This document shows, piece by piece, positions 1-64,000 of a stretch of DNA of 64,000 bases; positions within the stretch are counted from its first letter, which is position 1; each line of letters starts with the position of its first letter. A model generated the notes under the pieces. The model saw only the letters and a program-made list of their open reading frames with translations, was not told the DNA's origin and ran no database searches. A program made the position numbers and the translations under genes. This stretch comes from Microvelia longipes (lineage: Eukaryota > Arthropoda > Insecta > Hemiptera > Veliidae), in contig JACMZG010001914.1 in assembly GCA_018340805.1 (NCBI GenBank), forward strand, positions 13,759,270 to 13,823,269, in the 5' to 3' direction.

Positions 1-78
1 TTGTTTATATATAAAATATTGATTATATTTTATTATAATAATAATAATAATCAAGATTAGCAATACATAAAAATACTA

Positions 79-410
79 ATAATCAATACGAAAAAGCCTC
101 TCCACAAAGTTAATTAAATAAAATTCAAAACCGGCTTTTAACCTAAACGGTCATCATCAGTGCCTAAAAAAAAAAGTAAAATAGACTAGAAAACACTAAA
201 AAGAAGAATCAAAAAGTAAAAATGACAAACATAAAATTCAAAACCGGCTTTCAACCTAAACGGTCATCATCAGTGCCTAAAAACAAAAAGTAAAATAGAC
301 TAGAAAACACTAAAAAGAAGAATCAAAAACTAAAAATGACAAACATAAAATTCAAAACCGGCTTTCACCTAAACGGTAATCATCAGTGCTTTTTCGTATT
401 GATTATTATA
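79..410. repeat. Tandem 115-bp repeat inside short inverted repeats (family D type)
   Basis: Two full copies and a partial third copy of a unit of about 115 bp start near 119, 234 and 349. Each begins with AAAATTCAAAACCGGC and carries GGTCATCATCAGTGC. The array is bracketed by a 21-bp inverted repeat: TAATAATCAATACGAAAAAG at 79-98 and its complement near 390-410. The core (ACCGGCTTTCAACC then GGTCATCATCAGTGC) recurs singly at 59,040 and, on the other strand, at 8,480, so this is an expanded member of a dispersed family. Confidence 0.75.
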
Positions 411-665
411 ATACACTCCACCTGCGCTTCACCCTAATAACACATAAAAATACTAGTTCGAGTATAAAGTTATTAAACTACAAAACTAAAATATTTTTTA
501 ACATTTCAAGATATTTAATCGAAAAAAGAAGATTCATCATGCATGTAATGTCGTCACGACGGTACATGCAGAAAAGAAATATATCTTCTTTACTGAAGAG
601 ACAAAAGAAAAAAATATTGATTGTAATGCAAATAATACAATACTTTAAGAACCTTGAAACATTAT

Positions 666-730
666 TTTGAGGATCTCAGGGGCTCTGTGTAACCTCACTG
701 AAATCTCCTCTAAGGGTGAGTGAAGGTGAT
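666..730 (-). repeat. Family C fragment
   Basis: On the minus strand this reads CTCACCCTTAGAGGAGATTT followed by GAGGTTACACAGAGCCCC. It matches the 3' part of family C at 22,615-22,690, 40,100-40,165 and 46,385-46,445. Only this short end is present. Confidence 0.6.
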
Positions 731-1449
731 AATATTATTACTTGCTTTTCTCTTCCAGTACATTTTTTGTGTTTTGATTTGTATTTTAACGTTCTTCTAG
801 TAAGAGTCTGTATTATTTGTTCTGTTTATTTGATTATATTAATTACCGAATTTTGGCCAGGTTATTGTTTCGATGATTCAAAACTCAACCAATAGAGCCC
901 CTCTAGTAATACATTAGAGATACATCTCTATGAAATCAAATTTGATTGATTAATTTGAACCTTAACAGACTTTTAGAGACGCTTTTAGCACTTTTATTGG
1001 CGCTTTGCCAATAAAGTTTTGTTTTTTGTGGAGAGACTTCGTAGTTTTTATTATTTGTAATGGACTTCATGCTAATTATAATCATTTAAAGGAGGTTACA
1101 ATGATGTTAGAACTCTTAGAGTCCTAAAAAATGTTTAAGTATTAAAAAAAATTCACCATGTGTTTGATGACATAGTGTGCCCCCTTTAGTAATGGTGGAA
1201 ACGACTAGGCATACTGAAAATTCTTTTACGGCATACACTTGGAAGGTCCTTATTAATAGTGGAGGAAATGAAGACTGTACAAAGCGAGACCTTCGATTTT
1301 CATATGACTAACACCAAATAGTTTCCTGATCGGCCAACGAAGTGCGCAAACTATCGAATTCGATAAAATTGAAACAGTAAGTTTGAATAGGAGGTTACGT
1401 TATCGTAATAACGTCATAGCCCACCTGAAGAAAAGGTTCAGAACAGAAT

Positions 1450-2095
1450 ATCTTGGACAGTTATAATACGACACACGGCTAAAATCAATTGACAGCCCGC
1501 CAAAATCACAATGCTGCAATAATATGACACAATATGCATTCAAGACTGTCATCTATTGAAAGAAATGGCATTTGAAAAAAAAATGCTGTCTTTTGGTTGA
1601 CAGAGCACAGAACCTGCGCTGTACTTAAATAGCAAGAAATGCTTGAAGAATACGTCAATGTCCAAGTGTCAAATATAGGCACTCAGATCATATTACAACT
1701 TCGCAATAATTGGATGAATTGAACCGATTGGAAGGAAACGAAACGAACTCGAACAGATCAATATGCACAATGAGGGAAATAAAAGCGACGCGAGGTTACA
1801 AATATTTACAATTAGTGTTGTAGTGATTGGAAGGAAACGAAACAAACTCGAACAGATCAATATGCACAATGAGGGAAATAAAAGCGACGCGAGGTTACAA
1901 ATATTTACAACCAGTGTCCTTTTTATGATTTTATTTACGAAAAAGGTATTTTTTTATACCGAGGTTGGCATGAGGTGGAGGGGGAAAGAATGGGGTCGGT
2001 CTGAACCAATAGAATTCTTTCTCTCACAGATTTTTGGCACGCTGTCAATTGATTTTAGCCGTGTGTCGGACTATAGTACACCATAACAAACAAGG
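1450..2095. mobile_element. Inverted-repeat (fold-back type) element
   Basis: The segment CGACACACGGCTAAAATC with AATTGACAG at 1468-1494 returns as its reverse complement at 2042-2071, inside a longer imperfect inverted repeat of about 50 bp. The internal 640 bp has no transposase frame. A direct duplication at 1726-1920 lies inside. The structure fits a non-autonomous terminal-inverted-repeat element. No target duplication was identified. Confidence 0.5.
1726..1920. repeat. 99-bp tandem duplication
   Basis: Two near-identical copies (1726-1824 and 1825-1920) begin GATTGGAAGGAAACGAAAC. They differ at a few sites. A 107-codon open frame runs through both copies. It arises from the duplication and has no recognisable protein features. 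Confidence 0.85.
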
Positions 2096-2484
2096 ACCAA
2101 GTACTACAGTGAAAGTTGGAGAACTGTACTTTATTGGTACAGAAGATAAAAAACGTCGTAGAGGTGTCTCCTGGCGCTAGTCAAGTTGAAGACCCAACAA
2201 GGAGAGAATCTAAGGCCAATTCAGCGTTTATCTATTATACCTATACATGTGATAACAACTTACAATGGGTATTTATTGCCAGCTGTTGGGCAGAATAACT
2301 GATGGTTCTTCTTTATACACGGCGTGCCTCTGATGTAATCACCTCTAATTTCTAAACCTAATGCTAATGATAATGCTGTCCATAGGATCTGCAATCAGAA
2401 GATAAACATCAATTAGAAGGGTTATAGCGTTCATGTATTTATATGGGGATATTAGCAGAGACTAAATTTAGTAGCACATGCGGT

Positions 2485-2740
2485 TACTAGTACATAATTG
2501 CGGGTGAATGACGTCATAAAAAATTTTATTTTCGAATAGCACAACTACAGCGTTAGACTGATTTTTTGACAAAATTTCAACTATCTAGCATGAATACACA
2601 AGGAATTACGATGGTAACAGACACACACATACAGACAGACAACTTTGTCAAAACCACTAAGGCCTTAAAAACACCTGAAACGGATAATTCCGGTTTCATT
2701 CCGGTTTCGGGTTTTTATTACAAACACAATGCTTTTCCTA
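2485..2740 (+). repeat. Family G fragment (3' part)
   Basis: It shares with other G copies the ordered blocks GCGGGTGAATGACGTCAT, AGCACAACTACA, CACACATACAGACAGACAAC and ACACCTGAAACGGATAATTC. The 5' half seen at 23.3 kb and 41.3 kb is missing. Confidence 0.7.
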
Positions 2741-2744
2741 TTAC

Positions 2745-2941
2745 GATTGTTTAAAAATCGTACACAAGTCTGAATGACTTGTGTACGATTGCTTAAAAAT
2801 GGTACGCAAGTTTGAATGACTTGTGTACGATTGCTTAAAAATGGTACACAAGTCTAAATGACTTGTGTACGATTGTTCGTACACAAAAAAAAAAAAAAAA
2901 AAAAAAAATCGAAATCTTACACAAGTCTGAATGACTTGTGA
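2745..2941. repeat. 42-bp tandem hairpin repeat with poly(A) run
   Basis: Three 42-bp units start at 2745, 2787 and 2829, and a partial unit starts at 2871. Each can fold as GTACACAAGTC / GACTTGTGTAC. A run of about 25 A follows (2885-2909), then another hairpin copy (2913-2941). The array directly follows the G fragment. Confidence 0.8.
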
Positions 2942-3986
2942 TTAATTGAATATTAATACCTACGGTATGAAAAAGGAAAAGTAATAAAGTAAACATAATT
3001 AACAAAGTAAAAACCTCTTCACCATATAAAGATACACGAATTTGCAATCAAATGTTACCATAATTGTGTAAGCTTACCAAATTTTCCATTTTTTATTTAG
3101 TTTAAAACAAATTTATTGAAGAATTATTATTAAATTTAATTAAAATTCTTTTTATTTAATTATTCGCTCTTTAAAATTATTAATTTTTACAAATTTCTTT
3201 TAATTATTTCGTAAAACAACGTCCAAGGGATGTTTTCATAAAAATGCATTTAATTTTAAACTTTTTAAATTTAATTTAAACAAAAAACTATATATTTGCA
3301 AGTGGACAAATCAGCTAAAGCTGATTTTCTGTTTGCACGTTAAAAAATAGAAATCGAAAATGATGCTTTAAATAAATTGAATGTAGTGTGAGTTAACGCG
3401 ATTTATAATAAAAACTGAAGTTAGTCGACGCTGACCACAGAGATAAAACGTTGATAATTTTGAAAACTTTGATAACATATTTGAACCAGAAAATCTGCCA
3501 TGTATGAATAAATATGATGCTCTGAGAAAATTGAAATGGCGGTTTAGTATTTGGTATAGAGAAAGTAACCAACTGTTGCTCAAGATGTTTTAACAACCAG
3601 TTATTGATCAATGGGATTCTCTATGTGAGTAGATAAAAGGCAATATAGTGAATTCAACAGGTTACTAATGATACGTGTTTTTAAGCATACTTAAATATGA
3701 GTAATTACTAAGTAATATAATTAAAAGTAATACCCGTTAAGAGCCTTCCGGCTCATCAGAGATAACCCCTGTGGGAAGCACCTCAGGTGTAAGCGAAAAC
3801 TCTTGCGCTCTTAAAATAACTAACTGCATTAAAAATAACTTAAAATAAACGACCTTAAAATAAACTGTAAGTGTATATTAAAGTTGGTAACTATTTATTT
3901 TTTAAAACCCTTATATAAACTTATAGTGTAACATGGGATGCGAAACTCAGATCTTTCAGGTAAACATGACTAGTACACACACACAA

Positions 3987-3987
<1 letters not shown>
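2942..3987. other. AT-rich spacer, no gene seen
   Basis: This starts with a short G-family end (TACCTACGGTATGAAAAAGG near 2959) and continues as plain AT-rich DNA. At 3735-3800 there is a slightly GC-richer patch with the small hairpin GAGCCTTCCGGCTC. No frame resembles a protein. Confidence 0.5.
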
Positions 3988-4017
<30 letters not shown>

Positions 4018-4058
4018 TATATATATATTATATATATAATATATATATATATATATAC
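3988..4058. repeat. (TA)n microsatellite
   Basis: Almost pure TA dinucleotides with three single-base slips, preceded by a short CA run. Confidence 0.95.
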
Positions 4059-5100
4059 ATTTCATCAGAGTCTCTCTTTCTAAAAAAAACACCTACCCCC
4101 TTACTTGACCCAACCTCATATAATTACAAAGGAATTACTTTAAAGTATAATTTAAAGCTAAAATGCATGGTAAAAGATCCTAACTTTAAATCGCATAGGA
4201 CATAGGATTTGTCAGAATGTACCATATGTAAGCATGGGCTAGAAATTGAAAAAAAAGAATTCTACAGAGATATCGAAGTTTCAATTATTTAATTACGTAA
4301 ATTATATTATTCAATCAACATATATTTTTGGAATCAGATGATCAGTCGGAATCGATCTCCCACATACCCCCTTAACTTCCACCATCCAAAATTCCTCATA
4401 TGTATCATTCTCTTAAAAAAATTGCAAAAATAAGACAAAAAATTGTTATGAAATAGGCAAAGAACTGTATATACCTTAAGATCATAAATTGACTTTGACT
4501 GAGCTGACAACTTAATAACTAGGAACATAATATTTAAGCATCCTGATAAGAATTATAAGATGTCCTTATTCTATTTCGTCTTACAAATTAATTTTTCTAT
4601 GAAAATTCCTTAATTGCTCTTAATTAACGTTAAACATTCAAAATACAATCATTGGATGTTTATCTGAGTGAGAAATTCTAAATTAATTTAATAATAGATT
4701 TGGTTTGATAATTCTATGTCTTCTACGGAAGAACTATTAACACGATATTGTTTGAAATTGTTTGAGATATTCATGCATAATATTACTAGTTAATATCTAT
4801 TGCAGGCAAATTTACCAAATAGTCAGTAAACATGCATAAAATTCGTGAATCAAAATTATATCAATCTCATATGATCATTTTGTCTTTGGAAATTCGCTAA
4901 AAACGTCTTGCCTCGTCGACATTGTTTTAAATGAAACTACAGTTTAACATAATAATTTCTCAGTTCATTTATTCCGTGAAAATTTATTGATGGTTAAATA
5001 TGTAAAATCAGGTTTGTAAACGAATGGTATTATTCCTCTCTTTGTATAAAAATGTTTATTTTTGTATTCAAACGATTTTAATTTAAATATATATTAATAC
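4059..5100. other. AT-rich spacer, no gene seen
   Basis: No coding frame above background, no inverted repeat and no family match was noticed. Confidence 0.45.
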
Positions 5101-5101
5101 A

Positions 5102-5372
5102 TACTTTCGGTGTGGTTTCGTTCCGTCTACAAATCATTCCGTCAACAAATCAGTTGGTCGACAGTCGACGGAAAGATTTGTCGACGCATCAACCCGAATC
5201 ATACCGTCGACGTAATGATTTATCTACTGTATGATTTGTCGACGCAACAACCTCACCTCTATCGTCGACAAACTTAAATTATTTGTTTATAAAATGATTT
5301 CTCCACGGAATGATTTGACGACGGTAAAAACCAACTTTCTCGACGGAATGATTTGTCGACGGAGTGATACGA
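5102..5372. repeat. Degenerate repeats of a GTCGACGGAATGATTTGTCGACG-type word
   Basis: Variants of GTCGACGGAATGATTTG (or its relatives with GACGTAATG, CACGGAATG, GACGGAGTG) recur about eight times with irregular spacing. Many copies contain the palindrome GTCGAC. GC content is well above the surroundings. No frame is conserved. Confidence 0.6.
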
Positions 5373-5955
5373 TGCCTTAATTTCAATGAAAGAATAAGTA
5401 AGAAGTTCATTTCGCCCTTTATCTTCAAGGCATTATCATGTTTAAAACATACAAATAAAGATGAAAAAAATACGTATTTCAGCAAATTTATTCTTAATTA
5501 TTGTTTGATTGAGTTTAATTATTTTAATTGAAAAGAGTAGGAAATAGATCATTTCCTACATGTATTAGTACTAGACTATACGCGTGCAACCTCTAGTAAT
5601 ACTTCGCCATATGGTAATAATTCTTTCCTTAATTGCATTCATAATCTGAAAACTGATACAATTTTATTGCAGAAATTGCTTTGTTTCAAACTTTTTGACC
5701 AAGAGTATCCATTATGTAAATTTTAGCACCTTTTATTATTTTTTATGTTACTAAAAATTATTTTTATGTTATTAAAATAATTTTAGTTTTTATTAGATTT
5801 TCAATATATTGAAAATATCAGAATTCCCAATAACAAACACACTTTATCACTGAAATAATCCCCTCTACTCACCACGTCTTGATTTCCTTTTTTACAAATT
5901 TCCTTTGGGAAAAAATTCTCTAATATGGTAGGCATCATAGCGGAGTCGAAATATA

Positions 5956-6021
<66 letters not shown>

Positions 6022-8470
6022 CGGCTGTGTTCTATAAATTTCGTTTATACTCCATATAACGACATTTTAAATGTCGGTCATATTCTTACATGGCCAACGG
6101 CTATCTAAGAACAAATAATACATAACATCATAAATGTGGCCGAGAAGTGGCCCGACGTCGCATACCGTCTATGGAACCGTAAGCCCCTAGTTTAATTTTG
6201 TATTCGTTGGGCTGTAACAGTCGTAAAAGAAAATTATAAGTGGAAATCTGAACTTAAATTTCCAATTAAACTGGAATTTCTTTTTAAATTTAATCTTAAT
6301 TTTCTGAAAATTAAATCTAAATTTATATTAGAGTATTTTTTTGACTGATATGATATATATATATAATTTAAATTTGAGTAAATTCACATCATTCAATCAT
6401 CAACATTGTCAATGTTGATGTCCTACATTCCGAAAAACATTTGAATAAACGACGCATTTTGGAAAGTCTTTAAATTAAAACTGACCCCAACACCATGAAT
6501 AAAAACAGGATACAAACAATAAAAATAGCAAGTACTCAAATATTTTAAATTCATAAAGACCCCCTAAAAATTCAGTGCCTCCGTCTACAAATACAAATCA
6601 CCGTTCAGTTAATTGTTTGTCCCTGCCTCCTTAATATTTTTTGTTTACTGACGTTTTCTGTGATGTATTCTAAATTATTTTCAACTTTATAAGTTGCGTT
6701 TAAAAAATTGTTGCATTACAATTTTAGTTTTATTTTGAATTCACTTGAAGATGTTGAGCTTCGCTCAATGAAACGTTGTGAGAATTATTAAATAAATTAA
6801 TATTATATAGGACTGCAGTCTTCAAAAAATTTAAATTATATATTTATATTATTTCAACTAACCGGTATGGTACAATTTGTAGTATTGTAACTCTTAGTGC
6901 AGTTTACAGCTGGCATCATCATCTTGTCACGGTAATGAATGGCGACTAACAGTCTCAATTTTGTCGTCAAATGATCTCGCCAACAAACCAATTCAAATTT
7001 TTAAAAAAGTACCAATATCTACTCTAATAAATCCCTCCTAATTTGTGACAAAGAAAATTAACATCAACAAAATAATATAAACACTTGACCAACACTATTA
7101 TTTAACTATTAGCGAACTTTCATAATGAAAATTACGCTTATTTAATTACTTCATTTTGAATTATCAAATTTATAAAAGCATTAATTGTTTTTTATAAAAA
7201 AAATTAAACTAATTTAAACAAAATAATAAGAAAAATCATCTACTGTTAAAATGAAGTTTCCAACAAATAGAATGAAGCCAATATTGTCTATATAAAAATT
7301 TAAAGATAAAATAACAAAAACTTAATTATAATTTTTGCACCATTTTAATTTCTAATATCACCAATCGATTATTTATAATCAACAATATTTAATGATTGCA
7401 ATAATTTTTATAAAAGTTCTTATTTAATTTTGACTACTTTTTTAACTAAAATAATATATTTTTTTAAGCATAGAACTACTCGAAGTGCGTCCAAAATAAT
7501 TTTGCTCTGTATTGTTTAAACGAACAAGTGACACTTAAATTTATTAAAAGAGACAAAAATTGAAACACTCGTCTAATCTATTAAAAACTAATTTAAATTA
7601 AATTAATAAAAATATTAAGTTTAGAAACACTTGAAAAAATACTTTATTTATATAATAAGTTAAAATGGTTGAAAATAAAGTCTTTTTAAAAAGATTTATA
7701 GTAAAAATTACAAGACCGTGTCTAATTGGAGAGATACAATAATAAGCTGTTGTTACCTCGACTAACTTAAAAAGACTGACTAAATACATGTTTTTCTTTT
7801 TCTTCTTCATTTAATCTTCCTTAAAATTCATATTCAGTAGTTATATATAGACAAGCATACATTTTGTAAAATAATATACTTATGTTCCTAAATATTGACT
7901 TAATAAAATTGTAGAAATTATATTTGAAAAAAAAAAATATATTAAATAATATGAATTCTTGATCAATTTAGTTAAATTAAAAGTGTCGTATGTATAAAAA
8001 CTATTTATTGAAACAATTGCAATTTGAAATTAATTTATAATTAATAAAATAAGTTCATTTAGTCAAATATACCAATAAATGCAAAAATAATACAAATTTA
8101 ATTCGTATCCATTGTAAATTAATAAATTAATTGTCAAATTATTAACTTTCTTTAACATAGAAGTGACGTATATTATATTTTTATTATTTTTATTTAAACT
8201 ATAAATGTTATTAATTGACATATATGATTTAATTTTTAAAGTCTATTAAAGCATATAAGTATTAAGTATGTATCATCTTCAAGAGGTGTAACCAGACGAT
8301 TGTCTTCAGAGGCGTTAGCATTGGTCAGTAACGAGTGGGGGCATTGAATTTCCCACATCTATTGTTCTTAAGACAAAAAAAACACTAAATAATCCAATAT
8401 GATGGGGTTTTGCATGAAATATGATTTTATCAAGGCATTATTTATGGTATAGTTATGAAATATATTCTTC
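5373..8470. other. Long AT-rich stretch with a TA array, no gene seen
   Basis: It holds a (TA)n array at 5949-6020, directly preceded by a fragment of the family A end (ATTTCCTTTGGGAAAAAATT near 5900). At 6745-6785 there is a hairpin TTGAGC/GCTCAA followed by TGAAACG. The rest is plain AT-rich DNA with no convincing coding frame on either strand. Confidence 0.45.
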
Positions 8471-8477
8471 AACGGTT

Positions 8478-8560
8478 TTGCACTGATGATGGTCTCTTGC
8501 TAGGTTGAAAGCGCATTGCCAATAATTTGTTTATTTTGTGGAGAGACCTTTAAATTAATT
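8478..8560 (-). repeat. Family D copy
   Basis: It reads GCACTGATGATGGTCTCTTG then AGGTTGAAAGCGC and TTTGTGGAGAGACC on the plus strand. This is the reverse complement of 59,025-59,095. A shorter relic with GGCGCTTTGCCAATAAAG and TGTGGAGAGACTTC lies at 998-1045. Confidence 0.6.
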
Positions 8561-8917
8561 ATATATAAAACTTTAGTTTCGGGTTTTTTTTTAGGAAGAA
8601 TACAATGCTTTTTCTATATATCAGCGGAAGTGGTGAAGAAAAGTAAAAATACCGAAAATAATTGTTTTTTTCGAGGTGTACTTATAGTGTCAAAAAGTAT
8701 AAATAAATCTGTACTTTGTATGTATAATTAGTCTTCTTCTTAAAACGCTAATTGCTTAATTTTATGTTTGAAAAACTGATTATATATAATTTTCGCTCCA
8801 AGCTACCGTGTGTGCTTTCGTAAGAAGCGATACTTTTTTAATGAATATTTCTTAGTATTGGGATCCGAAGTCTGTACACTCAATAGATATAGTATTATAG
8901 AACCTGTTATAAAAAAA

Positions 8918-9315
8918 TTCTGTCGTGGAGATGCGCAAGCCGAGCGAATTTTCTATGCGTGCTTCTCACATAATACAATTCTTGCTTAAGTTTTAGTTTA
9001 TGACCAGAGCAGTAAAATTATTACTTATTACCTAATGTTTCCGGATTTCAAAGGAAGTTTGCATATTTTATATAAAACTATGGTCATTATTCGAAAATCG
9101 ACACTTAAAATCATTATTGGCACTCATTAAAAGGATAGTTTTTGCTCATATTCAATATGATTCAGCGTATAATCTTTGAAAAATCCGGAAAAATTAGTTT
9201 AAAGTAATAATGCAACTGCTCAGGTCAAGAAAACATGAGCCGACATCTTAAGCAAGAGAATCGCGCATTTCAAATGGAATTCGCTCGGCTTGTCGACCTC
9301 CGAGCCAAAATTATT
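8918..9315. mobile_element. Family B fold-back element (stand-alone, diverged)
   Basis: The left end reads GTCGTGGAGATGCGCAAGCC then GAGCGAATTTTC. The right end is its inverted partner (GAATTCGCTCGGCTTGTCGA then CCTCCGAG). The ends correspond to the family B consensus GGCGCGGTGGTCCGCATGTC seen at 33.2 and 42.1 kb. It is about 400 bp long and non-coding, and looks older than the 33-kb and 42-kb copies. Confidence 0.6.
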
Positions 9316-9324
9316 TTTTTATTA

Positions 9325-9672
9325 AGTGTCAACCTAATATTCTTTTATCTTACTGAACTATAAAATATCTACATGGACCAAGGGAGTAAAGAATGTAATT
9401 CAAAGAAGTAAAGAAACCCCTTAGGTCCGGTATTCGCAGCCCGGGCTATGCTCTAAGATTATATGAATTGTATTTGTATTATAATGATTTCGCCAATTTT
9501 AATTAATTCTTAGTGGATAGTAGTTGCAACCCACTTGAGGTGGTTCCTGCAGGGTGAATACCCTGATGGGCCGGATGGCCCTAAAACGGGCATTTATAAG
9601 AGTTGACCTAACATTCTTTTTTTTTTACTGAACTATAAAATATCTTCATGGACTAAGGGAGTAAAGAATGCT
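9325..9672. repeat. 70-bp direct repeat pair
   Basis: 9325-9390 and 9602-9670 both contain ACTGAACTATAAAATATC followed by CATGGACYAAGGGAGTAAAG. They bracket about 210 bp of mixed sequence. The second copy forms the start of the family P copy next to it. Confidence 0.7.
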
Positions 9673-10075
9673 ATTATTTCCCTATAAGCAATAAGTTGGT
9701 TTCAAAGGCGAAAGCCAAAAGGAGCCAAAGCATTTAACTCCCAAAGCGAAGCCGAGGAAGGTAATTATTGCGAGAGAAAAATAACATTTAACTACCGAGG
9801 TGCAAAAAAATTTATCTCCAGAAGTTGACCCAACTTAATTGTTATATTCTCATTCTAATATGTTTTGTTGCATTTTGTTTTTGAATTTTTTACCAGATCC
9901 CCCTTATAATTTTGAGGATGCCGCTCTTAAAAAAGACATACTTTTTTATATTGATCCACATTTCTTTTGAAACGGATTTTGAGCTTCTAATAAATTTTGG
10001 GAATGCTGCCCCCGAAATAATGTTAAATAAATTTGGTCAGACCCCTTATGAATTTAAGGAATGCCGCTCCCGACA
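9640..10075 (-). repeat. Family P copy
   Basis: This is the reverse complement of 49,065-49,505. Shared blocks are AGGGAGTAAAGAATGCTATT, a patch of gaaGCCGAGGaa and aaGCCAAaGG words, CCCCTTATAATTTTGAGGAT and a second ATGAATTTAAGGAATGCCGC. The length is about 440 bp in both. No coding frame is conserved between copies, so it is probably a non-autonomous element. Confidence 0.65.
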
Positions 10076-10314
10076 AAAGTATAAGTGTACTCACTCAATA
10101 AGATTTGAAGTACTCTAATAATAACACTTTTTACACACTTTCTTTATAAAATAAAAAAGTCAAAAAAACTTCGTATTATTATACGGTCTGGAAAAAATCC
10201 AAAGATATTGTTCAATTAAAAATTAACTGGTATCGTGAAGAAAGAACCTGCAAATTCTCGATATCATAGCCAATACTCTAATTACGCTCAATCCATACTC
10301 TATCCATAATCTAT

Positions 10315-10553
10315 CCAGGCATGTCCTAAAAATAATATAAGTATTTTTGCATTTTATTATATACATGAATACTTACAAATTATTATTTTACAAATTTTGG
10401 CAATGAAATAAAATAAATAATATATATATATATATATAATAGTTTTCTTTTACTTATTATTTTATTTCATCATTGCCAAAATAATACTTCGAAAATAATA
10501 TTTGTAAAATAATATTTGTAAGTATTCATGTGTGTGTGTATATATATATATAT

Positions 10554-10612
<59 letters not shown>

Positions 10613-10619
10613 TAATATA

Positions 10620-10651
<32 letters not shown>

Positions 10652-10785
10652 TATATTATATTATATATTATTATTATATATATATATATATCTATATATA
10701 TATTATATTATATATAATATAATATATATTATATATTATATATATATATAATATTATATATGTATTGTTACTTTTCGTTTTCTCA
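10315..10785. mobile_element. Family T fold-back element with (TA)n centre
   Basis: The left arm TTTTGGCAATGAAATAAAAT (10,398 on) and the right arm TTATTTTATTTCATCATTGC (10,458 on) are inverted copies around a short TA run. A second, much longer TA array (10,541-10,760) follows. A relative with the same arms and TA loops lies at 27,290-27,750. Confidence 0.65.
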
Positions 10786-10794
10786 ACTGATTTT

Positions 10795-11445
10795 ACATCT
10801 CGGCAAACAACGAAAACGCTGCTGTTTTTAATTTTTGTCCTGGTTGATCTTTAGATTTGACGATTTTTCGACTTTTTGGTTACTAAGAGTGGTCGTGTCG
10901 ACTTCGGACTGGCTTAATTAATTTAAGCGCACTAACAAACATGAAGATCTTTTTCTCGGCAAAATCTAGATATTAATAGCTTTGTACTTCCCAAAGTTGA
11001 TAATTTCAACTTTATCTAGCTTTTTTGTTTGCCTTAAATAGCGTACATGTATATTAACGTAAGTTTCAGCACGGTATGAATGGTTTGCCGATTTTAAGTG
11101 ATATTTTAATTTTTCGGGGATCATTATTGTGAGTTTATAAATATTTTATAAACAATAATAGGAGCCTGTATTTGTACTATTATATATTGTGTTTTTTATT
11201 TATTAAAATGAACTTTTTTATATTGAATTTTGTAAGTATCATTTTAATCCGAAAAAGAATTGGAAAGTTATTATATTTATATATATTTACTTTATACTTT
11301 TTTTTGAGCGCGTGTGTTTTGTTGGACGTAATTTTTTTGTTGAGCCTCTGAAATGGATTTCTGACTCACCCTCGACTTTGGCTCTCGCTATTTCACCCAT
11401 CCCATTAGCGAATTTTTTAAAGGAAATTCGCTAAAGGGAAATAAC
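10795..11445 (-). repeat. Family A relic
   Basis: It shares, in the order of the 42.9-43.8 kb copy, TTTTTCGACTTTTTGGTTAC, AGAGTGGTCGTGTCGACTTC, the block GAGCCTCTGAAATGGATTTC and the terminal hairpin ATTAGCGAATTTTTTAAAGG / AAATTCGCTAAA. The middle is diverged. Confidence 0.6.
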
Positions 11446-11674
11446 TCTTCAATAAACTTTAACTTTTATCTTGAGTTTATAATAAATCAAGCCTTTAAAA
11501 CTTCTGAGAACTGACAACAACACGCGAAAAAAGTTAAGTATTGAATATATTTGAAAATACGTTTAGTTTGAACATTTAAATGATAATAACTTTAGAGCTT
11601 TTTGACTGTTCTAAATTGTAATAACAATTAAATTGATGATGACTTCAGTCCTTTTTTAAAATATTTATTGAAAA

Positions 11675-11850
11675 TAAATTGACGAAGAGCTTTCGCCCAG
11701 GGATCCCGAGCTTCTTCAGTTAGTGAAATTGACAAAAATGAAAAAGATTTGTAAATTAATAAAATTTATTAATTTTAAAACTTTTTTATTTTGATCAATT
11801 TCAAAAGCTGAAGAAGCTCAGGGCGAAAGCTCTTCATCAATTTAAGTGTT
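11675..11850. repeat. Fold-back repeat
   Basis: ATTGACGAAGAGCTTTCGCC followed by CAGGGATCCCGAGCTTCTTC pairs with GAAGAAGCTCAGGGCGAAAG and CTCTTCATCAATTTAA near 11,810-11,845. The left arm carries a few extra bases. The loop is AT-rich. Confidence 0.7.
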
Positions 11851-11894
11851 ATTTAAATGCTACGCGTAAAATTAATATTATAATTCAATTTAAT

Positions 11895-12300
11895 ACTACT
11901 AATATAGAAGGAGCGTAGGACCGTAAACACAATGTAATTCTACTGATAACACGAAAGCCGGTTGACTGGTGGTCTTAAGTAGGGGTACCACCCTAACAAC
12001 AAACATTATTTTATAAATGTGTTAAAATACCACTAATGAAAAAATCTTAGTAACAAATAAAATAACTTAAAAACCTGCTATAATATATTATATATATATA
12101 TTATATATATATTATATATATATATATTATTATATATATAATTATATACTATATATATTATATATATAGTATGTATATATCGATCATTAATTAAAAAAGA
12201 ACATAATAAGAAAATTGTATATTGTTACGGTGGCCAATATTACTTAAGACCACCAGTGATATGACTTTGCTGTTATCAGTTATGGTCCTTCTAATTATTT
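11895..12300. mobile_element. Fold-back element with TA-rich centre
   Basis: The outer arms contain ATAGAAGGAGCGTAGGACCG, CTGATAACA and ACTGGTGGTCTTAAGTA on the left, and the reverse complement (TACTTAAGACCACCAGTGAT, TGTTATCAG, TGGTCCTTCTAAT) on the right. The middle is (TA)n at 12,083-12,180. It is non-coding and about 400 bp long. Confidence 0.65.
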
Positions 12301-12541
12301 TAAGTAATTTAAAAATTGTCAAAAAATGAAACTATTCAAGGCATACATATACTTCGTTCATACGCGGGATTTGGCAGCGGGTTCAACCCCCTTGGGGATT
12401 CAAACCCAACTGTTCACACTATATTTTTTACCATGAAATATGAGTTTTAGGGTTGAACCCCGAGTTCAATCCCGTTCACACGACAACTGCTTGAGGGGTT
12501 GAACCCCCTGGCCACACCCAATTCTGATTAAAGTAAATATT
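12301..12541. other. Spacer with three palindromic GGGGTTGAACCCC-like words
   Basis: Near-copies GGGTTCAACCCCC, GGGTTGAACCCC and GGGGTTGAACCCCC occur at about 12,377, 12,452 and 12,495, with GTTCACAC between them. The DNA is GC-richer than its surroundings. It lies just beyond the 3' end of the retrotransposon and could belong to it or to its target. Confidence 0.5.
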
Positions 12542-12544
12542 ATT

Positions 12545-15500
12545 TTGTGCAGTCTAGTAGGATGTGTTGTATTTTGTGCAGTCTAGTAGGATGTGTTCTA
12601 CTGTTTCGTCTATTGTCGGGCAGGAGTGGCATGCTGGGGAGTCGCTTAACCCAATCTTGTAGTGATATTGAATGCATCTGGCATGTTGACTTCTTAATCG
12701 TTTATCAGACAATATCTCTTGACAGTCTCGATTTCCAGAACCAAGGTTTAGCGGAACTATCTTGATGATTTTTCTTTAAATTTTCCCTTTCCTGGTTCTT
12801 CGTTGAGTTTGGTGTTCCAGTCTTTCTAGCATTTTCTTTTTTGATACTGATATAGATCACTTGCAGGTATTTTATAGCTCGATGATCTTGTTGGATTTTT
12901 TGCAAGGTGATCAGCTTGTTCATTTCCCTGGACTCCAGAGTGTGATTTTACCCATATAAAGTCTATTTGTTTGTACTGTTTGGTCAGTTCGTTTATTTCT
13001 TGTAGGATATGCATATATATGTGATCTATTTTGGAAGTGAGTGAAATGTGGATAGTTTTGTAAGTATTCCTTGGTTGTCGCAAGCAATAGTGTATTTGTT
13101 TTGAGTATTTTGTAATGTTTTTATATATGTAAGAGATTGTGAGATTCCTAAGCTTTCTAATGTAAATATGTTAGTGTACTGTGGGCATGAAAAACTTTGT
13201 CCAATTTTTAGTTGTAAGTCATAATATGAGTAACCAGTTTTGTCTTGTTGTTTTGATCCGTCGGTAAATATTAAGTAGGTGGGTTTGGATGTATGTTGTA
13301 TAGTTGTTCATGGAAAGTTATTTGTGTACGGATAAGTTAGTTGTATGTTATTGTTATGTTTGGTAGATATCGTCAAAAGAAATTTGATAGATTGGGAGTA
13401 ATTTATGTTGGTATATACTTTGGTTGAGATGAGGTTGTAATAATTGTAGCTATTTATATGTAATGGAGGTGTTTTATGTCGCCAGTATCGATGATTATTA
13501 TTTTTTTGTTGTTTAAATTGACAATAGTTAGTTAGTAAGGAGATTGTTGAGAATATAATTTGATGAGTGTTTGTCAGTCAGATATTGTCTTCGTATGTTA
13601 AGTGGTGGTTCTGAGCATTCAGTATGTATTATTGTTATTGGTGTGGTTTTAAGATATCCCATACATAATCTTAAAGCTCTGTATTGTAAACGGTCTAGTT
13701 TTGTAAGTAAGTATTGTTTGGCATTACCGTAAATGGGGAGGCAAAATCTATGCATGCCCGTATTGTTGCCCTATAAAATGTAATAAGAGTTTTTGGTCAC
13801 ATCCCCATGCTTTATTGCTGACCATTTTCATGATGTTAAGGTATTTTTCACATTTTGACTACTGTATTTATGGTCTTTCCATGTCAGTTTTTGGTCAAGG
13901 TAGAGTCCTAGAAATCTAACAGTTCTTTTCTTTTTATCTTATGTTGTCAAAAAGAATCTCGTCATCAAGAAGGACATTGTTACGTCTTGTAAAGATGCAA
14001 CATTCAATTTGTCTTGGATAGTTCTAACCCAGTAAGTTTTGTCCATTCTTGTATTTGTTTAGGGTGTTAGTTAGGTCGTTATCATGTCATTTATTTTGCT
14101 GTTATAGTATATATAAAGTATGTCGTCAGCAAATTGAAGTATTTTTACAGGAGGGGTTATAATTTGTTCTAAGTCAAAGGTATGTATTAAGTATAAAGTG
14201 GGCTTAAGATGGCCCCTTGAGGGACACCTCGTCTTGTGAGTCTACGTCCGACTATTGACCGTTAATTCGAAAAAGAAGGATTCGGTCAGTTATTAATTTA
14301 ATGATAAAGTTTGCAGTTTGTTTTGGTATGTCTAGTCGTAAAAGTTTGTGTGTAAGTATAGTTAAATCTACGTTGTCATAAGCCGTGATGTCTAATAAGA
14401 GATAATACTGATTTTTTTGAGTAATGCACTATGTATGTCATTTGTTAGTTGTGTTTGACTTTCTAGGGTTGATTTATTTCTTCTGAAGCCTTTTGTGAAA
14501 AAGGCAGTTTGTTATTGGATTCCAACCACCATTCTAATCTATTTTTTAGTAATCTTTCAAATGTCTTCAGCATGCAAGATGATAAAGATATTGGTCTATA
14601 GTTTGAAGCTATGTCACAGTTTTTCCTGGTTTTTTTATTGGGAGTATTATGTATGTGCCCATGAGTCAGGATTTGTTGAGAAGTCCAAATATTATTAAAT
14701 ATATTTAAAAGAATTTGTTTGATATTGTTGGTATGTTATGTCATAGTGTATATTATCAAAGCCGGGAGCAGTATTACTGTGCTTTATTGCAGCATTTAAT
14801 TCATTGATTGTAAAAGTTTCGGTCAGTATGTGATTATTATTGGTTGGGATATAGGTGGAGTTATGTTGTACTGACGGAGGGGCAAGTTTGTCCATAAAGT
14901 CTTCGAGCCATGTCCTGTATTAGTATGGGAGTCAAATTTCAGTTTTGTTTATTTTTCTAAAAGATTTCCAAACAGAAGATGGGGAATTTTTTGTAAAGTT
15001 TAAGCTGTCACAATATTTTTTCCAACCACTTTTTTGTTTACGTTTTAATGTTCGTCTAAATTAGCATTTGCTCTTTTGAAACTAATAAAAGTTTGTAAGT
15101 TAGGGTTAGTATTGTAATTTTGGTAAGCATATATAACGATCGTTTTTAGTTTGTTCACAACTAGAGTCCCACCAATGAATTAAATTAGGGTACGGAATTG
15201 AAGTAATTTACGTTTCTTTTTCAGGATAGATTTTTTGCATGCGTCGTTAATGTCTTGTATAAATTCATCGTAAGTTGTTGGGATGTGATTATCTAATACT
15301 TTTTTGTGTCAAAGTTAGTAAAGTGTCATGGTATTTCTGTCCAGTTAGCTTTATCAATATTCCAGCGTCTTGCTGGATACCTGTATAGTTTAGGTATATT
15401 TAAAGTTTGTTTCAAATTATAGGAGGTGTTGGAACCATGGGGTCGTCTAAAATTGTGCATGTAAAGTCCGTTGCAATATTGTTAGAAGCTAGAGAAAGTC

Positions 15501-16060
15501 AATTACAGAGTTAGTTTTTTGATTTATTTTGGGTATTAGGTTGGTTTGTGATTGTTAAGAACAATTGTATTGGTATCTTCAATTGCTGTCAGTAAGTTGT
15601 CTCCTTTTAAGCACTATAAGATCCCATGCCGTGTGATGCTGTTAAAGTCTCCTAATATTAGGTATGGGGTGGTTAAAGAGTTGAATAATTAAGCCATTGG
15701 TTTGTCGTTATTTTATTGTTGTGTGGTTGTATAATGAAATTATATTTAATGTGAGTGTTTATATGTTATTTGTATTCCTATAATGTCTGTGTGTATGTGT
15801 GTAGGTTATTGAGTGGTTTGTACTGTATATTAGATTTAATTAATATTGCGACTCCACCACCCTTTCTGTCGTCTGTCTGTTAAAAGATAGTAAATTATAT
15901 CCTTTAAAGGTGATATAGTTTGTTTGTCAAACCATGTCTCAGAAAGACATGCTATGTCAATATTGGATGTAAATAAGAGTGTTCAAGAGAATGTTTTTGT
16001 TATTTTGCTGACCTAATGTCCACTGCAGTATCCTGAATGCTCGCAAGTTAAACTTGCGAG
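12545..16060 (-). pseudogene. LINE ORF2: endonuclease-RT-RNase H, frameshifted
   Basis: ORF2 would encode the enzyme for target-primed reverse transcription. Visible in minus-strand frames: the endonuclease segments IDIACLSETWF and KGGGVAILIKSNI (15,840-15,960) and LGDFNSI (about 15,650); RT segments ITAYDNVDLTIL (14,360-14,400), GVPQGAILSPLYT (14,185-14,225) and the catalytic LQFADDILYI (14,105-14,140); then a thumb-like stretch from 13,755 with YRALRLCMGYLKTTPI. RNase H follows with FTDGSK (about 13,262) and HSGVQGNEQADHLAK (about 12,890-12,950). A Cys-rich end with ACHSCPTIDETVEHILLDC lies at 12,560-12,640. These segments are in different frames, with stops between them, so the gene is dead or the consensus has indel errors. 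The longest intact pieces are 60-85 codons. Family identity is secure and clade is not. Confidence 0.85.
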
Positions 16061-16080
16061 CATTCAAGACACTGCAGTGG
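16020..16080. repeat. Inverted repeat at the start of LINE ORF2
   Basis: CCACTGCAGT at 16,020-16,029 pairs with ACTGCAGTGG at 16,071-16,080. Inside, TGAATGCTCGCAAGTT pairs with AACTTGCGAGCATTCA. The loop is only one base. The right half looks like a back-copy of the ORF2 start (ILQW in one frame), so it may be a local inverted duplication. Confidence 0.85.
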
Positions 16081-16099
16081 TTGTTTGTCTTGTTAAGAG

Positions 16100-17480
16100 G
16101 CCAAGACATGTTATGGTGATTGAGTTTAGAATGTATTAAGTTTTTATATAGTATTGTCGTCTATGTGAGTTTGTGTAATGTTTTGTGTAATTGTAAATAT
16201 TGTTTTGTTACTTCAGTTATAATGTTTATTATGTGTTGTTAAATGTCAATATTATAGTTTTCAGTATGAGTCATTGGTTTATAGGGATTTGACTGTATCA
16301 GTCCTCCCGGTGTTTGTTGGGTTTAGGGTTTGTATATATAGTTTATTGTCGGGGCTATATGATGAAGTTTTTGGCGCTTAGGATTATTTTTGGGGATTGG
16401 TAAGGTTGTATTTGATATTTGCGTGATTCAGTATTTATGGTTAGGTTGGGAATAGTTTCAGTTGGTTCGGATTGAAGGACTGTTGCATATGTTTTGTTAC
16501 TAATTGTAATTTTGCCTCGCCGAAAGATATATTATTTTGTACCATAGTTTTCTTTATGCTTTTTTGTATTTAAATTCGGGACAGTCTTTTAAGTTTGTCT
16601 TATGTCCTTGTTTACAGTGAATATGGGGAAGTTATTTTAGGGCATTGTTGTATCTCGTTTTTATCATTTATTCCATGAGTTGAAGGGTTTAACCCGCATG
16701 TTTCACAGCGGGTAGAACCTTTGCAATCAATTACTCTATGTCCAAATCGGAGACAATTTTGACACTGTATTACTCGGGAATGTACGGTTCAATTGGGCAT
16801 CTCACAAAGTGTAGATAAGCGTAAGGTGGTAATGATTGGCCTCTAACTGTTATAAATATTGATTGTGTGGGGATAAATTTTGGTGTATTGTTGTCAATCA
16901 CTTTTTGTTATTCGTTTAACGTTAATTAGTTTTATTTGTATTCTGAAAATTCATATTTGTAAATTTCTGATTTGTTAAGGATTGCTCAATTCCCCGAACA
17001 ACCTTTTTTGTAGATTAATGATTTTGGTATGAATGTTAATTTCATTTAGTGTAGGGAAGTTATGAGTTGTTTGCATTAATTCTATTATTAAGTGTTATTT
17101 TTATTTTGTTCACAGAAATACTGGTTATTTGAGTAATTTCGTTGTTTTTAAATCCTAAGGTTTCATGTAATAGTTTACTTATCGTCATGGGGTGGAGTCT
17201 TGATATCCTTTATATTAGAATTGGTATTTTTGTGTTGTATTATAACATGGTATGGACCCATGTCATTGTGTCATATTGTTCTGGTGTATTTGGTATGTCC
17301 GTCATAGTAAGTTGATTGGTCTCCATTACCTCGTTTAGTCCTCCGCTGTTTTCTTGCATTTTTTTATTATTTCTTTTTGTTCTTCTGACTTCTTCTTTCT
17401 TGGTGCTGTCTTCTAGAAGTTCTTAAATAGTTTTTTTCTTATTTTAGTAGATTTAGGGCGGTTTCTTCTCTTTTTTTTAA
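16100..17480 (-). pseudogene. LINE ORF1: gag-like protein with zinc knuckle, frameshifted
   Basis: ORF1 proteins bind the element RNA. A minus-strand frame at 16,725-16,770 reads CQNCLRFGHRVIDC, a C-x2-C-x4-H-x4-C knuckle, followed by CETCG as the start of a second motif. Upstream, at about 17,359, a possible start MQENSGGLNEVMETNQ is preceded by a Lys/Glu-rich stretch. Further frames give LGFKNNEITQI and similar helical-looking pieces. Stops and shifts interrupt the frame. It lies directly 5' of ORF2 on the same strand, as expected for a two-ORF LINE. Confidence 0.7.
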
Positions 17481-17774
17481 TTTATTTTTTACGCTGTCAC
17501 TGCTGTCAAGCGTATGGCATCCAGGAGTTAAAAATCGAAAACATCGGATCGAGCTGAACCTTAATAAACATATATAAATTTCAACTAACAGGTAAACATT
17601 TTAATAGTAAAGCTCAATTATAGGGTTTTTTTTTACATAAAACAACTTCTATTCTTCAAGGTTCACAAAAAAGCTATAACTTCAACTTACGGCGAAACTA
17701 GAACATATCATATCATCAGTGATAAGCGAAAAAGTTCAAAAGTATAAAAAGTCAGAATTATTATTTGAAGATAG

Positions 17775-18385
17775 AATAAAACTTCTGGCATGGAGGTCCA
17801 CAAGCCGGGCGAATTCTCTATGCAATGAGTGTTTGCTTTGCTCAAAAATTTATTTCTTGCATAAGTTTTGATTGGATTTTTGCATTAAGTTTAAATGATA
17901 ACAATTGAAATAAATAAGTTTAAAAACACTTTGTCTTTGTTTATAGTAATTCTATCATGGCCTGTGCATGGTTAGAGGATAACTGTGTACCTAAAAAATT
18001 AATGGTCACTCAGTTTTGCGTTTACTGAACAAAATTGTAGCACTTTTTAATGAATTAACTTGCAGTTGTATTCGCATCATTCATTGCACCTATGGCGAAC
18101 TATAGTTCGCCATGGGAGTTAGAGTTTATGTAAATATATTTACATAATCTCTAACTCTTCAACTGAATTACCATAAACACTCATCTTTTAACTATTTAAC
18201 TAACATAATTACTGATAATTTAAAAAAAAATATCAGTTAAACCATTCTTGTTTTGACAATGTTGGTAGATTATTTATAAAAAGTAAAAATAAAAGCAGTC
18301 CCAGGATAGTATCTTGTGAAACTCCGCTGTTTAAAAATAATTTCTTAGCTTTAGGCAAGTTTACAATGAGAATTCGCTAAAAGAT
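17775..18385 (+). repeat. Family B relic with small palindromes
   Basis: CTGGCATGGAGGTCCACAAG then CCGGGCGAATTCTCTATGCA corresponds to the left end of family B, and GAGAATTCGCTAAAAG at 18,369 to a B/A-type end. Between them is a perfect 22-bp palindrome at 18,092-18,113 (ATGGCGAACTA with its complement) and an imperfect one at 18,116-18,157 (GAGTTAGAG / CTCTAACTC). Confidence 0.5.
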
Positions 18386-18925
18386 AAAATTGAATTTCTG
18401 ATGTTATCTCTGAAGTCTTTTTTAATCCATCTTAACCAGGATGGAATGAATGAATACAATTTGATGAGTAATTCAACGTATTACCAGCGATTTCTATATT
18501 TATTAAAATTTTAACCTAATCCGCCATTCACAATGGATTATATAAAACCCTGGTAAACTTTAAAAGCATTGCTTTACGACATAAATATCTAGAAAAATGG
18601 ATGACGTAGGTCAATGAAAAACGGAAATTCCTTACAACAGTATTGACATAAAACCGACCTTCATGTTTAATACACCATTTAGCTTGCATGTTTCCATCAG
18701 AAAATGACGTTAAAAGTTTATTCGGATGGCGGTATTTTTATTATGCTAATCTTAAACATTGGTCTTAATTATTCTTTAATTGCAAAGAACTTTAATATTA
18801 TTTTATACGAAAAAATTATTATTATATCGAGTGAAAAATGTTAAGTAGGTATATTTTCCGCACCAAAGAATAATGGACGAGTCTAAATGATGTGATATAA
18901 TAAACACGCTATTTTAACCCCTGTG
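18386..18925. other. AT-rich spacer, no gene seen
   Basis: No recognisable frame, repeat family or hairpin. Confidence 0.4.
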
Positions 18926-18929
18926 ATGT

Positions 18930-19275
18930 TTTACTTTTCCTCATTTATAACGTAGGGATACAGGCCAAAAGGCCGAAACCGGAAAGTCACATGAATTATT
19001 CGTTTTCAGTGTTTTTGGCCTCCTGAGTGGTTTTCAGAAAGTCGTCTGTCTGTATGTGTGTGTGTGTGTGTTAATTATTGTCGTAGCTCCCAGTGTTAGA
19101 GAGTTTGTACAAAAACATAATACTTTGCACAAAAATCAATCTATAGGTGCAGTTGTGCAGTCCTGAAAATATTTTTATGACGTCATTAACCCGCAAAAAA
19201 ACAGAAAAAATCATAAAACGCGGAAAAATGTTGCGCGTATGTATGTAGCCATAACAGTTATGTAACATCTAATAC
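18930..19275 (-). repeat. Family G fragment (3' part)
   Basis: On the plus strand it opens with ACTTTTCCTCATTTATAACG, the terminal sequence of G. It continues with GTCTGTCTGTATGTGTGTGT, TTTATGACGTCATTAACCCG and AAAAATCATAAAACGCGG, all shared with other G copies in inverse order. Confidence 0.75.
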
Positions 19276-19289
19276 GACCTCAAGCTATT

Positions 19290-19844
<555 letters not shown>

Positions 19845-19859
19845 TTACTACTTAAAAAA

Positions 19860-20250
19860 ACTTTATATTGCCCCGACGGTGCCGTAGCTAGCCTTACAGG
19901 CCCAGGAAGTGGGCCTGTGTGAGGCGAAGCGATAAAAATTCACAATATGCATGTCAAAATGCAATGTGACTATTGATACTAAAACAAAAATGAAATTAGC
20001 CAATAAAAAATTAGTTAAATATATGGCAAAATGCCATTAACGAGTAATAATTATAAAACAAAAAAATAATACAAAACAACAACATGGTGGCCGCGAAGCT
20101 GCACGAGGGGCCGACGGAGTCAAGTCCGTGGGTCAGTGTATCGTCTACAGCTTGACACCTTCCTTTGGCTAGTCACCATAGCCATTTCCTTTCCGATTTC
20201 TAATAGTGCTCTTCGGTAGCTGATCATCGTCCCGTGTTTCTATGTATTAG
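19860..20250. other. GC-richer patch of unknown nature
   Basis: It contains GGCCCAGGAAGTGGGCCTGT (hairpin GGCCCA/TGGGCC type) and, at 20,085-20,165, GGTGGCCGCGAAGCTGCACG and related words, in strong contrast to the AT-rich flanks. No frame could be assigned. It may be a relic of a GC-richer element or a gene edge. Confidence 0.35.
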
Positions 20251-20985
20251 TTGTTCTTAATATTTTTTTCTTTTTTTAAAAAATGATATACAGTGATACA
20301 TATTATTTTAAGGCATAAAATTATTCTTTATAAACTCAATTAAACTGGTCTATAATTATCTTTAATTACTAACTTTAACACCATTTTAATATCATCATAA
20401 CATGAAGGAATCAAGTTATTATGGATAAAAAAATGAATTTATCACAAAAAAAACAAAAAACATAATTTTTTTTTGTTTTTTAACATACAATAAATTTAAT
20501 GTTTAAAGTATAAAAAAATATGAAATTATGTACCTCACAAAGTGTGGAAGGAAAATAAAAAAAACCTGGATTAGAAAACAAGATGTATAATGGGATTGTT
20601 AATAATTTAATTATGAATAAGGAGAATATACAATTTTAATATTATTAATAAATTAGATGATCAAAGGAAGGGGAAGTTATGGTAAATACTGGATTTATTT
20701 GCCGCGAGATGTCTCTGATAGTCACGGAATGATATGCTGTGCTTGTGCATAGCGTCACGCTTGTACGCCTCTTATTCAGTTTATAAATCTAGATTAGATT
20801 TTTTTTTAAGTTTTTAACTTTTTGTAATTGTTGCTAATAGCATTATGTATTTATATACCTTTTGTTTTATTTATATATCTTTATTTGTATCTATTCAGTT
20901 TATACCGTAGTATTACTTATGAGTACTTATTTAATTACTCAAACTGTTTTATTTTTCTTCGCGTTTTATCTTATATTCGAAAAAT
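20251..20985. other. AT-rich spacer, no gene seen
   Basis: It has homopolymer A and T runs and one short patch GTCACGGAATGATATGCTGT near 20,720. Nothing is assignable. Confidence 0.4.
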
Positions 20986-20989
20986 ATTG

Positions 20990-21255
20990 TGTTCACCCTA
21001 AAAATCCGAAAGTGAAGTTTTATCATAATTATCCGTTTCTGGCATTTTCATGAAGTTTTGAGTGGTTTTCATCATGCTGTCTGTGTGCGTTTGTGTGTGT
21101 CTGTCTTGTGTCTGGGTCTCTTATAACTCCAAATACATGCTATTTGGTTTCCATGCTACGGAGTTAAACTTAGCACAAAAATCAAACTTTAGGTCTAGTT
21201 GTCCTGTCCGGAAGATGATATTATTCTGACTAAATTAACCTATTTTGCTAAGCCA
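20990..21255 (-). repeat. Family G fragment, diverged
   Basis: Ordered G blocks appear in inverse orientation: TCCGAAAGTGAAGTTTTATC, GAGTGGTTTTCATCATGCTG, a GTGTGT run, TTATAACTCC, GAGTTAAACTTAGCACAAAA and TAGTTGTCCTGTCCG. More diverged than the 23-kb copy. Confidence 0.55.
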
Positions 21256-21830
21256 TTAAACATTCAGAAAATTTTTAAAAATCGAAAATTCTACCGATGG
21301 AGTTGAAATTTAATACAAATGTACGTGTATAGGCGGTCAATCGATCTAAAAAAATAATTTCCATATTCGTGTTTATTATTAATATTCGTTTATAAGCATT
21401 TTCAAATAAATAATATTTTAATTAGTAATATACCTAAAGATTTTGGTTTATACGTTTTTGTTATTTTTCATCCTGATATGCCTTGTTTGGTTCCTTAAAT
21501 TACAGCCACCCAAAAGTGGATGTAACACTATCTTTATAATAAAATGGTCAGGGAGGCTTAAAATCGCAAAAACCGCTAGATGGATTTGCTTGAAAAATAC
21601 TTGAAAATATACATTATACTCTGTAGTGAGTTCATTGATAGATTTTGCCGTGATACGTTGAGGAGCAACTTAGCTATCGTGAAACATATAAATTGCTTAA
21701 TCAGTTATTTGTTTGGACATTTTTTACAAAAAAAATATTTTTTTGAATCATTATTATAATATAAAATGTCTAGAAAACGAAGCAACTTGGGGAGAAGAAC
21801 CAAAAGAAATATTGCTCAGGAAGGGTATTA
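21256..21830. other. AT-rich spacer, no gene seen
   Basis: Plain AT-rich sequence with no coding or repeat signal noticed. Confidence 0.4.
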
Positions 21831-21834
21831 AAAT

Positions 21835-22060
21835 TTCGGGCGCAGTGGTCCGCATGCCGGACGAATCTTCTTTGGAATGCGTGTTTCCGTGCTTAAAATT
21901 TATTTTTTTGCTTAAAGATCCGGTTTGTGCTTTAAAACTTGAACCTTAACTCAATTATCAAGCACTGATCATAAAATATTTTTTTTGCATTTTTAAAAGA
22001 AATACGCATAATTACCCTGTCGATTGTACAAAACTATGCTTCTAAAATTGGTATCAGAGA
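21835..22060 (+). repeat. Family B relic
   Basis: GGGCGCAGTGGTCCGCATGC with GGACGAATCTTCTTTGGAAT and GCGTGTTTCCGTGCTTA matches the left arm of B. AAGAAATACGCATAATTACC with TTGTACAAAACTATGC matches the B centre. The right arm is lost. Confidence 0.65.
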
Positions 22061-22429
22061 TAATAAAACCCTAAACGGTTTCATTATCTCACATTCATAT
22101 TTGCCCTACTTTAAAGCTCAGTTAGTGTTTATGGCTTTTAATTAATTAAAATGAATTAAAAATCTTATTTAATTTAAAATTTTAACATTAAACAGACTCT
22201 TCCTTCCTAAACTTTTGATCCAGAAAGTTTGAAGGATACAGTTAAACAACTACTTAGTTGTGTGATTCTAAAGAAAAAGAAACTTTCTTTCGTACCATCA
22301 TTTCCTGATTCTTATTGTTTCCCTTCCTAAACATTAAAAACCTATGCTTGATGGACAAAGCTATTATAATTTGGTTCCACGGGTTTTATCAAACATCTAT
22401 TGTGGCTTAGAGTTATTATTACTAGAGAT

Positions 22430-22740
22430 ATTATTACTCTATAGGGCCCTATAGGGTAAATTGTGAAACGACGAAAAGTAATCTAACTACCTTCGATAAC
22501 TTTCGAAGGAACCTAAAATACCCTAACCCTAAAATTTCGATAACTTACATAGGAGAATGTTAAAAATACAAATCAAAATACAAACAATATGCAGGAAGCC
22601 AATATAATTTGATTTATTTTAACCTTAACTCACTCTCTAAGGAGAATTTTTAATGAGGTTACACAGAGCCCCTGAGAGCTCCAAAAAGATGTTTCAGGCC
22701 TCTCGATGTATGGAGATAGGTTATGCCCCCCTATTATAGA
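22430..22740 (+). repeat. Family C copy without the fold-back insertion
   Basis: It shares with 39,480-40,220 the series TTGTGAAACGACGAAAAGTA, ATAGGAGAATGTTAAAAATA, ACAAACAATATGCAGGAAGC, AGGAGAATTTTTAATGAGG and GAGGTTACACAGAGCCCCTG. At the place where the 39.6-kb copy holds a 430-bp fold-back, this copy is continuous (ACTTACATAGGAGAATG). It therefore serves as the empty site. Confidence 0.75.
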
Positions 22741-22869
22741 TCTCTTTGTATTGTGGAGAAAACTGATTACCTAATAAGTTTTAGAAATTACGGTTTTTAA
22801 AGCGGCTTGCCCTTGATGCATCGCATAGCTACCAAATACACAAAGATATTGAAAAAATCAATCAAAATA

Positions 22870-23060
22870 TAAAATAGGAAGTATATAGTTATTGTTATAG
22901 AGCAAGGTTAATGGTTTTTAGGAGTAGGCTGGGGTGCCACGCCTCGGGGAGTACCACTTTATTGTACTCCTGTGTACCACACCAAGGAGTATGTACGTGT
23001 TTACCAGGGTACAACTGTACGTGTGCTTAGTACCATAATAATGACCTCCAATAATATTTT
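22870..23060. repeat. Family H copy (weak)
   Basis: TAGGCTGGGGTGCCACGCCT and CCACACCAAGGAGTATGTAC resemble GGCTTGGGGTTTTAAGCACC with ACGCC, and CCACGCCAAGGAGTATCGCC, at 57,415-57,640. Several GTAC words recur inside. Relation is tentative. Confidence 0.35.
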
Positions 23061-23276
23061 ATGATCATTACTACTCTCCTCTCATTTTATTAAATTATTG
23101 AGGAACAGTTTAGGACTTGCACTCTTATATTTTTGATTTGTGAACGGGCCTTAACAACATTCAAATTCTTTTTCTAAATAATATACCTCAAATATCACCA
23201 TGAAGTAAATTAAAATGAGCAACAAACTGTCGATTTTTTTCATAAGATTCCTATTTAATAAATAGGAAAAGAAATA

Positions 23277-23995
23277 CCGAGAAATCGGGCACCTAGAAAG
23301 TTTTTCTCAACACACCGGATTCGATACGCTCATCCTCCCTGCTTCAGATTTACTTCGCTCGTCTTCAGATAGTAAATACATCCGTCATAATCCCAGCGGT
23401 CTCCCATCTAGGCACTGACCACGCTCAATGCTGCTTAAATTTTATGATCAACAAATAAAATCATGGATTTAATTGTCATATTGAAACAAATAACATGGTG
23501 TACTTCTTTATTACGTAAAGGTGCACACTTATACAGAATTTAATTGAATCATTTTTCGTTTTTTATAAACAACGTACACAAGTCATATATGATATGATTA
23601 ACAACTGAACTAATGCTGATAGTGAGATAAAGATTGGCACACATGTTAGTCTTATACATGCGTGCGAAATCTCAATCCGATAGCATAATTTTTCTGCGTT
23701 TTATGATTTTTCGAAATTTTTCTAAGACCTTATTGCGGGTTAATGACGTCATACAATTTTTTCTGGTAGCACAACTACACCCTATAAACTAATTTTTGTT
23801 TAAAGTTTCAACTTTCCAGCATAAATACACTGGGAGCTACGATGATAACAGACCACACACTTATACAGATAGACAACTTAGTAAAAACCACTCAGAAGGC
23901 CCTAAAACACCTGAAACAGATAATTTCGGTGACATCCCGGTTTCGGTTTTTTCGCAAACACAATATAACTTCCTATATAACTATGATATATAATT
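23277..23995 (+). mobile_element. Family G, near full length
   Basis: The order is a 5' block with TTTTTCTCAACACACCGGAT, ATACGCTCATCCTCCCTGCT and TTCGCTCGTCTTCAGATAGT; GCGGTCTCCCATCTAGGCAC with GACCACGCTCAATGCTGC; a mid block with TGCGTGCGAAATCTCAATCC; GCGGGTTAATGACGTCATAC; a tail with ACAGATAGACAACTTAGTAA and ACCTGAAACAGATAATTTCG. It is about 720 bp long and non-coding. G copies elsewhere end in ATGAGGAAAAGTAA, the inverse of the start word ACTTTTCCTCAT, which suggests short terminal inverted repeats. Confidence 0.75.
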
Positions 23996-24054
23996 ACTTT
24001 TTAGACTATGAAGCATAAATCAAGATATACAGTAAGAATTTGATTGTAAAACAA

Positions 24055-24400
24055 GAAAGCAAGCATTCCACAAGAAATTCGCCTGGCTAGCGAATTTATT
24101 TTGAGGTTGAACTTTAGTTGAACTTACATAACTTAGCCTAAATATAACTATAAATTATCTCCGGTACCAGATTCGGACTCGGGTCTCTGGGTTTGAGTAC
24201 TTTGATTACTCAATTGACTTCTTACCAGGTTCATTTAACTTGTTTCGCCAAAAAAGTAGAAAATGATACCCTAATTGAAATTTGTTGTTTACTGACCATA
24301 AAGTTTATTTACCAGTTGCTTTTTTTTGTTACTTAGAGAGATCGATAGACTGTTTTAATCGATTTAGCATCCAACATAAAATAAAGGATATACATTTTAC
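24055..24400 (-). repeat. Family A-B relic
   Basis: GCATTCCACAAGAAATTCGC CTGG at 24,062 is the inner end of B. The next block, with ACTCGGGTCTCTGGGTTTGA and GAAAATGATACCCTAATTGA then TTACTTAGAGAGATCGATAG, follows the order of the 42.9-43.3 kb A copy, but with many changes. Confidence 0.5.
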
Positions 24401-24499
24401 GACGAATGTTTTAATTTAATACTGCCGACTTTTTGTTGGCTAAGCAAAACGAGTCAATGATGTCACTACAACTTGGTTTTAAATAGGTTTTGTTTCCTT

Positions 24500-24815
24500 C
24501 CAATGTTTACTTTTGCACCGTTTGATTTACAAATATTTACCTGTTTGTAATCAGGCAACGCGCTATCTTCCGATGCGTCCTGAAATCATCAAGATCTGGA
24601 ATATCCTTTGTTTGCTTTGGCAGATCATTAAACAAAGTTACCCCAATGTATTCAGAACTATTCTTATATGCAGTTGTATGGTGTTTTTTAAATCTTAACT
24701 TTTCATTAATTCACGTTTCATATCTGTGAATATTTCTATTATAAGTAAAATTTCTTAAATTATTTACATTACATGAAGTAGGAGTTACATAAGAACCCAA
24801 CTGAAACAGTCTTTG
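24500..24815 (-). pseudogene. Non-LTR RT, C-terminal part (decayed)
   Basis: Minus-strand frames read FQLGSYVTPTSCNVNNLRNF and then, after a frame break near 24,707, SSEYIGVTLFNDLPKQTKDI followed by PDLDDFRTHRK. The motif G-x-x-L-F/Y-N-x-L-P is typical of the last part of non-LTR reverse transcriptases. It is continuous in sense with the RT fragment at 25,495-25,960, from which it is split by the plus-strand element at about 24,815-25,490. Confidence 0.75.
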
Positions 24816-25211
24816 AGAAATGCCTTTGAAGAAGAATGGCAAAACTCACCTGGGTTGAGACAATCAAAGCTTATGCTTTCTGGCCCTTCTCAGGAACGCA
24901 CTAAGCTCATTTTATCACTAAGCAAAGGAGCTTGCCACGACTTGACTGGAATTCTTACAGGACATTGCAGACTCAATAGACATCTACATCTAATGGGTCT
25001 AGTGAATAGCCCGTTATGTAGATTCTGCAAAGAAGAGGATGAAACACCAGCTCATCTCATTGGGTCGTGTCCTGCTTTGAACCAACAACGTTGGCTGGAT
25101 TTCAACTTATTTTATTTTGAACCAGACCAGTTAAAAGAAATAGAAACTGATAAGTTATTACGATTTTGTCGTTCTACTTGGATTTTTAAGAAAATGGAAG
25201 AAACGCAGTGA
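24813..25211 (+). CDS. C-terminal end of a second non-LTR retrotransposon ORF2
   Basis: A clean 132-codon frame contains LTGHCRLNRHLHLMGLVNSP, LCRFCKEEDETPAHLIGSC and ILSLSK. This Cys/His-containing region follows RNase H in many insect elements with C-terminal RNase H. Upstream RT and RNase H parts are absent, so the element is 5'-truncated as usual for target-primed insertion. The frame is intact to its stop at 25,209-25,211. A 3' UTR with CA/TA repeats (25,285-25,370) and a poly(A)-rich end (25,459-25,487) follow. The ATG at 24,813 is internal to the original protein and is not a real start. The intact frame suggests it is younger than the minus-strand RT it interrupts. Confidence 0.8.
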   Translation: MRNAFEEEWQNSPGLRQSKLMLSGPSQERTKLILSLSKGACHDLTGILTGHCRLNRHLHLMGLVNSPLCRFCKEEDETPAHLIGSCPALNQQRWLDFNLFYFEPDQLKEIETDKLLRFCRSTWIFKKMEETQ

Positions 25212-25490
25212 CTCTCCTTTTAGATTTATTTCCTTTATCTCACTATCTACAACATTATCTTAAATATTATGTATTCATTCTTATTATATATGTGTATGTG
25301 TGTGTATGTATGTATATATATATGTGTATGTATATATGTGTGTATGTGTATGTATATATATATATATTTTATTCTATCTAACTTCTCCGGATTCAGGTAC
25401 AATGGACCCACATACGAGGTCTAAGTACCTAGGAAATTATTTCCTCCGGAATTTAAATAAAAAAAAAAAAAAAAAATAAAAAAAAATAAT
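24815..25490 (+). mobile_element. 5'-truncated LINE copy nested in an opposite-strand RT
   Basis: It spans the C-terminal ORF, the 3' UTR and the A-rich tail. RT coding on the minus strand stops on its right side and resumes on its left, so this copy inserted into the older element. A clear target duplication was not found, so either some target sequence was lost or the duplication has decayed. Confidence 0.75.
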
Positions 25491-25494
25491 GTCT

Positions 25495-25960
25495 TGAAAA
25501 AAGAGCTCATGCTCAGTTAAAATTTTAAATTTAGCGAATAGCGGTTTTCATGTTTTCTTTATTTTCCTTTTCCTAGTACGTCTAAAAACTTTTTTTTGTA
25601 TAATTAATGTTTCTTTAACGTCAGGTGCTTTACCCTACAATTCTATGCCGTATAACTTGGATTGAAACAAACTATAATAATTAATTAACCCGTCTTGTGT
25701 TAAACATTTTGTAAGCTCCCTGATTACATAAGAACTTGAATTCAGCTTATTGTTGATTTCCTCTATTTGGTTACTCCAGCTATTTCTCTTATCAATCTTT
25801 ACCCCAAGTAATTTATCTGTTTCACTCTCATTAATTTTTGTACCTTTAAAATTAATATTTAAGCTTCCATATTCCTTTTTTTATTTCTTATTCGAATGAA
25901 CTCTGTTTTACTTTTATTTAACTCGCATAAACATTATTTTAATAGAAAGTCGATTTTAAC
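25495..25960 (-). pseudogene. Non-LTR reverse transcriptase fragment (decayed)
   Basis: Minus-strand reading gives LCELNKSKTEFIRIRNKK (the L-N-x-x-K-T motif after the catalytic core), then after a frame break ETDKLLGVKIDKRNSWSNQI and NKLNSSSYVIRELTKCLTQD, then YYSLFQSKLYGIEL. This is the canonical thumb-side series of non-LTR RTs: K-L-L-G-V-x-I-D, x-L/x-S-W, Y-x-x-R-x-L. The catalytic FADD box would lie to the right and is not recognisable. It belongs with the C-terminal piece at 24,500-24,815. Confidence 0.8.
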
Positions 25961-26640
25961 ACTATTTTTTTAGTAGAAATTTTTTAAAGAAAATTCACTA
26001 AAAATCGATTAAACAAATCTACTTTGATAAATAATGTAGCGGGACAATCATAAATTCGCTTTGCCTTATTTTAGGTGACTACACTATTCCATCAATACAT
26101 AACTGCATTACATTTAAAGCTGTAGCTACTAACAATTCTAAGTACCTAAGAATGTATCGGATTTTTTTTTTAAAATACGAGATTTTTGAGACCAACAGCT
26201 AATAAACCCGCGGGTAAGTAGTCGGGATTCTTAGTAAGTGCTAAGAATCCTTACAATGTTTCAAAGTTCCCATCCCATTAATATGACACCTAAGGCAATG
26301 CTCAACTATTTTGATGTGATACGAGTTTTGATTTTGAGTTTTTCAGCTCTGGTGGCTGGTTCTACTAGTTAATGATAGTAATTAGAGAGAGGTAATAAAC
26401 CACCAAGCAAGTAGGCGGCGTAGTTAGGCCCTTTTAGCTGACTCAGATAGAAGATAATGTGAGTGCCTTATGAGACGTAAAAATGCCTGAGTGCATGCAT
26501 TTTTACGTCTAATCCACAGAAGAGCCGAGACTTTACTCTAAATCTATAGCTTCAACTAGAAACAACACGTGCCCCACTGCCAGAACAGGCTTCCCTGCTC
26601 TGGAACCCACAAGGCAGAAACATAAATATTTTTATTGTAA
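25961..26640. other. AT-rich spacer with one perfect hairpin
   Basis: AGACGTAAAAATGC at 26,473-26,486 pairs perfectly with GCATTTTTACGTCT at 26,497-26,510 around a 10-base loop. The rest shows no gene. A slightly GC-richer patch (26,560-26,615) contains GAACAGGCTTCCCTGCTCTG. Confidence 0.5.
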
Positions 26641-26835
26641 ACTACTATCGAGGGTCCTAAATTTTGCTTAAATTCAGGTTCATATAGGGTTAGGAATATT
26701 TTACGAGTACCTAACATCTCAAAGGCTCAGATTTTCATTCCTCGCATAAAAATCCTAGAGGCCCCGACCGGGATTGAACTCGGATTGTCTGATTGACAGG
26801 CGCAAGTGCTAACCATTACACCACCAACACTAAAT
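26640..26835 (-). repeat. tRNA-derived SINE-like sequence
   Basis: On the minus strand the head reads TGGTGTAATGGTTAGCAC, an RNA polymerase III A-box with D-arm. Forty bases on comes CCGAGTTCAATCCCGG, a B-box and T-arm with a 7-base loop and one stem mismatch. The acceptor arms (AGTGTTG and TCGGGGC) do not pair, and the anticodon stem is poor, so it is not a working tRNA. About 110 bp of unrelated body follows, as in SINEs. The end of the body is not certain. Confidence 0.6.
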
Positions 26836-27289
26836 TTACAATAGGTAACCATTCTCTGGAAGGTAAGTTCGCCCCTAAATTTAAACCCTATTGATGTAAT
26901 ATAATTATTTTTTAGATAATGTTATTATTACAAGCAACCGTAGTTCGCTCCCAGCAAGTGATTTTGACACATGTTTTGTATCAAATATACGACGGAGTTG
27001 TTCAATTCCGCTATAATTGTTTAGTATTTACTCAGAACCTAAAATCGAACTTATTTAGACAAGCTTAATTATACAACAAGAATAAATTAAAATTTAAAAG
27101 TATTAACTTAAAGCACTAAAAATATAATAAACTGAGCAGGATTTTGTTTCTAAGCTTCCGTTCTTTACAGTAATTTGTCTGCGGGCCTTCTAAAGTATTA
27201 TACTTTGTAAGTTTATGAGATTTAGCGGCGCCAGTCAATATTAATTATAGGTACAGTATGACGAAGTATTTTTACAGATTAATTCTGCA

Positions 27290-27520
27290 ATTTTCTTTTA
27301 CTTATTATTTTATTGCCAAAATATAATACTTGTTACTAAATACTTGTTGTTTATAAAATGTATAGGGTAATATTTTAAAAAAAAAATAATATAAGTATTT
27401 TTGCATTTTATTATATACATGAATAATTACAAATTATTATTTTATAAATTTTGGCAATGAAATAAAATAATAAGTAAAAGAAAACTATATATATAATATA
27501 TAAAACTATATATAAATAAC

Positions 27521-27602
<82 letters not shown>

Positions 27603-27603
27603 C

Positions 27604-27668
<65 letters not shown>

Positions 27669-27844
27669 TTTTTCTTTAACTTATTATTTTATTTCATTGC
27701 CAAAATATAATACTTCGAAAATAATATTTGTAATAATTGTAAGTATTGTATAATATGTATATATATATTATATATATATATATATATATATTATTATATA
27801 TAATAATATATATATAATATATATATATATACATATATATATAT

Positions 27845-27903
<59 letters not shown>

Positions 27904-27941
27904 TATTATATACATATAAATATATATATATATATATATAT

Positions 27942-28003
<62 letters not shown>
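27290..28003. mobile_element. Family T fold-back element with long (TA)n loops
   Basis: Arms: TTTTGGCAATGAAATAAAAT then AATAAGTAAAAGAAAACT at 27,450-27,486, against TTTCTTTAACTTATTATTTT then ATTTCATTGCCAAAATATAA at 27,670-27,712. Between them are TA arrays of about 180 bp, and more TA arrays follow to 28,003. A partial extra arm lies at 27,290-27,345. Related to 10,315-10,785. Confidence 0.7.
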
Positions 28004-28004
<1 letters not shown>

Positions 28005-28600
28005 TACATTCTATATGTTCTCACTATATGTTCAAGTCCATGGATTATTTAGTAAGCCCGAAGCCCGAAGCCAGAGTGCTAATCTTCGGGGGAGAGGGGT
28101 CTAATTTTTTAATACAATAAAAAATTAGTGACGAGGTACCTCGGTATTTTTCTTTACAACTTGGAACTCACTTTGCTTGTTCTCAAATTGTCGATAGCCA
28201 TTAAATTTTGTCCACATAATATACGTCGAAACAAAAGCCTTCGTTCCTGGCCGTGCTGCCATTGTTCAGCAGGCCCTAGGCCTGCCCAGAAGGAGTTCCT
28301 TGTCCCAGTGGTCCCAGGTCTATTAGTTATTGTTTTTGTAAGAATATGAATAAGAATACTTTTATTTGCTTTAGGTATTATACTAATATTTTCACAAAAA
28401 GTCTATTCGCATTATACATAAGTTCATGTTTTTAAACAGCATATGCACGAATATATTTGTGGCTGTTTTGACAACAACTCTGACAATATACTTCACATTA
28501 ATTCTAAGCAAGGTTATTAAATAACAGAATATTATAAACAAGCCAAAAAACAATTAAACACGGTGAATCATAACATTAATTATGACTTTACTATACTATG
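28005..28600. other. Spacer with a small GC-richer patch
   Basis: AAGCCCGAAGCCCGAAGCC is a 9-bp tandem at 28,057. At 28,250-28,320 the GC-rich words CAGCAGGCCCTAGGCCTGCC (near-palindrome) occur. A 73-codon frame through them shows no domain. Confidence 0.4.
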
Positions 28601-28604
28601 AGAT

Positions 28605-29195
28605 AAAAAAATTAGGTACGGGGTATCTCGGAACTTTTTTTCATTACATTGGATTCGCTACGCTTGTCCCAGGTTCGGACTCGCTTCGCTCTTACTTAGA
28701 ATATGCAAGTCGTTAAATTTATACTGCAACACGTCTTCGGACTCGCTCCGCTCGTCCTCAGATAGTAAATACATTCGTTTCATTTCTAGCGGTCATCCAT
28801 CTAGGTACTGACCACGCTCGATGCTGCTTAACTTTTATGATCCACAAAAAAACATATATACTTGATATTTTTTTTATGATATAAAAAAATCATATACCTG
28901 ATGTACTTGTTGTATTGCATATATACTTAGTGTACCTTTTTATTACGTTAAAGTATATACTTAAACCAAATTTTAACTCATTTCGATTATTTTCCGATTT
29001 TTTTTAAAAATGTATACAAGCCATTTGATAAAAATTGAACAAATGCTGATAATGAGATTTAACTAGGCACATATGGTTATTCTTATACATGGCTACATGC
29101 GTGCCAAATTTCAATCGGATCGCATCACTTTTACGCGTTATATGATTTTTCTAAATTTTTTTATGTTCCGTGTTATAGTTTCTCACTTGTAACTT
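28605..29195 (+). repeat. Family G copy, 3'-truncated
   Basis: It begins GGTACGGGGTATCTCGGAAC and runs through GGACTCGCTCCGCTCGTCCT, CAGATAGTAAATACATTCG, TCTAGGTACTGACCACGCTC and GTGCCAAATTTCAATCGG. It stops before the GACGTCAT block. Confidence 0.75.
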
Positions 29196-29587
29196 ATATT
29201 TATTTGATGATACAAATAAAAGAGATGCCATAGGAAGTGACACCTACAATGACCGCACCTCTAGAAGTGCAGTCACTCCGCACACCACAATGTCAACGTT
29301 ATTTAAATTAGAAAAACGTTGACTAAGACGTAATTAATTTTAATTAATTTTTTTATAGAAAAAAATCTTTACCTAACCGTACAGCTCCAGTACTCATTAC
29401 TGTATCTATTTTCTTAAAAATTAACTAATAATATAATATTCTAATAATAATAATAAACCTTTGCTTTTAAGCAGATTTACACTGTTAGCAGGTAAAGGGA
29501 GATTAAATTCTATCATATTCACGAGAGTGTTGTATTTCCAAACAATACCAATCCACAATCCACTCACAATTTAATCCAATTTAAAAA

Positions 29588-30240
29588 AAAAATCGGGTAC
29601 GGGGTACCTCGGAACTTTTCCTCATCACATCGGAGTCGCTACGCTTATCCTCCTGACTTCAGACTCGCTTAGCTCGTCCTTAAAATATTAAATTCGCCAA
29701 ATTTATACTTCAAAACGTCTTCGGACTTGTTTCGGTCGTCCTCAGATAGTAAATACATCAACCCGATGTATTTTGTTTTGCCGAAGCATAACAAAACTTA
29801 GTGCACTTATTACGCAATGTTATAAAAATGTTAACAAATTTTAACTCCATTGGACAATTTTTCGATTTTTTAAATTTTTTTATAAAAAGTACTTAGGTCA
29901 TTTGATAAAAATTGTTATCAAATGAACTAATGCTGAAAATGAAATGAAACATAGCACATATATTAGTCTTATACATGCCTACATGCGTGCCCAATCTCAA
30001 TACGATCGCATCATTTTTTTGTGTTTTATGATTTTTCGAAATTTCGGGAAATCAGGAAATTATTGCGGGTTAATAACGTCAAAAAAATTCTGAATAGCTC
30101 AACTACAGTGGTAAACTGATATTTGTACAAAGTTTCAACTCTCTAGCATAAGTATATTAGGAGCTACGATGATAACAGACAGACAGCTTTGTGAGAACCA
30201 CTTAGGAGGTCTTAAAACAACCCGAAACGGAAAATAGAGT
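29588..30240 (+). repeat. Family G copy
   Basis: It runs from ATCGGGTACGGGGTACCTCG through ACTTTTCCTCATCACATCGG, GTCTTCGGACTTG, CAGATAGTAAATACATC, GTGCCCAATCTCAATACG, GCGGGTTAATAACGTC and ATAACAGACAGACAGC to CCCGAAACGGA. It lacks the TCTAGG-ACTGACCACGCTC block, so it carries an internal deletion of about 60 bp. Confidence 0.75.
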
Positions 30241-30360
30241 ATTTGCACAATTTTTTATTGCATTATCTTTAAGTACGTCATATAAAAGAACACCCCCTAA
30301 AATATTAGAATAAAAAACTTGTACTATAGATGATACAGCAAAAAAACGAAAAATATATTT

Positions 30361-30699
30361 GGTAAGCATTGCAGGAGTCAAAGTTAAAAGTGTATCAAAA
30401 ATCTATTCAGATATCCTAACTACGATACGCTTTATGGTTTTTACTAAGCTGTCTCTCTGTATGTGTGTGTTTGTTAGCTTTTTATCACCATAGGGAGCTA
30501 TGGTGATAACAGCTATATAAGCTATAATAAGCTATGTGTTTCTTTGGCTGTTATCACCATAGCTCCCTATGGTGATAAAAAGCTAACAAACACACACATA
30601 CAGAGAGACAGCTTAGTAAAAACCATAAAGCGTATCGTAGTTAGGATATCTGAATAGATTTTTGATACACTTTTAACTTTGACTCCTGCAATACTTACC
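30361..30699. repeat. 339-bp near-perfect palindrome
   Basis: Arms of 153 bp (30,361-30,513 and 30,547-30,699) differ at only one or two sites. The loop is 33 bp. Each arm holds a further hairpin, TTATCACCATAGGGAGC / TATGGTGATAA. The arm sequence (CTGTCTCTCTGTATGTGTGT, TTATCACCATAGGGAGCTA) is related to the tail of family G, so this looks like an inverted duplication of a G end. Confidence 0.9.
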
Positions 30700-32165
30700 A
30701 TCCCAGTAGTGACTTATTAAAGGGAATTCGCTGCTTTAAATACAGACCGATAAAACAGATTACGTTTTTGAAACCAATACAAAAATTAAATTAATAAATA
30801 ATAAACAATATATAAGGTCAAGTTTATCACTTGTCAAACTTGTCTTACTTATTAACTTTTAAGCTAAAAATATTTTTTTTACATCTTGATTTCTTTTACC
30901 AAACCAAAGTCATGTGTACCATATAAAAAAATAGCAATATCTATATGACTTATACTACCAAGGATTTATAACTTTCTTCCTACACGTCAATGTAACTTCC
31001 TACATGAACTAGCAACGGCACTAGCGCACTCTATCAAAGAGATTTCTTATCTATATAAAACAAACTCTGTGACTCACAGGTAGTCGACAGACAAAAACTA
31101 TTAATCATGAATTTATATGTATAACATGTGTCGATGAATAAGAAACGAATTTTATAAAACATAACGCGTTTTTGAGAATATTACTCATTAGCATCTATAT
31201 AATACTTGTATACCTACTTAGACATTTTTGCAAAAGTTTTAACAAAACGTGGCCTCGCGATTTCTAGCTGTTACGCGCCTTGGCCACTTCTAGGTAAGGC
31301 CGTTTTGCGGGCCTTTAGTACCTTTTGTATAGGTTCTAGTTTTTATTATTGCCGCATTATTTGCGAATTTGCAACTTGAAGCACTTCGCGGTCGCTTCGT
31401 TCGTAAGCCTTAAATGTTCTAAGCTTTACATTGTTGCTTGAGAAAGCCTACTATAATGTTAACAACGAGTTTTTAGCTGATAACTTAGTATTCCCACCTC
31501 AAATGTTTAGCATTTCTCATGTAATGTTATGCTTTTGTTGTTTTTATTTTTAATCAAGTTTGTTATTCAAGTTATGCTGTCTATGTTTATGCAGTCTATA
31601 TAATAATTTACATAATATATCAATTTGTGTTTCTTGTTTTGTTCATTTTATTATAAAATTTTGACAATTGAGAAACTTTGTACTAAAGTAACCTCAAGTA
31701 TGTAAATAAATAAATAAAATAAATACAAGCCTGCTTAGTGGACCTGTTCGGCTTACAACAATCTTCATACTCCCATTTCTTGAGGCAATGGAATAAGTAA
31801 ATTTTCAATCATGTCTCTATGCCGAGCACGGAGTGGTCTTTCGCAGCTCTGATGCCACGAGTGGTGGTCGTATTGTTTTATTATTATTTAATTTTTGATA
31901 AAAATTTAAGAAAGTAGTTTTTCCAATTCTTTTCGGCTTTCCCGTCTGAGCGTTTGGTACGATTGAGCTAAAACCGGTCTTAAGAGATTTAGATGACACA
32001 AAAAATAAATTTAGACACCATCATGATATAAACTCGACAAAACATCATTCCCCACTTCATTGATTTTTAAGACGTTTGATTGCATCAAAAAGTAAGTTAA
32101 TGACGCTATAAAACATTCATACATACATACAAACATACACACAAACACACACACACGTATATATA
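30700..32165. other. Spacer, no gene seen
   Basis: AT-rich, with GC-richer patches at 31,245-31,325 (GTGGCCTCGCGATTTCTAGC) and 31,380-31,410 (GCGGTCGCTTCGTTCG). A 60-codon minus-strand frame at 31,817-31,999 has no recognised domain. An ACACAC run leads into TA at 32,120-32,160. Confidence 0.4.
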
Positions 32166-32169
32166 AATA

Positions 32170-32174
32170 AATAA

Positions 32175-32210
<36 letters not shown>
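32170..32210. repeat. (TA)n microsatellite
   Basis: Short TA array after ATAAATAAATAAAATAAT. Confidence 0.9.
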
Positions 32211-32212
<2 letters not shown>

Positions 32213-32377
32213 TGTAAAAGTTTACAATGAAGCTCTTAAGCAATATGAACAGTGCAACTTTTTGTTCAACTAAATTCAGGATGCTGGTTATCTACATTAA
32301 GGCTAATATCAAATTTTGATGTCATACTTCCTTAAAAAAAAATATGGAATAACCAACTAACCTTATCGTAAGATACA

Positions 32378-32518
32378 TTTTAGCGAATTACCTTGGGAAA
32401 AAATCGCTAATGGGATAGGCGTCATGGCGGAATTCGAACCTCGGACCACGACACAAATCCGTTTCAGAGGTCCCTAATGACGAAAAAAAATTTCGCGAGA
32501 CTTTATATATATATATAT

Positions 32519-32574
<56 letters not shown>

Positions 32575-33240
32575 ATATGTATGTATTTCTAGACACTTTC
32601 TTGTAAACACTCTATCTCTCGAACGGATTAATATTTTTTAACCAACTTGGTACAAAAATCAACCTTTGGGAGAACACGAACCCTATTGAAAACCAGGTTT
32701 TTGTGACGTCATTAACCCGGTTTCTGAGTCAGCGAAATTTTCAAAAAATCAGCAAAATTCAGGGTTAATATTTTTTGCCGCAAAAAAGGGCAATATTTAT
32801 GTTTTTTGAGACGCTGAATCGAATGAAACCGGTCCGAAGTCGATACGACCACTCTAAGTGACCTAAAAATCGAAAAAACCATTGTAAATTACCAAAAACC
32901 AAAATTTAGGTCGATAAAAAAAATTTCGAGTAGGGTGTCGTTTTCTATGTAATTTTGGGCTTTGAATCGAATGAAACCGGTCCGAAGACGATACGACCAC
33001 TTTAAGTTACCAAAAAGTCGAAAATACCATTGTAAATAACCGAAAACCAATATTACGGTCGTTGAAAATGAAATTTCGAGTAGGGTGTCGTTTTCAATGG
33101 TTTTTGGGCCTCTGAGTTAAATGGCAGTGGTCCGGAGTCAATACGACCACTCAAACTCAGGGTACCTGGGTTCACTTCCTGGAGGGGTTGATAATTTTTT
33201 ATCGTTTTTTTTTACTAAATATAAGTTTACAACTAGAAAA
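32378..33240 (+). mobile_element. Composite repeat, part A (left inverted copy)
   Basis: It starts with the terminal hairpin TTTTAGCGAATTACCTTGGG / AAAAAATCGCTAATGGG, then GGCGTCATGGCGGAATTCGA with a B-box-like GGAATTCGAACCTC (read on the other strand GAGGTTCGAATTCC), then a (TA)n array at 32,503-32,576. Next comes an ATTAACCCG/GGGTTAAT pair, then a 149-bp tandem repeat (units starting near 32,813, 32,961 and 33,111, each with GAATGAAACCGGTCCGAAG-type sequence and AAATTTCGAGTAGGGTGTCG). The end has TACCTGGGTTCACTTCCTGG, another T-arm-like sequence. It is inverted and almost collinear with 42,904-43,775. No coding frame. Confidence 0.8.
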
Positions 33241-33955
33241 TAATTCTGGCGCGGTGGTCCGCATGTCGGGCGAATTTCCTTTGGATGCGTGTTTGCGTGC
33301 TTTTTACATTATATAAGTTTACAACTAGTAAATAAATAATTCCGGCGCGGTGGTCCGCTGTCGGGCGAATTTCATTTAGAATGCGTGTTTCCGTGCTAAA
33401 CAACCTATTTCTTGCTTATGCAAGAACCATGCCCATTGCGTGTTTCCGGTTCATGCTTTAGAACCTAAGCAGTTACTCAATTGTCAAGCACTGCTCGTAA
33501 CTCATTTTGTCTGTATTTTCCAAAGGAAATGCGCTAAAACATTTAAAAATAACTGACTAAGCTTAAAGATAAGTAACAAAGCTTTCAACTAATGCAAATA
33601 ATAGTGCGTACTTCTAATTTTAGAGGCATAGTTTTGTACAACCAACTGGATAATTATGCGCATTTCCTTTGGAAAATACAGACAAAATGAGTTACGAGCA
33701 GTGCTTGACAATTGAGTAACTGCTTAGGTTCTAAAGCATGAACCGGAAACACGCAATGGGCATGGTTCTTGCATAAGCAAGAAATAGGTTGTTTAGCACG
33801 GAAACACGCATTCTAAATGAAATTCGCCCGACAGCGGACCACCGCGCCGGAATTATTTATTTACTAGTTGTAAACTTATATAATGTAAAAAGCACGCAAA
33901 CACGCATCCAAAGGAAATTCGCCCGACATGTGGACCACCGCGCCAGAATTTTTTA
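33241..33955. mobile_element. Composite repeat, part B: 715-bp palindrome (left copy)
   Basis: The arms 33,241-33,533 and 33,658-33,951 are inverted copies. Each contains CTGGCGCGGTGGTCCGCATG, TGCGTGTTTCCGTGCTAAAC, TTCTTGCTTATGCAAGAACC and TTTTCCAAAGGAAATGCGC. The centre (about 124 bp, with AGTGCGTACTTCTAATTTTA) is not palindromic, and its orientation is reversed in the 42-kb copy. A is thus joined to B as one unit. It ends only 70 bp before the LDLa gene start. Confidence 0.85.
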
Positions 33956-34026
33956 GATAAAATGTTTTTAAATTGTCTCGCAGTTTAATACAATGTCTGA
34001 ATCAGTTCTGTAATTTTAAATCAGCT

Positions 34027-34647
34027 ATGTTCAAGTATTTCTCAATCCTTAGTTTATTCTACGTTAGGTTGAGTTGCAGTTATAATTTAACTCAAGGAAA
34101 TTGTAAAGAAGGTTATGTTATGTGTGAAAAAGGTGAAAATTATAGAACAGGTGCAAGTGGTGATAAGTGTGTCAAGATTAGTAGTGTGTGTGATGATCAC
34201 CTGGATTGTAGTGACTCATCAGATGAAAAGTATTGTGATGGTAATTTTAACTTCGGGTACAAAGGATTTTCTCTTAAATTGATCAGAGGTGGTTGCAATG
34301 CAACACATTCATTATGTCTAACAGGAATAGTTAAGCATCCATCCTGGTCAAAAGGTTATGCTGATCTAAGATGCTTTGATAATGCTTGGATTTGCCATAG
34401 TGGGGTTGAATATGCTTGCAAAGATAAATCAGACGAAGGATATTGTCCCTACAACAAAACATCAAACATGTTTAATTTTCAATTTTCAAAATCAGACTGT
34501 CCTCGTAATTTCTTTAATTGTAAAACAGGAAAGCCTAAACATTTCACTAATGGGTCAATCCATATCAAGTGTCCCAGACTTGGATGCTCAAAAAAAATAG
34601 ATTTTGATAATTATTTTGCTATTGATACCCATATCTATGGTGAGTAA
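34027..34647 (+). CDS. LDLa-domain membrane protein, 5' part (interrupted)
   Basis: I start at the ATG at 34,027, because it opens a signal peptide (MFKYFSILSLFYVRLSCSYN). An in-frame ATG at 33,973 would place 18 polar residues before it. LDLa domain 1 has cysteines at residues 26, 33, 48, 55, 61 and 70 and the acidic CSDSSDEKYC. Domain 2 has cysteines at 90, 97, 116, 123, 131 and 140, with KSDEGYC kept but the first acidic residue replaced (ICHSG), so calcium binding is doubtful. Domain 3 begins with cysteines 158 and 165. Host coding stops at codon 175 (34,551). The last 32 codons to the stop at 34,645 are transposon sequence. LDLa modules bind ligands outside the cell. The specific ligand is unknown. 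N-glycosylation motifs occur at residues 20, 91 and 143. A weak acceptor-like TTGTCTCGCAG lies at 33,974-33,984, so an upstream exon is possible. Confidence 0.85.
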   Translation: MFKYFSILSLFYVRLSCSYNLTQGNCKEGYVMCEKGENYRTGASGDKCVKISSVCDDHLDCSDSSDEKYCDGNFNFGYKGFSLKLIRGGCNATHSLCLTGIVKHPSWSKGYADLRCFDNAWICHSGVEYACKDKSDEGYCPYNKTSNMFNFQFSKSDCPRNFFNCKTGKPKHFTNGSIHIKCPRLGCSKKIDFDNYFAIDTHIYGE

Positions 34648-36258
34648 AAAATGACCAATATAAATTTTTTATGGTCACCCGTTATTTTTTTATGGTCACT
34701 TTTATGGTCCTCCGACCCTAAAATTTAGTGATTTTTTACCTTCAGATAAGCAGCCGATACTCGGTTCTCGCTTGTACTACAGGAAAAATATGAACGGATC
34801 TGTTTAAAGCAAGCTTTGAGCTGCATTTGGCCCTTTGACACTTTTGCTCTATGATCGCTCCTTGGGGGGGCAATGGGGGCTCCAATTTTAGGGTTTCTTA
34901 AAAATATATGAAAATTTTAACATTTTTTATAATATGAAGAAATCTGAATTAAGAGCTCCCAATTTTTTTAGGACTTACTTACTTTAAGACAAGGAATCAA
35001 CAACATTTTCAAAGCATTTATATAATTCGTTTATGAGCTATGATTTTTTGAAAATCCATATTTTTTAATTTTTGGTCATTTTTGACCTTCAATATCTCCC
35101 TTGGACATGTATACTTTTTAACAAAAATCATATCACAAAGACCCCTTACCAGTGTCTACATAAACCACTAAAAACATTCTTGTGTATTTGCCCACAAGCA
35201 AAGTTATAGCTAAATCATATATGTGTGATTTTCCAAATATTAAATAATATATATTTTTTTTTATAATGTGAAGAAATCAAAATTAAGAGCTCCTAATTTT
35301 TTTAAGAGTTGCTTAGATTAAGACAAACATCCATCCAAATTTTTAAAGCTTTGATGTAATTCGTTTATGAGCTATGATTTTTTGAAAAATATGGATTTTT
35401 TAAATTTTGGTCATTTTTTCAAAAAATCATAGCTCATAAACGAATTACATCAAGCTTTAAAAATTTGGATGGATGTTTGTCTTAATCTAAGCAACTCTAA
35501 AAAAATTAGGAGCTCTTAATTTTGATTTCTTCACATTATAAAAAAAATATATATTATTTGATATTTGGAAAATCACACATATATGATTTAGCTATAACTT
35601 TGCTTGTGGGCAAATACACAAGAATGTTTTTAGTGGTTTATGTAGACACTGGTAAGGGGTCTTTGTGATATGATTTTTGTTAAAAAGTATACATGTCCAA
35701 GGGAGATATTGAAGGTCAAAAATGACCAAAAATTAAAAAATATGGATTTTCAAAAAATCATAGCTCATAAACGAATTATATAAATGCTTTGAAAATGTTG
35801 TTGATTCCTTGTCTTAAAGTAAGTAAGTCCTAAAAAAATTGGGAGCTCTTAATTCAGATTTCTTCATATTATAAAAAAATGTTAAAATTTTCATATATTT
35901 TTAAGAAACCCTAAAATTTGGAGCCCCCATTGCCCCCCCAAGGAGCGATCATAGAGCAAAAGTGTCAAAGGGCCAAATGTAGCTCAAAGCTTGCTTTAAA
36001 CAGATCCGTTCATATTTTTCCTGTAGTACAAGCGAGAACCGAGTATCGGCTGCTTATCTGAAGGTAAAAAATCACTAAATTTTAGGGTCGGAGGACCATA
36101 AAAGTGACCATAAAAAAATAACGGGTGACCATAAAAAATTTATATTGGTCATTTTTTACTCACCATAGATATGGGTATCAATAGCAAAATAATTATCAAA
36201 ATCTATTTTTTTAGAGCACCTTTTTTTATTTTTTGGGACACTTGATATGGATTGACCC
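34552..36258. mobile_element. 1,707-bp fold-back element inserted in the LDLa coding sequence
   Basis: The terminal inverted repeats start GGGTCAATCCATATCAAGTG and are flanked by a direct TAAT at 34,548-34,551 and 36,259-36,262. The arms (34,552-35,384 and 35,418-36,258) are nearly identical over about 830 bp, apart from a divergent patch of about 13-20 bp near each tip and a few substitutions. The loop is about 33 bp. Each arm holds two direct sub-repeats about 330 bp apart (with AAGAAATC and ATTAAGAGCTCC). There is no transposase frame, so it is non-autonomous. A 4-bp TAAT, or a 3-bp TAA with one extra T, could suit a PIF/Harbinger-like mover, but family is unproven. Confidence 0.9.
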
Positions 36259-36262
36259 TAAT

Positions 36263-36715
36263 TTAAGTGAAAATTGTATTAAAAAATCTTGGATTTGTGA
36301 CGGGTATCAAGATTGCCACGATAACTCTGACGAGCAATTTTGTCCTTATTTCTTTGATTTGCCACAAAAAGAGTCAACCAAATTTACCCCAGTTATAGAA
36401 ACAACGACAACATTTTCAGAAACAACATTAGATCTCACAGAAATTACTTCAAAAGAAGAAAATACAACAGCGGCCTTTAATATTACAACATCCGATGAAG
36501 ACGCAATACTGGAAATGGGTTTACCAGAAGAAACAACAGAGCAATCGACAGCCAAATCTCAATATAATGCGTTAAATGAGCAGTCTTATCCGTATGGTCT
36601 AGTTATTAATTCCTATATTACAATGCTCTGTCTGCTGATATTAATAACAATAACGATCAAATATAGGAAATCGCGTAACTATAATAATGATTATAATTTA
36701 AACCCACTTTCATAA
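36263..36715 (+). CDS. LDLa-domain membrane protein, 3' part (interrupted)
   Basis: The frame continues from codon 175 once the insertion and one TAAT are left out. Cysteines at 180, 187, 193 and 202 complete LDLa domain 3, with CDGYQDCHDNSDEQFC keeping all calcium-type acidic positions. A Thr/Ser/Glu-rich stalk follows (about residues 203-285, with TTTTF, NTTA, NITT), typical of O-glycosylated spacers. Then comes one hydrophobic segment (about 287-307, ITMLCLLILITITI) with KYRKSR after it as the stop-transfer signal, and an 18-residue cytoplasmic tail ending NYNNDYNLNPLS. The intact protein would have 325 residues, as a type I membrane protein. As read, the piece lacks its own start except an ATG inside the transposon (36,233). 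The family name is not assigned. LDLa proteins of this short type are not specific enough. Confidence 0.85.
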   Translation, partial: LSENCIKKSWICDGYQDCHDNSDEQFCPYFFDLPQKESTKFTPVIETTTTFSETTLDLTEITSKEENTTAAFNITTSDEDAILEMGLPEETTEQSTAKSQYNALNEQSYPYGLVINSYITMLCLLILITITIKYRKSRNYNNDYNLNPLS

Positions 36716-36960
36716 TTTATTTATTCTAGTATATAATTTAACTATACTAACAGTGATTATAATTTAACTCCACGTACATAATTTATTTATTCTAATTTAT
36801 AATTTAACTATAATAACAGTGGTTATAATTTAACTCTACTTTTATAATTTATTTATTCTATTATATAATTTAAGTACAATAACAGTGATTATAATTTAAC
36901 TCCACGTACATAATTTATTTATTCTGATTTATAATTTAACTATAGTTAAATATAAATTAA
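36677..36960 (+). repeat. 65-bp tandem array copied from the gene's own 3' end
   Basis: Units start at about 36,677, 36,740, 36,806, 36,872 and 36,938 (AACTATAATAACAGTGATTA type, then ACATAATTTATTTATTCT). The first unit overlaps the last 13 codons and stop of the LDLa gene. Later units have substitutions and are non-coding. A stray half unit lies at 37,150-37,185. Tandem duplication across the stop codon explains it. Confidence 0.85.
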
Positions 36961-37435
36961 ATAATAATTATAAGTTAAAGTCGCAACGGTATAAAATATA
37001 TAATTAATAAAATTATAATATATTATAATAAATAAATATAATATAATATATAAATAATATAATTATTATATAAATTATTAATTATTAAATTATAATAATA
37101 TAAATATAAATATATATATATAATAAATATATAATTATAATATATAATTATAATTAAACTCCACGTACATAATTTATTTATTTCTCAATGAATACTCAAA
37201 TTCAATTTATACTCTCTTTTATTTTGCTAAATTTCAAATCAAATTAAGCTCTGTTAGGAGTACATGCGAAACTTAAAAAAAAATATTGGTAGTAATATAC
37301 AGAGTTGGAATCTGTCTTTAAGATAACAAAGCATATGTCACAGGAAAAGCCTTTTCGCGATTTAAAGTCCGTGGCGATGCCACTGTCAGGATGGTGATCA
37401 GCGTTATAAGTTTCACTGGGGTTTCTTCTTATCAT
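36961..37435. other. Very AT-rich spacer downstream of the gene
   Basis: TAATATA-rich sequence to 37,150, then mixed AT-rich DNA. There is no obvious gene. AATAAA-like words occur (for example near 37,015), but none can be assigned as the gene's poly(A) signal. Confidence 0.4.
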
Positions 37436-37590
37436 TCTGGCGAATTATTTTGGGAAAAATTCGCTAATGGGATAGGCGTCATGGCAGGAGTCAAACCTCG
37501 GACAGTGACCAAAATCCGTTTTTAAGGACCCCGTTTATGTATTATCTTGTAAACACGTTATCTTTGGAACGGATAAATATTTTTTTAAAT
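37436..37590 (+). repeat. Family A end fragment
   Basis: TGGCGAATTATTTTGGGAAA with AATTCGCTAATGGGATAGGC, GTCATGGCAGGAGTCAAACC and CAAAATCCGTTTTTAAGGAC match the first 150 bp of A at 32,378-32,500 and the block after its TA array (TCTTGTAAACAC, GAACGGATAAATATTTTTTT). Confidence 0.7.
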
Positions 37591-38029
37591 TAATCTGGTC
37601 CAAAAAAATATTTGTACAAAAATTATTGCTAATTATAATTTTTTTAAATAATTAAATAATCATTAACCTATTTAATAACATGAAGCTGCCAAAATTGATC
37701 TAAGTTATCCTATATTATTTGTTAAAAGTCAAAAAGTGATAGCCACAAAAAAGTGGTTAAATTAAACTCTAATTACTTCTCTTAATACTTTCAACTAGCA
37801 CTTAAAGTTATTTTTACACAAATATATTTTCCAACAATATAGGAATTTTTTATAATTTTAAAAGTCCCCCCAATTTGAGATGATATGTTGGATTTTGCCA
37901 AAAATGTTATTAATTCTCCCTTTTACAGAACTTGATTGTTTTACTAAGTTTTATTAAAGCCAGTAGAGCCGCTTGGTCTGTACCGTGATAACAAAAAAAT
38001 GTACATCCATGTATGACCATGTATGAGTG
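37591..38029. other. AT-rich spacer, no gene seen
   Basis: No coding frame or family match noticed. Confidence 0.4.
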
Positions 38030-39190
<1,161 letters not shown>

Positions 39191-39191
39191 G

Positions 39192-39375
39192 TGTAAGGGG
39201 TACCTCGGAACTTTTCGGGTTCGCTACACTCATCCTTATCACTTCTCTAATTTTCGCTTTGCTCGTCCTGATAAAATAAAACTCTCCTATTTCCATTGCA
39301 GTACATCTTTGGACTCGCTTTCTAGCGGTTATTTATCCCGGTACAGCGACCTCGCTCAAAGTTGCGTTACAATAG
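39192..39375 (+). repeat. Family G fragment (5' part)
   Basis: GTGTAAGGGGTACCTCGGAA then TTCGCTACACTCATCC, TTTCGCTTTGCTCGTCCT and a diverged TACAGCGACCTCGCTC block. Confidence 0.65.
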
Positions 39376-39479
39376 TGATCCGACAAAAATTGTAAATATA
39401 CTAGCCGGACTGTAACTGTTAGCTGGTACCCGAGAGATCTTAAGAGAGATAAAGGTAGGCCTCAATAGAGGTGGGATGA

Positions 39480-40220
39480 GAAGATATTATTATTAGAGCG
39501 GCTCTATAGGATTTGTGAAACATCAAAAAAGTAACCTGACACCTTCACTTAGAAACAAAATCAGATAATCAGTTCAAAATTACAATAACTCATATAGACC
39601 AAGAGCCCAGGGGTGTTTTGTTAATAAAAAGTGTTATGGCTGGAAACGGGTTTAATTTTTTCGTAAATACCTTCCTGAACAAGGATCTGCAATTCTGCCG
39701 ACTCGTATCGAATGGGCATCCCAGGCAGAACGCACTTTACAGGTCAAATTTATCACCCTAGTTAACAAACAGTGTAATGGCTGGAACCAGTCTCAATTTT
39801 TCGTAAATACCTTCCTGAACAAGGATCTGCAATTCTGCAGATTCGTATCGGATGGGTGTCCCAGGCAGAACCTTTGACCCCTAAAGTGCGTTCTGCCTGG
39901 GACACCCATCCGATACTAGTCGGCAGAATTGCAGATTCTTGTTCAGGAAGGTATTTACGAAAAATTGAGACCGGTTCCAGCCATTACACTTTTTATTAAT
40001 AAAACACCCCTGGGCTCATGGACTAATATAGGAGAATGTTAAGAATACAATCAAAACACAAACAATGTGCGGGAAGCCAAAATCAATTGATTTATTATAA
40101 CCTTAACTAACTTTTAAAGGAGATTTCAATGAGGTTACACAGAGCCCCTGAGAGCCCCAAAAAGACATTACAGTCCTCTTAATTTATTGAGTTAGGCTAT
40201 GGCTCCTTTATGTGAGGAAC
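39480..40220 (+). repeat. Family C copy split by a fold-back element
   Basis: The left part holds TTGTGAAACATCAAAAAAGT and the right part ATAGGAGAATGTTAAGAATA, CAAACAATGTGCGGGAAGCC and GAGGTTACACAGAGCCCCTG. The order matches the continuous copy at 22,430-22,740. The break at 39,595-40,025 is the insertion. Confidence 0.75.
39595..40025. mobile_element. Fold-back element nested in family C
   Basis: Outer inverted repeats: TAGACCAAGAGCCCAGGGGT with GTTTTGTTAATAAAAAGTG on the left, and its complement ending CTGGGCTCATGGACTA on the right. The left arm occurs twice in tandem (141-bp period, units from 39,631 and 39,772, each with ATACCTTCCTGAACAAGGAT), the right arm once. It is flanked by ATA on both sides and lies inside ATAACTCATA / ATATAGGAGAATG. 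No coding frame. Confidence 0.8.
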
Positions 40221-40589
40221 AGAGTGGCAGACGATAGGCAGGAGTTAAAAAGGTTATGTAAGGTGTTATGTTGTAAGGGTTATGTAAAATTAAATAAGTA
40301 CATAAAACTGTCATAGATTTAATAATTAATTTAAGTTATTGTATTGATATATAATTTGATTATTGTTTTATTTAACTAATACTAACATATTAATATGCAT
40401 CCACTAAATATAAGAAGTAGATAAGTTATAATTAAATACTATTAAATAGTAATAATATAGTAAAAAACCAAATATTTTAAAGTAGGTAATTGTAATATTA
40501 GGAACACTAAAATAACCAAAAATCAGATGAACTTTTTAAATAAGATAGGTAAATTATAAAGTAGTTAAAAAAAATCCAAAAATATATTA
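40221..40589. other. AT-rich spacer, no gene seen
   Basis: Short TTATGTAA-type duplications near 40,250; otherwise nothing. Confidence 0.4.
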
Positions 40590-40745
40590 AAAAAATTGGG
40601 TGCGGGGTACCTCGGACCTTTTCCTTTTTACATCGGATTCGCTATGATCATCCTCTCTGCTTCGGACTCACTTCGCTCGTCCTCAGAAATACAGTTCACC
40701 AAATTTATACTGCAACATGCTTTTGGACTCGCTTACTAATATATT
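40590..40745 (+). repeat. Family G fragment (5' part)
   Basis: GGGTGCGGGGTACCTCGGAC, TTTTCCTTTTTACATCGGAT and GACTCACTTCGCTCGTCCTC. The copy stops after GGACTCGCTTAC. Confidence 0.7.
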
Positions 40746-41285
40746 ATATTTTCAGCTATTTTTCGCGAAGCCAATTTTTCTTTATTGTAACCTACACTAT
40801 ATTATTATTATTATAAAAATTATACATCATGAATATCATTCTTTTAACATTTAACATTTTAACTTTCATCATTCATACACATAATTACAAAAAAATATGT
40901 TATTTTCTTATTTTATTTTACTTAATTTTTATATTAATTGTTATTTAATTAATTTGTATATCTTCTTTTTTTAAAAAAAAATAAATTAAACTTACGAAAA
41001 ATAATAATTTATACACTTTATCTTTTTTTTAATTCAATAATTTTTATTTAAAAATGTTTTACTTTATTCTTTAGTTTTTACTCCTTTTTTTACCTACTTT
41101 TTTAGTAAGTACTTTCTTAGTTTTTACTTACTTTTTTTAAATTATTGTTAGTTCTTGTTTCAATATCTCTGTTCAATATTTTTTTGTGTATTTATTGATT
41201 TAAAATTGTATCATGGTCTTGTACCGTTTATATGTTAATAAATAAATAAAATTTTCCCAACTATTAAGAGGGTTAAAGAATAGTG
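40746..41285. other. T-rich spacer, no gene seen
   Basis: T runs and TTTTACT words, ending with AATAAATAAATAAAATTTTC near 41,235. Confidence 0.4.
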
Positions 41286-41329
41286 GGAGGGGGGGACTTG
41301 AATAAACAGAGAAGACCAACAGCTCATTT

Positions 41330-42085
41330 GTGTGGTATGATGTGCTTCGGGATAACAACCCCAGAAAAATCAAATTATGAGCTCACTACTTCACGTATCC
41401 TCACTACTTCAAGATCGCTTCACTCGCCCTTAAAATAATATAAAAATCACCAAATGTTCTACAGAACGTCCTCAGACAGTAAATGCATCTGATTTATTCC
41501 CAACAGCACTCATCCAAGCGATGACTTCGATGGTGATTAATTTTTTTTTGTATCCAACTTAACTCTTAGAAAAACTTGTAGTATTGAAACGAAGCGAAGT
41601 ATACTTACTTCTCACGTAAAGTTATACATTTGTACCGAATTTCCTCGAAAAAAACATTCTTTTAGTTTGATAAAAATTAAACTAATTTTGACACTGAGAT
41701 AAAACTTCAGTTTTATCTCAAACACTCTCAGGGACACATCTTCGTCTTATATATGACTACATGCGTGCCAAAAATCAAACCTATTGACAAATTATTCCAC
41801 GTTTTATGAATTTTCGAAATGTTTGCTGAGTTATTGCGTGCAATGACGTCATAATAATTTATTTATCGCATTGCACAACAAGACTTAAAGATTAATTTTC
41901 GTACCATGTTTCAACTCCATAGCATACACACATATAGACAGACAACATTGTGAAAACCACTTAGAGGGTCTTAAAACACCAGAAACGGATAATTCAGTGA
42001 AACACCGGTTTCAGATTTTTGAAAATACAATTAATTTCTATACACCTACGGTATAAATGAGAGAAAGTAAAAACAACCTCTTAAG
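41330..42085 (+). mobile_element. Family G copy, near full length
   Basis: The order is a diverged 5' block, AGATCGCTTCACTCGCCCTT, CAGACAGTAAATGCATC, a mid block with TGCGTGCCAAAAATCAAACC, TTGCGTGCAATGACGTCATA, ATATAGACAGACAACATTGT, ACCAGAAACGGATAATTCAG and the terminal CTACGGTATAAATGAGAGAA AGTAA. A small extra palindrome GAGATAAAACTTCAGTTTTATCTC-type (arms GAGATAAAACT / AGTTTTATCTC) lies at 41,697-41,720. It is joined at its 3' side to family B. Confidence 0.7.
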
Positions 42086-42110
42086 CATCAAATTTACTAA
42101 AATTAAAAAA

Positions 42111-42903
42111 TTCTGGCGCGGTGGTCCGCATGTCGGGCGAATTTCCTTTGGATGCGAGCTCTCAAACCCAGAGTACCTGGGTTCAAATCCTAGTAGGGAC
42201 AATAATTTTTTATCGTTTTTTTACCTAATATAAGTTTACAACTAAAAATAACTCCGGCGCGGTGGTCCGCAGTCGGGCGAATTTCATTTAGAATGCGTGT
42301 TTCCGTGCTAAACAACCCATTTCTTGCTTATGCAAGAACCATGCCCATTGCATGGTTCCGGTTCATGCTTTAGAAGCTTAGCAGTTACTCAATTGTCAAG
42401 CACTGCTCGTAACTCATTTTGTCTGTATTTTCCAAAGGAAATGCGCATAATTATCCAGTTGGTTGTACAAAACTATGCCTCTAAAATTAGAAGTACGCAC
42501 TATTATTTGCACTAGATTAAAGCTTAGTTACTTATATTTAAGCTTAGTCAGTTATCTTTAAAGGTTTTAGCGCATTTCCTTTGGAAAATACAGACAAAAT
42601 GAGTTACGAGCAGTGCTTGACAATTGAGTAACTGCTAAGCTTCTAAAGCATGAACCGGAACCATGCAATGGGCATGGTTCTTGCATAAGCAAGAAATGGG
42701 TTGTTTAGCACGGAAACACGCATTCTAAATGAAATTCGCCCGACAGCGGACCACCGCGCCGGAGTTATTTTTAGTTGTAAACTTATATTAGGTAAAAAAA
42801 CGATAAAATTATTGTCCCTACTAGGATTTGAACCCAGGTACTTGGGTTTAAGAGCTCGCATCCAAAGGAAATTCGCCCGACATGCGGACCACCGCGCCAG
42901 AAT
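42111..42903. mobile_element. Composite repeat, part B: palindrome (right copy)
   Basis: Arms run from CTGGCGCGGTGGTCCGCATG (42,113) to about 42,445 and from 42,569 to 42,900. They include TACCTGGGTTCAAATCCTAG, a B-box/T-arm-like sequence at 42,174, and its inverse at 42,823. The centre is the reverse of that in the 33-kb copy, so the whole A-B unit is inverted. The arms are longer than in the left copy by a short insertion (GAGCTCTCAAACCCAGAG). Confidence 0.85.
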
Positions 42904-43557
42904 TATTTTCTAGTTGTAAACTTATATTTAGTAAAAAAAAACGATAAAAAATTATCGACCCTTCAGGATGTGAACCCAGGTACTGAGTTTGAGTGGTCGT
43001 ATTGACTCCGGACCACTGCCATTCAACTCAGAGGCCAAAAACATTGAAAACGACACCCTACTCGAAATTTAATTTTTAACGACCGTAATATTGGGTTTCT
43101 ATATTTTTGTGGTTTTTTCGACTTTTTGGTAACTTAAGGTGGTCGTATCGTCTTTCGGACCGGTTTCATTTCGATTCAGCGCCCAAAATTACATAGAAAA
43201 CGACACCCTACTTGAAATTTATTTTTTAATGACCGTAATATTGGTTTTCTATTTTTTTGTGGTTTTTTCGATTTTTAGGTCACTTAGAGTGGCGTATCGA
43301 CTTCGGACCGGTTTCATTCGATTTCAGCGTCTCAAAAAAACATAAATAGTGACCTTTTTCGTGGCAAAAAATATTAACCCTGAATTTGCTGATTTTTTGA
43401 AAATTTCGCTGACTGAGCAAACCGGGTTAATGACGTCACAAAAAAACCTGGTTTTCAATAGGGTTCGTGTCCTCCCGAAGGTTGATTTTTGTACCAAGTT
43501 TGGTTAAAAATATTAATCCGTTCGAGAGATGGAGTGTTTACAAGAAAGTGTCTAGAA

Positions 43558-43648
<91 letters not shown>

Positions 43649-43775
43649 GTCTCGCGAAAATTTTTTTTTTCGTCATTAGGGACCTCTGAAACGGATTTGT
43701 GTCGTGGTCGAGGTTCGAATTCCGCCATGACGCCTATCCCATTAGCGATTTTTTCCCAAAGGAAATTCGCTAAAA
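42904..43775 (-). mobile_element. Composite repeat, part A (right inverted copy)
   Basis: This is the reverse complement of 32,378-33,240: the 149-bp tandem units with ACACCCTACTCGAAATTT and CGGACCGGTTTCATT, then GGGTTAATGACGTCACAAAA, a TA array (43,560-43,648), TCGTCATTAGGGACCTCTGA, AGGTTCGAATTCCGCCATGA and the end hairpin ATTAGCGATTTTTTCCCAAA / GGAAATTCGCTAAAA. Divergence from the left copy is mostly single substitutions and indels. Confidence 0.8.
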
Positions 43776-44772
43776 CACAATTTTCATGAGTGTTCTGAAT
43801 TTAATAAGTTAATTAAATATGAATTTAATATGCTTTAAATCTTAAATATGTTTGAAGAATCAGCTTCTTAAACTTGCGGTATATACAACCGCAAGTTATG
43901 TTTAATATGTTTGCCTATGAACATTATTTTGTCACCTATAATGGCGGACAAAGCTTCAAAATTGTAATATTTTAATTAAACTGCCATTGAAATATTTTTA
44001 TGTGGTAAAAATTATTTACCAAAAGTAATCTCCTACTTTAGGGAGAAAATAAATTTAAATCTACAGAAAATATAAAATAAAGTTAATTTGCGGATAGTAT
44101 TTATTAAAACAGAGCATTGAGCAACAAAGCAAGGTCTGTATACTTTGACATGTACTGGTGCTATTTAAAATCCACTTAAGAGAAAACTTTGTCTTAAAAT
44201 TATCTGAAACCTACGATTTGAGTTGAATGTCTTTTTCGGATAGTGCAAATACAACACTCTTTCTATATCTACGGTTTAAATGAGGAAAAGTAATATTCTG
44301 GATTACATTCTAACCTAATTCTATACAGGCAACGATGTGTTACATAATTAAGTACTATAATACTTAACTACAAGTATGTAAGTGTTTATGCTTCCCAAAA
44401 ATAGCCACCAAGCAGTCAAGCATGACTTAAATAGTAATAAAAAACTTGATTAGGTAACTAGCCTTTTAAAAAGGTCTGTAATGCGATCTTACCTTAAGAT
44501 GTTTGTAAAAATATTATTTCGCACAATTAATATTGACGTACTTACAATATTTAGACATAAAATGTGTTGAAATAAAATCATTCAATACTCATTTGAATGA
44601 CTGTTTCATTTAAAAACCAAGCATAGCAAAGTAGATTTTGTCAGATTAACAAAACAAGCGGATTTATAGTTCCACTGAACCAAAGTGCAGACACATTTAA
44701 CCCAAATTATAGTCATAATTTTTAGCTATAAAAATTATCTAAGTTCTAACGCATGTGTGTAAATTGTTTAAG

Positions 44773-44775
<3 letters not shown>
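43776..44775. other. AT-rich spacer, no gene seen
   Basis: A small hairpin ACTTGCGGT / ACCGCAAGT lies at 43,874-43,898, and a G-family end (TCTACGGTTTAAATGAGGAA AAGTAA) at 44,268-44,293. Otherwise plain. Confidence 0.45.

Positions 44776-44777
<2 letters not shown>

Positions 44778-44869
<92 letters not shown>
44778..44869. repeat. (TA)n microsatellite
   Basis: About 92 bp of TA with one slip. Confidence 0.95.
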
Positions 44870-44871
<2 letters not shown>

Positions 44872-45151
44872 CAGACTCCAAAGCCTATGCGTTGTCGAGT
44901 CTCAAACGTTTGACTCCACCAAAAGCGCAGCCATAAGCGTTAAAATCTATAAAAAAAATGATAAGTGAAGGTTATGACGTATTAAAAGATTAAGAAAATT
45001 AGAATTTGTAATTCGAATTTAGTTCACCTTCTTCTTTTATCTGGCTTGCTTTCGTTCCTTCGCCTTGATATCATGTTGATATCTCAAGTCTTTTTCAGAT
45101 AAAATACTATTGTTTTTGCGAATTCCATTAGTAAGCTTGGTATTTGCGAAC

Positions 45152-45335
45152 CATTGTAATTGCGAATGGTTGTATGTTTGTAATTGCGAAAGGTTGTATG
45201 TTTGTAATTGCGAATGGTTGTATGTTTGTAATTGCGAATGGTTGTATGTTTGTAATTGCGAATGGTTGTATGTTTGTAATGCGATATGTTGTAATTGCGA
45301 ATGGTTGTATGTTTGTAATGCGGATGGCTGTTTGT
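45152..45335 (+). repeat. 24-bp minisatellite
   Basis: Seven to eight units of TGTAATTGCGAATGGTTGTA TGTT, two of them shortened. Because 24 is a multiple of three, an 87-codon frame (45,110-45,373) repeats CNCEWLYV. The shortened copies keep that frame only by chance, and no signal peptide or domain is present, so I treat it as a non-coding minisatellite. Confidence 0.85.
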
Positions 45336-46115
45336 TTATTAAACTGTTTTTATTAAACAGTTTGTTTATTTAACAGTTTTAAAAACTGTTAAAGGCGAAT
45401 CGCAGTACTCAGTAAAAGCGAATTGTTATAAAATGTTTTAATACCGTTTACGAAAAGTTTCGATATTAAGGCATAAGCTGCACTTATGAGCGCTGATGTA
45501 ATAAAGATTACTTAATTCGATATTTCCTTTATCAGTCTTAGTTATCATTTTTAAATGACTTAAATATACATATACATTTAAAAATTAAAGCTAATTATAT
45601 TCTTCATTTATTTATCACCTGAATTATGTTTTTTACAAGTATTGCTTACTTAGTTCTCTGATATAAAAAATATTAAGTAAGGTAAGCAAAGTTAAATAAT
45701 ATTTTAAAATCAAGTTTAAACTGTTAATTACCTCACGATTTTCTTTTAAAAAAATTGAAAATAAACTCGAACTAATTTCTTACCAATGACTAAAGTAGGT
45801 TAAACTATTGTATATTTCTACACTTTTAAAACTTACGTATGCAACTGAAAAAAATGATTATAAACCGGAAATTGCCATCGGAATTTCGTAAACGTTCAGC
45901 GTCCAGTTCACGACTTATTGTGAAAAGTTACGCAACGAACGCGATTGAAAGTTTGCAAGTCAAATGAAATCTGAAATATTTATTTTTATTTACTTTAGAA
46001 ATTACAATGATTTATTACTGATTATTCATAATAGTAGGTCAGATGCTACGTCTCCTGTATCAGTATATAGGTTGATCAAAACTGTTTATAAAGAAAGGCA
46101 AATATTTTAGAGGCA
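45336..46115. other. AT-rich spacer, no gene seen
   Basis: It starts with small inverted words around AAACTGTT / AACAGTTT (45,342-45,392). No gene recognised. Confidence 0.4.
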
Positions 46116-46124
46116 ATGTTCGTT

Positions 46125-46385
46125 GTTTTTACTTTTATTTATTTATTCCGTAGCTATATAGGGAAAGTATTGTGTTTGCTAAAAAATTCTAAACCGGGAT
46201 GTCACCAGAATTACCCGTTTCAGGTGTTTTTAAGGCTCGTGAGTGGTTTTCGTAAGGTTGCTTGTCTGTCTGTATGTGTAATGTGTGTGTGTCTATTACA
46301 AAAATCAGTCTACCGCTGTAGTTGAGCTATTCCGAAAATATTTTCTTTATGACGTCAATAACCCACAAAAATGACTCGGAATAAC
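46125..46385 (-). repeat. Family G fragment
   Basis: GGGATGTCACCAGAATTACC, GAGTGGTTTTCGTAAGG, GTCTGTCTGTATGTG, GAGCTATTCCGAAAATATTT and ATGACGTCAATAACCC occur in the inverse of the G order. Confidence 0.7.
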
Positions 46386-46500
46386 CTTAACTCACTCATA
46401 AAGTAGGTTACAATAAGGTTACACAGAACCTCCGAGAGCCCCAAAAAGTTGTTCCCAGCCTTTCAATGTATTGAGGTATGGTATGCCACTTCTATTAATA
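46380..46500 (+). repeat. Family C fragment
   Basis: AATAACCTTAACTCACTCAT, AAGGTTACACAGAACCTCCG AGAGCCCC and a TATTGAGGTATGGTATGCC tail, as in the other C copies. It starts immediately at the end of the G fragment. Confidence 0.65.
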
Positions 46501-46843
46501 TATGACTATAGCAATAATTTAGTAGCTTTATCTTTAAGTAATTTAATTATTTAATTAATCTATTTTAAATAGAAAAGAAATTGTTTGCGGCACAAACAGA
46601 CCAAAATACATCTAGATAAAAACTTTGCCCTATAATGTGTTATTTTTTACATGAAAGGTTATTCAAAATAATATAATTTTTTAATTTACATTTGAAGTTC
46701 AAGAATTCAACTTAAGTGTCATTCTTAAAACCACCCGATATGTTAATATTTTTAATAAAATATTTTTAACAAAAGCCGGGTGTGTATATGCTACTTAAAG
46801 AAAATGACAACATTGTTACATATTTAATGGTTTAAATAGTAAA

Positions 46844-47095
46844 TTACATTATGAAGTTTATATTAATATACTCTAAATTCTTGGCATTCAAAAAGCATAT
46901 TAATATGGTGTCAATTTTTTCTACGAAGGTGTGCGAAGTAATAATGTTAAAAATGTAATCTGTCAAATATTTTATTTGACAGTCAAGTGTGCAGAGGTTT
47001 GTAAATAAAAAATGTATTAAATAGTTGTCAACACTGTCTACATCCAGGAACACGGATAATAAATCACGGCCTTCACAATACAGGATCTCTGTGTA
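46844..47095 (-). CDS. Unrecognised minus-strand open frame
   Basis: The frame starting at the ATG at 47,053 has 69 codons (MFLDVDSVDNYLIHFLFTNL...) and remains open upstream to about 47,095 (CEGRDLLSVFLDVDS). It has a more protein-like composition than most frames here, with few low-complexity runs. I recognise no domain. No splice or promoter evidence. It lies just left of an inverted-repeat element. It could be a relic exon or chance. Confidence 0.2.
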   Translation of the reverse strand, partial: YTEILYCEGRDLLSVFLDVDSVDNYLIHFLFTNLCTLDCQIKYLTDYIFNIITSHTFVEKIDTILICFLNAKNLEYININFIM

Positions 47096-47167
47096 GATAA
47101 AAAGATAATGCTGTAATCTAAATGAAGATTTTGTGAACTAAAATTAGGGAGGTATTGCTGACGTAAA

Positions 47168-47765
47168 AATAAGTGTCAGAGTAGAATGATTATAACAAGG
47201 ATCTTGAATAAAAGGGATGACGCACTAAGTCGATTTGCCATACAAACAAGTGACCCCATCGAAATCCAAAAAATAGAGAGAACTCAAAACGAAAAACACG
47301 TCAAAAACCAACTGCACATGCTTGGTACAAACTACCCATGCTTACAATTCTTATAACAGCGCAGGTCTTAAATTTTAGAGGTAAACTTTCCTGTTAATGG
47401 TTTCCCATTGTTTGATGCTTGAGAAGGTTATAACAAAACACGCTTAAATTATCACTCACAGAAGTGGCTAAGTATAGTCCAAAATTTAAAATTAAATAAT
47501 CACAAATGACTTAACAAGCACCGCAAATGTAACAATCACGAGAAGCACAGAAGAATGTTCTGAAGAAACCTGCGTTTGGCGCCTTTTTCCATTATGAGGA
47601 AGGAACCATGAGGAAGGTAAGTTCGCTCCTATTTTTCTATCTCGTACAACTTCCATGGGATCAGAAATGCTCCTTAATGCGTCATCCTCATATTCCTCCA
47701 TATTCATCCATCGTCATCCTCCATATTCAAGATCCTTGGATTATAATGACTAACACTTAAATTGT
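47168..47765. mobile_element. Putative inverted-repeat element
   Basis: ATGATTATAACAAGGATCTTG then AA..GGATGACG at 47,189-47,225 returns inverted at 47,705-47,748 (CGTCATCCTCCATATTCAAG, ATCCTTGGATTATAATGAC), and the similarity extends outward (AAATAAGTGTCAG / CTAACACTTAAATT). Inside, a 71-codon minus-strand frame (47,492-47,707) begins MNMEEYEDDALRSISDPMEV and ends in a hydrophobic stretch. I cannot match it to a transposase. Confidence 0.45.
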
Positions 47766-48104
47766 GTTTTAAGCATACAGAAAATTTAATTCCTAACATT
47801 ATATAAACGTTATTAGTTCAAGTTCGACGCCCTAGAATAATACTAGTACCGAAGGAACACACGATATGTAAGCCGCAGATAACATAGATGGACTAACCTT
47901 ATAAAACCTAAATTAATTTTTTTATGAATCTTTACTATTAAAACTAATTCAGCACACAGTAAAGCAAAGTAAGAAACATATTCCATATATTTTAACATTT
48001 GTTGAAGTTAAAATGGGAGCCTGCTCTTTGGAAGGGGAGAAGAAAATAAATGTATAATACCTATACTTCAGATTTATGTACACCTAGTTAGGTCTTACTT
48101 ATTT

Positions 48105-48260
48105 TTACTTTTCCTCATTTATACCGCTAGTACATAGGAAAGTATTGTGTTTGCCAAAATATCTTAAACCGGGATGTCACCGGATTTATTCGTTTTGGGT
48201 GTTTTCAAGACCTCCTGAATGGTTTTTACAAATTTTTCAGTCAGTATGTGCGTGTGTTAA
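48105..48260 (-). repeat. Family G fragment (3' end)
   Basis: It opens TACTTTTCCTCATTTATACC, then GGAAAGTATTGTGTTTGCC, GGGATGTCACCGGATTTATT and CTCCTGAATGGTTTTTAC. Confidence 0.7.
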
Positions 48261-49060
48261 TAGTTTCCTACAATCATACTTCACAATATCAAAAATACTA
48301 AATTTATATTTTTTAGTTTATTTGTCACACATCCCCCTCCTCCAAGAAATTAGGGACCCGATAGCAAAGTTATTATTTATAGTAAAAATTATTGCTCGCT
48401 CTTCTTTATGATTCAAAGTTAAAAGCAAGGGGTTGATAGAATGACCCATACGTCACATTATTTCTTGACCAGCAATATTCTATATGTATAACCAGCCAAA
48501 GTTTATAATCAGGCAGGGGGCTTTATGTAGAAAACAACTTAAGCAATCGGGTTCAGAAGCCTGCTCCTTCAAAATGTCATAGCTATTTAACATATGTTTC
48601 GAATCAGCTATTATTTCTAAAATAAACTTAAAAAACAACGAAAATTAAAAAAAATGATAACATATTTAATATTTGATATATTGATAACAAAAGAGTCAAA
48701 GGGGCCCAATATTCTAAGGTAGGGCCAAAAGGGCGTCTAGAGACAAACGTTTTTAATGTACTTAAAAATATTCTCATTTGTTACCTAAATGTAGGTCCTT
48801 TAAGGCCCCTATTCTTTATACTTAGGCCTTTAAAGGTCAAAATCGGAAGACTAAGGCCTCAAGGGGACCTTGACATACTTGATCAGGGCTCTAGAACTGT
48901 ACAAAAGGGCCCTAATGATTAAACATGAAATAGTTTAGTTAAAAATTTCATTTCAATGAATTAACTTAAATTTATTTTATTCTTGCTTATTTATTTTATT
49001 TACTTAAAAGTTTATATTAAGTTAGTGGTATTCTCAAAATTTATACTAGTGATCGAATGA
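48261..49060. other. Spacer with GGCC-rich words
   Basis: At 48,697-48,920 several words built on GGGCCC, AGGCCT and AAGGCC occur (AAAGGGGCCCAATATTC, CTTAGGCCTTTAAAGGTC, AAAAGGGCCCTAATG) in otherwise AT-rich DNA. No frame or inverted arm explains them. Confidence 0.4.
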
Positions 49061-49064
49061 TTTT

Positions 49065-49510
49065 TTAAATTTTCCCGGGGATGGCACCCCCAAAATTTAT
49101 AAGGGGGACTCAACCAAAAGAATTTTTTTTATTGGCCCGAAATCCGTTTCAGGTCAAAAGAAGTTGTTTAGAGCAATATTTTTTTTAGGGGCAGCACCCC
49201 TAAAATTTATAAGGGGGTCCGACCATAAAAAAATAGAATAAAATACAGCAAAACGTAATTAAATAAAATCATAGTCTGGAGATAAAATCTTGTATGCACC
49301 TTGGGAGTAAAATGCTATTTTCCCCCTCGCAGTTACCTCCCTTGGCTTCGCCTCGATAACTCCCTCTGCTTTGCCTCGGGACTTAAACACATAAATTCCT
49401 CGGCTTTGCCTCGGGTGTTAAATACTTTGGTTCCCTTGGCTTACGCCTTAGGAACCAACTAAATGCTCAGAGAAATAATAGCATTCTTTACTCCCTTGGT
49501 GCATAAATAA
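49065..49510 (+). repeat. Family P copy
   Basis: It opens GGGGATGGCACCCCCAAAAT and repeats AGGGGCAGCACCCCTAAAAT. It has three near-copies of CCTCGGCTTTGCCTCGGG and ends AGCATTCTTTACTCCCTTGG. It is inverted relative to 9,640-10,075. Confidence 0.7.
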
Positions 49511-50385
49511 CTATTTATTTAAATTAAAAGTTTTAATTAAGCTTCATAATAAATAAATAAACAATTAATAAATTAAAGCTTTATAAACTTTACCCGACCA
49601 CAGCCAGATCAGATTAAGATCATAAGTAATTATTGTACGTGTAAAAATTTGATTAAAATTGTAATTTGATCTAATAAATGGTTATTCATTCATTCAAGCT
49701 GGCCAGACTGTAACAACATTAAGTTATGTAATAACTACCTGTGGCGTAATCAGGTTGTTATACTATTATTTACAGTTTTCACTAAGAAAATTAGGCAGTA
49801 AAACTTGGTTTTCTGCTGCTTAAACGTTAAAGAATAAATTGTAATAACAATAACAATAAAATCCAATTTTTGGATTCTAACTAATTATTATAATTAATTG
49901 GAATTCTTTAATCGCTACTAATTTACCATCTTCCTTCTCTCGTTTAAGGGCCTTAAATTAGTACAACAAATAATTTTATAGAATTTTTTAATTATTGTAG
50001 AATCATTTCGTCTCTGCTTGGCTTGCCCCAGGAGCTCTATTTATATGTATTATAACCTGAACAAAAATAGCGTATCATATAAAATAATTTTATCTTATCA
50101 AAATATCAGTCAAATTAAACCCTAACGGTTCCTGTATCATTCTATTATTTCCTTACCAATATATCAGCATCATATCACAAGTTATAATTTTAAATAAAAG
50201 ACAAAAGTTTTTAATTGGACTTTTCAAGCTAATTATATAATATGAAGCAACAGGTTGAGACCAACTCTTGTTGACATTTAAACATTTCTTATTTTTATTA
50301 TTTCATATATTTTTACGATGCTCCTGTTAATGTTATTTCCGTATTTTAAATGTCCAATCTTGAATCAATTTGTGTATTTTATTTC
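49511..50385. other. AT-rich spacer, no gene seen
   Basis: AAATAAATAAAC words near 49,545 and 49,670. No gene or family match. Confidence 0.4.
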
Positions 50386-51320
50386 AAATGCAACTTCATT
50401 TTGCCACCGTATTAAAGTGTGAAATAAAGTGATTCGTAATGTGAATATGTGATTTAAAATGCAACTTCATTTTGCCACTGTATTAAAGGGTGAAATAAAG
50501 TGATTCGTAATGTGAATATGTGATTTTAAATGCAACTTCATTTTGCCACCATATAAGGGTGAGATAAATTAATTCGTATGTAATATGCGATTTTTATATG
50601 TAACTTCATTTGCCACCATAAAGGGTGAGATAAATTAATTCGTAATGTGAATATGCGAATTTTAAAATGTAACTTCATTTTGCCACATATAAGGGTGAGA
50701 TAAATTAATTCGTAATGTGAATATGCGAATTTTAAATGTAACTTCATTTTGCCACCATATAAGGGTGAGATAAATTAATTCGTAATGTGAATATGCGAAT
50801 TTTAAATGTAACTTCATTTTGCCACCATATAAGGGTGAGATAAATTAATTCGTAATGTGAATATGCGAATTTTAAATGTAACTTCATTTTGCCACCATAT
50901 AAGGTGAGATAAATTAATTCGTAATGTGAAATGCGAATTTTAAAATGTAACTTCATTTTGCACCATATAAGGGTGAGATAAATAATTCGTAATGTGAATA
51001 TGCGAATTTAAATGCAACTTCATTTTGCCACCATATAAGGGTGAGATAAATTAATTCGTAATGTGAATGTGCGAATTTTAAATGTAACTTCATTTTGCCA
51101 CCATATAAAGGGTGAGATAAATTAATTCGTAATGTGAATATGCGATTTAATGCAACTTCATTTGCCACCATTAAGGGTGAGATAAATTAATTCGTTATGT
51201 GAATGTGCGAATTTTAATGTAACTTCATTTGCCACCATATAAGGGTGAGATAAATTGATTCGTAATGTGAATATGCGAATTTTAAATGTAACTTCATTTT
51301 GCCACCATAAAGGGGTGAAA
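50386..51320. repeat. 70-bp minisatellite, about 14 units
   Basis: Units start with TAACTTCATTTTGCCACCAT, then ATAAGGGTGAGATAAATTAA and TTCGTAATGTGAATATGCGA. They lie at about 50,392, 50,463, 50,534, 50,602, 50,671, 50,740, 50,810, 50,880, 50,950, 51,015, 51,086, 51,155, 51,220 and 51,290. The first units (GTATTAAAGTGTGAAATAAA) differ most. Many differences are single-base indels. Minus-strand frames of about 70 codons cross units in changing frames and are not genes. Confidence 0.95.
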
Positions 51321-51655
51321 TATCCTACAGGGCAAATGAGGAAAATTAAAAATGTTTTGTCTGATTACGTGCTTTCGTTCAATTTGTGTGTGAATTATGT
51401 TTTTTTCGAAAAATCATCCATTTGTGTTTAAATTTGGCACGATAGTAGTATAAAAAATTCTCAGTTATACCAGATTTTCTCTGTTATATAAGGGATGAGC
51501 TAAAATCAGCTTACTACTTAGCAGTTCGTTTGTTTGTTTTAAATTTGATTGAATGATTAATAATCATACATTTGCCATAATACAATTAAAAACATTTTAC
51601 ATGCAACTTTAATAAATATATATTCACGTTATGTTTAATCATATATACTTTTATT
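51321..51655. other. AT-rich spacer, no gene seen
   Basis: No recognised signal. Confidence 0.4.
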
Positions 51656-51695
51656 CATGAATATACATATATATATATATATGTATGTGTATGTA

Positions 51696-51728
<33 letters not shown>

Positions 51729-51731
51729 CAC

Positions 51732-51795
<64 letters not shown>

Positions 51796-51865
51796 ATATA
51801 TATGAGTGGGTGTTGTGTGTGTGTGTGTGTATGTATGTATATACATACACATATGTACACTAATT
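51656..51865. repeat. Compound TA / CA microsatellite, partly self-complementary
   Basis: TA, then CATACA, (CA)n at 51,707-51,735, (TA)n at 51,738-51,803, then (GT)n at 51,813-51,830 and ATACACA. The CA run on the left and the GT run on the right make the whole array an imperfect palindrome with a TA centre. Confidence 0.9.
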
Positions 51866-53080
51866 CACGTATACGTATATAATCAAGTGATTTTTTTCTT
51901 ATTTTATTTATTTTCTACTTTTTATATAAATCTTTTTTACAGAAATTTGGCATTTAGCCGTTGTGCGTTATTACTATTTAGAGCCTAAAAAAGACCTAAA
52001 GATTAAGTTTGGTTTTTACTCCTTATAACGTCTGACAGCCTCTTTCATAATTGTTATTATTGTTCTTAAAAATTTTAAATACAATATTAGCATTTAAAAG
52101 AGATTGTAAATTTAAAAAATGCTCTGTTACACATCCGCTTCCTCGTATATACTCTCTCTGCTAGTTCAAGTTCAAAGTTATGTGAACTACGGTTAAAAAA
52201 GTAATAACTAAAAATTTATGTATGTCTGTTGATCGTTTAAAAAATGTAATAGAAGTGAATACATTTTTTTTATACCTTGGTTTACTTGAATATTAAAATA
52301 AAATGCTAGAAGTTAAATCTGTAACTCTTAGCATTACAGATATAACAATTTCTATTATTCAAAAATGCTAAAAGTCTGTAGTAGTTAAAAACTGTCAATA
52401 ATATTGTTTAAGTTGGCAGTACCCAATTCTTAAAATATTTTATTTAGTTTCATTGTGAATGTTGGTTAGCCTGAGTATAATATTGACGGTGTTAAACTGT
52501 GATTTATACCAGATCAATACATAGTGCTACCATTTCGTATTTCAAGGATTTAACTTAATAAGAAATAAATCTTAAACCCGACACGTTTGAAATAATATGA
52601 TGAATGGAACTAAATAATTGTAATTTTAACTTGGAATCGAACATGTCAAATATTTTATACGTATTTGAAAATATAAAAATATTATAATTTAAATAGTTTG
52701 TTCAATAATTTTATATTAGTTATATTTAATTTTAGTTTATATAACCTTTCTTACTCATACCAATTCTGGAAGGGAGTTAGGAATAAATTTTAGTGAGCTA
52801 TGTTTTAAATAGTTTACAGTGCATAAGCGATACTCATTTGGAATTGCTTTGGTAGAATTTAGCAGAGCAGATTGAGAATAATATTGGTAACTGCCGAATT
52901 CAGGATAATTTGGTAGATAGCTTTATTTTAATGAAACTTCAGTTCAGAGGAAAATCCAATCGGTTGGTAGGCGTGTAAGTCAGCCAAAACACAACAAGTC
53001 CCAAGTATGCTTGGCCCTTTCACATGTTAAGTCACCAAGGAACATAACAATCGCAATAAAGAGTCTCCGTAAAAAAAAGA
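51866..53080. other. AT-rich spacer, no gene seen
   Basis: No coding frame or repeat family recognised. The right end may contain decayed RT sequence in front of the fragment at 53,085. Confidence 0.4.
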
Positions 53081-53084
53081 GTAT

Positions 53085-53165
53085 AAAACACGGCGTACGG
53101 CAAGGTTTCGTTTTAGGTCCCATTGTTTTTAACTTATATGTAAATGACAGGCTTTCTCTAAATCC
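53085..53165 (+). pseudogene. Non-LTR RT fragment (first copy)
   Basis: The plus-strand frame reads KHGVRQGFVLGPIVFNLYVN followed by D. This is the RT block G-V-x-Q-G-x-V-L-G-P-x-x-F-x-L-Y-V-N-D. The catalytic FADD block does not follow. The same block recurs at 54,283, so this is either a separate truncated copy or a partial duplication. Confidence 0.75.
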
Positions 53166-53795
53166 ATTCTCTATATTTTTCTAAATATTTATCAAAATTA
53201 TTCTTCTATGAAATGCTGTATCCTAATTAATTGCTGTCAAATACCCTTTGCAACAATTTCATTCATATCGTCAGCGTAACTCATTTCCCGTATCTTCAAG
53301 TTTATTTTTGGTTTAAATGATACTTTATTGTGTCGAAATCGCAGAGACACATAGTACATTGTTAATTATTTCCATATTATCATAAGCTTTACATCTAATT
53401 TGATTATTCTTTATTAACTTCCCATAAACAAAATTATTTTAATTAAGTATAATAAAAAATTAGTATTAAAGCAATAAAATTCAATGAAAAATGAAGTCTG
53501 GACGGCTTGAGATAAATTATATATAATTAAGACTAATTTTCTCAGCCAGTCAGAAGCTAACTGACAGTTTGACAGGATTCTTCAAGTGAGGTATCTTTCA
53601 TCGCTAAGGTGTAAACTATACTTGATCAGATATGTAAAATGCGTAAACCTTTATGCCTACACTCAAAAAACAATTTTCATCAGATCTAAAAAACTTATAA
53701 CATAAGTCTCTGTTTTTTTACCTTTTAAAGCTAAGAATGAATTATAAACGGGATCAACTCAAAATTCCGTTTTTCTTTCTCATCCCAAAAATAAT
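53166..53795. other. AT-rich spacer, no gene seen
   Basis: No recognised gene or repeat family. Confidence 0.4.
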
Positions 53796-53796
<1 letters not shown>

Positions 53797-53881
<85 letters not shown>

Positions 53882-53882
53882 G

Positions 53883-53923
<41 letters not shown>

Positions 53924-53962
53924 TATATATAATATATATATATATATATAATATATATATAT
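53797..53962. repeat. (TA)n microsatellite with GT tail
   Basis: TA array broken once by TTGGATGA at 53,876 and ending in GTGTGAGTGTGTGTGT. Confidence 0.95.
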
Positions 53963-54282
53963 TTGTGTGAGTGTGTGTGTTTTTGATTTTATTGCATTTT
54001 AAGTTTTCATTGTTTCTTACTATAATATTATCATAACTAATATTACTTTTTCCAAAATCTAAAAAATGGTTATTACTTTAATTAGAGCTAGACGTTAAAA
54101 AAGTATAATTGCCAAACTTAAACTGTATTATATCAGAAAAACATTTTTCTAGGTGGAACATATTTCAACTAATTTACTTTTTACGGGTTAGAAGAGTAAT
54201 CTGTTAAGTATAATCTCTTATTTGTAGGGCTGGAAGTAGTACGTTGATTTGTGTGGTTTTTTTTTTCTGGGTATTTTGAAAA

Positions 54283-54840
54283 TGAAACACGGCGTACGGC
54301 AAAAATTTTTTTTAGGTCCCATTGTTTTTAAATTATATGTTAAATAAGGCATATTAAAAAACTAGCAAACAAGAAAAAAAATAAATAAAAAATTAAATTG
54401 TAAAAAATATTAAAAATTTGCTAGTTTTTTAATATGCCTTATTTAACTTTTAATTATTTTTTGATAAAACCCTATATTTACAACAGGGTGGATTTTGATT
54501 TTTCTTTTTAAGGCATGATTATGGTCAGCTAGGCCAAAACGTCGCCACATTAATTTAATTTTTTATTTTCCCGTTCTTGGTCTATCAACATTAAAAATAA
54601 GTTAAAAGGGATACAGCTCAACATCTTGATCAATTATATGTTTAAATGACTTGTCCTATGATATGTGTTATTTAGAACCGCATGCGTTTCTCTTTGCCGA
54701 TGATTATAGTGCGGTTTTGACTTCAAAGAATTATTTCATGTTTAGCATCTCCTCATTAGCTTTAATATTCTTGTGGATTGGTGCAATGCGAATAGACAGC
54801 TGAACAAAGATAACTAGTGAGCTACCTCATGGGGGCCTTC
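54283..54840 (+). pseudogene. Non-LTR RT fragment (second copy), with insertion
   Basis: KHGVRQ, LGPIVF and LYV (54,283-54,345) continue, across an insertion, as LSYDM, then LEPHAFLFADDYSAVLTSKN (54,672-54,732) and WCNANRQLNKD (54,779-54,812, after a frame shift). The FADD box carries both catalytic aspartates. Several frame breaks make it inactive. Removing 54,346-54,631 brings the two parts into normal RT order (GPIVF-LYVND-LSYDM-FADD). Confidence 0.8.
54346..54631. mobile_element. 286-bp insertion with 15-16 bp target duplication
   Basis: AATTATATGTTAAAT (54,331-54,345) and AATTATATGTTTAAAT (54,632-54,647) flank it. Inside, AAGGCATATTAAAAAACTAG CAAA pairs with TTTGCTAGTTTTTTAATATG CCTT (54,346-54,445), and a later part has GGTCAGCTAGGCCAAAACG. 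A duplication of about 15 bp is usual for target-primed (LINE/SINE) insertion, but no poly(A) end is evident. Confidence 0.7.
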
Positions 54841-55125
54841 AAGTTCCCGCCACAAAGTACGAGTATTTCCTTAACATCCTATTCACGTTCAAAGAGATTG
54901 TTGTAATGTTGATACCAATGTTATACCAATGGCGGGAAAACGAAAGGGTGATAAAAGAAATTATCATAGAATTAGCATGGGAGCCTTTCGAAATAATTCA
55001 TTTATTTCTTCATTTTTACTTAATTCGTGATAAAGAGTTGAGCATAGATTATTAGCATTAGTTTTTTGTTTACGTCGGTTTATATATTTATTACGTATAA
55101 AGAAGTACACTAAGTTTCGTTTTAA
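54841..55125. other. Spacer, no gene seen
   Basis: A CTCATGGGGGCCTTCAAGTT patch at 54,826 may still belong to the RT relic. Otherwise unassigned. Confidence 0.35.
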
Positions 55126-55129
55126 TACA

Positions 55130-55400
55130 ACAAGTATGTCCATGATTTTTGGTGGATCATAAAAGTTAAGCAGCATCGACCAAGGTCAGTGCATGGATGT
55201 GTGACCGCTGGGAATCAAATGGATGTATTTACTAACCGAGGACGATTAAAGCGAGGTAGAAGATGTGTTGTTCTATGTAATGTAACGACTTGATATTCCA
55301 AGGACGAGCAAAGCGAGTCCGAAGTAGGGAAGACGAGCTTAGCGAATCCGCTGCGATAAGGAAAAGTTCCGAGATACCATGTACGTACCCGTTTTCTTGA
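55130..55400 (-). repeat. Family G fragment (5' part)
   Basis: In inverse order: GATCATAAAAGTTAAGCAGC, GGTCAGTGCATGGATG, GTGACCGCTGGGAATCAAAT, GGACGAGCAAAGCGAGTCCG, GACGAGCTTAGCGAATCCG, GGAAAAGTTCCGAGATACC. Confidence 0.75.
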
Positions 55401-56580
55401 TTTAAAAATAAAAAATGATATTTAAGGGTAATGTCTTTTTAAATGAATACAAGAACATACAACTAAAACTCATAAAATTTTGCCTTAAATATTGAACAAA
55501 TTTAAGTGAGTTAACCTTTTCCCCCATGTTTTCCAAACAGCATTGTTTGGAAAATGAAGGCCTTATTATAGCCCTTATCACTCACCAGTCAGTGCTGCCA
55601 ACTTTAAGAATTTACTAAAGCTGTCTAATGGGTATTTGCGTTTTGCATTACCCCCTCTCTCCATCACTTCACTTTCCCCATTCGAACAAACCCCCCCAAA
55701 AGGGTTAAATCAAATTAAATCAAATCTATTATCAGTCTGACCAGTCATCTCAAGTCAATTATAACAGTACTTCATTATTGTAACAACTTCCACATTATGC
55801 AAGGTTACTCCAATTAATTTAATTTATAATATGTTTCCCTCTCGCAAGGACTTGAACTCTAACCTTTTAATCTCGGTTATTAATAATAATAAAAAAATAC
55901 TTTCTAAAAAAGCTGCAACAATTAAGTGTAAAATAAGTGACAGGTTGAAATAAGAACAAGTACAGAGTGTATTGGTTGCTTATAGTAGTGGTAATAAAAA
56001 TGTAATAAAAGTACTTATGAATAATAAATTATTTAATACGGAGCGGATTTATTTATTAGGTGTTGCTTATTTATATATTCAGGTACTTAAGTGAAACGAG
56101 AAAAACGTGACACTGTATCGCGTGATGTTAAATTATCTTGGACAACATAGTTAAGGCTAATTTTAGGTTTAAATAAGAACATGCTGTATGACTGTTTTTT
56201 AAAAGTTAATAAAAATAAATACCATCAAAAAGAGTAACCTTTGGGTAACCAAATAGACAATCATGAAACCTTTTTCTTCTTATTCTTTAGTTTGTAAGGT
56301 TGGTTAACTAAGAGTTGATAAGAATTTTTTTCTGGAGATGACAAGTAAAGTTTCAAACAAGATAACAAGTTCAAAGTTTTGTGCAATGCAAACCAGTGAT
56401 ACATTATTATATATATATTATTACATTATTCTTATATACATTATTACAGTGATATTATTTATATATAGTAAATTCAATGTATTGTTGTAGCTACCCGACG
56501 AACTAAATTAGTGTTTTAGTTCACAATAAACTAAATTAAATAATTTATCAAACCTGCTACTTAAGCCTTTATTCTTGTTT
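55401..56580. other. AT-rich spacer, no gene seen
   Basis: It has a CCCCCCC run near 55,690 and short TA runs near 56,410. No gene recognised. Confidence 0.4.
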
Positions 56581-56581
56581 T

Positions 56582-57015
56582 TACTTTTACTCATTTATAG
56601 TGTAGGTATATAGAAAGTATTGTGTTCTCGAAAAATTCCAAACAAGGATGTCGCCGGAATTATCCGTTTAAGGTGTTTTTAAATCCTCCCAAGTGGTTTT
56701 CACAAATTTGTATGTCAGTATGTGTCTGTATGCGTGTGTGTGTGTTTGTTATCATCGTAGCTCCTACTGCTTTCATGCTAGAGAGTTGAAACTTTGTACA
56801 AAAATTAATCTACTCTGTAGTTGTGCTAATAGGAAAATAATTTTTTATATGTCATTAATCAGCAATAACGATTAAGCAAAAATTTTGAAAAATCATAAAA
56901 GGCTGAAAAATTATGCGATCAGATTGAGATTTGGCACGCATGTAGCCATGTATAAGCCTAACATAAGCGTTAAGTTTCATCTCATTATCAGCATTAGTTC
57001 AATTGCTTTTATAGG
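56582..57015 (-). repeat. Family G fragment (3' half)
   Basis: ACTTTTACTCATTTATAGTG, GGATGTCGCCGGAATTATCC, TATGTCAGTATGTG with GTGTGT, ATCATCGTAGCTCC, GAGAGTTGAAACTTTGTAC and GATTGAGATTTGGCACGCAT. It is continuous with the G order in reverse. A 25-bp tandem (TTATAGGAACAGTGAGTAT type, three copies) follows at 57,010-57,080. Confidence 0.75.
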
Positions 57016-57080
57016 AACAGTGAGTATGAAGTTTTATAGGAACAGTGAGTATAAAATTTTATAGGATCAGTGAGTATGCA

Positions 57081-57409
57081 ATTATTTTCTATTGCAATGC
57101 TCTTCTTGCTTTAAAGAGCAGGAAGCAAATCCTCGCAACTACGAGTATTTCTCCATTCTAAAAATGTCAAATACAAGGAAAGAACAAGGCAATTTTTTAA
57201 CATAATATGTATTAATTTGTTTTAACTTTATCTATATATGTCTTTAATCTATATCACAGTAGTTTATAGTTGTCTTAATAAAATATACTTATAAATTATT
57301 AAATAGGAGTTAAATAGATAATTATAGTTAAATAGGTAATTATTCTAGTCATACTAACTAACTTTAATATATTCAAGTTATATTCTATTAGTCATCGTAT
57401 AAAATGGTC
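57081..57409. other. AT-rich spacer, no gene seen
   Basis: Unassigned. Confidence 0.4.
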
Positions 57410-57670
57410 TGTAAAAGGCTTGGGGTTTTAAGCACCACGCCTAGGAACTTAACAATGAACTTTGCACAATAAGAGAGGCGACTAAGTTCTTTCTTGAGTA
57501 CGGAGTGCGGATATAAAACCGTATTGCGGTATAGATTGTACTAGACGGGTTGATACTTTTATGAATATGCATGTATATTAATTCACTATTTTTGTATGTC
57601 AACATTTACCTAACCACGCCAAGGAGTATCGCCACTGGGTGATTCTTCCTATCAAGACTGCCAAGTCACT
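57410..57670. repeat. Family H copy (weak)
   Basis: GGCTTGGGGTTTTAAGCACC, ACGCCTAGGAAC and CCACGCCAAGGAGTATCGCC resemble 22,910-22,995. Tentative. Confidence 0.3.
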
Positions 57671-59020
57671 TTAACCAGCATGAGCACTATGTCAAATACA
57701 TTTATTGTAGAAAATAATCAATAAAGTTAATAAAAACTATTTTTGTATGATAAGATTTTAGGTTTTTTCCACAGTGAATTTATTCGGAAGAAAAATTACG
57801 CCTTTTGGTCATTCCTCCAGCAACGTAAAAACTGTCATCAGTCCCTTTCGCCACTGGTCGCCACTCTAAGTGGTCACTTGATTTTGTTGTTCCGTAGCCA
57901 TTTCATGTTTATGTCGAATATAATTAACGAACTGTATTCTTCTCAACAGCATGATTTTCGTACTAATTTATTATCTCTTATCTCAATTTTATCTCTTATC
58001 TTAATTTTCCATATCTTACCTCGTACTACCGAATTAGCACATCTAGACTCGCCTTTTAATCTAGTCTTCTGTCAGAGATAAAATGAAATCTTACATTCAC
58101 TCATCTTCATATAGAAATTAGAACAATTTTGAATAAAAATACTCCACCTTTACAAGAGATATGCATTGTTAATTAAAAAATAAAATTATATATATGCCAT
58201 TCATATTTAGCTCTTAGAAGTAATTATTATTGAATTTATTATACGGCTCGAAGTATCAAAATGTGGAAAAAATGTATATGCTATTGCACTGTATTTTTAC
58301 TATATAGGAAAATATCTGTCAGCAAATGTATAACAATGTTATTTTGAACCTTCAAGCTGTTTAAGTTTATACTTGAATGTACTTGAACGAAGTTTATGGG
58401 GATATAAACACACCTTTAAACTTAGTTCTGAATAGAATGACTCTGGATAATTAAACAGGAAGTTTGAGTTTTCATTTGATTCAAATGTAATTTAAAAATT
58501 AAAGCTCACAATAATTATTATTTCTCAAATATAATATTGGTTTTTATATTATATTATTAAAAGTTTTAAACAAGTTCGATTAGTAAATTTATAATTAATA
58601 AACCCTTGTTATCTTTATGAGCCTACTAAACCTAAAGACAAAACCTCCTAAATAATGAACATAATTCATTAAGTATTTAGAATTCAAAAGTGCAACGTAA
58701 TGGCAAAAAGTAAATGCATACTACTGACGGGCGCATGATTTACACGACAATTCATGGGAACAGAGATTTAGAATCGAAATTTAAAATGGAGTAAACACGA
58801 CTAATAAAGCAAACATTTAAATATTAACTTTAAAGAGCTAAAATCAGAACATTGGTGTCATTGGTCATTCCATATCAAATCAACACATGTAAAAACACTT
58901 GATATATCAGATTTTAATATAATTCGGCTGACAGATAAGCAATATAGAAAGAATAAAAGATCCAAACGCATAACGTGTGTCTAAGTGTAAAAAAGACACT
59001 TTATTGCCATCTAATAAAAG
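57671..59020. other. Spacer, no convincing gene
   Basis: A 112-codon plus-strand frame at 57,743-58,081 is rich in Leu, Ser, Ile and Phe and has no signal peptide, domain or supporting context. I do not call it a gene. The rest is AT-rich. Confidence 0.4.
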
Positions 59021-59024
59021 AGAA

Positions 59025-59110
59025 AGAAGTCTCTCCACAAAAATATATTCTTAATAGCAAAGCGCTTTCAACCTAACAAGAGGTCATCATCAGTGCTAGC
59101 CTAACAAACT
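59025..59110 (+). repeat. Family D copy
   Basis: AAGTCTCTCCACAAAAATAT, GCAAAGCGCTTTCAACCTAA and AGAGGTCATCATCAGTGC correspond to the unit at 79-410 and to the inverse of 8,478-8,560. Confidence 0.65.
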
Positions 59111-59264
59111 ACTTTTTTATTGTCATCTCTATATCAATGATTATGTGATAGATCTTAACTTTTTTTACATTTTGACACACCTTGACACATATTATGCACT
59201 ACTGTGTCTAATCCCATAGCGGTTCTCAAAAGAAACTTTGTGGACATTTTACTAACAGTTTAAG

Positions 59265-59297
59265 CTTGAAAAAATTCCTATCAGGAATTTTTTCAAG
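59265..59297. repeat. Perfect 15-bp hairpin
   Basis: CTTGAAAAAATTCCT and AGGAATTTTTTCAAG around a 3-base loop. T-rich on one side. Whether it acts as a structural RNA or is a small inverted duplication is unknown. Confidence 0.9.
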
Positions 59298-59572
59298 ATT
59301 AAAAAATGGCTTTTTGAGATATTAGCATTTTTATTTTATATTTATTCATAATTAAAACGTGTAACTAATTGTCCAAAAGTATGTAGAATCGATTTGAAAG
59401 CATCAAGTTTAAGCTTTCAAATGCCACCAAAAACAATTTTATCTCTAGCAGAATTTTAGATACAGCCATTTTTGTAGTCTAAGAAATTTTGTACTTTTTT
59501 CCTAGATTCACTGCGGCCATATGGCTGTTTAGAATGAGACAAAAAACTGGATTTTTCGTTCTGTCTGCCATA

Positions 59573-59600
59573 GGCAGGTAGGCCCTATGGCCTACCTGCC
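59573..59600. repeat. Perfect 12-bp GC-rich hairpin
   Basis: GGCAGGTAGGCC and GGCCTACCTGCC with a CTAT loop, in AT-rich DNA. No family copies were noticed elsewhere in the window. Confidence 0.95.
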
Positions 59601-59907
59601 AATTAAATTATATTAATATCGGTGACATCGAGTCCAAAAATGTACTTTTTTGTGTTGATTCGACATACAATGACCCTTATCGTATTTCCTTTGAACTGAA
59701 TTTTCATTTATTCAAAAAGTTTTCTGTAGATCCATAAAAAGCGTTCGAAGTTATCGTGTCCCATAGAAATGTCTTGGACAAAATCTCTCACATTCATTCA
59801 TGACCTCAACTTTGTAGAAGTCATTTGTTTTTTATAATAATCAAAAAATATATAAATAAATAAATAGAGAAGAGATACTATGAGAGATATATAAACATTA
59901 TTAATTA

Positions 59908-60350
59908 AATTTAGTGTTGATTAAATAAAGTTAATCATCTTATTCAGATTTGTATTATTAATATTAAACTTTATATTGAGCTGCTATTGTTAATACCATT
60001 ATTTATGTCTGTCTCATTAATGCGAAATTTGATCAAATAATTAAATTTACGGTTGATTAAAAAATATTGATATGTTTATTCTGATTTGTCTTATAAATAT
60101 TAAATTTGATCAAATAATTAAATTTACTGTTAATAAAAAATGTTATTAGATTATCCATACTGTATCATTAACATTACATTTGATCAAACAATTAAATTTA
60201 GTGTTGATTAAATAATGTTAAAAGATTATTCATATCTTTATTATTAATGTTAAAGTTGATTAAATAATTAAATTTAGTATATTAAGAGTATAATTAAATA
60301 ATGATAAGATCATTTATATCTGTCTCATTAATATTAAACTTTGTAAAATG
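59908..60350. repeat. Degenerate 75-bp tandem repeat
   Basis: Units containing AAATTTAGTGTTGATTAAAT, ATTATTCATATCTGTCTCAT and TAATATTAAATTTGATCAAA start near 59,908, 60,043, 60,119, 60,195 and 60,269. The first unit is longer (135 bp). Confidence 0.7.
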
Positions 60351-60825
60351 GATAATTAATTTATGAATAATGATTTTTTTTATTAATATGGTAAGAATAA
60401 AAATGTATTTTTATTTATTGTAAAAAGATTAGTTGTTAGAGCTCCAAATGATTTATAATAACAGTATTTAGTGTATTTTATTGGTAAATTAAATAAGAAC
60501 TATTATCAAATCCTAGACAAGATAATTAAAAAGTAAAGGTTGTTGATGTTAAAGTTTTAACAAATACACCCGTAAGATAATATATTATAATAGCTTATAC
60601 AATAATATTTAGTGCATAATGCTGTAAAATATTATACATTGAACGTGTAAAGTGAACCTTTGGTATAACAACTTTTGATTGAAAAAAGCCCCAACTTGTC
60701 CTAAATTTAAATAAATCTAAGTTGCACTTGGGCAATTAGTATTACCCAAACTAAGTCGACTACCAGTAACTTGAATAATAAATTATTTTATTGACAGTCG
60801 TCTTCATAATTCAGATTTCTACAGG
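60351..60825. other. AT-rich spacer, no gene seen
   Basis: Unassigned. Confidence 0.4.
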
Positions 60826-60827
60826 GT

Positions 60828-61930
60828 GTTTTTATTCCATAACTTTTAAATTTCAAATTGGAGCGCTGAATTGAATACAACCAGTCCGAAGTCGATACAA
60901 TTACTCTAAGTGACCAAAAAGTCGAAAAACCATAGTAAATTACCGGAAACCAAAATTACGGTCGACGAAAAATAAATAAATGTAGGTTCTTGTTTTTTAT
61001 GTATTTTTGTGCGCTGAATCGAATAAAACCAGTCCGAAGATGATAAAATCAATCTTAGTGACCAAAAATAAAAACCTATAATAAATTACCGGAAACCAAA
61101 ATTACGGTTGATTGAAATTAAATTTTGAGTATTTAAAATTAACTAATTTAAAATTAATTAATTTAAAATACACGAGGGTGTCGTTTTCTTTGTATTTTTG
61201 GGCGCTGAATCTAACAAAACCAATTCAACCACTTTATGTGACCAAAAAGTCGAAAAAACTGTGGTCAATTACCACAAAACCTAAAATGCGGCCGTTAAAC
61301 CACATATTTCAAGTGGGGAGGGGGGGGGGGCTGTGAGTTTAATGAGAGTGGTCGGAATAGATTCGAGCACTTAAAGCTTAAAGGTTCAAATCCTAGTATG
61401 GGCGATAATGTTTTGACGTTTTTTTTTCATTATATAAGTTTATAACTACAGATTTATTCTGTGGTGGTCCGCATTTCGTGCGAATTTCCTTTGGAATGCT
61501 AGTTTCTGTGCTTAACAATAAATTTCTTGCTTAAGGATCCGGTTTATATTTAATAACTTGAGCTCCGTTGCCACAACAGCTCATACCTGTTGTGGCATTG
61601 CCATGCACTACTCTTTCCTAATTTTTTCTGTTTTTTTCAAAGGAAATGCGCTAAAACCTTTAAAGAAACCAACCATGAAACCGACTGAGCATTATAATAG
61701 TGCAAATAATGGTCTATACTGCTAATTTGGCAGTTTTGTATAAACCAACTGGTTAATTGTGCGCATTTCCTTTGAAAATACAGAAAAATGAGTAACGAGC
61801 AGTGCTTGGCAATGTGGCAATGTTTATAACTGTTCAAGTTATAAACCATAAACCGGATCCTTAAACAATAAATGAATTAAGCACGGAAACACGCATTCCA
61901 ATGGAAATTCGCCCTAAAATGCACACCACC
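60828..61930 (+). mobile_element. Composite repeat A-B, diverged and 5'-truncated
   Basis: It has the 149-bp type units (GCGCTGAATTGAATACAACC with AGTCCGAAGTCGATAC near 60,865, then 61,013 and 61,202) and AAGGTTCAAATCCTAGTATG near 61,381, then the B palindrome from GTGGTGGTCCGCATTTCGTG (61,462) to AATTCGCCCTAAAATGC (61,907). Inside B a small palindrome GCCACAACAG / CTGTTGTGGC occurs at 61,570-61,596. The terminal A hairpin and TA array are missing. Same A-then-B order as 32,378-33,955. Confidence 0.75.
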
Positions 61931-64000
61931 GCTCCAAGATCGATCCCATTTTTCCTTGGAAAATCAATCTTTAGAATTGATCCCAACATTTTTGGAATCA
62001 AAAACACTACGTTAAAAGAATTCAAAATGGTAAAAAAGTCTACCTAATTTACAAAAAAATAAAATAAATAAATACTTTTAAAAATAAATAATAAATGGGA
62101 TAAATTTTTCAATACGAAGGACTATAATCCATCATCTTACAGTTTTCATTGTCAGTGCTCTTGTAACTTGTTCTAACCAGACATATTTTATTTAGGTGCT
62201 ACATTTTAAATTTAAACTTTTTATTCACAAAGTAATTTAAAAAGGTTTATTAAATGTTAGGAATTATTAGGTCTATTATATAGTAAAGATTTTTTTATAT
62301 AAATGTAATAACACTAAATAATGTGTTACGTATTATTAAATATTATTATTTACCTGGTTTAAAATTATAGCATTTGTTGTCATATATAATTTAAATGTTA
62401 CTCAATTCAGTCATAGAAAATATTAAATGTCTTTTTGCTTTGTCATAAATTCAATTTATATTCTTCAACATACAACCTAAGTCATTTAAATAAACACAAT
62501 AAAATCTATATATTGTAGTATATATCTGAATTCACACACCTTTGGTAAAATAGACACAAGAGTTGTGGCTAGTTATTTCTCATATCTTACTTTGCCATTG
62601 TCAACTGTCGTGTTATTTTATTTGATATATTAAAATAACAAAGTAATATAAAATAATGTTGTCACATTGTCCGACATATTATATTGGATGAAAATATTAA
62701 TTTTTTGTTAAAAGTTTTTGATTTGATAGATTAATGATAATATTTTTTAATAAATAAGGCGCAATCAAATAATTTGATTTAACTTTGACAGGAATAAATT
62801 ATTTTACTGTTTTTTGATTCAGGTGGCACTGGCCGGACACTAATTCAAAATGGTAAGGAAGCTTACTGTATTATATATTTCAAAACGGGCACACAATAAA
62901 ATCTTAAAGTACCTAATTTTTCTTCTTCAAGATTAAAATGTAAGTTTTATCAAGATGATTGTCAATCATAGTTAATAAGCTCACAATATAAAAGATATGG
63001 ATGTAGCAGATTCTTTTCCCTTACGATAGAATGTAAAAATATATATAAGTTCATGGTCAAATTTTCTTGACTTCTTAACTGTGTTGCCAAAAATGAAACG
63101 ATGCTTCCTCTCAAAATCAGTAACATTGAAACGTTTTAAAGAGTCAAAAATAAATCCGCACATTGTAACCGAACATTAAAGTCATAATTTTTGCTTCAGT
63201 AGGAAAAAAGTTAAGCCATATACTACTAATGAGATTTCCCTAAGAAATACTTCTCCCGAACCATCTTTTAAGCTTTTATTGGAAAAATATGTCTCCTTTT
63301 TCTACTCTAAGGAGGTGTAAAAATAAGTTTACTTGTTGATTTTTTTTTTTATTTACTTACTGTAGTAAAACTATTCAATATTTGGAAAAGACAGAATTTG
63401 TTGTTTGATGTTATGAGTATTCCACAGCGTAGTAACCTACTAATACTGAATTGTTCTTAAGCTGCATAATTATAATGCAAAATTTATTTCTTTTGGTAAT
63501 ACTCTCGCTCCTAGAGTGTTATAGTAAATTTAAATGCAATGGTAAAAACATTAAAAATTAAATAAAACATTTTAAAGAAAAGCGAACTTTTGTATATTTT
63601 TCTTCCGTAAGTAGATATAATAGCATTATGCCATTATGCAGTAAAGTAAACATTGCCGATTTTTGCTAGCAATTACCAGCATCTGCAAGCGCAAGCAATA
63701 CGCCTTTAGACTGAGGCATCGCCTGGTCAGTCTAATAGTAAATAACCTATTATTGCGTAATAAGCTATAATTGCAAATAGAAATATTAGCCTCAGATTGC
63801 GTCACGGCTAGTAATTTCAATAGCCTAGCTTCTCGTACGATTCGGGGGCTAATTTATGAAACTTGTCAGCGGAATTCTTTTTTGCTGTCAGGTAGCACAA
63901 TATATTATTTTCAGTTCGGTTCTCTTGTGAAGCATAGAGGTATATACTAGAGAATGTATACCTATCCCAATACATTAAGAGGCCTGAAATCATAGAGATA
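61931..64000. other. Spacer, no gene seen
   Basis: AT-rich to about 63,600. From 63,640 to 63,870 the composition is more balanced, with TGCAAGCGCAAGCAATACGC and GATTGCGTCACGGCTAG. A 64-codon minus-strand frame there has no recognisable domain. The right edge (63,990) ends in ordinary sequence. Confidence 0.4.

Follow-up and report, generated by a model that had tools for sequence, protein, structure and literature searches.

How a gene for an LDL-receptor-like membrane protein with LDLa domains came to be divided, in the middle of a domain, by a long palindrome is the question raised by this locus of Microvelia longipes. In the 64-kb stretch of DNA that was analysed, hereafter the window, the features concerned are arranged as follows.

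34027..34551, + strand: 5' coding part, with a signal-peptide-like start, LDLa 1, LDLa 2 and the first two cysteines of LDLa 3 (open frame; Pfam LDLa, 7e-5; 43 matches elsewhere in the genome, with some loci counted repeatedly)
34548..34551, no strand: left TAAT, target-site duplication (sequence)
34552..36258, no strand: palindromic transposon of 1,707 bp, non-autonomous by its structure (arm alignment; family copies)
34552..35394, + strand: left arm, a long terminal inverted repeat of 843 bp as aligned (arm alignment)
35424..36258, - strand: right arm, 835 bp as aligned (arm alignment)
36259..36262, no strand: right TAAT, target-site duplication (sequence)
36263..36715, + strand: 3' coding part, with the remaining LDLa 3, a Thr/Ser-rich stalk, a hydrophobic (membrane) segment and the stop (open frame; Pfam LDLa, 2e-8; hydropathy 2.27; 52 matches elsewhere in the genome, with many loci counted repeatedly)

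The element begins with GGGTCAATCC and finishes with its reverse complement, GGATTGACCC, and is bracketed by the two TAAT copies inside the LDLa reading frame, a description in which the first-pass annotation was correct to the base. It is a near-perfect palindrome, with 6 mismatches and 28 gap columns among 853 aligned arm columns and with the outermost 25 bp of the arms 100% complementary; the main difference between left and right is a small block close to the ends, which is also seen in other copies, and diverged direct repeats with a spacing of ~334 bp occur within the arms. Folded as RNA, the element forms 834 pairs with an MFE of -1386.8 kcal/mol; two shuffled versions reach -345.1 and -318.2. 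No stop-to-stop frame of at least 70 aa lies wholly inside it, and no second copy was found by blastn in the 64-kb window. A palindromic target preference at the empty site (8/10 pairs) was considered and dropped because 4.1% of random places score at least as high.

Pfam reports LDLa on both sides of the element, upstream with 23.4 bits, slightly below the cut-off of 24.1, and downstream with 34.7 bits over profile positions 12-37 of 37. Upon removal of 1,711 bp, corresponding to the element and one TAAT, codon 175 runs into a 150-codon frame that ends in a stop, in agreement with the earlier claim of a junction without frameshift. When 14 removal lengths (1704-1717) were tested, the frame stayed open throughout for the five that equal 1 mod 3, and each of the remaining nine met a stop no more than 44 codons past the join; frame restoration by itself is a one-in-three outcome. 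The cysteine distances are 7, 15, 7, 6 and 9 in domain 1, 7, 19, 7, 8 and 9 in domain 2, and again 7, 15, 7, 6 and 9 in the joined domain 3. The first-pass annotation gave the figures for domains 1 and 3 correctly, but in taking their identity as strong internal proof of insertion it went too far, since the C2-C3 loop of LDLa 3, counted from Cys to Cys, varies from 6 to 20 residues across 27 paralogs. Because of this variation the paralogs provide a stronger test than domain 1 set against domain 3, and it is the comparison with them that constitutes the real proof.

The genome was searched with each half of the gene, which gave 44 matches for the 5' part and 53 for the 3' part, both including the locus itself and with several loci counted repeatedly. 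Only the window locus was 100% identical in each search, and hence neither half search revealed a second haplotype or an empty allele of the window gene in the assembly. Cutting out the loci of the 30 top matches among the 44 gave the window and 29 paralogs (L024-L052). A single open frame passes through the insertion point in 27 of these paralogs, and nothing is found at that point in 28, L028 being the only interrupted one; L040 carries a TGA upstream of the site, yet the same frame continues across it. Aligned to the paralogs as separate fragments, the two window halves abut, the 5' part ending at column 317 and the 3' part starting at column 318, and the LSE that follows the second TAAT lines up with coding residues of the paralogs. 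The loop of the nearest paralog reads CKTGKPKHTTNLTESC, against CKTGKPKHFTNLSENC in the empty-site reading of the window, and the loop value of 15 recurs in five of the 27 continuous paralogs, among them the three nearest in the tree. Likewise, the ten other members of the branch that holds the window gene are uninterrupted at the site. The proposal of an insertion into a coding exon is thereby upheld, and two findings that had been named in advance as fatal to it did not materialize: the two parts do not come from different proteins, as both match the same paralogs, in order and in the same frame, and the place is not occupied by a normal intron in 28 of the 29 paralogs of the same genome, which stand in here for related species.

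The family to which these paralogs belong is large and dispersed (L024-L052, L074-L076) and, within the loci that were cut out, apparently intronless. Of the 27 continuous members, 22 carry a C-terminal segment that is strongly hydrophobic, L074-L076 are shorter relatives with a single LDLa domain, and in the close pair L043/L048 a dN/dS of 0.71 was obtained on 12.5 synonymous and 39.5 non-synonymous changes. Relatives of either gene half were found neither in a collection of 5.8 billion proteins at E <= 0.001 (23 and 14 candidates) nor in viral contigs, and literature searches under the terms of LDLa genes with foldback insertions or intronless LDLa families returned none.

The state of the gene when the element arrived can be approached through 48 alignment columns in which 85% or more of the 27 continuous paralogs agree. 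At none of these does the window gene carry a different residue, a score equalled by one of the 27 paralogs, the other 26 departing at 1 to 5; its membership in the LDLa family is thus displayed by 48/48 conserved columns, as well as by the cysteine pattern and Pfam. In a tree of the 5' parts its end branch measures 0.53, against a median of 0.83. Compared with four close paralogs, dN is 0.38-0.58 and synonymous sites are near or at saturation in 8/8 comparisons (not computable in 5). Conserved columns and branch length speak for constraint on the gene until a recent time, and give no date. Some features of the surroundings would suit a different history, in which the gene was an old pseudogene, dead before the element reached it: the window has few long frames and many repeats, one repeat ends ~70 bp upstream of the LDLa start codon, and family members do die, since L040 carries its TGA. 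Such a history is nevertheless exceedingly improbable for a gene whose halves are both entirely open, which has lost none of the 48 conserved columns and whose end branch is short. That the insertion itself is young compared with the gene family is supported by the conserved residues, the unremarkable branch and the 97-98% identity to other copies of the element, so that the earlier description of the gene as recently intact appears sound, though undated.

A search for those other copies, which the first-pass annotation had proposed, was carried out in the 664,620,837 bp (664.6 Mb) of the genome, in 1,470 contigs, and revealed a multicopy family. Exact GGGTCAATCC ends number 979 genome-wide, against 322 for a reversed-control sequence. 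With the first 360 bp of the element as query, 40 of 419 first-look candidates were scored, giving 44 matches dispersed over many contigs; the best non-self copy is 98% identical over the 360 bp, and 38 of the 44 lie at 95-97% identity, one of them being the element's own right arm. Out of 100 of the GGGTCAATCC places listed, 13 regions and then 20 more were read. The first 13 comprised nine pairs of ends picked from the list, three regions without a usable pair and the window; among the further 20, eight had no family sequence behind the 10-mer and 12 had a family-like end, four of these with a second end less than 4 kb away. Together with L007 and the window, the nine and four pairs make up 15 two-ended copies. 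Exact 4-bp target duplications flank nine of the 15 (TAAT, GGTG, ATAT, ACGT, AGTA, ACTT, ACAT, TATA and TTAC), when such a match is expected by chance in 0.8% of random pairs of the window's composition; the duplicated bases vary from copy to copy and the surrounding flanks are unrelated. Two more copies (L011 and L060) have a 4-bp duplication with one mismatch, and four (L012, L015, L016 and L059) have none as read, L015 showing only 3 bp and L059 an indel in its far end. The family is therefore multicopy, generates 4-bp duplications and has apparently been active recently.

In L012 and L016 the flanks are mirrored past the element ends (GATTTTAATTTA/TAAATTAAAATC and ATGAGAAGGAAA/TTTCCTTCTCAT) and no 4-bp duplication is seen, which points to a larger palindrome or an assembly artefact; L012 also has a third end, with a 3-bp match. 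Mirrored flanks are what hairpin artefacts would give, and they might lead one to suspect that the palindrome of the window was likewise made by a hairpin or chimeric read. The probability of this is close to nil, as the flanks in the window are coding and colinear, a 4-bp duplication is present, and the left and right ends of the element are not identical, the small block that distinguishes them being found again in other copies.

Three copies, L053, L058 and L071, form a diverged subfamily with GGGTCAATCCATATCACGTG-like ends; the left flank TTTTTTTAA is also common to them, and their end may therefore be internal to a longer repeat. Inspection by eye of the copies read, some of which contain masked stretches, revealed neither a recognisable transposase nor an autonomous member. 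L087, a pair of ends 9.1 kb apart with 5,000 masked bases inside, was tried as an autonomous partner and rejected, no transposase being recognised; we take its internal frames, read by eye, to be LINE-like. A frame at L059, presumably Harbinger-like as read by eye, sits outside the ends of that element as read. Outside the genome, viral contigs held no exact match to two patterns of the element and phages none, and the alignment to a bacterial contig with a 20-mer match was limited to that 20-mer and one 13-bp stretch and was judged to be chance. None of the papers listed for GGGTCAATCC was taken to concern a transposon.

By structure, the element would be classed as foldback-like, non-autonomous and with long terminal inverted repeats, for the inverted repeats form most of it, a target-site duplication is present and the dispersed copies have unrelated flanks. 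Long inverted repeats likewise fill much of Tm1 (PMC3169594), Tetris (PMC4079207) and Galileo (PMC3573991), and elements of this foldback type share with the present one the repeats within the arms, the non-coding members and the signs of recent activity. The likeness is one of structure. Duplications in Tm1 are 8-10 bp (PMC3169594) and 4 bp here, and Galileo is assigned to the P superfamily via its transposase (PMC3573991), a basis that the copies read here do not offer. Several superfamilies were rejected on published criteria: Mutator-like elements need a duplication of 7-12 bp, CACTA elements CACTA/CACTG ends and a 3-bp duplication, and Tc1/mariner elements a TA duplication (PMC10741241), all excluded by the duplication of 4 bp, and Ginger, for which TGTNR ends are required (PMC2836005), is excluded by the ends GGGTCAATCC. 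Sola elements also have 4-bp duplications, together with highly variable ends and terminal inverted repeats of 11 to 1,124 bp (PMC10741241 and PMC3627910). Sola thus fits by duplication length and repeat range, but membership would also call for a Sola-type DDD transposase in an autonomous partner, and the element was not filed there; the duplications described for Sola2 are AWWT or AT-rich (PMC3627910), unlike the GGTG and ACGT found in this family.

The single interrupted paralog raises the question of whether the interruption in the window could work as an intron, the element being removed from the pre-mRNA and the protein still made. L028 (C1361, L073) holds a 4,003-bp intron with canonical GT-AG borders (L073:85-4087 = G000:C1361:7317334-7321336), whose donor stands after the same codon as the transposon of the window (CCTAAACATTTCCCGAATG/GTAAGT, the slash marking the junction), and TTTCAG precedes the second exon. 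Introners can likewise be non-autonomous DNA elements with terminal inverted repeats and 4-bp duplications located in coding exons (PMC9860276). Moreover, a splice donor is present in the element itself.

34640..34645, + strand: consensus-like splice donor GTGAGT in the arm, for which no acceptor was found that is in frame and also preserves LDLa 3 (splice-site scan)

This strong donor (ATG/GTGAGT) lies 88 bp inside the element end and is found in 10 of the 11 subfamily-A arms examined; it is absent from the three diverged copies (L053, L058 and L071) and from the six subfamily-B copies examined, and it does not seem to be specially kept, because the arms are conserved as a whole. Scored with rough weights, the 13 in-frame open donor/acceptor pairs in the scanned ranges reach at best 7.5, whereas the six that preserve LDLa 3 from the third cysteine onward score only -1.9 to -10.1; the in-frame acceptors of the strong donor all lie past the third cysteine, with partial or whole loss of the rest of LDLa 3. 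Frame and all cysteines would be preserved by a weak pair, TGG/GTCAAT with TTTAAG/T. Removal of the element as a functional intron is accordingly very improbable, the more so as LSE aligns to coding residues and the ten other members of the branch have no interruption. In addition, L028 groups apart from the window gene with moderate support (93/88 for its own group, 88/98 for that of the window), its intron stretch gave no blastn match to the element, and the element, with 1,707 bp and ends without good splice sites, departs from introners, whose family median lengths are reported as 30-654 nt (PMC9860276).

The coincidence of position remains to be considered. In a gene of ~975 bp the chance that two positions fall within a few bases of one another is, by rough estimate, well under one in a hundred, a figure to be read knowing that the coincidence was noticed post hoc, since L028 was cut at that place. 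The C2-C3 loop is presumably tolerant of change because it is length-variable. It is conceivable, albeit very doubtful, that this loop of domain 3 is a recurrent interruption site, used by the intron of L028 and by a transposon with its own donor at the same codon, and that the element is partly spliced, yielding a chimeric secreted or anchored protein and marking an early step in the making of an intron out of a foldback element.

Since the paralogs are uninterrupted, the halves abut and the element belongs to a multicopy family with 4-bp duplications, we hold with high confidence that the gene in the window has suffered a recent insertion into an intact coding exon. A non-autonomous transposon with two inverted arms of ~840 bp, mobilised in trans, would have entered a previously intact, apparently single-exon, membrane-anchored LDLa gene, recently in relation to the gene family; its target would have been a TAAT within the C2-C3 loop of LDLa 3, cut with a 4-bp stagger. 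The transposase was probably supplied in trans and the movement cut-and-paste; the 4-bp duplication and the interruption of the frame are observed. Beyond codon 175 the frame continues into the element.

34552..34647, + strand: element-encoded tail of 31 codons and a stop, in frame with the gene, for a predicted truncated product of 206 aa (open frame)

The allele would now encode at most 206 aa, comprising LDLa 1, LDLa 2, half of LDLa 3 and 31 element residues, and the truncated product is predicted to be secreted, having neither stalk nor membrane anchor. A read-through transcript would fold as a hairpin of ~830 pairs, a likely trigger of small-RNA silencing, possibly of the window gene and perhaps also of its close relatives; if the hairpin-forming insertion silences paralogs in trans, this is directly testable. 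The locus offers a clean case, paralog empty sites included, of a palindromic transposon breaking a coding exon, and through the disrupted gene a large family of LDLa membrane proteins, apparently without introns, has come to light. The disruption itself is of an ordinary kind, and the more open questions concern this family and the interruption site shared with L028.

Other repeats are found around the gene. Two copies of another repeat of ~1.6 kb, each with its own palindrome, flank it as an inverted pair (~32378-33955 and 42105-43775), the first being the one that ends ~70 bp before the LDLa start codon. The final codons and the stop of the gene lie where a tandem array of 66-bp repeats begins (36676-36944). 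At 24777-25208 a zf-RVT match below the Pfam cut-off and one database protein with 40% identity were found; this stretch and 12554-14919, the latter judged from frames only, are what we take to be LINE reverse transcriptase/RNase H-like remains. A further tandem array, at 50381-51322, consists of 13.6 copies of a 70-bp unit.
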